Of a stretch of DNA of 41,717 bases, positions 1 through 41,717 are shown piece by piece; position 1 is the first letter of the stretch, and each line of letters opens with the position of its first letter. Location: NCBI GenBank assembly GCA_016188005.1, contig JACPIQ010000121.1, positions 75,866 through 117,582 of the forward strand. The letters run 5' to 3'. The notes beneath the pieces are model-generated. The model was not told the origin of the DNA. It saw only the letters and a program-made list of their open reading frames with translations, and did not search any database. Both the position numbers and the translations under genes were made by a program. Origin of the DNA: Candidatus Rokuibacteriota bacterium. Its GTDB lineage: Bacteria; Methylomirabilota; Methylomirabilia; Rokubacteriales; CSP1-6.

Positions 1-1
1 C

Positions 2-412
2 GCCATCATCTCGGCCATCACGCCGCCGGTGTGCGCGGCGGTGTACGTGGCGGCGGCCATCGCGCGGGCGGACTGGGTGCGGACGGGGTTCATCGCGACG
101 CGGCTCGGGCTGGCCGGCTTCATCGCCCCCTACATGTTCATCTACTCCCCGGCCCTGCTCTGGCAGGGGCCGCTGGTGGAGATCGCCTGGGCCAGCGTGA
201 CCGCCTGCGTGGGTGTGATCGCGCTGGCCGCGGGCTCCATGGGGTACCTGCTGCGGCGCGCGAACCTGGTGGAGCGGGCCCTGCTGCTGGCCGCCGCGCT
301 CCTGCTCATCAAGCCCGGCCTGGCCACCGACCTCGTCGGCTTCGCCCTGCTGGGCGCGGTGCTCGCGCTGCAGCGGCTCCGCCCCGCGCCCGTGGCTCAA
401 CCCGCTTCCTGA
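2..412 (+). CDS. TRAP transporter fused permease, C-terminal end (partial)
   Basis: The reading frame is open from the window edge and stops at 410-412, so only the last 136 residues are visible. They begin with AIISAITPPVCAAVYVAAAI, which resembles the conserved ITPPV region of the DctM-like large permease of TRAP transporters. Several hydrophobic segments follow (residues about 30-50, 60-80 and 95-120), as in the 4TM/12TM fused permeases with a C-terminal extension. Such permeases import organic acids across the inner membrane using an ion gradient and a periplasmic binding protein, which would lie upstream and is not seen. The next gene starts 12 bases downstream, so co-transcription with the enoyl-CoA hydratase is likely. 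The substrate cannot be deduced. Confidence 0.75.
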   Translation, partial: AIISAITPPVCAAVYVAAAIARADWVRTGFIATRLGLAGFIAPYMFIYSPALLWQGPLVEIAWASVTACVGVIALAAGSMGYLLRRANLVERALLLAAALLLIKPGLATDLVGFALLGAVLALQRLRPAPVAQPAS

Positions 413-424
413 GGAGGCGCATCC

Positions 425-1210
425 ATGCCACCGGTGCTCTACGAGCACAGCGGTCCTGTCGTGACGATCACCATCAACCGGCCGGAGGCGATGAACGCTG
501 TCGACCCCGAGACCCACCACGCGCTCATCGAGGCCTGGACGCGCTTCCGCGACGACGACTCCGCCTGGGTCGCCATCCTCACGGGGGCCGGGGAGAAGGC
601 CTTCTGCGCGGGCGCGGATCTGAAGAAGATGATCCCGGTTGCCTTCGGCAAGGGCGGTGTCAAGCGGGGGCACAACGACTACGGCCTCGGCGGCATCACG
701 CGCGGGATGGAGATCTGGAAGCCCATGATCGCGGCCATCAACGGCTTCTGCCTGGCGGGCGGCATGGAGGAGGCGCTCTGCTGCGACCTGCGCGTGGCCG
801 TGCCGCACGCGACCTTCGGCCTGCCCGAGGTGCGCTGGGCCATCATGCCCGGGGCGGGGGGGACGCAGCGGCTGCCGCGGGCCATCCCCCTGGCCAAGGC
901 CATGGAGATGATCCTCATGGCGCAGACCATCACGGCGGAGGAGGCGTTGCGCCTCGGGCTCATCAACGCCGTCGTCCCACCGGCGGAGCTCCTGCCGACG
1001 GCGCGCCGGTGGGCCGACACCATCTGCGAGCGCGGCCCGCTGGCCGTGCGCGCCGCCAAGGAGGCCGTCATCCGCGGTCTCACGATGCCGCTCGGCGACG
1101 GGCTCAGGCTCGAGGCCTTCCTCTCGGGAACGCTCCGTGGCACCGAGGACGCCGTGGAAGGGCCCCGGGCCTTCGCCGAGAAGCGCAAGCCGGACTTCAA
1201 GGCGCGGTAG
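425..1210 (+). CDS. Enoyl-CoA hydratase (crotonase family)
   Basis: This 261-residue cytoplasmic protein has the crotonase fold and normal family length. The CoA-binding and oxyanion-hole segments are visible (AFCAGADLKK at about 60, and AINGFCLAGG). Both acidic residues of true hydratases are present: E115 in AGGMEEALCCD and E135 in FGLPEVRW, matching Glu144 and Glu164 of rat crotonase. The C-terminal FAEKRKPDFK tail is typical. It probably hydrates trans-2-enoyl-CoA in beta-oxidation of a fatty or organic acid. The ATG follows a GAGGAGGCG ribosome site. It sits between a TRAP permease and a Nudix hydrolase with short gaps, which suggests one transcript. Chain-length specificity is unknown. 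Confidence 0.88.
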   Translation: MPPVLYEHSGPVVTITINRPEAMNAVDPETHHALIEAWTRFRDDDSAWVAILTGAGEKAFCAGADLKKMIPVAFGKGGVKRGHNDYGLGGITRGMEIWKPMIAAINGFCLAGGMEEALCCDLRVAVPHATFGLPEVRWAIMPGAGGTQRLPRAIPLAKAMEMILMAQTITAEEALRLGLINAVVPPAELLPTARRWADTICERGPLAVRAAKEAVIRGLTMPLGDGLRLEAFLSGTLRGTEDAVEGPRAFAEKRKPDFKAR

Positions 1211-1219
1211 GGCGGCGAC

Positions 1220-1807
1220 ATGGACCTGGAGGTGCTTCGCGCGCGACTCGATGCAGCGCTCTCCGAGCGCCCGCGCATCGCGCTCGACCGGAGCGACCTC
1301 GTCTCCTCGGCCGTGCTCCTGGCCATCACCGACCGGGACGGGGCTCACATCCTCTTCACCAAGAAGTCCGAGTCGGTTCCGCACCACAAGGGGCAGTTCT
1401 CCTTCCCTGGCGGAATCTGCGAGGAGCGGGACGCCTCCCGCGTGGAGACGGCGCTGCGCGAGGCGTGGGAGGAGATCCGGCTCCCCGCGGATGCCGTGGA
1501 GGTGCTGGGGCTGCTGGACGACACGGCCACCCGCGCCACGCCCTTCGTCATCACCCCGGTGGTGGGTCTCGTGCGCCGGCCGGTCGCCTTCCGCCCGGAC
1601 GGGCGGGAGATCGAGCGCGTGATCGAGGTGCCGCTGGAGCGGCTGCGCGACCCGGCCATCTTCACCACGGAGCTGTGGGAGCGGGACGGCGAGGCCCACC
1701 CCGTGCACTTCTACCAGGTGTCGGCAGCCGACGTGGTGTGGGGCGCAACGGCACGGATCCTGAAGCAGTTCCTCGACATCCTCGACGCGGCGGAGGCGAC
1801 GGCGTGA
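1220..1807 (+). CDS. Nudix hydrolase, probable CoA pyrophosphatase
   Basis: The 195-residue protein carries a Nudix box with the pattern of the CoA pyrophosphatase (NudL/YeaB) group: GG at about residues 65-66, then REAWEEI around 86-92, which supplies the metal-binding glutamates. The usual Gly after EE-I is Arg here (EEIRL). SFPGG just before the box also fits CoA-ases. The predicted reaction is hydrolysis of CoA or acyl-CoA to 3',5'-ADP and 4'-phosphopantetheine, a way to prune CoA pools. Its place between two crotonase-family genes agrees with a CoA substrate. Its stop overlaps the GTG of the next gene at 1804-1807, which suggests translational coupling. Confidence 0.85.
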   Translation: MDLEVLRARLDAALSERPRIALDRSDLVSSAVLLAITDRDGAHILFTKKSESVPHHKGQFSFPGGICEERDASRVETALREAWEEIRLPADAVEVLGLLDDTATRATPFVITPVVGLVRRPVAFRPDGREIERVIEVPLERLRDPAIFTTELWERDGEAHPVHFYQVSAADVVWGATARILKQFLDILDAAEATA

Positions 1808-2586
1808 GCTACGAGACCTTGCTGGTGCGCGTGGCGGACGGCGTGGGGACGGTGACGCTGAACCGGCCGGAAGTCAGGAATGCCCTGAGCCCGGCCATGC
1901 TGCGCGAGCTGGAGGCGGCGCTGGGCACGCTCGAGGGTGACCCGGAGGCACGCGTGGTCGTGCTGCGGGGCGCGGGCGACAGGGCCTTCTGCGCGGGCGC
2001 CGACCTCAAGGGGGTGGGAGATCGTGGCACGACGCTGGCGGCGCGCGAGGCCTTCAGCGGGATGCCCCGGGTCCTCGAGCAGATGGCGCGCATGAGGACG
2101 CCTGTCATCGCCCAGGTGCATGGCTTCGCCCTCGCGGGGGGCTGTGGGCTCGCGGTCGGCTGCGACCTCGTGGTCGCCTCGGAGGATGCCGTGTTCGGGC
2201 TTCCCGAGATCCGGATCGGCGTCCTCCCGCTCATCGTCATGGCGCCCATCCTGCGCGCGGCGGGACGCAAGCGGGGGATGCTCATGGTCCTCACGGGCGA
2301 GCAGGTGTCGGCGCGCGAGGCCTACGAGATGGGGCTCGTGAGCCGCGTGGTGGCCCGGGCCGAGCTGGAGGGAACCGTCACTGCGCTCGCCCGGACGCTG
2401 GCCGGGCTCTCGCCCACGGCCCTCGGCATCGCGAAGGAGGCCGCGGCCGCCCAGGGCGACATGGAGTACGGCGCGGCGCTCCGGTACCTGCGCGAGCTGA
2501 CGACGCTGGTCTTCATGTCCGACGATGCGAGGGAGGGGATCGCCGCCTTCTTCGAGAAGCGTCCGCCGCGGTGGACCGGCCGGTGA
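1804..2586 (+). CDS. Crotonase-family enoyl-CoA hydratase/isomerase lacking one catalytic Glu
   Basis: The 260-residue protein starts at a GTG that overlaps the preceding stop (GTGA); this start gives MSYETLLVRV, the expected crotonase N-terminus. AFCAGADLKG (about 61-70) and the FEKRPPRWTGR tail confirm the family. The first hydratase glutamate is replaced by glycine (G115 in AGGCGLAVGC), while the second is kept (E135 in FGLPEI). Classical two-Glu hydration is therefore unlikely. Family members with one acidic residue include enoyl-CoA isomerases and other crotonase chemistries, so the exact reaction is open. It differs in this from the crotonase at 425-1210, so the two are not simple duplicates. 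Confidence 0.85.
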   Translation: MSYETLLVRVADGVGTVTLNRPEVRNALSPAMLRELEAALGTLEGDPEARVVVLRGAGDRAFCAGADLKGVGDRGTTLAAREAFSGMPRVLEQMARMRTPVIAQVHGFALAGGCGLAVGCDLVVASEDAVFGLPEIRIGVLPLIVMAPILRAAGRKRGMLMVLTGEQVSAREAYEMGLVSRVVARAELEGTVTALARTLAGLSPTALGIAKEAAAAQGDMEYGAALRYLRELTTLVFMSDDAREGIAAFFEKRPPRWTGR

Positions 2587-3275
2587 CGCGCGCGCGGGGC
2601 GCGTTCCTGGCCGGCGCGGTGCTGGGCGCGGTGCTGGGCGCTGGCCTCGGGGTGGGTGCCGCCTCCGCCCAGCCCGCGGAGTCGCCGCTCACGGTGGCGA
2701 CCGTCAGCGGCCAGGTGGAGGTGTACCGCAAGCCCCGGAACGCCTGGACGCCGGCCCGGCTCCGCGATCAGATTGCCGGGGGAGAGGGCGCCCGCGCCCT
2801 TCCCGGCGGGCGTCTCACCCTCCGCACCGTGGGAGGCCACGCGCTCCGGCTTGCCCCGCTCTCGCAGGTGTTCCTCGCCGAGGGCGCTCCCGCTGCAGGT
2901 CAGCCCCTCGGCCTCCGCATGGACGGTGGCTGGGTGTGGGTGGCCGTGCTGCCCGGCGCCTCGCTCCGCGCGCCGCTCGAGGTACAGGCTGGTCCGGTCA
3001 CGGTGGCCCTGCGGGGCGGCACCGCGGGGATCCGCGCCAACGCCGACGGCTCGGTGCTCGTCCGTGTCTATCACGGCGCGGCCCTCTGTACCGGCACGGG
3101 CGCCGCGGGCCGGTGGGAGCGGGCCCTCACGGCGGGCGAGGAGCTGCTGGGGCCAGCGGCGGGCGTGCCCGGCGAGCCGCGGCCCCTCACGCCGGACAGC
3201 GCGGAAGCCACCTGGGTGCTCTGGAACCAGGAGCAGGATCGGGCGGGAGGATACGCGGGTCCGGCGCCGCGGTGA
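2583..3275 (+). CDS. Exported FecR-domain-like protein
   Basis: About 230 residues. An N-terminal signal peptide (basic MTRAR, a hydrophobic Ala/Gly/Val stretch, AASAQ cleavage region) is followed by a FecR-like beta-rich segment. SPLTVATVSGQVEV, the LRDQIAGGEGAR stretch and GGTAGIRANADGS match the pattern of FecR domains that recur in periplasmic or surface proteins. I placed the start at GTG 2583, which overlaps the upstream stop as GTGA, a layout seen repeatedly here; an in-frame GTG at 2571 would add four residues. There is no anti-sigma or transmembrane part beyond the signal, so it is more likely a periplasmic scaffold than a classical FecR regulator. The function is not known. Confidence 0.7.
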   Translation: MTRARGAFLAGAVLGAVLGAGLGVGAASAQPAESPLTVATVSGQVEVYRKPRNAWTPARLRDQIAGGEGARALPGGRLTLRTVGGHALRLAPLSQVFLAEGAPAAGQPLGLRMDGGWVWVAVLPGASLRAPLEVQAGPVTVALRGGTAGIRANADGSVLVRVYHGAALCTGTGAAGRWERALTAGEELLGPAAGVPGEPRPLTPDSAEATWVLWNQEQDRAGGYAGPAPR

Positions 3276-3293
3276 GGACGCCGGCCCTGGCGG

Positions 3294-3695
3294 TCAGGGC
3301 AGGCTGACCGTGGTCCCGTCCCCGCTGGTGGTGACGATGAAGGTGCCCAGCGAGGTGCTGCTGTAGGCGTAGGAGCTCCAGCCGGCCGGCGGAGCGGGGG
3401 TCGAGGCCATGAAGGGCCCCGCGACATCGCCGAGGCTGTTGGTGGCGGCGGCATTGAGGTCGGCCAGCGTCGACGGCAACGTGCGCATGTGCGAGGAGTA
3501 TATGCTGATGGCCGACACGAGGGATCGGGAGTCGGCCTCCGCCTTGGCGACGCGGGCGCGGACCTGCATGTTGGCGTACAGCGGGACGGCGATGGCCGCC
3601 AGGATGCCGATGATGGCCACCACGATCATGAGCTCGATCAGGGTGAACCCCCGAGCGGCTCGTCGCATGCGCACTTCCCGAGGCCGGGAGCTCAT
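3294..3695 (-). CDS. Type IV pilin-like / GspG-type prepilin
   Basis: The 133-residue protein has a textbook class III prepilin leader. A short basic N-terminus ends in RRAARG, followed by FTLIELMIVVAIIGILAAIA: cleavage after Gly, Phe at +1 and Glu at +5. The hydrophobic helix is followed by a small Ser/Thr-rich globular domain, with no Cys pair visible. It would be processed by a prepilin peptidase and assembled into a type IV pilus or type II secretion pseudopilus. The ATG at 3695 has GGGAGGA upstream and gives a 17-residue leader; an ATG at 3668 is an alternative. No pilus assembly genes are in the window, so this pilin is an orphan here. It ends 18 bases from the convergent FecR-like gene. 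Confidence 0.85.
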   Translation of the reverse strand: MSSRPREVRMRRAARGFTLIELMIVVAIIGILAAIAVPLYANMQVRARVAKAEADSRSLVSAISIYSSHMRTLPSTLADLNAAATNSLGDVAGPFMASTPAPPAGWSSYAYSSTSLGTFIVTTSGDGTTVSLP

Positions 3696-3739
3696 CGCAT
3701 CCGTTCCTCCCGCGAGGTAGCGTGCCGGCTGGCACCGGT

Positions 3740-3768
3740 GAGGTGGCACCACCTCCGCGGACAGGCTA
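3740..3768 (-). promoter_or_regulatory. Possible extended -10 and inverted repeat ahead of the pilin gene
   Basis: Reading the minus strand, TGCTAGCCT (hexamer at 3768-3763) looks like an extended -10. A perfect 7-bp inverted repeat, GAGGTGG/CCACCTC (3740-3746 and 3749-3755), lies just downstream. Together they would give a leader of roughly 60 nt before the pilin ATG at 3695. No convincing -35 was found, so the assignment is weak. Confidence 0.3.
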
Positions 3769-3838
3769 GCACCCTCCGGGCCGGTTCCCGTCACCTTTTG
3801 TCCTGGGCTCCGGAGGGGGACGGAGCGCGCTCCCCGCG

Positions 3839-4813
3839 CTACGGCCACCAGAGGTAGAGGAAGCGGGGACCGGCGCCGCCCACGAGGGCGGCGAGCTGGG
3901 CCGCGGCCGCCTCGGCGCTGGGCGGGGTGGGCGTCGAGGAATAGAAGGTCGCGCGGTACTCCCTGGGGCGGTGGTACATGACGACGCGCGCTTCGGTGAG
4001 GCCCGCCGCCCGCCGCGCGATGGCCACCGCGTCGTCCAGGTACCCCACGCGGTCCACGAGGCCCAGCGCGAGCGCCTGGTCGGCCGTGTAGATACGCCCG
4101 TCGGCCACGGCGCGCACGCGCTCCTCGGGGAGCTTGCGGGAGGCCACGATGAGGCTCACGAAGCGGCCGTGCATCGCGTCGATGACCTCCTGGAAGATGG
4201 CGCGCTCCTCGTCGGTGAGGCTCCGGAAGGGCGAGCCCGCATCTTTCTTGGGGCCGGACTTGATGGCCATCGGGGCCACCCCGATCTTCTCGAGGAGCCC
4301 CTGGGTGTTGACCGTGAGCATGACGACGCCGATGCTGCCCGTGATGGTCGTCGGGTGAGCGATGATGGTGTCGGCGGCCAGCGCCGCGTAGTACCCACCC
4401 GAGGCCCCCACGTCCATGATGGCCGCCACCACGGGGATCTTCCGGCGCGCCTTGAACGTGGAGATCTCCCGGTGGAGGATGTCCGAGGCCGTGATGGTGC
4501 CGCCGGGGCTGTTGATGCGGACGATGAGGGCCCGCACCTGCTCGTCCTGCTCGGCCCGGCGCAGCTCTTCGCGGACGCGCGCCAGGAGCGGGACGCGCGG
4601 CGGGGGTGTCCCGAGGCTGAGCCCGGGCGCGTCCTCGGCCAGCACGCCCGAGAGGTCCACGAGGAGGATCTTGGCCGCTCCCGATCCCTCCACGGTCTCC
4701 TCGACGAGCGGACGGATCCGGGGTTGCAGTTCCAGCGAGATCACCGAGCAGCCGGCCAGGAGGACCGCGGCCGCGAGCGTCGACACTCGGGTAGCCAGAC
4801 GCCAGGCGCGCAT
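3839..4813 (-). CDS. sppA: Signal peptide peptidase SppA-type lipoprotein protease (S49)
   Basis: The 324-residue protein begins with a lipoprotein signal: basic MRAWR, a hydrophobic stretch, lipobox LLAGC with Cys22. The S49 fold follows, with INSPGG at about 100-105, catalytic Ser138 in GASGGYYAA and catalytic Lys190 in KSGPKKDAGSP. The 52-residue Ser-Lys spacing equals that of the short Bacillus SppA (Ser147/Lys199). It degrades leftover signal peptides and possibly other membrane peptides. The ATG at 4813 is preferred over upstream in-frame codons because the lipoprotein signal starts there and a promoter sits directly before it. A lipid anchor in place of the usual transmembrane anchor is a variation on the family. 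Confidence 0.9.
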   Translation of the reverse strand: MRAWRLATRVSTLAAAVLLAGCSVISLELQPRIRPLVEETVEGSGAAKILLVDLSGVLAEDAPGLSLGTPPPRVPLLARVREELRRAEQDEQVRALIVRINSPGGTITASDILHREISTFKARRKIPVVAAIMDVGASGGYYAALAADTIIAHPTTITGSIGVVMLTVNTQGLLEKIGVAPMAIKSGPKKDAGSPFRSLTDEERAIFQEVIDAMHGRFVSLIVASRKLPEERVRAVADGRIYTADQALALGLVDRVGYLDDAVAIARRAAGLTEARVVMYHRPREYRATFYSSTPTPPSAEAAAAQLAALVGGAGPRFLYLWWP

Positions 4814-4819
4814 GGCGGG

Positions 4820-4848
4820 AGTATACGGGCCGCGGCGAGCCTCCTCAA
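4820..4848 (-). promoter_or_regulatory. sppA promoter, probably leaderless
   Basis: On the minus strand, TTGAGG (4848-4843), a 17-nt spacer and TATACT (4825-4820) form a good sigma70-type promoter. Only six bases (CCCGCC) separate the -10 from the ATG at 4813. Transcription should therefore start at or next to the A of the ATG, leaving no room for a ribosome binding site. Confidence 0.6.
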
Positions 4849-4903
4849 CGACTGATCTATAATCGAGGCAACGCCGCCCCCCGCGGGTCATCTGGCCACC
4901 CCC

Positions 4904-5270
4904 GATGAGCCCGGCAGGGCGAAGAGGCCGAACCGCAACCCGAGGTCATCGACGGTCAAGCGAGATGGAGAGCCCGGCAGGGCGAAGAGGCCGAACCGCA
5001 ACCCGAGGTCATCGACAGTCAAGCGAGATGGAGAGCCCGGCAGGGCGAAGAGGCCGAACCGCAACCCGAGGTCATCGACGGTCAAGCGAGATGAAGAGCC
5101 CGGCAGGGCGAAGAGGCCGAACCGCAACCCGAGGTCATCGACGGTCAAGCGAGATGGAGAGCCCGGCAGGGCGAAGAGGCCGAATCCGAAGGCGCGGTTG
5201 ATGACACGCCCCGATGAGCCGCGAAGCGGCGAAGAGGCCGAACCGCCACCCGACATCATCCACATTCAAG
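4904..5270. repeat. 63-bp tandem repeat array
   Basis: Four near-identical 63-bp units begin with GAGCCCGGCAGGGC at 4907, 4970, 5033 and 5096. A fifth, starting at 5159, diverges after about 27 bases, and a decayed unit begins at about 5214. Full units differ from each other by one or two bases. The shared core includes GCGAAGAGGCCGAACCG and GGTCATCGAC. Because 63 is 21 codons, several frames stay open on both strands (for example a 125-residue minus-strand frame from 5265), but none has a ribosome site or recognisable fold, and I do not call a gene. The array fills the gap between sppA and the cupin gene; its last degenerate unit runs up to the cupin ribosome site. There are no unique spacers, so it is not a CRISPR. 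Confidence 0.9.
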
Positions 5271-5287
5271 CAACAGAAAGGATCTGC

Positions 5288-5665
5288 ATGCGATACATCG
5301 TGAGACCGGAGGACGTGCCGCCCTACTCGCCGCCGCTGCACGCGGGCACCGTGAATCGTCGGCTCGTGGGGCGTGAGGTGAACGGCTCCACCCGGCTGGA
5401 GGTCGTGCTCGGGACGCTGGAGCCCGGGGGTGTGGCCCTGCGTCACAGCCACGACGCCGAGGAGCAGGCCATCTACATCCTCGAGGGGCGCGCGCTGGTG
5501 GAAGTGGGCGACGACGTCAGGGAAGAGGTGGGGCCGGGCACGGCTTGCTTCTTTCCCGCTGGCGTGGCCCATCGCGTGGAGGCGCTGACGCCGTTCAGGA
5601 CGCTCGTCATCTACGCCCCGCCCGTCGAGCGCTCCACCTCGGACCAGCCGTTCCGTCCTGCCTGA
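5288..5665 (+). CDS. Cupin-domain protein
   Basis: The 125-residue single-domain cupin shows both conserved motifs. Motif 1 is RHSHDAEEQAIYILEG (two His and a Glu as metal ligands); motif 2 is GTACFFPAGVAHRV (PxG and the last His). It probably binds a divalent metal, but the substrate cannot be told. ATG 5288 is chosen because AGAAAGGA lies six bases before it. The frame remains open upstream only because it runs through the decayed 63-bp repeat, so a longer start would add repeat-derived residues. The next gene begins 10 bases after its stop, suggesting a shared transcript with the threonine dehydratase-like enzyme. Confidence 0.8.
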   Translation: MRYIVRPEDVPPYSPPLHAGTVNRRLVGREVNGSTRLEVVLGTLEPGGVALRHSHDAEEQAIYILEGRALVEVGDDVREEVGPGTACFFPAGVAHRVEALTPFRTLVIYAPPVERSTSDQPFRPA

Positions 5666-5675
5666 GCGCCGTCGC

Positions 5676-6647
5676 GTGAGCGCGCTGACGCTGGAGGACG
5701 TCCAGGCGGCGGCCGTGCGGCTCCAGGGGCGCATCCACCGGACGCCCGTGGTGACGAGCCGCTCCTTCGACGAGGCCAGCGGTTTCGCTGTCTTCTTCAA
5801 GTGCGAGAACCTGCAGCGCGCCGGCGCTTTCAAGATCCGCGGGGCGCTCAACAAGCTGCTGTCGCTCTCCGAGGCCGAACGGCGCCGCGGCGTGGTGGCC
5901 TTTTCCTCCGGCAACCATGCCCAGGGCGTGGCGCTGGCGGCGCGCCTGACCGGGACCACCGCGACGATCCTCATGCCCACCGATGCGCCGGCTCTCAAGC
6001 TGGCCGCCACGCGGGGCTATGGCGCCGAGGTCGTCTTCTACGACCGCCAGACCGAGGATCGTGAGGGGCGGGCACGAGCGCTCGTTGCGCGCACCGGGCG
6101 GGTGCTGGTGCCGCCCTATGACGACCCCGCGATCATGGCCGGGCAGGGGACCGCGGCGCTGGAGCTGTTCGCGGAGGTCGGCGAGCTCGATGCGCTGCTG
6201 ACGCCCGTGGGCGGGGGTGGGCTCATGGCCGGCTGCAGCACAGTGGCCAGGGCCCTCCGGTCCGGGATCCGCGTCTTCGGCGTGGAGGCGGACAGCGCCA
6301 ACGACACCTACCTCTCCCTCCGGGCGGGGAAGCGCGTCAGCATCCCGCCGCCGCCCACGATCGCCGACGGCATCCGCAACCTCTCGCCGGGCGCGCTGAC
6401 CTTCCCGGTGCTCCAGCGGAACCTCTCGGGCGTGCTGCTGGTCTCCGACGCCGAGATCGAGGCCGCGGTCCGCTTCCTGCTGTTCCGCACAAAGCTCCTC
6501 GTGGAGCCCACGGGTGCCGTCCCGGCGGCGGCTCTGCTGGCGGACAAGCTGCCGCTCGGGAAGGGCGCGCGGGTGGGCGTGGTGCTCTCGGGCGGCAATG
6601 TGGACCCGCAGGTCCTCGCCCGTATCATCGGGCTCGCCGCGGGATAG
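5676..6647 (+). CDS. Threonine/serine dehydratase-type PLP enzyme (fold type II)
   Basis: The 323-residue protein matches the catalytic domain of threonine/serine dehydratases. The PLP-binding lysine is K53 in GAFKIRGALN, the substrate loop is SSGNHAQGVAL, the phosphate-binding loop is VGGGGLMAG, and SGGN occurs near the C-terminus. There is no C-terminal ACT-like regulatory domain, so it resembles the catabolic or short forms (TdcB/YbgE style) and not isoleucine-inhibited IlvA. It would convert L-threonine to 2-oxobutanoate and ammonia, or L-serine to pyruvate. Some close relatives are racemases or act on hydroxy-aspartate, so the substrate is inferred from the family. The start is GTG at 5676, shortly after the cupin stop. 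Confidence 0.85.
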   Translation: MSALTLEDVQAAAVRLQGRIHRTPVVTSRSFDEASGFAVFFKCENLQRAGAFKIRGALNKLLSLSEAERRRGVVAFSSGNHAQGVALAARLTGTTATILMPTDAPALKLAATRGYGAEVVFYDRQTEDREGRARALVARTGRVLVPPYDDPAIMAGQGTAALELFAEVGELDALLTPVGGGGLMAGCSTVARALRSGIRVFGVEADSANDTYLSLRAGKRVSIPPPPTIADGIRNLSPGALTFPVLQRNLSGVLLVSDAEIEAAVRFLLFRTKLLVEPTGAVPAAALLADKLPLGKGARVGVVLSGGNVDPQVLARIIGLAAG

Positions 6648-6743
6648 TCCGCCGGTCACGCCTCCGTCAAGGCCGTGGAGGGCTTGACAGGGCCGGGCCG
6701 GACGGCTCAAGGTCTTGGAGAGCATGCAGCGGAGGAGGCCAGC

Positions 6744-7370
6744 GTGACGGGACGGGACCGGCGACGGGCGGCGCGGGCCGGGGCGGCGTGGCCGGTCAGC
6801 ATCGAGACCTTCGACCGGCGAGCGATCCCCGGCGAAGTCGTGGACGTGAGCACCTCCGGGATGCGGGTCCGGGCCCAGGGTGAGCTGGCCGTGGGCGCGG
6901 CGGTGACGCTGCGGGTGGCGCTTCCACACGGCGCGGACCGGCTGGAGGTCGTTGCCCGCGTGGCCCGCCGGGTGGCCGACGAGCTGGCGCTGGACTTCAT
7001 CGGGCTGCCCGAGACGGAGGCGCGCCGGGTCAAGCCCTTCGTGCCGGCGTGGGAGGCCCGGCGGCGCGCGCCGCGAGTGCATGCCCGGGTGCCCATGACG
7101 ATCGGGAAGGGGACGGACGGCAGCGCGGCGGGGGCGACCGTGGACCTGAGCCAGTTCTCCGCCAGGGTCGCCACGGAGTTGCCGCTCCAGCCGGGGGACC
7201 GGGTGACCCTCCAGCTGTCGCCGCCTGCCCCCGGGGCCCCGCTCGCGTTGACCGCTGTGGTGTGGGACGGGGACAGCGCCGGGACGGTGCTCGTCTTCGT
7301 GAACCTCTCCGTGGCGGAGTTCGCCCGGCTGGGCGTCTACGTCTCGAGCCTCATCGCGCGGGAAGGCTGA
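6744..7370 (+). CDS. Tandem PilZ-domain protein
   Basis: The 208-residue protein has two PilZ-like domains in series. The first has the full c-di-GMP signature: RRRAAR at about residues 5-10 and DVSTSGMRV about 30 residues later, fitting RxxxR and D/NxSxxG. The second has RRRAPR but DLSQFSARV, in which the glycine is lost, so it may have weak or no nucleotide binding. The start is GTG 6744, preceded by GGAGGAGG at 6731-6738; the frame is open further upstream but lacks a ribosome site. It is probably a cytoplasmic c-di-GMP effector acting on motility, pili or polysaccharide. No partner is obvious in adjacent genes; the nearest pilus gene is the pilin at 3294. Confidence 0.8.
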   Translation: MTGRDRRRAARAGAAWPVSIETFDRRAIPGEVVDVSTSGMRVRAQGELAVGAAVTLRVALPHGADRLEVVARVARRVADELALDFIGLPETEARRVKPFVPAWEARRRAPRVHARVPMTIGKGTDGSAAGATVDLSQFSARVATELPLQPGDRVTLQLSPPAPGAPLALTAVVWDGDSAGTVLVFVNLSVAEFARLGVYVSSLIAREG

Positions 7371-7399
7371 GCCGCCGCACTGCCGCGCCCACTTTCAAA

Positions 7400-7454
7400 T
7401 TGACAGGGCTCGAAGCTGCCGCATAAGATGAATGGCGGTTCAGTCACCCGCCAT
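7400..7454 (+). promoter_or_regulatory. TetR-gene promoter with operator-like palindrome
   Basis: TTGACA (7400-7405), an 18-nt spacer and TAAGAT (7424-7429) form a strong promoter. Straddling the expected start of transcription is a perfect 7-bp inverted repeat, ATGGCGG (7432-7438) and CCGCCAT (7448-7454), with nine bases between. Its position is what is expected of an autorepressor operator for the TetR protein encoded directly downstream; that assignment is inference. Confidence 0.55.
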
Positions 7455-8034
7455 GCGCGACCCGGACAAGCCCCAGCAGATCATCGACGCCGCGATTCGG
7501 GTGTTCGCCCGGAAGGGCTACTACAACTCCCGGGTCTCCGACATCGCCAAGGAGGCGGGGATCGCCGCCGGGACCATCTACCTCTACTTCAAGACCAAGG
7601 ACGACATCCTCGTCACCCTCTTCCGCGAGAAGATGGCGCAGTTCGTGGCGACGCTGCGCAAGTCGATCGCCGATGAGCATGATGCAGTGGCGAAGCTGCG
7701 GCGGCTCATCTTCCTTCACTTCCAGCTGCTGGAGCAGCACCCGGAGCTGGCGGAGGTGGTGCAGGTGGAGCAGCGACAGGGGCAGAAGTTCTTCCGGGGG
7801 GCCTCGGCCCGTGAGATCTCCTCCTACTTCGCCCTCATCGGGTCCGTGCTGGAGGAGGGGGTGGCCGAGGGGCGGTTCCGGCCGGGCCTCCCCGTCAAGA
7901 CCGCCACCAAGGCGCTCTTCGGAGCCATGGACCAGATGGCGACGTCGTGGGTGCTGGGCGCGCGCGGCTACCGCCTGACCGACACGGCGGAGGCCCTGGC
8001 TGACATCTTCCTCCGGGGCGTGGCCGCCCGATAA
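7453..8034 (+). CDS. TetR-family transcriptional regulator (fatty-acid type)
   Basis: A helix-turn-helix domain occupies about residues 5-55 (IIDAAIRVFARKGYYNSRVS, then IAKEAGIAAGTIYLYFKTKD). The C-terminal ligand domain contains ELAEVVQVEQRQG and resembles regulators of the FadR/PsrA sort that sense acyl-CoA. The frame also has an ATG at 7432, but the promoter's -10 ends at 7429, so transcription probably begins after 7432. I therefore prefer ATG 7453 (193 residues), although neither start has a good ribosome site. Downstream genes at 18-45 base spacing (hydratase, SDR, SCP2) form the likely regulon and operon. The ligand is not known. Confidence 0.85.
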   Translation: MRDPDKPQQIIDAAIRVFARKGYYNSRVSDIAKEAGIAAGTIYLYFKTKDDILVTLFREKMAQFVATLRKSIADEHDAVAKLRRLIFLHFQLLEQHPELAEVVQVEQRQGQKFFRGASAREISSYFALIGSVLEEGVAEGRFRPGLPVKTATKALFGAMDQMATSWVLGARGYRLTDTAEALADIFLRGVAAR

Positions 8035-8052
8035 CCGAGACAGAAGGAGAGC

Positions 8053-8832
8053 ATGGCGATGCCGTACGAGACGCTGATCCTGACCCGCGAGGAGAGCTTC
8101 GCCGTCATCACCCTGAACCGCCCCCCGGCCAATGCCATCAGCGAGCAGCTCATGCGTGACCTCAACGCCGCGCTCTCCGAGGTGGAGCACGATGACGACG
8201 TGCGCGCCATCGTCATCACGGGGGCGGGCGACAAGATCTTCTGCGCGGGAGCCGACCTGGGTTCGGCCTTCTCGGGCCCCGATGTGGGCGCCTTCATCCG
8301 CTTCGGCAACAGCGTGGTGCGCCGCATCGAGCGCTTTCCGAAACCGGTGATCGCCGCGATCACCGGCCATGCGCTGGGCGGCGGCTGCGAGATCGCCATG
8401 GGCTGCCACATCCGGATCCTCAAGGAGACGGCGCGCATGGGACAGACCGAGTCGAACCTGGGTATCATCCCGGGCTACGGCGGCACCCAGCGCCTCCCGA
8501 GGCTCATCGGCCGGGGGCTGGCGCTGGAGCACCTGCTCCTCGGCACGCAGATCCCGGCGGCCGAGTGCTATCGCCTCGGGCTCGTGAACCGGCTCTCGAA
8601 GGAGGGGGAAACGCTCGCGGACGCCAAGACCATGGCACGCGAGATGGCGAAGCGGCCCCCCATCGCCACCCGCCTCATCATCGAGGCGGTGGACGACGGC
8701 ATCCAGGCGCCGATCGACCAGGCCATCGAGATCGAGGTGCGGGCCTTCGAGAAGGTGCTCAAGACGGAGGACGCGGGCGAGGGCATCCAGGCCTTCTTCC
8801 AGAAGCGCCCCCCCGCCTTCAAGGGACGGTAG
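8053..8832 (+). CDS. Enoyl-CoA hydratase (crotonase family)
   Basis: The 259-residue crotonase-fold protein has IFCAGADLGSAF (about 62-73) for the oxyanion hole and both catalytic glutamates: E113 in GGGCEIAMGC and E133 in GQTESNLG. GYGGTQRLPRLIG and the FFQKRPPAFKGR tail are typical of bacterial beta-oxidation hydratases. It would add water across trans-2-enoyl-CoA. The ATG at 8053 follows AAGGAGAGC; an ATG two codons later is possible. It lies 18 bases after the TetR gene and is probably transcribed with it, so TetR likely controls this enzyme. Confidence 0.9.
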   Translation: MAMPYETLILTREESFAVITLNRPPANAISEQLMRDLNAALSEVEHDDDVRAIVITGAGDKIFCAGADLGSAFSGPDVGAFIRFGNSVVRRIERFPKPVIAAITGHALGGGCEIAMGCHIRILKETARMGQTESNLGIIPGYGGTQRLPRLIGRGLALEHLLLGTQIPAAECYRLGLVNRLSKEGETLADAKTMAREMAKRPPIATRLIIEAVDDGIQAPIDQAIEIEVRAFEKVLKTEDAGEGIQAFFQKRPPAFKGR

Positions 8833-8864
8833 GGCGAGCCGCAGCCGCGAGAGCGAGGCGAGCG
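8833..8864 (-). repeat. REP-like GC-rich element, copy A
   Basis: On the minus strand this reads CGCTCGCCTCGC then CGGCTGCGGCTCGCC, the same two blocks that make up the 41-bp elements at 15096 and 15165, with a shorter middle. It occupies the gap between the hydratase and the SDR gene. It therefore belongs to a dispersed repeat family in this genome. Confidence 0.65.
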
Positions 8865-8876
8865 AAGGGAGCTTTG

Positions 8877-9626
8877 ATGGATCTCGGGATCGCCGGGAGG
8901 GTCGCGCTGGTGACGGGGGGTGCCCGGAGCCTCGGGCGGCAGGACTGCCTCACGCTGGCAGCCGAGGGGGCCAGGGTGATCGTGCTCGACCTCAACGGGG
9001 AGGGGGCCCGGGAGACGGCCACGGAGATCTCCGCGGCCGGGGGCTCGGCGGGCGGCTACGAGGTGGACATCACCAATCGCCCCCAGCTGGCCGAGGTGCT
9101 GGAGACGGCGCAGCGCGACGTGGGGCCCGTGGACATCTGCGTCAACAACGCGGGGTTCATCTACACCCTTGGCCAGCTCAAGGACATGAGCGACGCCGAC
9201 TGGGACTTCAACCTGTCGGTGAACCTCACGGGCACCTACAACGTCACCAAGGCCGTGTTCCCCGGCATGCAGGACCGGAAGTGGGGACGGGTGATCTGCA
9301 TGGCCTCCATTGCCGGCCTCATGGGAGGCTTCGGCCAGACCGCCTACTCGACCAGTAAGATGGGGGTGGTGGGCTTTGCGAGGTCCGTGGCACTGGAGGG
9401 GGCGCGCGACAACATCACGAGTAACGTCATCGCGCCCGGCATCATCGGGCCCAACGCCAACCTGTCCCCTCTGTACGAGCGGATGGTCAAGCGCGTGGCG
9501 ATGCGGAAGGAGGGCGATCCTACGGATGTGGCCAATGCCATTGCCTTCCTCTGCTCGGAGCGCGCTCGCTACATCACCGGCGCCGTCCTGACGGTGACCG
9601 GGGGGATGGACCTGTTTACCTTCTAG
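8877..9626 (+). CDS. Short-chain dehydrogenase/reductase (FabG/HsdH-like)
   Basis: This classical SDR has 249 residues. It shows the nucleotide-binding TGGARSLG (13-20), NNAG (90-93), catalytic Ser144, Tyr157 and Lys161 (YSTSK), and a C-terminal ITGAVLTVTGG. It oxidises or reduces a hydroxyl/keto group with NAD(P). Between an enoyl-CoA hydratase and an SCP2 protein, the most natural role is 3-hydroxyacyl-CoA dehydrogenase or 3-ketoacyl reductase. The ATG at 8877 is preferred because upstream sequence is a repeat element; GAAGGGAGC gives a ribosome site. It likely belongs to the TetR-led operon. Confidence 0.85.
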   Translation: MDLGIAGRVALVTGGARSLGRQDCLTLAAEGARVIVLDLNGEGARETATEISAAGGSAGGYEVDITNRPQLAEVLETAQRDVGPVDICVNNAGFIYTLGQLKDMSDADWDFNLSVNLTGTYNVTKAVFPGMQDRKWGRVICMASIAGLMGGFGQTAYSTSKMGVVGFARSVALEGARDNITSNVIAPGIIGPNANLSPLYERMVKRVAMRKEGDPTDVANAIAFLCSERARYITGAVLTVTGGMDLFTF

Positions 9627-9666
9627 CACACGGGGCCCCGCCGCCCCACGGGGAGGAGGAGAAGCG

Positions 9667-9987
9667 ATGCCGACAGTGAAAGAGACCTTCGAAGCAATGG
9701 CCAGCAGGTTCCAGCCCAGCAAGGCGGGCGGTATCAATGCCACGATCCAGTACGAGATCACCGGGGATCAGGGGGGAACCTGGCACGCCATCGTCAAGGA
9801 CGGCACCTGCGTGGTGAACTCCGGACCTGGGACCAACCCGAACCTGACGCTGACCATGTCCGGCCAGGACTGGCTGGACATGGTGGGCGGCAAGCTCTCG
9901 GGCCAGATGGCCTTCATGTCGGGCAAGCTCAAGCTCAAGGGTGACATGGGCCTGGCGATGAAGGTAGGCTCCATCTTCTCGGTCTGA
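9667..9987 (+). CDS. SCP2 sterol-binding domain protein
   Basis: This 106-residue single-domain protein matches SCP2: an N-terminal helix (VKETFEAMASRFQP), beta strands with GTWHAIVKDGTCVV, and the conserved end LTMSGQDWLDMVGGKLSGQ, then MAFMSGKLKLKGDMGLAMK. SCP2 proteins hold hydrophobic ligands such as fatty acyl-CoA or sterol in a cavity. It could present acyl-CoA intermediates to the hydratase and SDR encoded just upstream. The ATG follows GGGAGGAGGAGAAGCG, a strong ribosome site. It is probably the last gene of the TetR-led operon, since a REP hairpin follows. Confidence 0.88.
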   Translation: MPTVKETFEAMASRFQPSKAGGINATIQYEITGDQGGTWHAIVKDGTCVVNSGPGTNPNLTLTMSGQDWLDMVGGKLSGQMAFMSGKLKLKGDMGLAMKVGSIFSV

Positions 9988-10028
9988 TCACGTTCGCGGA
10001 CCCGGCGTTTCGCGCGTGCGGGGCGCCC

Positions 10029-10078
10029 GGGGTCAGGTCTTGCATTGGGACAAATGCTGGATTGCAAGACCTGACCCC
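10029..10078. repeat. REP-type palindromic element (GGGGTCAGGTCTTGCA)
   Basis: A perfect 16-bp inverted repeat pairs GGGGTCAGGTCTTGCA (10029-10044) with TGCAAGACCTGACCCC (10063-10078) around an 18-base loop. From memory, palindromes with this GGGGTCAGGTCTTGCA core occur in many unrelated bacteria and are linked to REP-associated tyrosine (Y1) transposases; I could not search to confirm this. No transposase is in the window. Its position after the SCP2 gene means it may also act as a terminator or 3' stabiliser. Confidence 0.75.
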
Positions 10079-10105
10079 GGTGCCTTCCTGCCGCTCCGGG
10101 CGTGC

Positions 10106-10118
10106 TATCCTGCCGGCC
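10106..10118 (+). promoter_or_regulatory. Possible -10 for the CoA-transferase pair, near-leaderless
   Basis: TATCCT at 10106-10111 lies seven bases before the ATG at 10119, resembling the leaderless promoters seen at sppA, phaR, queF and the GatC-like gene. No convincing -35 hexamer is found at 16-18 bases, so support is weaker than for those four. Confidence 0.4.
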
Positions 10119-11459
10119 ATGACGATTCCCAGGGACTACTTCGACTGGGCGGCCACCCTCTTCGATCCGGCGCGGATCCACGAGAAGCCGGAGGCGCTCG
10201 GGGGCATCCGCGTGCTGGACCTCTCCGTGATCTACTTCGGCCCGGCCACCGGCGACTTCCTGGGCGAGATGGGCGCCGAGGTGATCAAGGTGGAGATGCC
10301 GGGGCAAGGGGACGTGACCCGCATCCTCGGCAACGCCTCCTTCTTCTGGAAGAATGTCTCCGTCGCCTTCTTCTGCGCCAACCACTCCAAGTACCACGTC
10401 GGCATCGACATGCACCGGGCCGAGGGCCAGGAGTTGATCCGCCAGCTGGCCGCGCGCTCCGACATCGTGATCGAGAACTACAAGGCGGGAACGCTCGAGG
10501 AGAAGTTCGGGCTGGGGTACCGACAGCTCAGGGAACTGAACCCCCGACTCATCTACGTGGCCAACACGGGGTTCGGTCAGTGGGGACCGTTCTCCAAGGG
10601 GCGGGCCTCCTATGACGGGTTGGCCCAGGCCGTGTCCGGGCTCACCGCCATCACCGGCGAGGGTGCGCTGCCGACCAAGATCGGAAACTACCTCGGGGAC
10701 TGGTTCGGCGCCTCCATGTCGGCGGTGGGCGCCCTGGCCGCGCTGCGCTGGCGCGACCGCACGGGGGAGGGCCAGTTCGTCGAGATGGCGCAGTGCGAGG
10801 GGCTCGTGCGCGCCATGGACTGGACGTGGCTCTACGCGGGGCTCACCGGGCGCGACCGACGAAAGGCGGGCAACGGCGATCACGTCTTCGCCCCGTCCGG
10901 CGTCTATCCCTGCGCTGACGGCTACGTGGCCGTGGTGGCCGGCACGGACCGCGAGTTCCGGGGGCTCTGCCGCATGCTCGGCGAGCCGGGACTCGCGCGA
11001 CAGGAGCGCTTCGCCACCGCCGCGGCGCGCCGCAAGCCGGCGAGCGTCGCGGCGCTCGACGCCAGGCTCGCGGTGTGGTGCCGCGCACGGCGCCGCGCGC
11101 AGGTGGAGGCCGCCGCCCGGAAGGCCGGCGTCTCCGCCGCGCCCGTGATGACGGCGAAGGACCACGCCGAGAGCCAGCACCTCCGCGCGCGGCGCTCGGT
11201 GTGGGAGTACGAGGATCCGGTGTACGGGACCATGGTCGAGTACGGACCCGCGCCCAAGCTGTCCGCCACGCCGCCGCGGATCAAGTGGGCGGGCAAGCCC
11301 GTGGGCTTCCACAACGAGCTGGTGCTCAAGCGCATCCTGGGTCTCGACGAGGCGCGCATCAGGGAGCTGGAGGCCGCCGGGGCCATCGGGCGCTGGGCCG
11401 AGGGCCGCCGCGGAGCCGGGCCGCCAGAGGGGTGGAAGGGCGAGGGGAGGGTCGTGTGA
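10119..11459 (+). CDS. CaiB/BaiF family III CoA-transferase (catalytic Asp present)
   Basis: The 446-residue protein has the family III CoA-transferase pattern: GGIRVLDLSVIYFGP near 30, the LGEMGAEVIKVE strand, and LNPRLIYVANTGFGQWGP. The catalytic region GNYLGDWFG gives Asp194, the residue that forms the covalent glutamyl/aspartyl-CoA intermediate in this family. A C-terminal CoA-transferase lobe follows. It moves CoA between carboxylic acids, activating an acid for degradation without ATP. The start at 10119 is favoured because the open frame upstream runs through the REP hairpin. Its stop overlaps the GTG of the next family member by four bases, pointing to a heteromeric enzyme. Confidence 0.88.
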   Translation: MTIPRDYFDWAATLFDPARIHEKPEALGGIRVLDLSVIYFGPATGDFLGEMGAEVIKVEMPGQGDVTRILGNASFFWKNVSVAFFCANHSKYHVGIDMHRAEGQELIRQLAARSDIVIENYKAGTLEEKFGLGYRQLRELNPRLIYVANTGFGQWGPFSKGRASYDGLAQAVSGLTAITGEGALPTKIGNYLGDWFGASMSAVGALAALRWRDRTGEGQFVEMAQCEGLVRAMDWTWLYAGLTGRDRRKAGNGDHVFAPSGVYPCADGYVAVVAGTDREFRGLCRMLGEPGLARQERFATAAARRKPASVAALDARLAVWCRARRRAQVEAAARKAGVSAAPVMTAKDHAESQHLRARRSVWEYEDPVYGTMVEYGPAPKLSATPPRIKWAGKPVGFHNELVLKRILGLDEARIRELEAAGAIGRWAEGRRGAGPPEGWKGEGRVV

Positions 11460-12805
11460 CGGGCGGGGGCGGCGCGCCGAGGGCAGCGCGGGTGGGGGAG
11501 CGCCGGGGCCATGTCGAGGCCCCTGCGGATGGCAGGTGGGAGGAGTGGATCCGGGCGGCCGAGGATCCGAGCCGCGTCGCCGACAAGCCGGAGGCGCTGG
11601 ACGATCTCATGGTCCTCGACCTCTCCCACGGCCATTACGGAGCGCTGCTCACGGCCACCTATCTCGCCGAGCTGGGGGCCGAGGTCATCAAGGTCGAGCC
11701 GCCAGGAGGCGATCCCGCCCGGAGCTGGGGGCCCCCTGATGCCTCCGCCGGCGGCGATGGGCTGGCCTTCGTGGCCGAGGCGCGGAACCGCTATCACGTC
11801 ACGCTCGACCTCACCAAGCGCGCCGGGCGCCGACTCCTCAAGGGGCTCGCCGCGCGCGCCGATGTGCTCGTCGAGGGGTTCGCGCCGGGGCACCTCGACG
11901 GCCTCGGCCTCGGCTATCGCCAGCTCTTGGCGCTGAACCCGCGGCTCGTCTACGTGGCGTGCTCCGCCTACGGCCAGTTCGGTCCCCTGGCGAAGCACCA
12001 GCCGACAGAGCACGACCTCACCGACCAGGCGCTGTCGGGGCTCCTGCACCTCACGGGTGATCCGGAGGCTACGCCCGTGAAGGTTGGGTCGTGGATCAGC
12101 GCCTATGGCCAGGCGGCCTGGGGAGCGCTGGGCGTGCTCGCGGCGCTGCACTGGCGCCAGCGCTCCGGTCGCGGCCAGATGATAGACGTCTCGGGGGCCG
12201 AGGCGCTCATGCGCTATCTGGAGTACTCGCTGCTGCTCTATCACGCCAGCGGGGCGATCCGCGGCCGGACGGGGCTCTACGAGCTCGCGGTGTTCCCGTA
12301 CACCTTCGTCCCCGTGAAGGACGGCTGGGCCTTCGTCGCCGGCTACACGGACCCGAACTTCCGCGCCCTGTGCCGCGTCATGGGCCGGCCCGAGCTGGCC
12401 GACGACCCGCGCTTCAGCACCACCATCCTGCGCACGACGATGGAGAACGAGATCGCGCTCCGGGAGGAGATCAGCCGGTGGTCGGTCGACTACACCTCGG
12501 CGGAGATCCTCGAGAAGGTCCTGGCCGATCCCGGACCGGGCGTCATCGTGTTCGGCCCCATGAACCCGCCCACCCGTACCCTGACCGAGCCGCACTGGTG
12601 GGAGCGGGGCTGCCTCCGGCGCCTCTCCGATCCCGTTTACGGCGAGCTGCTGCTCCAGATGCCCGCCTGGCGGATGACGCGGACGCCACCCCGGCTCAAA
12701 TGGGCCTGCCGGCCCGTCGGGTACCACAATGGCCTGATCCTGCAGAAGTACTTCGGGATCGGGCCGACCGGCGCAGCCCGACTGGCGGCAGAGGGGGTCC
12801 TGTGA
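11456..12805 (+). CDS. CaiB/BaiF family III CoA-transferase homologue lacking the catalytic Asp
   Basis: This 449-residue paralogue of the preceding gene has LDDLMVLDLSHGHYGAL, LAELGAEVIKVEPPGGDPAR, YVACSAYGQFGPL and the end segment RPVGYHNGLILQKYFG. At the place of the catalytic Asp (Asp194 of the neighbour) the aligned sequence VKVGSWISAYGQ has Ala216. It is therefore probably catalytically silent and acts as partner subunit. Some two-gene family III transferases, such as benzylsuccinate CoA-transferase BbsEF, are heteromeric in this way as I recall. The GTG start overlaps the upstream stop (GTGA). About 25 N-terminal residues are extra and low in complexity. Confidence 0.85.
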   Translation: MTGGGGAPRAARVGERRGHVEAPADGRWEEWIRAAEDPSRVADKPEALDDLMVLDLSHGHYGALLTATYLAELGAEVIKVEPPGGDPARSWGPPDASAGGDGLAFVAEARNRYHVTLDLTKRAGRRLLKGLAARADVLVEGFAPGHLDGLGLGYRQLLALNPRLVYVACSAYGQFGPLAKHQPTEHDLTDQALSGLLHLTGDPEATPVKVGSWISAYGQAAWGALGVLAALHWRQRSGRGQMIDVSGAEALMRYLEYSLLLYHASGAIRGRTGLYELAVFPYTFVPVKDGWAFVAGYTDPNFRALCRVMGRPELADDPRFSTTILRTTMENEIALREEISRWSVDYTSAEILEKVLADPGPGVIVFGPMNPPTRTLTEPHWWERGCLRRLSDPVYGELLLQMPAWRMTRTPPRLKWACRPVGYHNGLILQKYFGIGPTGAARLAAEGVL

Positions 12806-12807
12806 GG

Positions 12808-12825
12808 GGGCCCCTGGAGGGGCCC
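12808..12825 (+). terminator. Weak hairpin after the CoA-transferase pair
   Basis: GGGCCCC and GGGGCCC form a 7-bp stem with a TGGA loop three bases after the stop codon. No T-run follows, so an intrinsic terminator is uncertain, although GC-rich genomes often use such hairpins. A new promoter begins ten bases downstream. Confidence 0.4.
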
Positions 12826-12834
12826 GCAAGACTG

Positions 12835-12864
12835 TTGCCGCACAGCGTCATGCTGCAGTAAGAT
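12835..12864 (+). promoter_or_regulatory. Promoter of the phaC-phaE-phaJ operon
   Basis: TTGCCG (12835-12840), an 18-nt spacer and TAAGAT (12859-12864) resemble a sigma70 promoter. The leader would be about 45 bases, with GGGGGAGG just before the phaC ATG at 12915. The -10 matches the one before the TetR gene. Confidence 0.5.
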
Positions 12865-12914
12865 GCCCATGGTGCCCCGCCGGCGGCAGCCGAGGCCGGG
12901 CCCAAGGGGGAGGC

Positions 12915-14015
12915 ATGAAGGACGAGCTGTTCACCATGGCGGGCGAGCGCCCGGGGCTCTCGTCGGAGGCCCGGGCCGGCTGGCAGCAGGAGGTGGAGCG
13001 GAGCCTCCTCCGCATGAAGCACTTCGCGGAGATGGTCGCGAACCCGCGGGAGCCCGAGGTCGGCCCCACGCCGCGCCAGGAGATCTACCGGACGAACAAG
13101 TCGCGCCTCTACCGGTACCAGTCACCCCGCACCCGGCGGACGCCGCTGCTCTTCGTGCCCAACCTCGGCATCAGCCGCCCGTACATCTTCGACCTCATGC
13201 CCCAGGGCTCCTTCGTGGAGCACATGACCCAGCAGGGCTTCGACTTCTACCTGGTGGACTGGGGCGTGTTCGGCGAGGAGGACAACGGGCTCACCGTCGA
13301 GGACGCGGTGACGAAGATCCTCCCGCGGCTGGCGCGGAAGGCGCTCCTCTCCTCCGGCGCCTCCGAGATGTCGGTGCTCGGCTACTGCATGGGGGCGCCG
13401 CTGTCAGCGTGCTTCGTCGCGACCCATCCGGAGTTTCCGGTGAAGAACTTCATCGACATGGCCGGCCCCATCGATTTCGCCCACGTCGGGCTCTTCGGGC
13501 TGTGGCTGGACCGGCGCTTCTTCGACGTGGACAAGTACGTGGACACGCTGGGGAGCATCCCCCCGGACATGGTCAAGGCGGGCTTCAAGCTGCTCAAGCC
13601 CACCATGGATCTCACCACGGGACTCAACCTCTGGTGGAACCTCTGGAACCCGGAGTACGTGGCGGGGGTCAACGCGCTCCACAAGTGGGCCAACGAGTAC
13701 GTCGCCTTCCCGGGCGAGTTCTTCCGCCAGTGGGTGCGGGATTTCTACCAGGAGAACCGCCTCGTCAAGGGCGAGCTCGTCATGGGCGGCAGGCCGGTGG
13801 ACCTCACGCGCATCACCTGTCCTGTCCTTGCGGTGGGGGCCCGGGAGGACAACATCGCGCCCCCCGGCTGCGTCAAGCCGCTCATCGCGGCCGTGGGGAG
13901 CGCCGACCGCGCGTACGTGGAGCTGCCCGGCGGGCACATCTCGCTCATCGCCGGGCGCGGCGCCTCGGTGCATTGCTGGCCCAAGGTCGCCTCGTGGCTG
14001 GCGGCGCGGTCGTGA
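12915..14015 (+). CDS. phaC: Poly(3-hydroxyalkanoate) synthase, class III, catalytic subunit
   Basis: The 366-residue alpha/beta-hydrolase protein has a lipase-like box with cysteine, GYCMGA (Cys158), then Asp312 in AREDNIAPP and His341 in GGHISLI. Their spacing (154 and 29 residues) nearly equals that of the class III synthase of Allochromatium (Cys149, Asp302, His331), and the length fits class III, not class I/II (about 560-590). It polymerises (R)-3-hydroxyacyl-CoA into PHA and needs a PhaE subunit, which is encoded next. NLGISRPYIFDL and WNPEYVAG are further family segments. The ATG follows GGGGGAGG. Cytoplasmic, on granules. Confidence 0.92.
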   Translation: MKDELFTMAGERPGLSSEARAGWQQEVERSLLRMKHFAEMVANPREPEVGPTPRQEIYRTNKSRLYRYQSPRTRRTPLLFVPNLGISRPYIFDLMPQGSFVEHMTQQGFDFYLVDWGVFGEEDNGLTVEDAVTKILPRLARKALLSSGASEMSVLGYCMGAPLSACFVATHPEFPVKNFIDMAGPIDFAHVGLFGLWLDRRFFDVDKYVDTLGSIPPDMVKAGFKLLKPTMDLTTGLNLWWNLWNPEYVAGVNALHKWANEYVAFPGEFFRQWVRDFYQENRLVKGELVMGGRPVDLTRITCPVLAVGAREDNIAPPGCVKPLIAAVGSADRAYVELPGGHISLIAGRGASVHCWPKVASWLAARS

Positions 14016-14049
14016 GGCTCTGGGGTGAGCGCCGGGGAGGGGAGTGACG

Positions 14050-14577
14050 ATGCCGGACATTGGCGGGCAGCAGCTCTTCGATCTCTGGAAGAAGCAGCTG
14101 GAGGAAGGCACACAGCAGTGGCTCAAGATGCTGGGCGCCCCCCAGGCCCAGCCACCCGACCCGCAGGCCTTCTGGCGTCCCTTCATGGACCAGGGCATGG
14201 CGGCGTGGGCCAAGGTCATGACCCAGGGCCCGGCCTCCCCGGACCTCATGGGTCAGTGGAAGCAGTTCCTGGATCAGTGGGTCGCCGCCTGGTCGAAGGC
14301 GCTCGAGCAGGCCATGGGGACCGAAGCCTTCGCGAAGGCGCTCGGCACGCAGCTGGAGGGTGTCCTCAACGCCGCGGGCCCCGCGAAGAAGGCCGCCGAG
14401 CAGCACATCGAAGCAGCGCTCGGGGGGCTCGGGATTCCCTCCCGGAGTCAGGTCACGGGCATCGCCCGGCAGGTGGTCCAGCTCGAGGAGAAGCTGGAGG
14501 GCGTGGAGGACCGCCTGGAGACCGTTCTCCAGCGGCTCGACGGGATCGCCGCCGCCCTCAAACGGGAGCCCGCATGA
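14050..14577 (+). CDS. phaE: PHA synthase subunit PhaE-like
   Basis: The 175-residue helical protein is rich in Trp, Gln and Ala: LFDLWKKQLEEGTQQWLKML at the start, FLDQWVAAWSKALEQAMG in the middle, and a coiled-coil C-terminus (VVQLEEKLEGVEDRLETVLQ). Together with its position directly after a class III phaC this identifies the PhaE accessory subunit. It is much shorter than the roughly 350-residue PhaE of purple sulfur bacteria, so assignment rests on context and pattern. It should bind and activate PhaC. ATG 14050 follows GGGAGGGGAG; its stop overlaps the next ATG (ATGA at 14574). Confidence 0.75.
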   Translation: MPDIGGQQLFDLWKKQLEEGTQQWLKMLGAPQAQPPDPQAFWRPFMDQGMAAWAKVMTQGPASPDLMGQWKQFLDQWVAAWSKALEQAMGTEAFAKALGTQLEGVLNAAGPAKKAAEQHIEAALGGLGIPSRSQVTGIARQVVQLEEKLEGVEDRLETVLQRLDGIAAALKREPA

Positions 14578-15221
14578 TCGGCCTGACCATCGACGGCATC
14601 CAGGTCGGCGACGTGGCCGAGATCACCCGACTGGCCGCTGATGCAGACATCGCGGAGTTCGTGGATGCCGTCGGGGATCACAACCCCATCCACGCCGACC
14701 GGGAGTACGCCGCGACGACGATCTTCAAGGAGCGCATCGCCCCCGGCATCTGGACCGCCGGGCTCATCTCGGCCGTGATCGGGACGCGGCTGCCCGGCCC
14801 CGGCGCCATCTACCTCTCGCAGGATCTCACGTTCCTCAAGCCGGTGATGTTCGGCGACACGATCACGGCCCGCGCCGAGGTCCTGGAGGTCATCAGGGAG
14901 AAGAACCGCCTGCGCCTGCGCACCGTCTGCACGAACCAGCGCGGCGAGGCGGTGCTGTCCGGCGAGGCCCTCGTCATGCCCTCGACGGTCCCGGTGGTCT
15001 ACGAGAAGGCGTCGGGGGGCGCCGCGTGGATGGTCTTCTGGGCGCTCTCGCCCCTGATCTGGGCGGCGCAGGGTCTCGCGCTGTGGGGTGTCCTCATATC
15101 CGCTCGCCTCGCCGTGAGGCACGGCTGCGGCTCGCCGGGGCTCGCTCCGCTCGCGGGATCTTCCATATCCGCTCGCCTCGCCGTGAGGCACGGCTGCGGC
15201 TCGCCAGGCTCGATCACATGA
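14574..15221 (+). CDS. MaoC-like (R)-specific enoyl-CoA hydratase (PhaJ type) with repeat-derived tail
   Basis: Residues 1-140 are a hotdog-fold hydratase. The hydratase 2 motif AVGDHNPIHADREYA gives Asp35 and His40, five apart as in PhaJ of Aeromonas. FKERIAPGIWTAGLISAVIG and YLSQDLTFLKPV complete the domain. It turns trans-2-enoyl-CoA into (R)-3-hydroxyacyl-CoA, feeding the PhaC/PhaE genes with which it overlaps (ATGA). Known PhaJ enzymes end near residue 135-150. Here the frame continues through a hydrophobic segment (about 154-178) and then two copies of a 41-bp repeat, each translated ISARLAVRHGCGSPG. The extra 40 residues at the end look accidental. Confidence 0.82.
   Translation: MIGLTIDGIQVGDVAEITRLAADADIAEFVDAVGDHNPIHADREYAATTIFKERIAPGIWTAGLISAVIGTRLPGPGAIYLSQDLTFLKPVMFGDTITARAEVLEVIREKNRLRLRTVCTNQRGEAVLSGEALVMPSTVPVVYEKASGGAAWMVFWALSPLIWAAQGLALWGVLISARLAVRHGCGSPGLAPLAGSSISARLAVRHGCGSPGSIT
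15096..15136 (+). repeat. REP-like GC-rich element, copy B
   Basis: A 41-bp element starting ATATCCGCTCGCCTCGCCG and ending CGGCTGCGGCTCGCC. It is identical to the copy at 15165-15205 (69 bp away) and related to the one at 8833-8864. A GCCTC/GAGGC pair gives a small internal stem. It lies within the 3' end of the PhaJ-like frame. Confidence 0.85.
15165..15205 (+). repeat. REP-like GC-rich element, copy C
   Basis: The second identical 41-bp copy of the element at 15096-15136. Both are direct repeats between the convergent PhaJ-like and fabG genes; the 28 bases between them (GGGGCTCGCTCCGCTCGCGG and following) are themselves related to the element. Confidence 0.85.
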
Positions 15222-15957
15222 ACAGGCCGCCGTTGATGGAGAGCTCGGCCCCCGTGATGTAGTCGCCGTCGGCCGAGCACAGGTACACGCAGGCCCGGGC
15301 GACTTCCTCGGACTTCCCGAAGCGCTTCATGGGGATCTGCTCCAGCAGCCGCTGCTTCACCTTCTCCGGGATGGCGTCGACCATGTCCGTCTCGGTGAAG
15401 CCCGGCGCCACGGCGTTCACGGTGATGTTCTTCGCGGCCAGCTCCTTCGCCAGCGACTTGGTGAAGGCGGCGACGCCCGCCTTGGACGCGGCGTAGTTGG
15501 CCTGGCCGAAGTTGCCGATCTGGCCGATCACGGACGTGATGTTCACCACCCGCCCGTACTTCTGCTTCAGCATCTGGTCGATGAAGACCTTGGTGCAGTT
15601 GAAGACGCCGCCCAGGTTGATATCGACGACCCTCTTCCACGACGCGTGGTCCATCTTGGTGAAGGTCTTGTCCGAGGTGATGCCGGCGTTGTTGACGAGG
15701 ATGTCGAGGTGGCCGAACTCCCGGATCACGTCCTGTGCCATGCGGTAGGTGTCCGGGTAGTCGGCCACGTCGGCCTGGGCGAGCATGGCCCGCCGCCCCA
15801 TCTTCTGGATCTGCTCGACCACCTGCTTCGCCGACTCCTCGCTCGAGACGAAGTTCACGGCCACGTCGGCGCCTTCTTCGGCAAGGGCCAGGGCGATGGC
15901 CCGGCCGATGCCGCGGGATGCTCCGGTCACGAGGGCAGTCCGTGCCTTGAGCTGCAT
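15214..15957 (-). CDS. 3-oxoacyl reductase / acetoacetyl-CoA reductase (FabG/PhaB type SDR)
   Basis: The 247-residue classical SDR has TGASRGIG (11-18), NNAG (89-92), Ser142, Tyr155 and Lys159 (YAASK), VAPGFTETDM and a final INGGLFM. This is the FabG/PhaB pattern, which reduces 3-ketoacyl-ACP or -CoA to the (R)-3-hydroxy product with NADPH. Beside phaC/phaE/phaJ and phaR, a PhaB role supplying PHA monomers is likely; sequence alone cannot exclude fatty acid synthesis. The ATG at 15957 follows AGGAGGACCC. Its stop overlaps the end of the PhaJ-like frame by eight bases (15214-15221), tail to tail. Confidence 0.88.
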   Translation of the reverse strand: MQLKARTALVTGASRGIGRAIALALAEEGADVAVNFVSSEESAKQVVEQIQKMGRRAMLAQADVADYPDTYRMAQDVIREFGHLDILVNNAGITSDKTFTKMDHASWKRVVDINLGGVFNCTKVFIDQMLKQKYGRVVNITSVIGQIGNFGQANYAASKAGVAAFTKSLAKELAAKNITVNAVAPGFTETDMVDAIPEKVKQRLLEQIPMKRFGKSEEVARACVYLCSADGDYITGAELSINGGLFM

Positions 15958-16011
15958 GGCGGGTCCTCCTGCTCCTGCTCGGGCTTGAGGAAGGGGCCGG
16001 GTCGCGGGCAC

Positions 16012-16020
16012 AGTATAGCA
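16012..16020 (-). promoter_or_regulatory. fabG/phaB promoter, extended -10
   Basis: On the minus strand, TGCTATACT (hexamer at 16017-16012) is an extended -10 with near-consensus TATACT. There is no clear -35, as is usual for extended -10 promoters. The leader would be about 47 bases and contains the AGGAGG ribosome site. The promoter diverges from that of phaR. Confidence 0.5.
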
Positions 16021-16047
16021 GGAGCCGGCGTGCCGGCGGGGGCCGGC

Positions 16048-16076
16048 TTGTCGCCCCTGACGCGCGGTGTTAGACT
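16048..16076 (+). promoter_or_regulatory. phaR promoter, probably leaderless
   Basis: TTGTCG (16048-16053), a 17-nt spacer and TAGACT (16071-16076) are followed after exactly six bases by the phaR ATG at 16083. The transcript is expected to begin at the start codon. No ribosome site is present upstream of the ATG. Confidence 0.6.
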
Positions 16077-16082
16077 CCGGCC

Positions 16083-16592
16083 ATGGCGTACGTGGTCAAG
16101 CGGTACTCCAACCGCAAGCTCTACGACACGCAGGAGAGCCGCTACGTCACCCTGGAGGAGCTGGAGGAGATGATCCGCGCGGGCAAGGAGATCTCCGTCG
16201 TGGACGTGTCCACCGGCGAGGACCTCACCTCCGTCACGCTCGCGCAGATCATCCTGGAGAACGAGCGGAGCCACCGGGCGGCGTTGCCCACGGCCTTCCT
16301 GCACCAGCTCATCAAGCACGGCGAGGCCTGGCAGGACTTCGTGCAGAAATCGCTCAGGGGGAGCCTCGAGTCCATCATGACGAGCCAGCGGGAAGCCGAC
16401 CGGGTCTTCCGGGAGTGGGCCGCCCGGGCGGGGTGGCTGCCGGCCCAGCCGTCGGGGAGCCCCACGGAGAAGAAGGCCGCTCCGCCCGCGGAGCCGGCGG
16501 CGGAGGCCGATACGTTGAAGAGCGAGGTGACGGCCCTGCGGGAACAGCTCCGGGCGCTGGAAGAGCGTCTGGAACGGAGGCGGGAGAAGTGA
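16083..16592 (+). CDS. phaR: PHA synthesis transcriptional regulator PhaR
   Basis: The 169-residue protein opens with MAYVVKRYSNRKLYDTQESR, the signature of the PHB/PHA accumulation regulator DNA-binding domain (about 1-62). A second conserved domain follows at about 70-110 (FLHQLIKHGEAWQDFVQKSL) and then a Pro/Ala linker and coiled coil (ALREQLRALEERLERRR). PhaR in Ralstonia and Paracoccus binds both DNA and PHA and represses phasin genes until granules appear. The convergent phasin gene ends 55 bases away. The start is fixed by the domain and by a promoter six bases before it. Cytoplasmic or granule-bound. Confidence 0.93.
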   Translation: MAYVVKRYSNRKLYDTQESRYVTLEELEEMIRAGKEISVVDVSTGEDLTSVTLAQIILENERSHRAALPTAFLHQLIKHGEAWQDFVQKSLRGSLESIMTSQREADRVFREWAARAGWLPAQPSGSPTEKKAAPPAEPAAEADTLKSEVTALREQLRALEERLERRREK

Positions 16593-16647
16593 CGGCGCGG
16601 GAGGCGGAGGGCCAGATCCGACCCCCCGCCATCCCCGGGGTGGTGTC

Positions 16648-17097
16648 TCAGGCGATCGGGGCGTAGGTGGTCTTCACCTTCCCCGCGAGCTGGGTGAAGG
16701 TGGCCTGGATCTCCTTGCCGGTCTGCTCGGCGCTCACCTGCAGGCGCTCCGCCGAGCGGGTGATGGCCTGGGCATTGGCCTCCAGCAGCTGGAAGGCCTT
16801 CTGCGCGCCCTCGACGGACTCGAGCACGCTCTTCTGACAGAAGCCCAGGGGGTCCCTGGAGGCCTCCTGCAGCTCGGACTGGCGGCGCAGGAGGTAGGAC
16901 TGGTTGTGCTTGACTGCCTCGACGGCCGAGGCCTGAAGCTCGCCATAGAGGCGGGCGCCCTCCTTCGCCGTGCTGGCTGACAGGTCGACCAGTTCACGGA
17001 GGATCTTCTGGTTGGCGTCCGCGCAGAGGGACAACGCCTCCACGGCCTTGCTGCCGATCCGGGTGAAGAGCTCGTTCGCGTGCGTCGGGTCTAGCAT
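16648..17097 (-). CDS. phaP: Phasin (PHA granule-associated protein)
   Basis: The 149-residue, all-helical protein is rich in Ala, Gln and Glu, with the phasin look: TRIGSKAVEALSLCADANQK, then AVKHNQSYLLRRQSELQEAS and the end QATFTQLAGKVKTTYAPIA. Phasins coat PHA granules and control their number and size. ATG 17097 is preceded by AAGGAGGAAAGAGGC; in-frame ATGs farther upstream lack such a site and fall in the promoter region. It faces phaR tail to tail. Its promoter holds a palindrome that could be the PhaR site. The family is weakly conserved, so the name leans on context. Confidence 0.85.
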   Translation of the reverse strand: MLDPTHANELFTRIGSKAVEALSLCADANQKILRELVDLSASTAKEGARLYGELQASAVEAVKHNQSYLLRRQSELQEASRDPLGFCQKSVLESVEGAQKAFQLLEANAQAITRSAERLQVSAEQTGKEIQATFTQLAGKVKTTYAPIA

Positions 17098-17155
17098 GCC
17101 TCTTTCCTCCTTCGTCATACGGGACAGCGAATCGGGGGTTCCGGCCACGCCTAGG

Positions 17156-17184
17156 ATCATAACGCGGAGCGTTATCAGAGTCAA
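17156..17184 (-). promoter_or_regulatory. Phasin promoter with palindromic operator in the spacer
   Basis: On the minus strand, TTGACT (17184-17179), 17 nt, and TATGAT (17161-17156) form one of the best promoters in the window. A perfect palindrome, ATAACGC-GGA-GCGTTAT (17159-17175), fills the spacer and overlaps the -10. A third half site, GCGTTAT, lies at 17200-17206. A bound protein would block RNA polymerase, so repression is expected; the PhaR encoded nearby is the first candidate. Confidence 0.65.
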
Positions 17185-17206
17185 GCTGTCTACTGCGGCG
17201 CGTTAT

Positions 17207-17935
17207 ATGAATCGCAACATTCTGATAATGCTGGCCCTATGTAGTCTGCAGACCGCGTGTGCCGCGACACAGCATCGCGCCCCACCGCGGGCGCCGAGCG
17301 AGGGAGACAAGGCCGCCATCGCGCAGGTGCTCGGCCCGTTGCTCAGGGTCGCCGGGATCTGGCGCTCTCCTCGGGACGGTTGCGGCGTGGGGCTGGGCAT
17401 ACTGCCTGTGAGCGCCATCAACCTGGGCGTGGCTCCGCACCCGACGTGCAAGTTCAGCTTGCTGGTCACCGAGGGGGCGCTGGCGACGCTGCCGCGAGAA
17501 GAGCTGCAGGCGGCGCTCGCCCACGAGATCGGCCATGTGGAGCTCGGCCACTTCGCCGCCCGCAAGGCGCGCCGGGTGGCGGAGCGTGAGACGAAGCAGA
17601 AGATCGACGACACGGGGTCCACCGGGGGCGCCGTGGCCACGGCCATCCCCATCATCGGGCCGCTCGTGGTGCTGGGAATCATGGGGATGCAGGTGGCGGC
17701 CGAGACCTCAGCCGAGGGCAGGTACCGCGGCTATGACCGGGAGGAAGAGCTCGCGGCCGACCGCTTCGCCCTCGACCTCCTGAGCCGCCTGCCGGAGCCC
17801 GGCCGCTGCCGGGCCCTGCTCGCCCTCCTCGCCAGGCTCGAGCGTGAGCGCAAGGCCTCGCCGTGGAGCGATTGGCTCAGCACCCACCCGAGCCCCGGGG
17901 CCCGCCTGGAGACGGCGAGGGGAGCCTGCGCATGA
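17207..17935 (+). CDS. M48-family zinc metalloprotease lipoprotein
   Basis: The 242-residue protein starts with a lipoprotein signal (MNRNILIMLALCSLQTAC, lipobox Cys18). The M48 motif AHEIGHVELGHF gives His106, Glu107 and His110, and EEELAADRFAL supplies the third zinc ligand, as in BepA/LoiP-type peptidases. A hydrophobic stretch lies at about 143-165. It is probably a periplasmic, lipid-anchored protease for envelope protein quality control. Start 17207 is chosen because it opens the lipoprotein signal; an ATG at 17228 would also leave a workable signal. Its 5' end sits beside the phasin promoter, so the two are divergent. It overlaps the next gene (ATGA). Confidence 0.83.
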   Translation: MNRNILIMLALCSLQTACAATQHRAPPRAPSEGDKAAIAQVLGPLLRVAGIWRSPRDGCGVGLGILPVSAINLGVAPHPTCKFSLLVTEGALATLPREELQAALAHEIGHVELGHFAARKARRVAERETKQKIDDTGSTGGAVATAIPIIGPLVVLGIMGMQVAAETSAEGRYRGYDREEELAADRFALDLLSRLPEPGRCRALLALLARLERERKASPWSDWLSTHPSPGARLETARGACA

Positions 17936-18249
17936 CGTGGCTCCGTGCGCTGTTGCTGCTCGCGCTGGTGGCCACCGCCGGCCCTGCTGCGGCCCAGCCG
18001 GTGTCGCTCTCGGCGCTGGCGGGGAACCCAGTTCGCTACGACCACCGTACCGTGACGGTGACAGGCACGGTGGGGCTGGTCGAGGGCGCCGGCGGCGCGT
18101 GGAGCTTCACGCTGATCGACGGCGGGGTCTCCATTCGGGTCCTGGCGACGGGGGGACGGCCCCCGAGGACCGGCGACCGCGTCGAGGTCGAGGGGCTCTT
18201 CAAGCTGGCCGGTCGCGAAATCGATGCCCTTCGGGTGACCCCCCGCTGA
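17932..18249 (+). CDS. Exported OB-fold-like small protein
   Basis: The 105-residue protein has a signal peptide (MTWLRALLLLALVATAGPAAAQ) and a beta-rich domain of about 80 residues: VSLSALAGNPVRYDHRTVTV, then GTVGLVEGAGGAWSFTLIDG and RTGDRVEVEGLFK. The pattern resembles the OB-fold of periplasmic nucleic-acid-binding-like or BOF proteins. Its ATG overlaps the stop of the M48 gene (ATGA), so the two are probably made together in the periplasm. The true ligand is unknown. The next 157 bases hold no gene that I can support. Confidence 0.65.
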   Translation: MTWLRALLLLALVATAGPAAAQPVSLSALAGNPVRYDHRTVTVTGTVGLVEGAGGAWSFTLIDGGVSIRVLATGGRPPRTGDRVEVEGLFKLAGREIDALRVTPR

Positions 18250-18406
18250 TGAGTTGGCCGGATTCCTCTTGCCGTCAGGCGCCGACGCCCGGGGGGCGGG
18301 CCCCCGGGGCGCACCCTGGATGGCTCGCCATGGATTGCCCCCCCGGTGCCCGACCTCCGGGCCCCGGCGTGCGCCAGCTCCGGGACACCGACCCGAGCTC
18401 GTTGCC

Positions 18407-19912
18407 ATGAACCTGGCCCGGCTCGGCGAGGAGAACCTCGACAAGTATGGCGAGTACGTCTCCCTCGCCTTCGAGGGGCGCCAGATCACCAACGCCGAGC
18501 AGAGCCGAGGGGCGTGCCGGGTGGCTCACGCGCTCCGGCGGCTCGGTATCGAGGCCGGCGACCGCGTGGTGGTCATGCTGCCGAACTGCCCGGAGGTCAA
18601 CCAGAGCTACGGTGGCATCCTCAGGCTCGGCGCGGTGATCGTTCCCGTGATCTTCCTCCTGGGGGCCGAGGAGGTCGGCCACATCCTGGCCCACTCGGCG
18701 GCGAAGCTGGTCATCACCTCGACGGACATGCTCTGGAAGGTCGAGGCCCATCTGGGGGTGCTGCCGACGCTCCGGCACGTGCTCGTCGTGGACGGTGGCG
18801 GGACTGGTCGGACCCGCCCCTTCGCGGAGGAGGTCAGCCGCGAGCCCGACACCTTCACCACCGTGGACAGGCGTGACGACGACATCGCCGTCATCCTCTA
18901 CACCTCCGGGACCACGGGGACACCCAAGGGTGTGGCCCTGTCCCACGGCAATCTCGCCGCAAACGCGCGTTCGGCCGCCGCGCTCCACGAGCTCCCCCGT
19001 GAGGAGTGGGCGGTGGCCGTGCTGCCGCTCTCGCACTCCTATGGCCTCACGGTGATGAACGCCGGGCATCTCCTGGGGACGCGCGGCGTGCTGCTGCGCT
19101 GGTTCAACCCCGAGGAGGTGCTGCGGACCATTCAGGAGTTCAGGGCCGTCTCCATGTCGGGCGTGCCAACCATGTTCGTCTACCTCCTGAACTGTCCCGA
19201 GGCCGGGCAGTACGACACCTCTTCCATGCGCGTCTGGGGGTCGGGGGCGGCGCCCCTGCCCGTGGAGATCGTCGAGCCCTTCGAGCGGAAGTTCGGGGGC
19301 AGGCTCATGGAGGGGTACGGTCTCACGGAGGCCTCGCCCGTCGTGTCGGCCCACAGGCTCTCGGGCGTGCGGAAGCTGGGCTCGGTGGGGCAGCCCATTC
19401 CCGGCGTGCAGGTGTCCATCCGGGACGATGACGACGGCGTCCTGCCCGCCGGGGAGACGGGTGAGGTGTGCGTGATGGGGCCAAACGTGATGCTTGGCTA
19501 CTACCGGAATCCCGAGGAGACGGCGCGCGCCATCCGCGGCGGGTGGCTGCACACGGGGGACATGGGACGTCTCGACGCCGACGGCTTCCTCTACATCGTC
19601 GAGCGGAAGAAGGACCTCATCATCCGCGGCGGCTTCAACATCTACCCACGGGAGGTGGAGGAGGTCCTTTACGCCTTCCCGCGCACGGCCGAGGCCGCCG
19701 TGGTCGGGATGCGTGATGCGCTCATGGGCGAGGACGTCCTCGCCTTCGTGGTGCTGAGGGCCGGGACGCGCGCCACCGCGGAGGAGGTGATGGCCTTCTG
19801 CAAGACGCGGCTCGCGCCCTACAAGTGCCCCAAGCAGGTGCGCTTCGTGCAGTCGCTGCCCAAGAGCCCGGTGGGGAAGATCCTTCGCAAGGAGCTCCGT
19901 AGACAGATCTGA
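18407..19912 (+). CDS. Acyl-CoA synthetase (AMP-forming)
   Basis: The 501-residue adenylate-forming enzyme contains YTSGTTGTPKG (P-loop), EGYGLTEASP, HTGDMGRLDADGFLYIVERK and RGGFNIYPREVEE (hinge and C-terminal lobe). The catalytic lysine occurs in KSPVGKILRKEL near the end. It activates a carboxylic acid to acyl-AMP and then acyl-CoA. Length and motifs fit medium/long-chain fatty acid or related ligases; the substrate is not fixed. ATG 18407 starts the conserved domain; an open frame continues upstream through low-complexity GC sequence without a ribosome site. A second ligase follows 13 bases later, implying co-expression. Confidence 0.88.
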   Translation: MNLARLGEENLDKYGEYVSLAFEGRQITNAEQSRGACRVAHALRRLGIEAGDRVVVMLPNCPEVNQSYGGILRLGAVIVPVIFLLGAEEVGHILAHSAAKLVITSTDMLWKVEAHLGVLPTLRHVLVVDGGGTGRTRPFAEEVSREPDTFTTVDRRDDDIAVILYTSGTTGTPKGVALSHGNLAANARSAAALHELPREEWAVAVLPLSHSYGLTVMNAGHLLGTRGVLLRWFNPEEVLRTIQEFRAVSMSGVPTMFVYLLNCPEAGQYDTSSMRVWGSGAAPLPVEIVEPFERKFGGRLMEGYGLTEASPVVSAHRLSGVRKLGSVGQPIPGVQVSIRDDDDGVLPAGETGEVCVMGPNVMLGYYRNPEETARAIRGGWLHTGDMGRLDADGFLYIVERKKDLIIRGGFNIYPREVEEVLYAFPRTAEAAVVGMRDALMGEDVLAFVVLRAGTRATAEEVMAFCKTRLAPYKCPKQVRFVQSLPKSPVGKILRKELRRQI

Positions 19913-19925
19913 GGGAGGACGCCCG

Positions 19926-21719
19926 ATGGCCGAGAAGACGCTCGCGACGATGTTCTGGGACCGTGTGGAGCGGAGCGCCAACGGCCCCGCCCAGCAGACC
20001 AAGCGGGGCGGGAGGTGGGAGACGCTCACGTGGCGGCAGGCGGGCGAGGCCGCCCGGGAGATTGCCATCGCGCTTCTCGCGCTGGGGCGGAAGCGGGGCG
20101 AGGCGGTGGGCATCCTGGCGGCGAGCCGCGCCGAGTGGGTGCAGGCCGACTTCGCCATCTTCTCCGCCGGCTGCGTCACGATCCCCATCTATCCGACCTA
20201 CCCGCCGGACCTCGTCGAGTACATCGTCAACGACGCCGAGGTCAGGACGCTCATCGTCGAGGACCCGGTGCAGCTCGCCAAGGTGCTCGAGGTGCGGGGG
20301 AAGATGGACCGGCTCGAGCAGGTGATCGTCATGCAGGGGTACGAGGGCAAGGAGCCCTCGCCCTTCATCGTCACCTGGGAGGCGCTCCGCCGGCTCGGCC
20401 GCGACAACGCGGAACGCCTGAAGGGCGAGCTCGCGACCCGCGTCGCCGAGGCCCGGCCCGACGACGTGGCGACCATCGTCTACACCTCCGGGACGACGGG
20501 CCCCCCCAAGGGCGTGGTGCAGACCCACGGCAATCACATGGCGGCGCTCGGCGCGGCGGCGCAGGTGCTCGTGGCCTCCGAGGGCGATGTTCACCTCCTG
20601 TTCCTGCCCCTGGCGCACTCCTTCGGTCGGCTGGAGTCGTTCATCGGCCCCTACAAGGGGCTCTGCACGGCCTTCGCCGAGAGCATCGACAAGCTCCGGG
20701 ACAACCTCCCCGAGGTGAAGCCCCACTTCATCTGCGCCGTGCCGCGCGTCTTCGAGAAGGTGTACGCGGGGGTGCTGGCGAAGGCCGAGGGGGGATCGCC
20801 GCTGAAGAAGAAGATCTTCTGGTGGGCCGTCGGGGCCGGCAAGGAGGCCTCCCGACTCAAGCAAGCCAACCTGCCGGTGCCAGGGGCGCTCGCCTTCAAG
20901 TGCCGGCTGGCGCACAAGCTCGTCTTCCACAAGATGCACGAGGCCCTCGGCGGCCGGCTCCGCTTCGCCGTCTCGGGCGGCGCGCCACTGTCGCGCGAGA
21001 TCGCCGAGTTCTTCCACGCGGCGGGCATCCTGATCCTCGAAGGGTACGGGCTCACGGAGACCTGCCCGGCGCTCACCTTCAACCGCTTCGACCACTACAA
21101 GTTCGGCTCGGTCGGGCCGGCGCTCCCCGGCGTGGAGATCAAGCTCGCGCCCGACAGCGAGATCCTCGGGCGGGGCTCCAACATCGCGAAGGGCTACTTC
21201 AAGCAGCCCGAGGCCACGGCCCAGGTCTTCCTGCCCGACGGCTGGTTCGCCACGGGCGACATCGGCAAGATCGATCCCGAGGGGTATCTCTTCATCACCG
21301 ACCGCAAGAAGGACCTGATCGTCACTGCGGGAGGCATGAACATCGCCCCGCAGAACATCGAGAATCTGCTCAAGGGCGATCCGTTCATCAGCCAGGTGAT
21401 GGTGCACGGTGACAGGCGCCCCTATCCGGTGGCCCTCATCACCGTCAATGCGGAGGAGCTGGCCAAGTTCGCCAAGGCGGAGGGCATCCTGAACCTCGAT
21501 CCCGCGGCGCTGGTCAAGCATCCCAAGGTGGTGGAACGGGTGTCCCGCATCGTGGAGCAGAGGAACACGGAGCTGCAGTCCTACGCCAAGATCAAGAAGT
21601 TCGCGATCCTGCCCGGCGACTTCACCGTGGACAATGGCCTGCTCACCCCCACGCTCAAGGTCAAGCGGAAGGTGATCCGGGAGGAGTACCGGGAGGCGCT
21701 GGAGGAGCTGTACCGCTGA
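19926..21719 (+). CDS. Long-chain acyl-CoA synthetase (FadD/FACS type)
   Basis: The 597-residue protein belongs to the large long-chain fatty acyl-CoA synthetases: YTSGTTGPPKGVVQTHGNH, EGYGLTETCPALTFN, then ATGDIGKIDPEGYLFITDRK and GGMNIAPQNIENLLK. The insertion that makes these enzymes longer than the preceding ligase is present (about 250-330). It makes acyl-CoA from long-chain fatty acids for beta-oxidation or lipid use. ATG 19926 follows GAGGGAGGACGCCC. With the upstream ligase it forms a pair that differs in length and subfamily, probably covering different acids. Confidence 0.9.
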   Translation: MAEKTLATMFWDRVERSANGPAQQTKRGGRWETLTWRQAGEAAREIAIALLALGRKRGEAVGILAASRAEWVQADFAIFSAGCVTIPIYPTYPPDLVEYIVNDAEVRTLIVEDPVQLAKVLEVRGKMDRLEQVIVMQGYEGKEPSPFIVTWEALRRLGRDNAERLKGELATRVAEARPDDVATIVYTSGTTGPPKGVVQTHGNHMAALGAAAQVLVASEGDVHLLFLPLAHSFGRLESFIGPYKGLCTAFAESIDKLRDNLPEVKPHFICAVPRVFEKVYAGVLAKAEGGSPLKKKIFWWAVGAGKEASRLKQANLPVPGALAFKCRLAHKLVFHKMHEALGGRLRFAVSGGAPLSREIAEFFHAAGILILEGYGLTETCPALTFNRFDHYKFGSVGPALPGVEIKLAPDSEILGRGSNIAKGYFKQPEATAQVFLPDGWFATGDIGKIDPEGYLFITDRKKDLIVTAGGMNIAPQNIENLLKGDPFISQVMVHGDRRPYPVALITVNAEELAKFAKAEGILNLDPAALVKHPKVVERVSRIVEQRNTELQSYAKIKKFAILPGDFTVDNGLLTPTLKVKRKVIREEYREALEELYR

Positions 21720-21775
21720 GCCATGCGGGGGGTGGAGCTGCGGCATCACGTGGCGGGCCGCGGGGGAAGCCCGAG

Positions 21776-22795
21776 GTGAGGGCGGCGGTGCTGCACGGCC
21801 CGCGGGATCTCCGGGTGGAGCCCGTGGCCGCGCCGGCCCCGGCGCCCGGAGAGGCCGTGGTGCGGGTGAGCGCGGTGGGGTTGTGCGGCACGGACTATCG
21901 CATCTGGAGCGGCGAGCGGCCGGTGCGCTACCCGCTCGTCATGGGGCACGAGGTCATCGGCGAGGTGGCGGCGGTGGGCGCTGGCGTGACCGCCGTGGCG
22001 CCCGGCCAGAAGGTGGCCGTCCAGCCGAACTACTCCTGCGGTGCCTGCCCCCTCTGCCTCGAGGGGAACTGGAACCTCTGCCTGTCGCGCACCGCCGTGG
22101 GCATCGACGTCGATGGCGGCTTCGCGGAGGCGGTGCGGCTGCCCGCGCGCGTGTGCTGGCCAGCCCCCGCCGACCTGGCCGATGATCAGCTGCTGCTGGC
22201 CGAGCCGCTCGCCGTCGTGGTCCGCGCGGTGCTCCGGGGCGAGGCGGCAGGGGGGGAGACGGCGGCCGTGCTGGGAGTGGGCACGCTCGGTCTGCTGGCC
22301 GTCCAGGTGCTGAAGTCCCGCGGCCTTCGCGTGCTCGCCGTGGCGCGGAGCGGGCGACGGCTCTCGCTGGCACGGGCCATGGGCGCCGATGCGGCAGCCA
22401 CCACCGAGACGGGGCCGCCGGTGCGGGCGGCGCGCGAGCTGTCCGGGCGTGAGGGTGTGGATCTGGTGATCGAGACCGCCGGCACGCCGGAGGCCGTCGA
22501 GCAGGCGGTGGAGCTGGCGCGACCCGGCGGGCGCGTGGTGCTCACGGGTCTCCCGCACGAGCCCTCGTCGGTGCACTTCTTCTGGGTGGTGCGTCGCGAG
22601 CTGCGCCTGATCGGGTCCATGATCTACCAGGACGAGTTCCCCGAGGCCATCGGACTCCTGGCCTCAGGCGCCGTCCAGACAGGGCGCCTCCTCACCCACC
22701 GCTTCCCGCTCGAGGCCATCCAGGAGGCCTTCGCTGCCCACCGATCCCCTGACGCCATCAAGGTCGCGGTGCTCCCCGGGCCGAAGGAGGTTTGA
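21776..22795 (+). CDS. Zinc-dependent alcohol dehydrogenase (MDR family)
   Basis: The 339-residue medium-chain dehydrogenase has catalytic zinc ligands in GLCGTD, GHE and LAEPLAV (Glu ligand, as in sorbitol/threonine dehydrogenases). A structural zinc lobe has CGACPLCLEGNWNLC, and the NAD-binding turn is GVGTLGL. It oxidises a polyol, threonine-like or other secondary alcohol with NAD(P); the exact substrate is not visible. The start is GTG 21776, with GGGGGAAGCCCGAG before it. It follows the ligase after 56 bases. Immediately after its stop lies a broken EamA transporter, so the 3' side has been rearranged. Confidence 0.87.
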   Translation: MRAAVLHGPRDLRVEPVAAPAPAPGEAVVRVSAVGLCGTDYRIWSGERPVRYPLVMGHEVIGEVAAVGAGVTAVAPGQKVAVQPNYSCGACPLCLEGNWNLCLSRTAVGIDVDGGFAEAVRLPARVCWPAPADLADDQLLLAEPLAVVVRAVLRGEAAGGETAAVLGVGTLGLLAVQVLKSRGLRVLAVARSGRRLSLARAMGADAAATTETGPPVRAARELSGREGVDLVIETAGTPEAVEQAVELARPGGRVVLTGLPHEPSSVHFFWVVRRELRLIGSMIYQDEFPEAIGLLASGAVQTGRLLTHRFPLEAIQEAFAAHRSPDAIKVAVLPGPKEV

Positions 22796-22796
22796 C

Positions 22797-23006
22797 GGCC
22801 TCTTCGCGGCGCTCACGACCGTGAGCCAGGGAACGGCCTATCTCCTGACGCTGTCCGCCTACGTGGAGGCGGTGAAGCAGGTGGAGATCTTCTTCGCCAT
22901 GGGCATCGGGGTGCTGGTCTTCGGCGAGCGCCAGCGAGTCCGGGAGATCGCGCCGGGCGCGCTCGTGATGCTCGCCGGGATGGTCGTGCTTTCCCTGGCC
23001 GCCTGA
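22797..23006 (+). pseudogene. Remnant of an EamA/DMT-family transporter (C-terminal end only)
   Basis: In one frame, about 70 codons read GLFAALTTVSQGTAYLLTLS, then AYVEAVKQVEIFFAMGIGVL and FGERQRVREIAPG, the last two to three membrane helices of an EamA permease (about 290 residues when intact). No start with a ribosome site exists and the first eight or so helices are missing: the frame enters directly from the end of the alcohol dehydrogenase gene. A GTG at 22821 could give a 61-residue peptide but is unlikely to be functional. I read it as the relic of a deletion or insertion. It is not close to the intact EamA gene at 29858-30742. Confidence 0.7.
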
Positions 23007-23031
23007 CGGCGGCCGCGGCCGGCCGCGCTTG

Positions 23032-23061
23032 TTGACAGGGGGCGTCCTGAGCCCGTAGCGT
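23032..23061 (+). promoter_or_regulatory. Promoter of the tandem caspase operon
   Basis: TTGACA (23032-23037), 18 nt and TAGCGT (23056-23061) give a plausible sigma70 promoter. The leader of about 35 bases carries GCGAGGAG before ATG 23103. It lies directly after a GC-rich palindromic stretch (GCGGCCGCGGCCGGCCGC) that may end upstream transcription. Confidence 0.55.
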
Positions 23062-23102
23062 AGGTGGCACCGGAGCGGGCGTTCCACCCGCGAGGAGCCC
23101 AG

Positions 23103-25562
23103 ATGACAAGAGCTTCCGCTGCGCTGCTGGTGCTCCTCGCCGTCGCCCTCGGCCCGAGCCCGGCGGCTGCCCAGAAGGAGCGCGCCGAGCGCCCCAGCTA
23201 CGCTGTCGGGGACAAGTGGCTCCGCAGCGACGGCGCCTTCGACCTCATCCGGATCGAGGGTGATGTCTACATATTCGCCTCCGACCGCGGGCGCGAGGTG
23301 CATCTCAGCCGGGACCTGGCGCTGACGAAGGTCGTCAGCCGCGGCAGCGTGGACTTCGAGCTCGACCCGGCGCCGAAGATCTCCTGGCCCCTCGAGGTGG
23401 GCAAGGAAGGCTACGCCTCGGCGCTGCTGCGCACGGGGCGCAATCCGGTCGGCGCCCAGGTCCGCGTGTTCTGGCGGGTCGAGGCCTACGAGCCAGTCAA
23501 GACTCCCGCGGGCACCGTCACGGCGTTCAGGATCTTGATGTCGCTGGCCGGCACCTTCGGGGGGCCCGCGGCCGGCCGGGAGTGGGGGACGATCCACAGC
23601 TGGTACGCGCCTGACCCCGGGCAGATCGTCGCGATGAGATCGCCTCCGGGCCCTTTGCCGAGCTTCCGCGTCGTCGCCTTCGACCGTCCGGCCATGCCGG
23701 CGCCGCTGGCGGTGGCCCTGGCCGACCCGAAGGACCAGATCAGGGTGGCGGCCGAGGAGGTCGTGGTCTCGGGCAAGGTGACCTCGGGCAAGGGCGTGTC
23801 GGCCGTCAGCGTGTCCCTCAACGGCACCGACCTCTCGCGCCAGGAGGAGAAGGGGGCGCCCCCGAAGGAGCTGGCGCTCCGGATCCCCGTCAGGCTCAGG
23901 GAGGGCAAGAACGTCCTCGTGGTGACCGCCGTGGAGGCGGGCGGCACGACGAAGCAGGAAGCACGGACCCTCTTCTATGACAGGCCGGGGTTGCCGCCGC
24001 CGGCCGCGACGACTCCGGCGCCGCCCGCCGCGGCCGCGCCCATGCCTCCCGTGCCGGGTGCGGTGGTATCGGCGCCGCCCCCGCCCCGGGGCGGCCGGCC
24101 GCGTCCCGCGGCTCCCCCCCCCGCCCCCGCGGCGTCCGTTCCCCCGCTCCAGCTCCTCGTCTCCTCCCCGGGCGATCAGGCGCGGGTGGAGCGACAGAGC
24201 GTGGCGCTCGCGGCGCTGGCGTCGGGCGGGAAGGGGATCAGCCGGGTGCTGGTCACGCTGAACGGACAGGAGGTGTCGCGCCAGGAGCCGCCCAGCCCCC
24301 AGCCCTCGCTGGCAGTGAACCTGGCTCTCACCCTCCGGGAAGGTCCGAACACACTGGTGGTCACGGCCATCGAGCCGGACGGCCAGGCGCATCAGGAGGT
24401 GCGCACGGTCCAGTACGACAAGGTGGTCCCGCTCACGGTGGACGTCCGCTACCCGACGGACCAGGGGCGTGTCACGGAGCCGTCCAGCCTCGTGGCGGCC
24501 ACGGTGGCCTCGAGCCGCGGCGTGGCGAAGGCCAGTGTCCTCCTGAACGGCGTGGAGGTGCACCAGCAGAGCGAGCGGGCGACGCCGAGATCCGTGGCCC
24601 TGGCGGTGCCCGTGACTCTCCGCGAGGGGACCAATGTCGTGGTGGTGCGCGCCGCCGAGGCCGACGGCACGGTACGCCAGGAGATCAGGACGATCGTCTA
24701 CGACAAGCCGAAGGTGGCCGCGGCCGCACCCGCGCCGCCTCCGGCTCCGGCGAAGTCCCTGCCCGATCGCTGGGCGGTCGTGATCGGGGTGGGGCGGTAC
24801 GACAGCCCCGACGTGACGCCGCTGCAGTACGCGGTTCCGGACGCCGAGGCGCTCTACCAGGTGCTGATCGGGCCGGGCGGGTTCAAGAAGGAGCACGTGC
24901 TGCTCCTCACCGACAACACGGAGCGCAAGCCCACGCTCAGGAACATCAAGTGGGCGCTCGGCACCTTCCTGACGCGCTCGGCGAAGAAGGACGACACCGT
25001 GATGATCTTCTTCGCGGGGCACGGGGCGCCGGAGGTCGACCCGCGAGGCCTCGAGCGCGACGGGCTGGCGAAGTACCTGGCCCCGTCGGATGTGGAGCCG
25101 GACGACCTCTACTCCACGGCCCTGCCCATGGACGAGATGCAGACCGTGTTCCAGCGCATCGAGGCGGAGCGGATGGTGGTGTTCCTGGACGCCTGTTACA
25201 GTGGGGCCGCGGGCGGGCGCACCTTCGCCTCGAAGAAGACGCGCGCCACCCACGTGGACGACCTCTTCCTGGAGCGGCTGACACGCTCCAGGGGACGGGC
25301 CATCGTCACCGCCTCGCGCCCCACCGAGGTGTCGCTGGAGGTGCCGGAGCTGGGGCACGGGCTCTTCACGTACTACCTGGTCCGGGGGCTCCAGGGGGCG
25401 GCCGACTTCAACCGGGACGGCATCGTCTCCTTGCAGGAGATCTATGAGTATGTGGAGCAGCAGGTGAGCCAGAAGTCGCGGGCCCTGGGAGGCAACCAGC
25501 ACCCGGTGATGAAGGGCGAGATGGAGGGCGCGCTGCCCCTGGTGAAGGTCGGCGGGCGATGA
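23103..25562 (+). CDS. Secreted caspase-family (metacaspase-like) protease with Ig-like modules and EF-hand, copy 1
   Basis: 819 residues. A signal peptide (1-24) precedes a beta-rich domain (about 30-195) with a DUF3108-like FRI...WYAP pattern. Three Ig-like modules follow (about 197-292, 348-440, 441-540), each ending like QEVRTVQYD, with a Pro/Ala linker at 295-345. The caspase p20-like domain starts near 554 (RWAVVIGVGRY); its catalytic dyad is His640 in FFAGHGAPE and Cys698 in [12 protein letters not shown] canonical EF-hand loop, [12 protein letters not shown] (768-779), lies in the C-terminal part. It is probably a calcium-responsive Arg/Lys-specific peptidase outside the cytoplasm. 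ATG 23103 is preferred for its signal peptide. Its stop overlaps the next start. Confidence 0.85.
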   Translation: MTRASAALLVLLAVALGPSPAAAQKERAERPSYAVGDKWLRSDGAFDLIRIEGDVYIFASDRGREVHLSRDLALTKVVSRGSVDFELDPAPKISWPLEVGKEGYASALLRTGRNPVGAQVRVFWRVEAYEPVKTPAGTVTAFRILMSLAGTFGGPAAGREWGTIHSWYAPDPGQIVAMRSPPGPLPSFRVVAFDRPAMPAPLAVALADPKDQIRVAAEEVVVSGKVTSGKGVSAVSVSLNGTDLSRQEEKGAPPKELALRIPVRLREGKNVLVVTAVEAGGTTKQEARTLFYDRPGLPPPAATTPAPPAAAAPMPPVPGAVVSAPPPPRGGRPRPAAPPPAPAASVPPLQLLVSSPGDQARVERQSVALAALASGGKGISRVLVTLNGQEVSRQEPPSPQPSLAVNLALTLREGPNTLVVTAIEPDGQAHQEVRTVQYDKVVPLTVDVRYPTDQGRVTEPSSLVAATVASSRGVAKASVLLNGVEVHQQSERATPRSVALAVPVTLREGTNVVVVRAAEADGTVRQEIRTIVYDKPKVAAAAPAPPPAPAKSLPDRWAVVIGVGRYDSPDVTPLQYAVPDAEALYQVLIGPGGFKKEHVLLLTDNTERKPTLRNIKWALGTFLTRSAKKDDTVMIFFAGHGAPEVDPRGLERDGLAKYLAPSDVEPDDLYSTALPMDEMQTVFQRIEAERMVVFLDACYSGAAGGRTFASKKTRATHVDDLFLERLTRSRGRAIVTASRPTEVSLEVPELGHGLFTYYLVRGLQGAADFNRDGIVSLQEIYEYVEQQVSQKSRALGGNQHPVMKGEMEGALPLVKVGGR

Positions 25563-27913
25563 GCCGGGCGCGCCAGGTGTCGCTTCTCGCGCTTCTGACC
25601 GTGGGCCTGCTGGCGTCGCCGTCTTCTGCCCCCGCCCAGAAGCCGCGCGCCGAGCGCCCGACCTATGCGCTCGGCGAGAAGTGGGTCCGCAGCGACGGCC
25701 TCTTCGAGCTCGTCCGGATCGACCGCGATCTCTACATCTTCGCCCAGGGCCCCACCCGCCAGGTGCATCTCACTCGTGATCTCGGAATCGCGCACCTGGA
25801 GAACGGCCCGTACTACCTCACCATCGATCCCCCCTTCAACCTGCGCTGGCCGCTGGAGGTGGGGAAGTTCGGCATCAGCGACGTCCGGTGGAGGTGGGAT
25901 GCGAATCCGTCGGGGTTGCCGGCGAAGCTGACCTGGAGCGTCGAGGCCGTCGAGGAGGTCCAGGTCCGCGCGGGACGGTTCCAGGCCTTCCGGATCCAGC
26001 TCCAGGTCGAGTACTCGGCGAGCACGACCCACTACCATCAACTCTGGTACGCTCCCGATGTCCGCCAGTTCGTCAAGTCGGAGTGGATGGTCAGTGCGCC
26101 GGCGGCCCGCTTCGAGGTCGTCTCCGTCGAGCAGCCGCAGCCTCCCCTGGCCGTTGTGCTCGCTCGCCCCGTCGACGGCGCCGTCGTCGCCGCGCCCGAC
26201 CTCGTGGTCACGGGCGCGGTGCGGGGCGGGGCCGGCGGCGGCGAGGTACGCGCCACGGTGAACGGCACCGAGGTGCCGGTGGTGACGAGGCCGGGCCCCG
26301 AGGGTGCCGATCTGGCGCTCAGCGCTGCTGTCCGGTTGAAGGAGGGGCGGAACGTGATCCTGATCACCGCCACCGACCGGCGGGGCGCCGTTCAGCAGCA
26401 GGCGCGCACCGTCGTCTTCGAGCGTTCCCCGCCCGTCGGTGAGCGGCCGACGGCGCCGCGACCGCCGGCTGTGGTGGGGCCGAAGGCTCCACCCGCAGGG
26501 TTGACGGTCGCGCTCTCGTCCCCCGAGCACCGGTCGACCACCGCCCAGGAAGCCGTCACGCTGGCCGGCATGGCATCCAGCGGCCATGGGGTGACCAGCG
26601 TCGTCGTGACCCTCAACGGCACCGAGGTCTCGCGGCTCCAGCAGCCCGGTGCCCCACGGGCGGTCCCGGTCAACCTCCCCCTGCGGCTCCGTCAGGGCAC
26701 CAACACGCTGGTCGTGACGGCTTCGGACGCCGGCGGCGGCGTCCACCAGGAAGTGCGCACGATCGAGTACGAGCCGCGGATCCCGCTGACGATCACCTTC
26801 CGCTATCCGGAGGATCGGGCACGAGTGGGAGAGGAGTCGAGCATCGTGGCGGCCGTGGTGACGTCGAGCAAGGGCGTGGCCAGGGCCACGGTGAGCGTCA
26901 ACGGCGTCGAGGTCCATCAGCAGACCGAGCGCACACCGGCACGGGCCGTGGTCGTCTCCGCGCCGGTGACCCTCCGCGACGGCGCCAATGCGATCGTCGT
27001 CAGCGGTATCGAGGCGGACGGGACCGTGACGCAGGAGGTGCGGACGGTCTTCCTCGATCGCCCCAGGCCCGCCGGGGAGGCGGTACCCGTGCCGGGGACG
27101 CCCGCCCCGCCCGCGGAACGCTGGGCGGTGGTGATCGGGATCGGCCGGTACGAGAGCCAGGGCATCCCACGGCTGAGCTACACCCTGTCCGACGCCGAGG
27201 CGATGTACCAGACGCTCCTCGCCGCGGCCGGCTTCAAGAAGGAGCATGTGCTCGTGCTGACGGACCGGACGGAGCGCAAGCCGACGCTCAGGAACATCAA
27301 GTGGGCGCTGGGGACATTCCTGGCCCGATCGGCGAAGAGACAGGACACGGTCGTGATCTACTTCGCGGGCCACGGGGCCCCCGAGGTGGACCAGCGCGGG
27401 GTGGAGCGGGACGGGCTGGCGAAGTACCTGATCCCGGCGGATGCGGACCCGGACGATCTCTTCTCGACCGCGCTGGCCATGGACGATATCCAGACGATCT
27501 TCGGCCGGATCGAGGCGGAGCGCGTGGTGGTGTTCCTGGACGCCTGCTACAGCGGGGCGGCGGGCGGGCGGACCTTCTCGTCGAGGAAGACGCGGGCGGG
27601 GCACGTGGACGATCTCTTCCTGGAACGGCTCACGCGCTCGAAGGGGCGAGCGATCATCACGGCGTCACGCCCGACGGAGGTGTCCATCGAGCTGCCAGAG
27701 CTGGGGCATGGTCTCTTCACCTACTACCTCGTCTTGGGGCTCACGGGTGCCGCCGATCTCAACCGGGACGGGATCGTGTCGCTGCAGGAGCTGTACGAGT
27801 ACCTGGAGCAGCAGGTCACGCAGAAGTCGCGGGCGGTGGGAGGCAACCAGCACCCGGTGATGAAGGGGGAGATGGAGGGCTCGCTGCCGCTCGTCAAGGT
27901 ACGGGGGCGCTAG
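25559..27913 (+). CDS. Secreted caspase-family protease with Ig-like modules and EF-hand, copy 2
   Basis: The 784-residue paralogue of the preceding gene has the same layout: signal peptide (1-25), N-terminal beta domain (about 30-195), three Ig-like modules (about 198-290, 313-405, 406-500), and a caspase domain from about 520. His605 lies in YFAGHGAPE, Cys663 in [11 protein letters not shown], and the EF-hand loop is [12 protein letters not shown] (733-744). The long Pro/Ala linker of copy 1 is shortened. The caspase halves are nearly the same ([34 protein letters not shown] in both), while the N-terminal parts have diverged. The ATGA overlap with copy 1 suggests linked translation. It ends tail to tail with queF, overlapping by four bases. 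Confidence 0.85.
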
Positions 27914-28275
27914 AGCTCCCGCCGCGTACCGTGGGTGGCGCGCACCACGGTCTTGATCCCGCCGCGCACGCTGAAGTCCCCGACCACCTCGATCCAGCGC
28001 GGGGCGGCGACGGCCACGAAGTCGTCGAGGATCCGGTTGGTCACGTCCTCGTGGAAGGCCCCCTCGTTCCGGTACGACCAGATGTACAGCTTGAGGGACT
28101 TGAGCTCCACGAGGTGCCGGTCGGGGATGTAGCGGATCCGGATGGTCGCGAAGTCCGGCTGGCCCGTCCTCGGGCAGAGACAGGTGAACTCGGGGATGTC
28201 GACGGCCACCTCATAGTCGCGCTCCGCATGGGGGTTCGGCACCACCTCCAGCGCTTTCGACGGCTGGCTCGGCAT
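27910..28275 (-). CDS. queF: NADPH-dependent 7-cyano-7-deazaguanine reductase QueF
   Basis: The 121-residue protein is a short, unimodular (type I) Que[15 protein letters not shown] holds the catalytic Cys34 and Asp41, seven apart as in the Bacillus enzyme (Cys55/Asp62). [20 protein letters not shown] is the nitrile-substrate/NADPH region. It reduces preQ0 to preQ1 in queuosine tRNA-modification synthesis. No other que gene is in the window. The ATG at 28275 has a promoter six bases upstream and no ribosome site. The end overlaps the caspase gene by four bases. Confidence 0.93.
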
Positions 28276-28281
28276 GGCTCG

Positions 28282-28311
28282 ACGCTACCGCGGGGTCCTG
28301 CGCGGCGTCAA
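28282..28311 (-). promoter_or_regulatory. queF promoter, probably leaderless
   Basis: On the minus strand, TTGACG (28311-28306), an 18-nt spacer and TAGCGT (28287-28282) are followed after exactly six bases (CGAGCC) by the queF ATG. This is the same geometry as at sppA, phaR and the GatC-like gene. The promoter overlaps the last codons of the upstream metallopeptidase. Confidence 0.6.
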
Positions 28312-29633
28312 GGACGCTGCGTGCCGGCTCCTCCGCTTGCGCGCCAGATCGCCTCGCGGACCCGGTCGGCGGCCGGCCGGGGAATGTGCTCGAGCAGGAT
28401 CGTCCGCGTGCCCCGGCGCTCCGCGACGAAGGCGCGCGCGCCCTCGCGCCACGACACGAGACTGCCACCGCCGCGCGCGGCCCGGCCGGCCAGGGCCGGG
28501 TGGCGGCCCTCCACGACTCGCGCCAGGGCCGCCCGCAGTGCCTCCGCCGCTCCCTTGCTCTCCATGGCTACGACCCAGGCCACGAGGAAGCGGCCGCTGC
28601 CGTCTTCCCACACCCGGTAGCGATCGCCCCGCCAGCCCGCCGCCGCGCGGCTCCCCTCCTGGGGGCCGACGTGCAGACCGAGGACGGCACCGAGGCCGAA
28701 CTCGCCCAGCTCGTCCTCGGTGACCAGACGCGCGTCCGGCAGGAGCGCGGTGAGATCGGGAAGCTGCACGGGGACGGGGTCCTCGCGCCGGGTCAGGCGC
28801 TTCTCGGGATGCAGGATCTGGGCGGTGGAGCGCGGAGGATCGCGATAGAGACGCCCGATCGCCTGCCAGGGATGCTGCTTCCTGAACCGGTGAATGAACT
28901 CGAGCCCCTCCACGTAGGCGAACAGGAGCAGGTCCCGGAGGAAGGCCGGTGCGCTCTGGATCACGGGGCCCCTGGAGCCGGCGGCAATGAGCCCGCGGAC
29001 TGCGCTCATGTCGGGAAGGGAGGCGAAGTCCGAGCCCTGGGCGCGGAGGACGAGATCGAGCATGACGCCCACGGCCTCCCCCTCGACGAGCGCCTGCAAG
29101 GCCAGGAGGCGATCTCCCTGGCCCGGCACGGGGGCGAGGAAGCGGTCCAGCGAGATCTCGCGGTCCTGGAGGGCGTGAACCAGCTCGTGCAGGAGCGCCA
29201 CCTGCTGCTGCGCGGGAGCGAGCCAGTCGCCGAGCACCATGACCTTCGCGCGCGGGTCGTAGTAGGCCGACACCTGCTCCTCCATGAGGTCGAGGAAGAG
29301 TCGGCGCAGGTCGTAGTCCGCCGGGATGAGCCCCCAGGCCACCAGGGCCTTGCGCTCCGCCTCCAGGCGGAGCGGCGCGTAGCGTCGGTCCAGCTCCTCC
29401 TCGATGAAGCGCCGGCTCTCCTCGCGGGAGCGGATGACGACGGGCGGCGGCGGCCCCGGGTTGGGCATGCCCCTGAGCGCGGCGACCTGGCCGTAGAGCG
29501 AGGCAGCCAGCGCCTCGAGCGAGGTGGCGGGTAGGCCGGGTTGCGCCCACGCGGGCGCCAGGGGAGCCAGCGTCGCCGAGAGGGCGAGCGCCAGCACGGC
29601 CAGCAGGGGAGGCCGGCGACAGAACGGCGTCAC
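28308..29633 (-). CDS. Exported zinc metallopeptidase (HExxH, gluzincin-like)
   Basis: 441 residues from GTG 29633. A signal peptide (MTPFCRRPPLLAVLALALSA... to AWAQ) precedes a peptidase domain with LLHELVHALQD (zinc ligands His149, His153; catalytic Glu150) and a downstream ALVEGEAVGVML, in which a Glu can be the third ligand. I do not recognise the exact family; it resembles uncharacterised bacterial proteins annotated only by HExxH. The C-terminal third (about 290-440) is a mixed alpha/beta region without a motif. The start is uncertain because the upstream frame runs into 110-bp repeats; the GTG has GGAG eleven bases before it. It is probably periplasmic. Confidence 0.75.
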   Translation of the reverse strand: MTPFCRRPPLLAVLALALSATLAPLAPAWAQPGLPATSLEALAASLYGQVAALRGMPNPGPPPPVVIRSREESRRFIEEELDRRYAPLRLEAERKALVAWGLIPADYDLRRLFLDLMEEQVSAYYDPRAKVMVLGDWLAPAQQQVALLHELVHALQDREISLDRFLAPVPGQGDRLLALQALVEGEAVGVMLDLVLRAQGSDFASLPDMSAVRGLIAAGSRGPVIQSAPAFLRDLLLFAYVEGLEFIHRFRKQHPWQAIGRLYRDPPRSTAQILHPEKRLTRREDPVPVQLPDLTALLPDARLVTEDELGEFGLGAVLGLHVGPQEGSRAAAGWRGDRYRVWEDGSGRFLVAWVVAMESKGAAEALRAALARVVEGRHPALAGRAARGGGSLVSWREGARAFVAERRGTRTILLEHIPRPAADRVREAIWRASGGAGTQRP

Positions 29634-29890
29634 GCGATCATCTCCGGGTGGCCAGGCCGATTCCCGCCGCATTGTCAGGTCCAACATGCCTGGCGGCATG
29701 TTGGCCGTGGGCGAGAGGGTCGCGGCCACCGGCGGGGCGTCACGCGGTCATCTCCGCGTGGCCAGGCCGATCCCCGCCGCATCGCCATGTCCAACATGCC
29801 TGGCGGCATGTTGGCCGTGGGCGAGAGGGTTGCGGCCACCGGCGGGGCGTCACGCGATCATCTCCGGGTGGCCAGGCCGATTCCCGCCGC
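29626..29890. repeat. 110-bp tandem direct repeats with internal hairpins
   Basis: Two full 110-bp copies (29626-29735, 29736-29845) and a partial third (from 29846 to about 29890) begin with GGCGTCACGCG. Each full copy contains a perfect hairpin, CCAACATGCC-TGGC-GGCATGTTGG (29681-29704 and 29791-29814). The third, partial copy coincides with the last codons and stop of the EamA gene (AGIGLATRR). The array therefore looks like a duplicated 3' end of that gene. It separates the EamA gene from the metallopeptidase and runs into the latter's start. Confidence 0.9.
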
Positions 29891-30742
29891 TACCATGAGA
29901 GAGGAGAGGAGGAGGGTGGGGGTGAGGGGGTCGCCCGCGATAGCGGCGGAGAGCAACACGCCCCAGATCGGGGAAGTGAGGGCGCAGGCGGCCAGCGCGC
30001 TCGGGCGGTAGACCTCGAGCTGCCAGGTGTTGACGACGAAGTTGAAGCCGGCCACGATCACCCCCTGGTAGAAGAGCGAGGCAGCCAGCGAGACGGTGTA
30101 GTGCGTGGGGAAGGCCGCCTCCCACCAGTGGCTTGCCAGGAAGAAGCAGGCGCTCCCGATGGCCGACTGGCCGAGGAGGAGCTTGACCGGGTCGAACCGT
30201 TGCACGGCGCGCGCCATGTACACGGTGCGCTCGCCGAGCAGGAGCGCGCTGGCTGCGACCACGAGGTCACCGAGCAGCGTGCCGCTCTGGAAGGAGAAGT
30301 CGCGGGTGAAAAGGAGCACGATTCCCCCGTAGGCCATGGCGACGCCGCCGAGCTTGGCCGGCGTCATGCGGTCCCCCGGGATGAAGAAGTGGGCCAGCAC
30401 CACCGTGTGGATCGCGTAGGAGTTCAAGAGGACGGAGGCGTGTGCGGCCGTCGTCAGGTTGATCCCGATGTTCATGAGCCCGATCTGGACGGTGAAGAGG
30501 AGCCCCAGCGACCCAAGCACGCTCCACTCTCCGCGCTTCACGGTCAGCACGCCCTGCCGGCGGGTGTACCGCGCGTAGGCGAGGATGCAGAGCCCGCCCA
30601 GGACGAAGCGCATCCACGCGAGCCGGAGCGGAGGGGCTCCGGCGAGCCCGATCTTCACGGCCACCGGGTTGCCGCCCCAGAGGGCGGCCAGGAGGAGTGC
30701 GACGAGGGCGCCCCTCGCATCGAGCGGTCGGAGATGGGCCAC
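29858..30742 (-). CDS. EamA/DMT-family transporter
   Basis: The 294-residue integral membrane protein has about ten hydrophobic helices in two EamA halves: ALVALLLAALWGGNPVAVKI at the start, and LVVAASALLLGERTVYMARA opening the second half. The family (drug/metabolite transporters) exports or takes up small metabolites; the substrate is unknown. The start is GTG at 30742. The last eight codons lie in the first unit of the 110-bp repeats, so the natural 3' end has been copied downstream. It is transcribed away from the YchF-like gene. Confidence 0.87.
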   Translation of the reverse strand: MAHLRPLDARGALVALLLAALWGGNPVAVKIGLAGAPPLRLAWMRFVLGGLCILAYARYTRRQGVLTVKRGEWSVLGSLGLLFTVQIGLMNIGINLTTAAHASVLLNSYAIHTVVLAHFFIPGDRMTPAKLGGVAMAYGGIVLLFTRDFSFQSGTLLGDLVVAASALLLGERTVYMARAVQRFDPVKLLLGQSAIGSACFFLASHWWEAAFPTHYTVSLAASLFYQGVIVAGFNFVVNTWQLEVYRPSALAACALTSPIWGVLLSAAIAGDPLTPTLLLSSLMVAAGIGLATRR

Positions 30743-30775
30743 GGGAGCGCGGCTAGGGGCGTGTGGGCGTCACGG

Positions 30776-30793
30776 CCATGGCGGCTGCCATGG
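30776..30793. promoter_or_regulatory. Palindrome between divergent EamA and YchF genes
   Basis: CCATGGC (30776-30782), GGCT and GCCATGG (30787-30793) form a perfect 7-bp inverted repeat in the 66-base gap between two divergent genes. A -10-like TAGCAT (30794-30799) adjoins it toward the YchF gene. It could be an operator for either gene; no binding protein can be named. Confidence 0.4.
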
Positions 30794-30808
30794 TAGCATG
30801 AGGGCCTC

Positions 30809-31888
30809 ATGAAGATCGGCCTCATCGGGCTTCCCCGGAGCGGCAAGACCTCGCTCTTCAACCTGCTCACGGGGCTGCACGCGCCAACGTCCGCCTTCGG
30901 CGCCTCGCGCGGGGAGCTGCACGTCGGCGTGGCCCGGGTGCCGGACGTGCGGGTGGAGCGTCTCTCGGAGCTCTTCAAGCCGAAGAAGACGACCTTCGCG
31001 ACGTTCGAGGTGGTGGACCTGGCCGGCATCACGAAGGGGGAGCGGCAGGGGCTCGACGCCAAGGAGTTCAGGAACGCGGACGCCCTGCTGCACGTCGTGC
31101 GCGCCTTCCCGGACGCGACGGGAAGCGCGCCCTCGCCGCGCTCGGACATCATCGACCTCGAGACAGAGCTGCTCCTGGCCGACCTCGAGGTGATCGAGCG
31201 GCGGCTCGAGCGGCTCGAGGCCGCGATCAAGAAGAAGCGGACCGACGCAGACGTGAAGGAGCAGGCGATCCTGCTCAGGCTCAAGCCGGCGCTGGAGGCC
31301 GAGACGCCGATCCGCGCGCTGGAGCTCTTGGAGGACGAGGCCAGGGCGATTCGCGGCTTCACCTTCCTGTCGCAGAAGCCCATCCTCCACTGTCTGAACC
31401 TGACCGAGAAGGAGATCGGCCGCGGGGCGACGCTCGTCCCGAGCTTCGGGCTGGAGGATCTCGCCCACCGTCCCCACACGCGCGTCGGCTGGGTCTCGGC
31501 GGTCATCGAGGCCGAGGTGGCGCAGCTCGCCGGCGAGGAGCAGGCGGCGTTCCTGGCGGACCTGGGGCTCGCGGTGCCGGCGATCAAGCGCGTGCTCACC
31601 GACTGCTACGCGTTGCTGGGCCTCATCTCCTTCTTCACAGTCGGGGAAGACGAGGTGCGCGCCTGGTCGGTGCCTCGGGGGACGCGGGCGCAAGAGGCCG
31701 CCGGGGTCATCCACTCGGACATCGCCCGCGGCTTCATCCGCGCCGAGGTGGTGGGCTACGACGAGCTGGTCGCCGCGGAGGGTTCGATGGCGCTGGTGCG
31801 GGAGCGCGGCCAGTTCAAGCTGGAAGGAAAGGAGTACATGGTCCGCGACGGCGAAGTCTGCCACTTCCGCTTCAACGTCGCCAAGTAG
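30809..31888 (+). CDS. YchF/OLA1-family GTPase/ATPase
   Basis: The 359-residue protein has a P-loop GLPRSGKTS (7-15), DLAGITKGE (G3 region), NLTEKE in place of the usual NKxD (the NxxE form that lets YchF bind ATP), and a C-terminal TGS domain (AWSVPRGTRAQEAAGVIHSD, then FRFNVAK). YchF proteins associate with ribosomes and stress responses. The family usually reads GLPNVGKST; Arg-Ser in place of Asn-Val marks a side branch of YchF. The middle helical insert contains a long coiled coil (LEVIERRLERLEAAIKKKR). It ends three bases before the convergent ankyrin gene. Confidence 0.88.
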   Translation: MKIGLIGLPRSGKTSLFNLLTGLHAPTSAFGASRGELHVGVARVPDVRVERLSELFKPKKTTFATFEVVDLAGITKGERQGLDAKEFRNADALLHVVRAFPDATGSAPSPRSDIIDLETELLLADLEVIERRLERLEAAIKKKRTDADVKEQAILLRLKPALEAETPIRALELLEDEARAIRGFTFLSQKPILHCLNLTEKEIGRGATLVPSFGLEDLAHRPHTRVGWVSAVIEAEVAQLAGEEQAAFLADLGLAVPAIKRVLTDCYALLGLISFFTVGEDEVRAWSVPRGTRAQEAAGVIHSDIARGFIRAEVVGYDELVAAEGSMALVRERGQFKLEGKEYMVRDGEVCHFRFNVAK

Positions 31889-31891
31889 CGC

Positions 31892-32635
31892 TCACTCCCT
31901 GGCGCCCACGAAGCGGAGGAGCTCGGCAATTCCCGCGTGGCCCTTGGTCGTGGCGGCATTGAGGGCGGTGGCACCGGCGCGCGAGCGCAGATTGACGTCG
32001 GCGCCGCTGGCCAGCAGGAGCCTGACCGCGTCGGCGTGACCGCCGAAGGCGGCGAGCATCAGGGCGGTCACCCCGGCCGCGTTGATCGCATTCACGTCGG
32101 CGCCCTTCCGCAGCAGCCTCTCCACGATCGCCGCGCGCCCTTCCTTGGCCGCTTCCATGAGCGGGGTGCGGCCGTCGTCTGCCTTCAGGTTCGGATCGGC
32201 GCCCTTCGCGAGAAGGAGATCCACGATGGCGCCATGGCCCTGCACGGCGGAGCCCGTGAGGGCCGTGGCGCCGCTCTCGGCGCGCGCGTTCGCGTCGGCA
32301 CCCCGGGCGAGCAGCAGGCGCACGATCTCCGTGTGCCCACCCCACGCGGCGTCGATGAGGGCAGTGCGTCCCTCTTCGGGCTTGGCGCGGCGGGCGTTGA
32401 CATCGGCCCTGGCGTCGAGGAGCGCGCGCGCCGCCTCCGTGTGGCCCCGCTGCGCGGCGAGCATCAAGGGGGTGGTGCCGATGGGCCCGCGCCCGTTGAC
32501 GGGCGCTCCCTCGGCGAGGAGGGCCTGGACCGTGGCCGTGTCGCCGTTGAGAGCGGCCGCGGCCAGCGGCTTGCTCGCCGACCCTGCGCAGCCCGAGAGG
32601 AGGAGCGCGGCGGCCGCGGCGACGAGCCCTCTCAC
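31892..32635 (-). CDS. Ankyrin-repeat lipoprotein
   Basis: The 247-residue protein starts at GTG with a lipoprotein signal (lipobox LLSGC, Cys at about 16). Six to seven ankyrin repeats follow, each near 33 residues and with the consensus G-TPLMLAA--GH---ARALLDA-ADVN; examples are TTPLMLAAQRGHTEAARALL and VTALMLAAFGGHADAVRLLL. Ankyrin domains bind proteins, so an envelope adaptor is likely. No partner is obvious. It follows the double-hotdog gene by 15 bases on the same strand and may be its last operon member. Confidence 0.87.
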   Translation of the reverse strand: MRGLVAAAAALLLSGCAGSASKPLAAAALNGDTATVQALLAEGAPVNGRGPIGTTPLMLAAQRGHTEAARALLDARADVNARRAKPEEGRTALIDAAWGGHTEIVRLLLARGADANARAESGATALTGSAVQGHGAIVDLLLAKGADPNLKADDGRTPLMEAAKEGRAAIVERLLRKGADVNAINAAGVTALMLAAFGGHADAVRLLLASGADVNLRSRAGATALNAATTKGHAGIAELLRFVGARE

Positions 32636-32650
32636 GCTGCCGTCATCCCA

Positions 32651-33532
32651 CTACTCGTCCACGAGCAGGCGGCCGTCGCGCACCGCTGGGCGCCCCTCCG
32701 CCGTCAGGGCGCGGAAGGCCACCCACCGGCCCTCGCCGGTGGCCGTGGCCCCCAGCCCCTCGACGGTGATGACCGAGGGCATCTCCACCATGGCGCCGAA
32801 GCGGCAGAGGATGCGACGCACGCCCGCGGCTGGCCCCCGCCGCTCGCGGCGCAGCACCTGCGAGACCGCCAGGGCCAGCGTCGCCGTGCCGTGCAGGATG
32901 ATGGCCGGGAGCCCGGCGGCTCTCGCCACGGCGCGGTCGGTGTGGATCGGGTTCCAGATGCGCGCGCACTCGGTGTAGACGTGGGCGAGGTTGGCGGCGA
33001 TGGGCACGGTGGCCGTCCAGGCGGGCGATCGCGCGGCGGCCAGAGCCGGCGGCGGGTCTGGCAGAGCTGCTGCCGGCGCGCCCGGGCAGCCCACGCCGAG
33101 GTAGAGCGAGCCGTAGTCCGTGGTGGTGACCGGCTGGCCCTCGGCATCGACTGTCTCGAAGCGGGTGACCACGTAGGCGCCGGGGCGGCGCGATTCCAGC
33201 CGGGCGACGTGCGCCTGCGTGCTCAGCCGGTCTCCGGCACGGACGGGGCGATGGATCCGCAGGTCATGGGTGGCATGCACGCCCCGCACCGCGATCTCCT
33301 CCGGCAGCGCGGCCACGGCCCGCACCTCCACCGCCAGGGGCCACTCGTAGCAGACGGGGAAGAGCGGGTGGGCGACGATGCCGTCGGGGCGGAGCGTGTC
33401 GAGATACTCGGGGCCGATGTCGCCGAGCGCGGCGGCGTAGGCCATGAGCCAGCGCGCGTCGATGGCGTGGGTGCGCGGCCCGGCGGCCGCGCCCGCGAGG
33501 CCTGCGGGCAGCTCGAGAGCGGGAGGCGTCAT
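32651..33532 (-). CDS. Double-hotdog MaoC-like protein (FAS1-like N-half, MaoC C-half)
   Basis: The 293-residue protein has an N-terminal hotdog (about 15-150: DIGPEYLD, then VHATHDLRIHRPVRAGDRLS) and a C-terminal MaoC hotdog (about 165-290) with ECARIWNPIHTDRAVA, then PAIILHGTATLAL. The hydratase 2 motif GDxNPIH is altered: His197 is kept but the catalytic Asp position is Ile192. Hydration is therefore doubtful; thioester binding, hydrolysis or another dehydratase chemistry remain possible. Its ATG overlaps the stop of the ASKHA protein gene (ATGA), so the two are probably co-translated. Confidence 0.8.
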   Translation of the reverse strand: MTPPALELPAGLAGAAAGPRTHAIDARWLMAYAAALGDIGPEYLDTLRPDGIVAHPLFPVCYEWPLAVEVRAVAALPEEIAVRGVHATHDLRIHRPVRAGDRLSTQAHVARLESRRPGAYVVTRFETVDAEGQPVTTTDYGSLYLGVGCPGAPAAALPDPPPALAAARSPAWTATVPIAANLAHVYTECARIWNPIHTDRAVARAAGLPAIILHGTATLALAVSQVLRRERRGPAAGVRRILCRFGAMVEMPSVITVEGLGATATGEGRWVAFRALTAEGRPAVRDGRLLVDE

Positions 33533-35382
33533 GGCCGGGGGAAGTTCATGCAGTCGACGAACACGTCCTGGAAGTCGGGGTGGGCCGCCAGCGAGACGTG
33601 CTCGATCCTTCGGGCGATGGTCTCGGCGCGCGCCCGCTCGGTCTCGGACATGAGGGCCAGCTGGGCGCCGAGCGCCGCCGCGTTGCCCACGTACCGGATG
33701 CGGGGCTCCGGCATCTGCGGGATGAGCCCGATGCGGAGGGCGCTCCGGATGGAGAGGTAGTTGCCGAAGCCGCCGGCCAGCATCAGCTCGCTCACCTGAT
33801 CGGGGGCGATGCCGGCGATGCGCTGCAGCATGGCCGCGCCCGAGGCGATGGCGCCCTTGCAGAGCTGGACCTGGCGGACGTCGTCCTGGGTGAGGAGGAT
33901 CTCGCGGGCGGCGCCGCCCTCGCCAGCGCGCGCCAGCGTCACCACCCGCTCCTCTCCCCGTACCGAGACGCGCGCGCGGAGCGGCGCGGGCAGCCGGTCG
34001 CGCTCCTCCACGGCGATGAGGCCGCTCCAGTCGAGGATGTCGGCCTCCAGCAGCGCCGCGATGGCGTCGATGACGCCGGAGCCGCAGATCCCCTGGGCGG
34101 GGGCGTCCCCGATGGTGTGGAGGCGCAGGTCGCCGTCCTCGAGCCAGACCCGATCGATGGCGCCCAGCGCCCCGCGCATCCCGTGGCGGAGCTGCGCGCC
34201 CTCCAGCGCGGGGCCCGCCGGGGCCGAGCAGGCCCAGAGCCGGTCGCGCGAGCCCAGCAGCACCTCGCCGTTGGTGCCGATGTCCACGGCGATGCGCGTC
34301 TCGGGTGTCTCGGCGATCCGCGTGGCCAGTGCGACGCCCACCGCGTCGGCCCCCACGAAGCCTGCCACCAGGGGGAGCAGGCAGACGCGCGCCTCGGGGT
34401 TGACCTTGAGGAAGAGCTCGCGCGCGGGCAGGACCAGCGGGTGGCGCATCACCGGGGCGTAGGGGGCGAGCCCCACGTGGGAAGGGTCGATGCCGAGGAG
34501 GAGGTGGTGCATGCAGGTGTTGCCGACGACCACGATCTTGTAGATCCACTTCGGCAGCACGCCCGAGTCCGCCGCGACCCGCTCGATGTGCTGGTTGAGG
34601 AGGCCGACGATCCGCGTCCGGAGCTTGCGCAGGTTGCCCGGGTCGAGCTGCGCGAAGGCGATGCGGGACATGAGATCGGCGCCGAACACCGCCTGGGGGT
34701 TGAGGCTCGAGACGGAGCCGAGCTCCTCACCGGACTCGAGCTCCATGAGCGTCGTGACGACGCTGGTGGTCCCGATGTCGATGGCGAGGCCGAACTTGAG
34801 GAGCCGGGTGTCGCCCGGCTCCACCGCCAGCACCCGGGAGCCGAAGGTGGTGACCGTGACCTCGCCCTGCTGCTGGCGGAGCGCCCGGGGCAGCGCCTGG
34901 AGGAGCGCGGGCGAGACGTCGTCAGGCGTCCGCCCGACCACGAGGAGCAGCTCCTCCAGGTCGGAGGTCTGGTGATGCTCCTCTTTCGGGAGGCGCACCG
35001 TCACGACCTCCTTGTGGATCCCGGCGCCAATCTCGACCCGCGCCAGCGCCTCGGCCGGCGACTGTGCGCCGAGGATCTGGAAGCTCCGCTCGTCCAGCGG
35101 GGGGGCGACGAGGACTGCCACCGGCTCCATCACGCGGCACTGGCACGAGAGGCGGTAGCCCTCCCGGACGAGGGCGTCGCCGAGCTGCAGCTCGTCCATC
35201 ACCGTGGGTGGCGGAACCGCCCCCGAGACGAACTTGACCCGGCACGAGGTGCAGCGGCCGCGCCCGCCGCAGGTGGCCGTGATGTCCACGCCCGCCGCCT
35301 GCGCGGCGGCGAGGATGGTGGCGCCGTGGGAGACCTGGAGGGTGCGGCGCTCCGGAAGGAGCGTGAGGGCGACGGTGGTCAT
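33529..35382 (-). CDS. 2Fe-2S ferredoxin/ASKHA-domain protein (RamA-like corrinoid activator family, DUF4445)
   Basis: 617 residues. An N-terminal ferredoxin-type 2Fe-2S domain has Cys38, Cys44, Cys47 and Cys80 (TCGGRGRCTSCRV and YRLSC). A linker leads to an ASKHA ATPase-like domain with AIDIGTTSVVTTLMELESGE and AVDIGTNGEVLLGSRDRLWA phosphate-binding repeats, and GAIASGAAMLQRIAG. Proteins of this type (RamA, RACo) use ATP to reduce Co(II) corrinoid proteins back to Co(I). No corrinoid protein or methyltransferase is visible in the window, so the target is unknown. The ATG at 35382 starts the ferredoxin domain. A weak -10, TATCCT, lies nine bases before it. Confidence 0.85.
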   Translation of the reverse strand: MTTVALTLLPERRTLQVSHGATILAAAQAAGVDITATCGGRGRCTSCRVKFVSGAVPPPTVMDELQLGDALVREGYRLSCQCRVMEPVAVLVAPPLDERSFQILGAQSPAEALARVEIGAGIHKEVVTVRLPKEEHHQTSDLEELLLVVGRTPDDVSPALLQALPRALRQQQGEVTVTTFGSRVLAVEPGDTRLLKFGLAIDIGTTSVVTTLMELESGEELGSVSSLNPQAVFGADLMSRIAFAQLDPGNLRKLRTRIVGLLNQHIERVAADSGVLPKWIYKIVVVGNTCMHHLLLGIDPSHVGLAPYAPVMRHPLVLPARELFLKVNPEARVCLLPLVAGFVGADAVGVALATRIAETPETRIAVDIGTNGEVLLGSRDRLWACSAPAGPALEGAQLRHGMRGALGAIDRVWLEDGDLRLHTIGDAPAQGICGSGVIDAIAALLEADILDWSGLIAVEERDRLPAPLRARVSVRGEERVVTLARAGEGGAAREILLTQDDVRQVQLCKGAIASGAAMLQRIAGIAPDQVSELMLAGGFGNYLSIRSALRIGLIPQMPEPRIRYVGNAAALGAQLALMSETERARAETIARRIEHVSLAAHPDFQDVFVDCMNFPRP

Positions 35383-35424
35383 GCGACGCCCAGGATACCA
35401 CCGCCCGCGCAGGGGCCGGCCGGC

Positions 35425-35453
35425 TTGACTTCGCCGGGACTTTGGGGAATATT
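35425..35453 (+). promoter_or_regulatory. Promoter of the peptide ABC transporter operon
   Basis: TTGACT (35425-35430), 17 nt and AATATT (35448-35453) give a reasonable promoter, with a shifted TATTGC alternative at 35450. AAGGGAGG precedes the GTG start at 35497. The promoter diverges from the ASKHA gene. Confidence 0.45.
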
Positions 35454-35496
35454 GCGGGCACCCGAGCCGCCGGCGGGCCGGATCAAGGGAGGGTGG

Positions 35497-36423
35497 GTGC
35501 TCCGGTACATCCTCTATCGCCTCCTGTGGCTGGTTCCGACCCTCCTCGCCATGGCCGTCGTGACCTTCCTGGTGATGCACGCTACGCCGGGAAGCCCGCT
35601 CGACCCTGTCGCCGAGGGTGCGAACCCGCTCTCACCGGAGGCGCAGAAGAACCTGGCCCAGGCCTACGGCCTCGACCGGCCGCTCCACGCGCAGTTCGGA
35701 ATCTTCCTCGCGAAGGCGGTGCAGGGGGATTTCGGGCAGTCCTTCGTGTACAAGACCCGCACCGTCGCCGAGATCATGGCCGAGACCTTCCCCGTGTCGC
35801 TCCTCCTGGGGAGCATGGCGCTGGCGCTGGCGGTCGTGGGGGGCGTCACGCTCGGGATCCTGGCGGCCGTGTACCAGAACCGCTCGTGGGACTACGTGTC
35901 GGTGAGTGTGGCCGCGGTGGGCGTGAGCATCCCGAACTTCGTGCTGGCCGTCTTCTTCATCGTGCTCTTCTCCTTCGTCATCCCGCTCTTCCCGACCGGC
36001 GGGTGGGGCTCGCCGCGCGAGTGGGTGCTCCCGACGGTCACGCTGGCGCTGGCGCCCCTCGGAATCATCGCGCGCTTCACCCGCTCGAGCATGATCGAGG
36101 TGATCCGCTCCGACTACGTGCGGACCGCCCGGGCCAAGGGGCTTGCCGAGCGTCCCGTGATCCTCCGCCACGTCCTGAAGAACGCGCTGATTCCGGTGGT
36201 GACGCTCCTCGGGCCGATGTTCGCCGCCGTGGGGACGGGCTCCTTCTTCGTGGAGTCCATCTTCCGGGTGCCGGGGATGGGGCGCTTCTTCGTCCTGTCG
36301 ATGACGGGGCGGGACTACCCGATGATCATGGCAGTGGTCCTCATCTACGGCGGGTTCCTGGCCCTGATGAACCTGGTGGTGGACCTCCTCTATGGCGCGC
36401 TCGACCCGCGCATTCGATACTAG
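35497..36423 (+). CDS. Peptide/nickel-type ABC transporter permease (DppB/OppB-like)
   Basis: The 308-residue inner-membrane permease has an N-terminal helix with YRLLWLVPTLLAMAVVTFLV, a periplasmic loop (SPEAQKNLAQAYGLDRPLHA), and about five further helices. The EAA-like loop SDYVRTARAKGLAERPVILR contacts the ATPase. The C-terminus GALDPRIRY is typical of DppB. The GTG start at 35497 has AAGGGAGG before it and gives VLRYILYR. It works with the DppC-like permease and the binding protein downstream; the ATP-binding subunits are not in the window. Peptides or other oligo-compounds are the likely cargo. Confidence 0.9.
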   Translation: MLRYILYRLLWLVPTLLAMAVVTFLVMHATPGSPLDPVAEGANPLSPEAQKNLAQAYGLDRPLHAQFGIFLAKAVQGDFGQSFVYKTRTVAEIMAETFPVSLLLGSMALALAVVGGVTLGILAAVYQNRSWDYVSVSVAAVGVSIPNFVLAVFFIVLFSFVIPLFPTGGWGSPREWVLPTVTLALAPLGIIARFTRSSMIEVIRSDYVRTARAKGLAERPVILRHVLKNALIPVVTLLGPMFAAVGTGSFFVESIFRVPGMGRFFVLSMTGRDYPMIMAVVLIYGGFLALMNLVVDLLYGALDPRIRY

Positions 36424-36426
36424 TTT

Positions 36427-36451
36427 CGGAGGGGGGCCCTGCCCCCCTCCG
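36427..36451 (+). terminator. Strong hairpin after the first permease gene
   Basis: CGGAGGGGGGC (36427-36437) and GCCCCCCTCCG (36441-36451) pair perfectly over 11 bp with a CCT loop, three bases after the stop. There is no T-run, so it may reduce read-through or protect the upstream mRNA end and not end transcription fully; the downstream permease gene needs the same transcript or an unseen promoter. Confidence 0.55.
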
Positions 36452-36470
36452 ATGCCTCCCCCCGATCGTT

Positions 36471-36489
36471 GCGCGGGCGAAGCCCGCGC
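36471..36489 (+). repeat. Second intergenic hairpin (GCGCGGGC-GAA-GCCCGCGC)
   Basis: A perfect 8-bp stem with a GAA loop lies 20 bases after the previous hairpin, in the 171-base gap between the two permease genes. The sequence suggests an intergenic REP-like RNA element. The rest of the gap holds no gene that I can support. Confidence 0.5.
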
Positions 36490-36594
36490 TCGAACGCGGA
36501 ACGCCTCCCCGCCGCGGACCGGAACGGCGAGCCCGGGCGGGCCGCCCGCACGCCGAAGGGGGGTGCGGCCCTGGATTCGCGGGGCGCCGGGGTC

Positions 36595-37530
36595 ATGACG
36601 CTCTCCACGCCTGCGCCCGATAGGAGGCTTCAGGCGCCGGGGCGGCCGGCGCCGGCGGGCGCGCTCGCGTGGCCGCGCGCGAAAAGCCGTGGGTCGAGCC
36701 TCTGGCGGGACGCGTGGCGGCGCCTCCTGCGGAACAAGCTGGCGGTGGCCGGCGGCATCACCGTGGTCCTGCTCTGCCTCCTCGCCGTCTTCGCGAACGC
36801 GATCGCCCCGCACTCCTACACGAAGCCGAACTTCGGCCGGCTCTACGAGTTCCCGTCCCGCGACTTCCCGCTCGGCACGGATCAGCTGGGGCGCGACGTG
36901 CTCTCGCGGATGATCTACGGCGCGCGGGTGTCGATGCTGGTGGGTCTCGGCGCCCAGGTCATCGTGGTGCTCATCGGCGTGCCCATCGGCGCCATCTCCG
37001 GCTACCTCGGCGGCCGGACCGACCTCCTGCTCACGCGCTTCGTGGACGTCATGTACGCCTTCCCGCGGCTCCTGTTCGTCATCCTCGTCATGTCCATGCT
37101 CGGCGCGGGGCTCATGAACATCTTCATCGCGCTCGGGCTCACGGGCTGGGTCGGGATCGCCCGCCAGACGCGGGCGCAGGTGCTGTCCCTCAAGGAGAAG
37201 GAGTTCGTGGAAGGGGCCCGCGCGCTGGGCGCGGGGTTCTGGCGGGTGATGACGCGCCACGTGCTGCCTGGCGCGCTCACCCCCATCGTGGTCTCGATCA
37301 CCTTCGGCATTCCGGAGGCGATCTTCACCGAGGCGGCGCTGTCCTTCATCGGCGTGGGGATCAACCCCCCGACGCCCTCCTGGGGGCAGATGGTCGGGGA
37401 GAACCAGCAGTTCCTCCGCTCCTTCTGGCACCTCTGCGTGTTCCCGTCCATCGCCATCGCGGTCACCATGCTCTCGTTCACGTTCTTCGGCGACGGGGTC
37501 CGCGACGCGCTGGACCCCAAGATGCAATAA
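36595..37530 (+). CDS. Peptide/nickel-type ABC transporter permease (DppC/OppC-like)
   Basis: The 311-residue permease has a cytoplasmic, Pro-rich N-terminus (about 1-45), a first helix (AVAGGITVVLLCLLAVFANA), the DppC signature FPLGTDQLGRDVLSRMIYGA, and further helices. The EAA-like loop EKEFVEGARALGAGFWRVMT follows, with AALSFIGVGINPPTPSWGQM near the end. It pairs with the DppB-like protein in the membrane. The ATG at 36595 is preferred; an open frame extends upstream through the hairpin-rich gap without a ribosome site. The substrate-binding protein gene starts 20 bases after the stop. Confidence 0.9.
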   Translation: MTLSTPAPDRRLQAPGRPAPAGALAWPRAKSRGSSLWRDAWRRLLRNKLAVAGGITVVLLCLLAVFANAIAPHSYTKPNFGRLYEFPSRDFPLGTDQLGRDVLSRMIYGARVSMLVGLGAQVIVVLIGVPIGAISGYLGGRTDLLLTRFVDVMYAFPRLLFVILVMSMLGAGLMNIFIALGLTGWVGIARQTRAQVLSLKEKEFVEGARALGAGFWRVMTRHVLPGALTPIVVSITFGIPEAIFTEAALSFIGVGINPPTPSWGQMVGENQQFLRSFWHLCVFPSIAIAVTMLSFTFFGDGVRDALDPKMQ

Positions 37531-37550
37531 GTCTCCAGAGGAGGCTACCC

Positions 37551-39281
37551 ATGCACATTCCCGGCGAGCAGCTGGCGCTGTTCCAGAGGCGGCTCGAGGC
37601 CATCGGCCTCGGGCGCCGCGACTTTCTCAAGGTGGTTGGGGCCATGGCGGCCTTCGGCGGACTCGGCTTCGCCACCGAGGCCCGCGCGGCCAAGCCGAGC
37701 AGGCCGGGTCCCGGCGAGAAGCTCGCCAAGGACCAGACCTTCCGCTACGGCGGCGGGAGCTGGTACCAGAACGACCCGGCGAGCCACGACTTCAACAAGG
37801 ATCTGTACTGCCAGGGGCACGTCGCGCTCTTCGCGGGCCTCATGGTCTTCAACGCCGATTTCGTGGCGGAGCCCTGGATGGCCATCAAGGTCCAGAGCAA
37901 CAAGGACGGCTCGATGTGGACCTTCACCGTCCGGAAGGACACGCGGTGGTCGGACAATTCCCCGGTGACCGCCCGCGACTTCGAGTGGTCCTTCAAGCGC
38001 CAGCTCAACCCGGCGACGGCGGCCCCGTATGCATCGTTTCTCTACGACATCAAGAACGGCGAGGCCTTCAACAAGAAGCAGGTCACGGACGCTGGCCAGG
38101 TGGGCGTCAAGGCCAAGGACGACTGGACGCTCGAGGTGACGCTCGAGGGGCCTCGCGGCTACTTCCCAGTGCTCGCGGCCTATCTCGCGGCACTTCCCGC
38201 GCACCGGGGTGCCGTGGAGAAGCACGGGGACAAGTGGACGGAGGCAGCCAACATCGTCACCAACGGCGCCTTCACGCTGGAGTCCTGGGAGCACAACAAG
38301 CAGTTCGTGCTCAAGAAGAACCCCTACTACTACGGCGCCAAGAACGTCCATCTCTCCCGGGTGGTCGTCCCGATCATCCCTGTGGCGTCGGGGTCCCTTC
38401 CCTACGAGAACAACGAGCTGGACATGACGGCGCTCCAGGCCGGGGACCTGAAGAAGCTCCAGGGCGACCCGCGGTCGTCCAGGGACGTCTTCCGCTACCC
38501 GTTCCCCGGCACCTGGTATCTCCTCCCCCAGGTGACGAAGCCCCCCTTCGACAACCTCAAGGTCAGGAAGGCCGTGGCCCATGCCATCGACAGGGAGAAC
38601 GTCGTGAAGGTGAGCCAGGGGCTGGCCATCCCGGCCTGGTCCATGATCCCGCCGGGTTTCCCCGGCGCTATCGACGACCCGAAGATCAAGGCCATCCAGC
38701 GCTACGACAAGAAGGCCGCGCTGGACATGCTCAAGGGCACACCCTTCGAGGGCGGGAAGAACTGGCCGAAGATCACGCTCAGCATGCGCGACGAGGGGCT
38801 CGGCTCCAAGCCCCTGGCCGAGGCCGTCCAGGCCGTACTCCTGGACAGTCTCAACATGAAGACCGACCTCGAGGTGCTGGAGCCGCGGGTCTTCCGCGAA
38901 CGGCTCTGGAAGCAGGACCTGCAGTTCGTCTGGATCCGCTGGTTCATGGACTACCCGGACCCGCACAATGAGTACTTCGACACCTTCTATGGCAAGAAGA
39001 CCACGGGCAGGCGCCAGGCCTGGGTGAACGACGCCTTCGACAAGGAGCTGGAAGCCGGGCGCGACACCCGGGACCCCAAGAAGCGGCTCGAGCACTACAA
39101 GAAGGCCGAGGCGATCATGCAAAACGATGCCGGCTACATCCCTGTGGCCTGGGTGGTGCGCTACGCGGCCAAGAAGCCGTGGGTCGGAGGCCTCGAGAAG
39201 AACAAGGCCGGCGAGTTCGTCGTGGACGGCAACATCTACGTGGACATGCTCCAGCACCTCTACGTCTTGGAGAAGGGCTAG
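37551..39281 (+). CDS. Tat-exported peptide ABC transporter substrate-binding protein
   Basis: This 576-residue family 5 solute-binding protein begins with a twin-arginine signal (GRRDFLKVVGAMAAFGGLG, Arg22-Arg23, ending near ARA-AK), so it is probably exported folded. SBP_bac_5 features include WTFTVRKDTRWSDNSPVTAR, VTNGAFTLESWEHNKQFVLK and PPFDNLKVRKAVAHAIDREN. It captures a peptide or similar ligand for the two permeases upstream. The ATG follows CCAGAGGAGGCTACCC. A strong hairpin follows its stop. Tat export of such a binding protein is less common than Sec export. Confidence 0.9.
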   Translation: MHIPGEQLALFQRRLEAIGLGRRDFLKVVGAMAAFGGLGFATEARAAKPSRPGPGEKLAKDQTFRYGGGSWYQNDPASHDFNKDLYCQGHVALFAGLMVFNADFVAEPWMAIKVQSNKDGSMWTFTVRKDTRWSDNSPVTARDFEWSFKRQLNPATAAPYASFLYDIKNGEAFNKKQVTDAGQVGVKAKDDWTLEVTLEGPRGYFPVLAAYLAALPAHRGAVEKHGDKWTEAANIVTNGAFTLESWEHNKQFVLKKNPYYYGAKNVHLSRVVVPIIPVASGSLPYENNELDMTALQAGDLKKLQGDPRSSRDVFRYPFPGTWYLLPQVTKPPFDNLKVRKAVAHAIDRENVVKVSQGLAIPAWSMIPPGFPGAIDDPKIKAIQRYDKKAALDMLKGTPFEGGKNWPKITLSMRDEGLGSKPLAEAVQAVLLDSLNMKTDLEVLEPRVFRERLWKQDLQFVWIRWFMDYPDPHNEYFDTFYGKKTTGRRQAWVNDAFDKELEAGRDTRDPKKRLEHYKKAEAIMQNDAGYIPVAWVVRYAAKKPWVGGLEKNKAGEFVVDGNIYVDMLQHLYVLEKG

Positions 39282-39292
39282 TCCATCCGGCT

Positions 39293-39333
39293 CCGGTGCC
39301 AGGGGCGGAGCGGCGCCCCGCCCCCGGCACCGG
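39293..39333 (+). terminator. Terminator-like hairpin after the transporter operon
   Basis: CCGGTGCC-A-GGGGCGG pairs with CCGCCCC-C-GGCACCGG: 8 bp, one A-C mismatch, then 7 bp, with a nine-base loop. It starts 12 bases after the stop of the binding protein gene. No T-run follows, but the stem is very stable. A new promoter starts at 39369. Confidence 0.6.
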
Positions 39334-39368
39334 GCGCTGCCGCTGGCCGCGAGATCCGCCGAGCTGGC

Positions 39369-39397
39369 TTGTCAATGGCACGGCGAGCCGCTATCCT
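39369..39397 (+). promoter_or_regulatory. Promoter of the GatC-like/amidase operon, probably leaderless
   Basis: TTGTCA (39369-39374), 17 nt and TATCCT (39392-39397), then exactly six bases to the ATG at 39404. The mRNA is expected to begin at the start codon. Confidence 0.6.
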
Positions 39398-39403
39398 GCG
39401 CCC

Positions 39404-39583
39404 ATGGAACCTCTCACGCTCGACGCCATCCGCGCTGTCGCCCGGTCGCTGGGGCTCGATCTCACCGACGAGGAGCTGGCGGGATTGCTCCCCCTCGTCC
39501 AGAGCGCCCGCGCCCTGATGGATGCGCTTCCCCTGGAGGCGCTGCGCGACCTCGAACCCGCCTCCCAGTACCGAATCCTCTGA
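39404..39583 (+). CDS. GatC/AtzG-like small amidase subunit
   Basis: The 59-residue protein is helical (LDAIRAVARSLGLDLTDEEL, then LPLVQSARALMDALPLEALR) and ends PASQYRIL, in the style of GatC and of AtzG, the small partner of the amidase AtzE. It lies ten bases before an amidase gene, which supports a two-subunit enzyme. Typical GatC is about 95 residues, so AtzG-like is the better description. It would stabilise the amidase by wrapping around it. The start is fixed by the promoter six bases upstream; there is no ribosome site. Confidence 0.7.
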   Translation: MEPLTLDAIRAVARSLGLDLTDEELAGLLPLVQSARALMDALPLEALRDLEPASQYRIL

Positions 39584-39593
39584 GGAGACCCGC

Positions 39594-41045
39594 GTGAGCG
39601 ACCTCGTGTGGAAGCCCGCGACGGAGCTGGCCCGCGCCATCGCCGCCAGGGAGATCTCACCCGTCGAGGTGATCCAGGCCCATCTCGATCGCATCGCCGC
39701 GCTGGACGGCAAGCTCAAGGCCTACCTCACGGTGATGGCGGATGCGGCTCTCGAGCGCGCGAAGGCCGCCGAGGCAGCCGTGATGGCCGGGGAGCCGCTG
39801 GGGCGGCTTCACGGCGTGCCCGTGGCATTCAAGGACCTCTACTGTACGAAAGGCGTCAAGACCACGGGCGGCTCCCGCATCCTGGCCGAGTGGGTACCCG
39901 ACGCGGATGCCACGGCGGTGTCGCGTCTCGCCGCGGCAGGGGCGATCGCCCTCGGCAAGCTCAACATGCACGAGTTCGCCTATGGCCCGGAGGGGCTCAA
40001 CCCGCATTACGGCAATCCGTGGAACCCCTGGGACCACAATACCCATCGCATCTGCGGGGGCTCGTCGTCGGGCTCGGGCGCCGCCGTCGTGGCGGGGCTC
40101 TGCGCGGGCGCGCTCGGCTCGGACACGGGCGGCTCCATCCGCATTCCCTCGGCGCTCTGCGGGATCAGCGGGATCAAGCCGACATACGGGCGGGTGAGTC
40201 GGGCGGGGGTGCTGCCGCTGGCCTGGTCCCTCGACCACGTGGGGCCCATGTGCCGCAGCGCCGCCGACTGTGCCCTGATGCTCGGGGCCATGGCGGGCTA
40301 TGATCCGCGCGATCCCACCACGAGCGTGCTGCCGGTGCCCGACTACACGGCGGCGCTCACCGGCCAGGTCAAGGGGCTCCGCATCGGCGTGCTGCGGTCG
40401 TTCTTCCTCGAGTCCACGGGGTTGGCGCTCCGCCAGGCGGTGGAGGAGGCGGTGAAGCTGCTCGAGGGGCTCGGCGCCACCACCCACGAGGTCAATCTCG
40501 AGACGGCCGGCTATGCGCCGGCCGTTTCCCACGCCGTCCTCGCCCCGGAGGCCTTCTCCTACCACGAGGCATGGCTCAAGGCGCGGCCCGGGGACTATGG
40601 CGAGGATGTCCGCCAGCGACTGCGCGTGGGGGCCTTCGTCTCCGGCGCCGAGTACCTCAGGGGCCAGCGGGTGCGCGCGCTGATCCGCGGCGAGGTGGAT
40701 GGCGCTCTCGCGAAGGCGGATGTGCTGGTCTGCGCCACCACGCCCATCGTCGCCACGGCCGTCGGGCAGACCGAGGTGATGGTGGAGCACGAGACGCTGC
40801 CGGTGCGCGCGAGCCTCATCCGCTTCACGCGCCCGTTCAACCTGACGGGACACCCCGTGGCCTCGATCCCGTGCGGGTTCACGGTGGCTGGGCTGCCCGT
40901 GGGCCTGCAGATCGTCGGACGCCCCTTCGACGAGGCGACGGTGCTGCGCGTGGCCGACGCCTATCAGCGCGCGACGGACTGGCACACGCGGCGTCCCCCG
41001 GTGGATCTGCCGCGGCCCGTCGGGCCCGAGGGCGCGGCCGCGTGA
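39594..41045 (+). CDS. Amidase-signature enzyme (GatA/AtzE-like)
   Basis: 483 residues from GTG 39594. The Ser-cisSer-Lys triad is clear: Lys80 in PVAFKDLYC, Ser157 in ICGGSSSGSG and Ser181 in GSDTGGSIRIPSA, with spacing like that of GatA. The length matches GatA/AtzE. It hydrolyses an amide. With the AtzG-like protein upstream, and an ABC importer before that, catabolism of an imported amide is more likely than tRNA amidation; the absence of gatB here agrees, although only part of the genome is seen. The GTG follows GAGGAGACCCGC. Its stop overlaps the start of the next small gene (GTGA). Confidence 0.88.
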   Translation: MSDLVWKPATELARAIAAREISPVEVIQAHLDRIAALDGKLKAYLTVMADAALERAKAAEAAVMAGEPLGRLHGVPVAFKDLYCTKGVKTTGGSRILAEWVPDADATAVSRLAAAGAIALGKLNMHEFAYGPEGLNPHYGNPWNPWDHNTHRICGGSSSGSGAAVVAGLCAGALGSDTGGSIRIPSALCGISGIKPTYGRVSRAGVLPLAWSLDHVGPMCRSAADCALMLGAMAGYDPRDPTTSVLPVPDYTAALTGQVKGLRIGVLRSFFLESTGLALRQAVEEAVKLLEGLGATTHEVNLETAGYAPAVSHAVLAPEAFSYHEAWLKARPGDYGEDVRQRLRVGAFVSGAEYLRGQRVRALIRGEVDGALAKADVLVCATTPIVATAVGQTEVMVEHETLPVRASLIRFTRPFNLTGHPVASIPCGFTVAGLPVGLQIVGRPFDEATVLRVADAYQRATDWHTRRPPVDLPRPVGPEGAAA

Positions 41046-41230
41046 CCGAGGCGATCTCGACGCTTCCCGGAACGGGCGTGCCGTGCACGCCTGACGTGCT
41101 GGCGCGGGTCGAGGCCATCGCCGTGCCCTTCGTTCGCCGCGTCACCGCGGTCAAGGTGGCGGAGGCGGCCCGGGCCCAGGGGGTCGCGCTGGTGGATGCG
41201 GCCTTCTTCGCCCGCGCTGCCTCCTACTGA
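41042..41230 (+). CDS. Small protein of unknown function
   Basis: This is a 62-residue frame from GTG 41042, overlapping the amidase stop as GTGA, a pattern that many real gene pairs here show. The product is mildly hydrophobic, Ala/Val-rich and probably helical (VLARVEAIAVPFVRRVTAVK, then VAEAARAQGVALVDAAFFAR). I recognise no domain. Its place behind the amidase suggests an accessory subunit, but this rests on the overlap alone. Confidence 0.45.
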   Translation: MTEAISTLPGTGVPCTPDVLARVEAIAVPFVRRVTAVKVAEAARAQGVALVDAAFFARAASY

Positions 41231-41253
41231 GCCTGCCGGGCCCAGTCGGGAGC

Positions 41254-41532
41254 GTGACTCCCGACCAGGAGCCCGTGGCCGTTCCGATCGAGGACGCCCT
41301 CGATCTGCACACCTTCGCCCCCCGTGACATCCCCTCCGTCGTCGAGGTCTACCTGGAGGAGGCGGTGAAGCGCGGCTTCGCCGAGGTGCGGCTCATCCAC
41401 GGCAAGGGCAAGGGCGTGCAGCGCGCCGTCGTGCAGCGCCTCCTGACAGGACATCCGCGGGTGCTGCGCTTCTTCGACGCCCCCGCGGAGCGGGGAAGCT
41501 GGGGCGCCACCGTCGTCGTCCTCCGCCGCTAG
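41254..41532 (+). CDS. Smr-domain protein
   Basis: The 92-residue protein is a stand-alone Smr (small MutS-related) domain: DALDLHTFAPRDI (DLH motif, about residues 14-26) and LIHGKGKGVQRAVVQRLL (HGxGxG motif, about 47-64), followed by GSWGATVVVLRR. Smr domains bind or cut nucleic acid, for example in ribosome rescue or with MutS2. Whether it is tied to the amidase operon is unclear; the gap is 23 bases. The start is GTG 41254 with GTCGGGAGC before it. Confidence 0.82.
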   Translation: MTPDQEPVAVPIEDALDLHTFAPRDIPSVVEVYLEEAVKRGFAEVRLIHGKGKGVQRAVVQRLLTGHPRVLRFFDAPAERGSWGATVVVLRR

Positions 41533-41551
41533 CCTGCTACGGAAGACCTCC

Positions 41552-41578
41552 GCAGGCCGCTGAGTCTCAGCGGCCTGC
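41552..41578 (+). terminator. Terminator-like hairpin after the Smr gene
   Basis: GCAGGCCGCTGA (41552-41563), loop GTC and TCAGCGGCCTGC (41567-41578) form a perfect 12-bp hairpin 19 bases after the Smr stop. It may end transcription from either side. The 139 bases beyond it show no complete gene. Confidence 0.6.
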
Positions 41579-41615
41579 TAGCGTGAGTTTACCCCGCAGC
41601 GTCCGCCGGCGCGCT

Positions 41616-41717
41616 TCAGCGTAACCTACTTCGCCTTTCCCGATCGACGGTTACCGGCCTCGCCTCGTTCGCCGGGATCGTAGCTACTAAACGAGTGTCT
41701 CGGCAGACGGCTTTCAA
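41616..41717 (-). other. Possible 3' end of a minus-strand frame, lower GC
   Basis: From the window edge, a minus-strand frame reads about 33 residues (LKAVCRDTRLVATIPANEAR and on) to a TGA near 41616. The local sequence is visibly less GC-rich than the rest. I recognise no family, and the frame may be chance. The hairpin at 41552-41578 would then sit at its 3' side. Confidence 0.2.

Follow-up and report, generated by a model that had tools for sequence, protein, structure and literature searches.

A set of ordinary sigma70-type promoters in Rokubacteria very probably lies so near the start codon that transcription begins on it or within a few bases of it, and the genes behind them appear to form a regular minority class. 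The sequence analyzed here (the window, 41,717 nucleotides, G000:C121:75866-117582) belongs to a Rokubacteria MAG, G000, of 5.37 Mb and 98% completeness, and the closest relatives of its phaR gene are found in Rokubacteria MAGs. A preliminary description of the window had pointed to four unrelated genes whose -10 hexamer ends exactly six bases before the ATG with no ribosome site, and had suggested that leaderless translation is routine in this lineage.

Promoters and start codons in the window

Reading the DNA directly, we find that the -10 hexamers of phaR, sppA, queF, and a GatC-like gene stop exactly 6 nt short of the ATG, and that of a CoA-transferase seven bases short of its own, as the preliminary description had them (Table 1). 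Ribosome sites are indeed absent, with no Shine-Dalgarno (SD) motif within 16 nt upstream of any of the five ATGs, and the gene identities hold where a family can be assigned (PHB_acc_N for phaR, Peptidase_S49 for sppA, QueF, and CoA_transf_3). At the four genes, a TTGACA-like -35 lies 17 or 18 nt from the -10, within the 16-18 nt of a sigma70-type promoter; no good -35 was found upstream of TATCCT at the CoA-transferase. No Rfam families were found in the window, which also encodes a Caspase-domain protein (Peptidase_C14) with Ig-like domains at 25559-27913.

Table 1. Promoter elements and genes of the window with a -10 hexamer close to the start codon
Feature	Coordinates	Strand	Detail
sppA promoter -35 TTGAGG	4843..4848	-	17 nt to -10
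sppA promoter -10 TATACT	4820..4825	-	cccgcc (6 nt) then ATG 4813
sppA-like S49 peptidase, predicted leaderless	3839..4813	-	PF01343 (Peptidase_S49) E 2e-47
CoA-transferase -10 TATCCT	10106..10111	+	gccggcc (7 nt) then ATG 10119
CoA-transferase family III, predicted to have no leader or almost none	10119..11459	+	PF02515 (CoA_transf_3) E 3e-106
phaR promoter -35 TTGTCG	16048..16053	+	17-nt spacer to -10
Imperfect palindrome TGACGC-GCG-GTGTTA (TGACGC-N3-GTGTTA), phaR spacer/-10	16058..16072	+	candidate PhaR operator
phaR promoter -10 TAGACT	16071..16076	+	ccggcc (6 nt) then ATG 16083
phaR (PHB/PHA accumulation regulator), predicted leaderless	16083..16592	+	PF07879 (PHB_acc_N) E 2e-27 from residue 4
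queF promoter -35 TTGACG	28306..28311	-	18 nt to -10
queF promoter -10 TAGCGT	28282..28287	-	cgagcc (6 nt) then ATG 28275
queF (7-cyano-7-deazaguanine reductase), predicted leaderless	27910..28275	-	PF14489 E 2e-35
GatC-like gene promoter -35 TTGTCA	39369..39374	+	17 nt to -10
GatC-like gene promoter -10 TATCCT	39392..39397	+	gcgccc (6 nt) then ATG 39404
Small GatC-like ORF, 60 codons including stop, predicted leaderless	39404..39583	+	precedes amidase gene
Amidase gene	39594-41045		PF01425

The sppA start codon is fixed by the lipoprotein-type signal peptide (LAGC) in its translation, and the GAGGAGG upstream overlaps the -35 and is too distant from the ATG to serve as an SD motif. In queF, alignment entropy falls at the ATG, with codon-like conservation from there on and third codon positions the most variable, which marks this ATG as the true start. 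For the GatC-like ORF we obtained zero Pfam matches, a result that says little since the query began at 39403, one base before the ATG and in the wrong frame, and relatives in genus g1 alone, from a query with the same one-base offset that is no more informative about the protein. Its -10 and geometry are identical in three same-genus copies; the CoA-transferase spacing is 6 or 7 in three same-genus copies.

An inverted repeat, GGGGTCAGGTCTTGCA / TGCAAGACCTGACCCC, lies upstream of the CoA-transferase (10029-10081) and resembles a dispersed REP-like repeat, because its 13-bp core has 54 copies in 1.58 Mb of G000 and zero in six other sets sampled. A leaderless lookalike on the minus strand, TTGACT-17-TATGAT-7-GTG at 17148 (17095-17161), was rejected as probably having a leader after all, an SD-led ATG being present downstream at 17097.

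Enrichment across the genome and its relatives

By a Poisson estimate, four or more cases at a spacing of 6 among about 35 window genes have P of about 2e-6 (background 1.33 per position per 556 starts). Because this spacing was picked after being seen in the window, it is the genome-wide and cross-species tests that carry weight. A simple codon-model gene finder called 1227 genes in 1.58 Mb of G000, window included, with 556 called ATGs, and TAnnnT was tallied at each distance d from its last base to the start codon. The motif stands at d=6 before 12 of the 556 ATGs, against a background of 1.33 per position at d 15-59; d=7-12 contribute 32 together and d=13-14 none. In 200 dinucleotide shuffles of the upstream DNA, d=6 reached a mean of 1.2 and a maximum of 5, and d 6-12 a mean of 8 and a maximum of 16, compared with 44 observed. 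The scan proposed in the preliminary description thus returns enrichment at a spacing of exactly six bases; the favored spacing is borne out as the genome-wide peak, but the range runs from 6 to about 12. Internal in-frame ATGs, taken as a control, give a flat TAnnnT profile with no peak.

Of the TAnnnT sites 6-12 nt before starts, 25% have TTG at a spacer of 17, compared with about 0% inside genes. Bipartite promoters no more than 120 nt from a start number 48; of these, 10 have a d of 6-9 and none a d of 0-5, the intragenic control giving 1. Moreover, the signal is found at 11.7% of promoter-proximal genes versus a background of 2.6%, and at 2.8% of operon-internal genes. At d 6-9 the excess above background corresponds to 4.4% of ATG genes, and over the wider range of d 6-12 to 6.2%. 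Leaderless-type genes make up about 9% of promoter-proximal genes, and of the clear bipartite promoters no more than 120 nt from a start about 21% belong to them. GGAG-type SD motifs, present at 40% of ATG starts, peak 6-8 nt upstream. Since an excess of a few percent stands beside common SD motifs, leaderless initiation is regular but confined to a minority: the word "routine" overstates it, with about 4-6% of ATG genes involved and SD-led genes common. At the signal, ATG is preferred over GTG (Fisher P 6e-4). A pyrimidine occupies -1 in 11/12 cases at d=6 versus 329/556 overall, which is suggestive but too weak to stand alone. A search of the G000 MAG (98% complete) for a 16S rRNA gene, sought for its anti-SD, found none.

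With the identical pipeline, enrichment is 5.6x in G000 and 5.1x in the actinobacterial plasmid Rhodococcus pRHL1 (9 observed at d 6-9 versus 1.8 expected), with depletion in Cupriavidus pHG1 (0.15x; 1 versus 6.7) and E. coli (0.65x; 7 versus 10.8), two of these control replicons being plasmids and the samples small. The Methylomirabilis genome G008 has 10 at d 6-9 versus 7.5 expected and 6 versus 1.9 at d=6 alone, and another relative, G010, shows no signal at any of 23 ATG starts in the 120 kb sampled. In 48 genomes of the family, TTG-N20-TAnnnT-N6-ATG occurs 475 times versus 137 with N15 and is higher in 45/48, counts that orthologues make non-independent. This comparison, which includes the -35, replaced one of TATnnT-N6-ATG with N14 that was dropped because N6 and N14 are not in the same codon phase.

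Conservation of the spacing among orthologues

Before sppA, TATACT is invariant in 30 genomes of 19 genera, at d=6 in 27/30 and d=7 in 3/30; the 27 include loci L156 and L157, given d=11 and 24 by the automated search (tie-breaking or overlap) and seen by eye to carry TATACT at d=6. Among 35 queF orthologues, d is 6 in 26, 7 in 1, and 10 in 2, with no TAnnnT in 6. Thus, sppA and queF hold a spacing of exactly 6 (7 in a few) across 13-19 genera, where the flanking upstream DNA has turned over and many copies have no -35, mostly where the -10 is near consensus. In queF, genomes with a -35 have the weak TAGCGT and those without one have TATAAT or TAGAAT. The base before the start is a pyrimidine in the d=6 copies.

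Among 37 Rokubacteria phaR loci, a spacing of 6 nt is found in the window, L001, L002, L036, and L037, and the remaining loci have 8-10 nt, 15-17 nt, or a clear leader with a ribosome-binding site. phaR does not keep the spacing across relatives, which counts against the leaderless explanation, as do the six queF copies lacking the signal, the empty G010 sample, and the simplicity of the gene finder behind the start calls. The palindrome overlapping its -10 is kept in most of the 37 loci, even where the promoter has moved, and has no second exact copy within 1.58 Mb of G000; it is likely a PhaR autoregulatory operator. In Methylomirabilis (f4), most recognizable queF -10s are TATAAT at d of about 12-14, and these genes are predicted to have a short leader in place of leaderless initiation. 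We see an even chance that the promoter-to-start spacing of Rokubacteria is under selection and that queF and phaR have passed from leaderless to short-leader forms, or back, as related groups diverged. If so, gain and loss of leaderless initiation could be traced gene by gene.

Predicted initiation at the start codon and comparison with known systems

By established promoter behavior, a sigma70 RNA polymerase with a -10 ending 6 nt upstream would start on the A of the ATG, usually after a pyrimidine, and the mRNA would have neither leader nor SD motif. In studied bacteria, 70S ribosomes read leaderless mRNAs at the 5'-terminal AUG (PMC9031893); by analogy, those of Rokubacteria would be translated in the same way, as a class that coexists with SD-led genes.

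The -10 elements could be real with the transcript beginning as many as about 6 nt ahead of the ATG, producing very short leaders. Such leaders would suit the breadth of the enrichment (d 6-12), the phaR relatives at d 8-10, and the f4 queF promoters, and they probably describe the d 9-12 subset. However, the genome-wide peak lies at 6 and sppA and queF keep to exactly 6 (7 in a few) over 13-19 genera, so that as a general account very short leaders are unlikely. We give far less credence to the AT-rich hexamer being a translational element, S1-binding or Kozak-like, and not a promoter. An A/T bias upstream of SD-less starts is already known, and S1 and promoter signals were inseparable in one study (PMC5397173), but the pattern here is TAnnnT rather than generic A/T, TTG stands at exactly 17 nt upstream, the signal is concentrated at promoter-proximal genes, and in queF the weak hexamer goes with a -35 and the strong ones without, as promoters should behave.

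That the earlier reader selected chance TAnnnT matches is almost certainly wrong. The spacing was chosen after being seen, and d=6 cases are more frequent in the window than expected from the genome as a whole (P 0.0016); against this stand the shuffles, the internal-ATG control, and the conservation across genera, which together uphold the original view that chance is hard to credit. Chance is refuted for sppA and queF, and single nonconserved genes could still be explained by it. Promoters that start transcription at or next to the ATG remain our preferred explanation. They would place one more lineage, an uncultured one, among those where leaderless genes are a regular class, and allow a comparative, gene-by-gene test of leaderless initiation without RNA. 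Moreover, start-codon annotation that relies on SD motifs will misplace such genes in Rokubacteria MAGs.

What is new in Rokubacteria is the lineage and not the mechanism, leaderless initiation being a known, if minority, mode of beginning protein synthesis (Zheng et al. 2011, PMC3160421), and in the open-access literature we found no prior paper linking leaderless initiation to Rokubacteria or Methylomirabilis. The genome-wide TAnnnT peak at 6, the absence of SD motifs at the window genes, and the promoter-proximal concentration are features of TA-led genes, which were found in 207/953 bacterial genomes (Zheng et al. 2011, PMC3160421). There, too, the first T of TAnnnT lies about 12 bp upstream, which puts the end of the motif 6 nt before the start, in a minority of genes of high-GC genomes; Rokubacteria are not among the groups listed, and in them a -35 is also visible at spacer 17 and orthologues conserve the spacing across genera. 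In Mycobacterium tuberculosis, TAnnnT lies 7-12 bp from the transcription start site (TSS), with C/T at -1 (Cortes et al. 2013, PMC3898074). The two share the TAnnnT -10, transcription starts at the start codon, and the pyrimidine at -1, but in M. tuberculosis these starts are RNA mapped, account for 26% of the genes for which a primary TSS is known, and have no -35 motif, whereas in Rokubacteria they are predicted from sequence, form a lower fraction, have a -35, and prefer ATG over GTG. Deinococcus-Thermus has the same promoter-to-start geometry, with about 39% of genes leaderless compared to a few percent in Rokubacteria (Zheng et al. 2011, PMC3160421).
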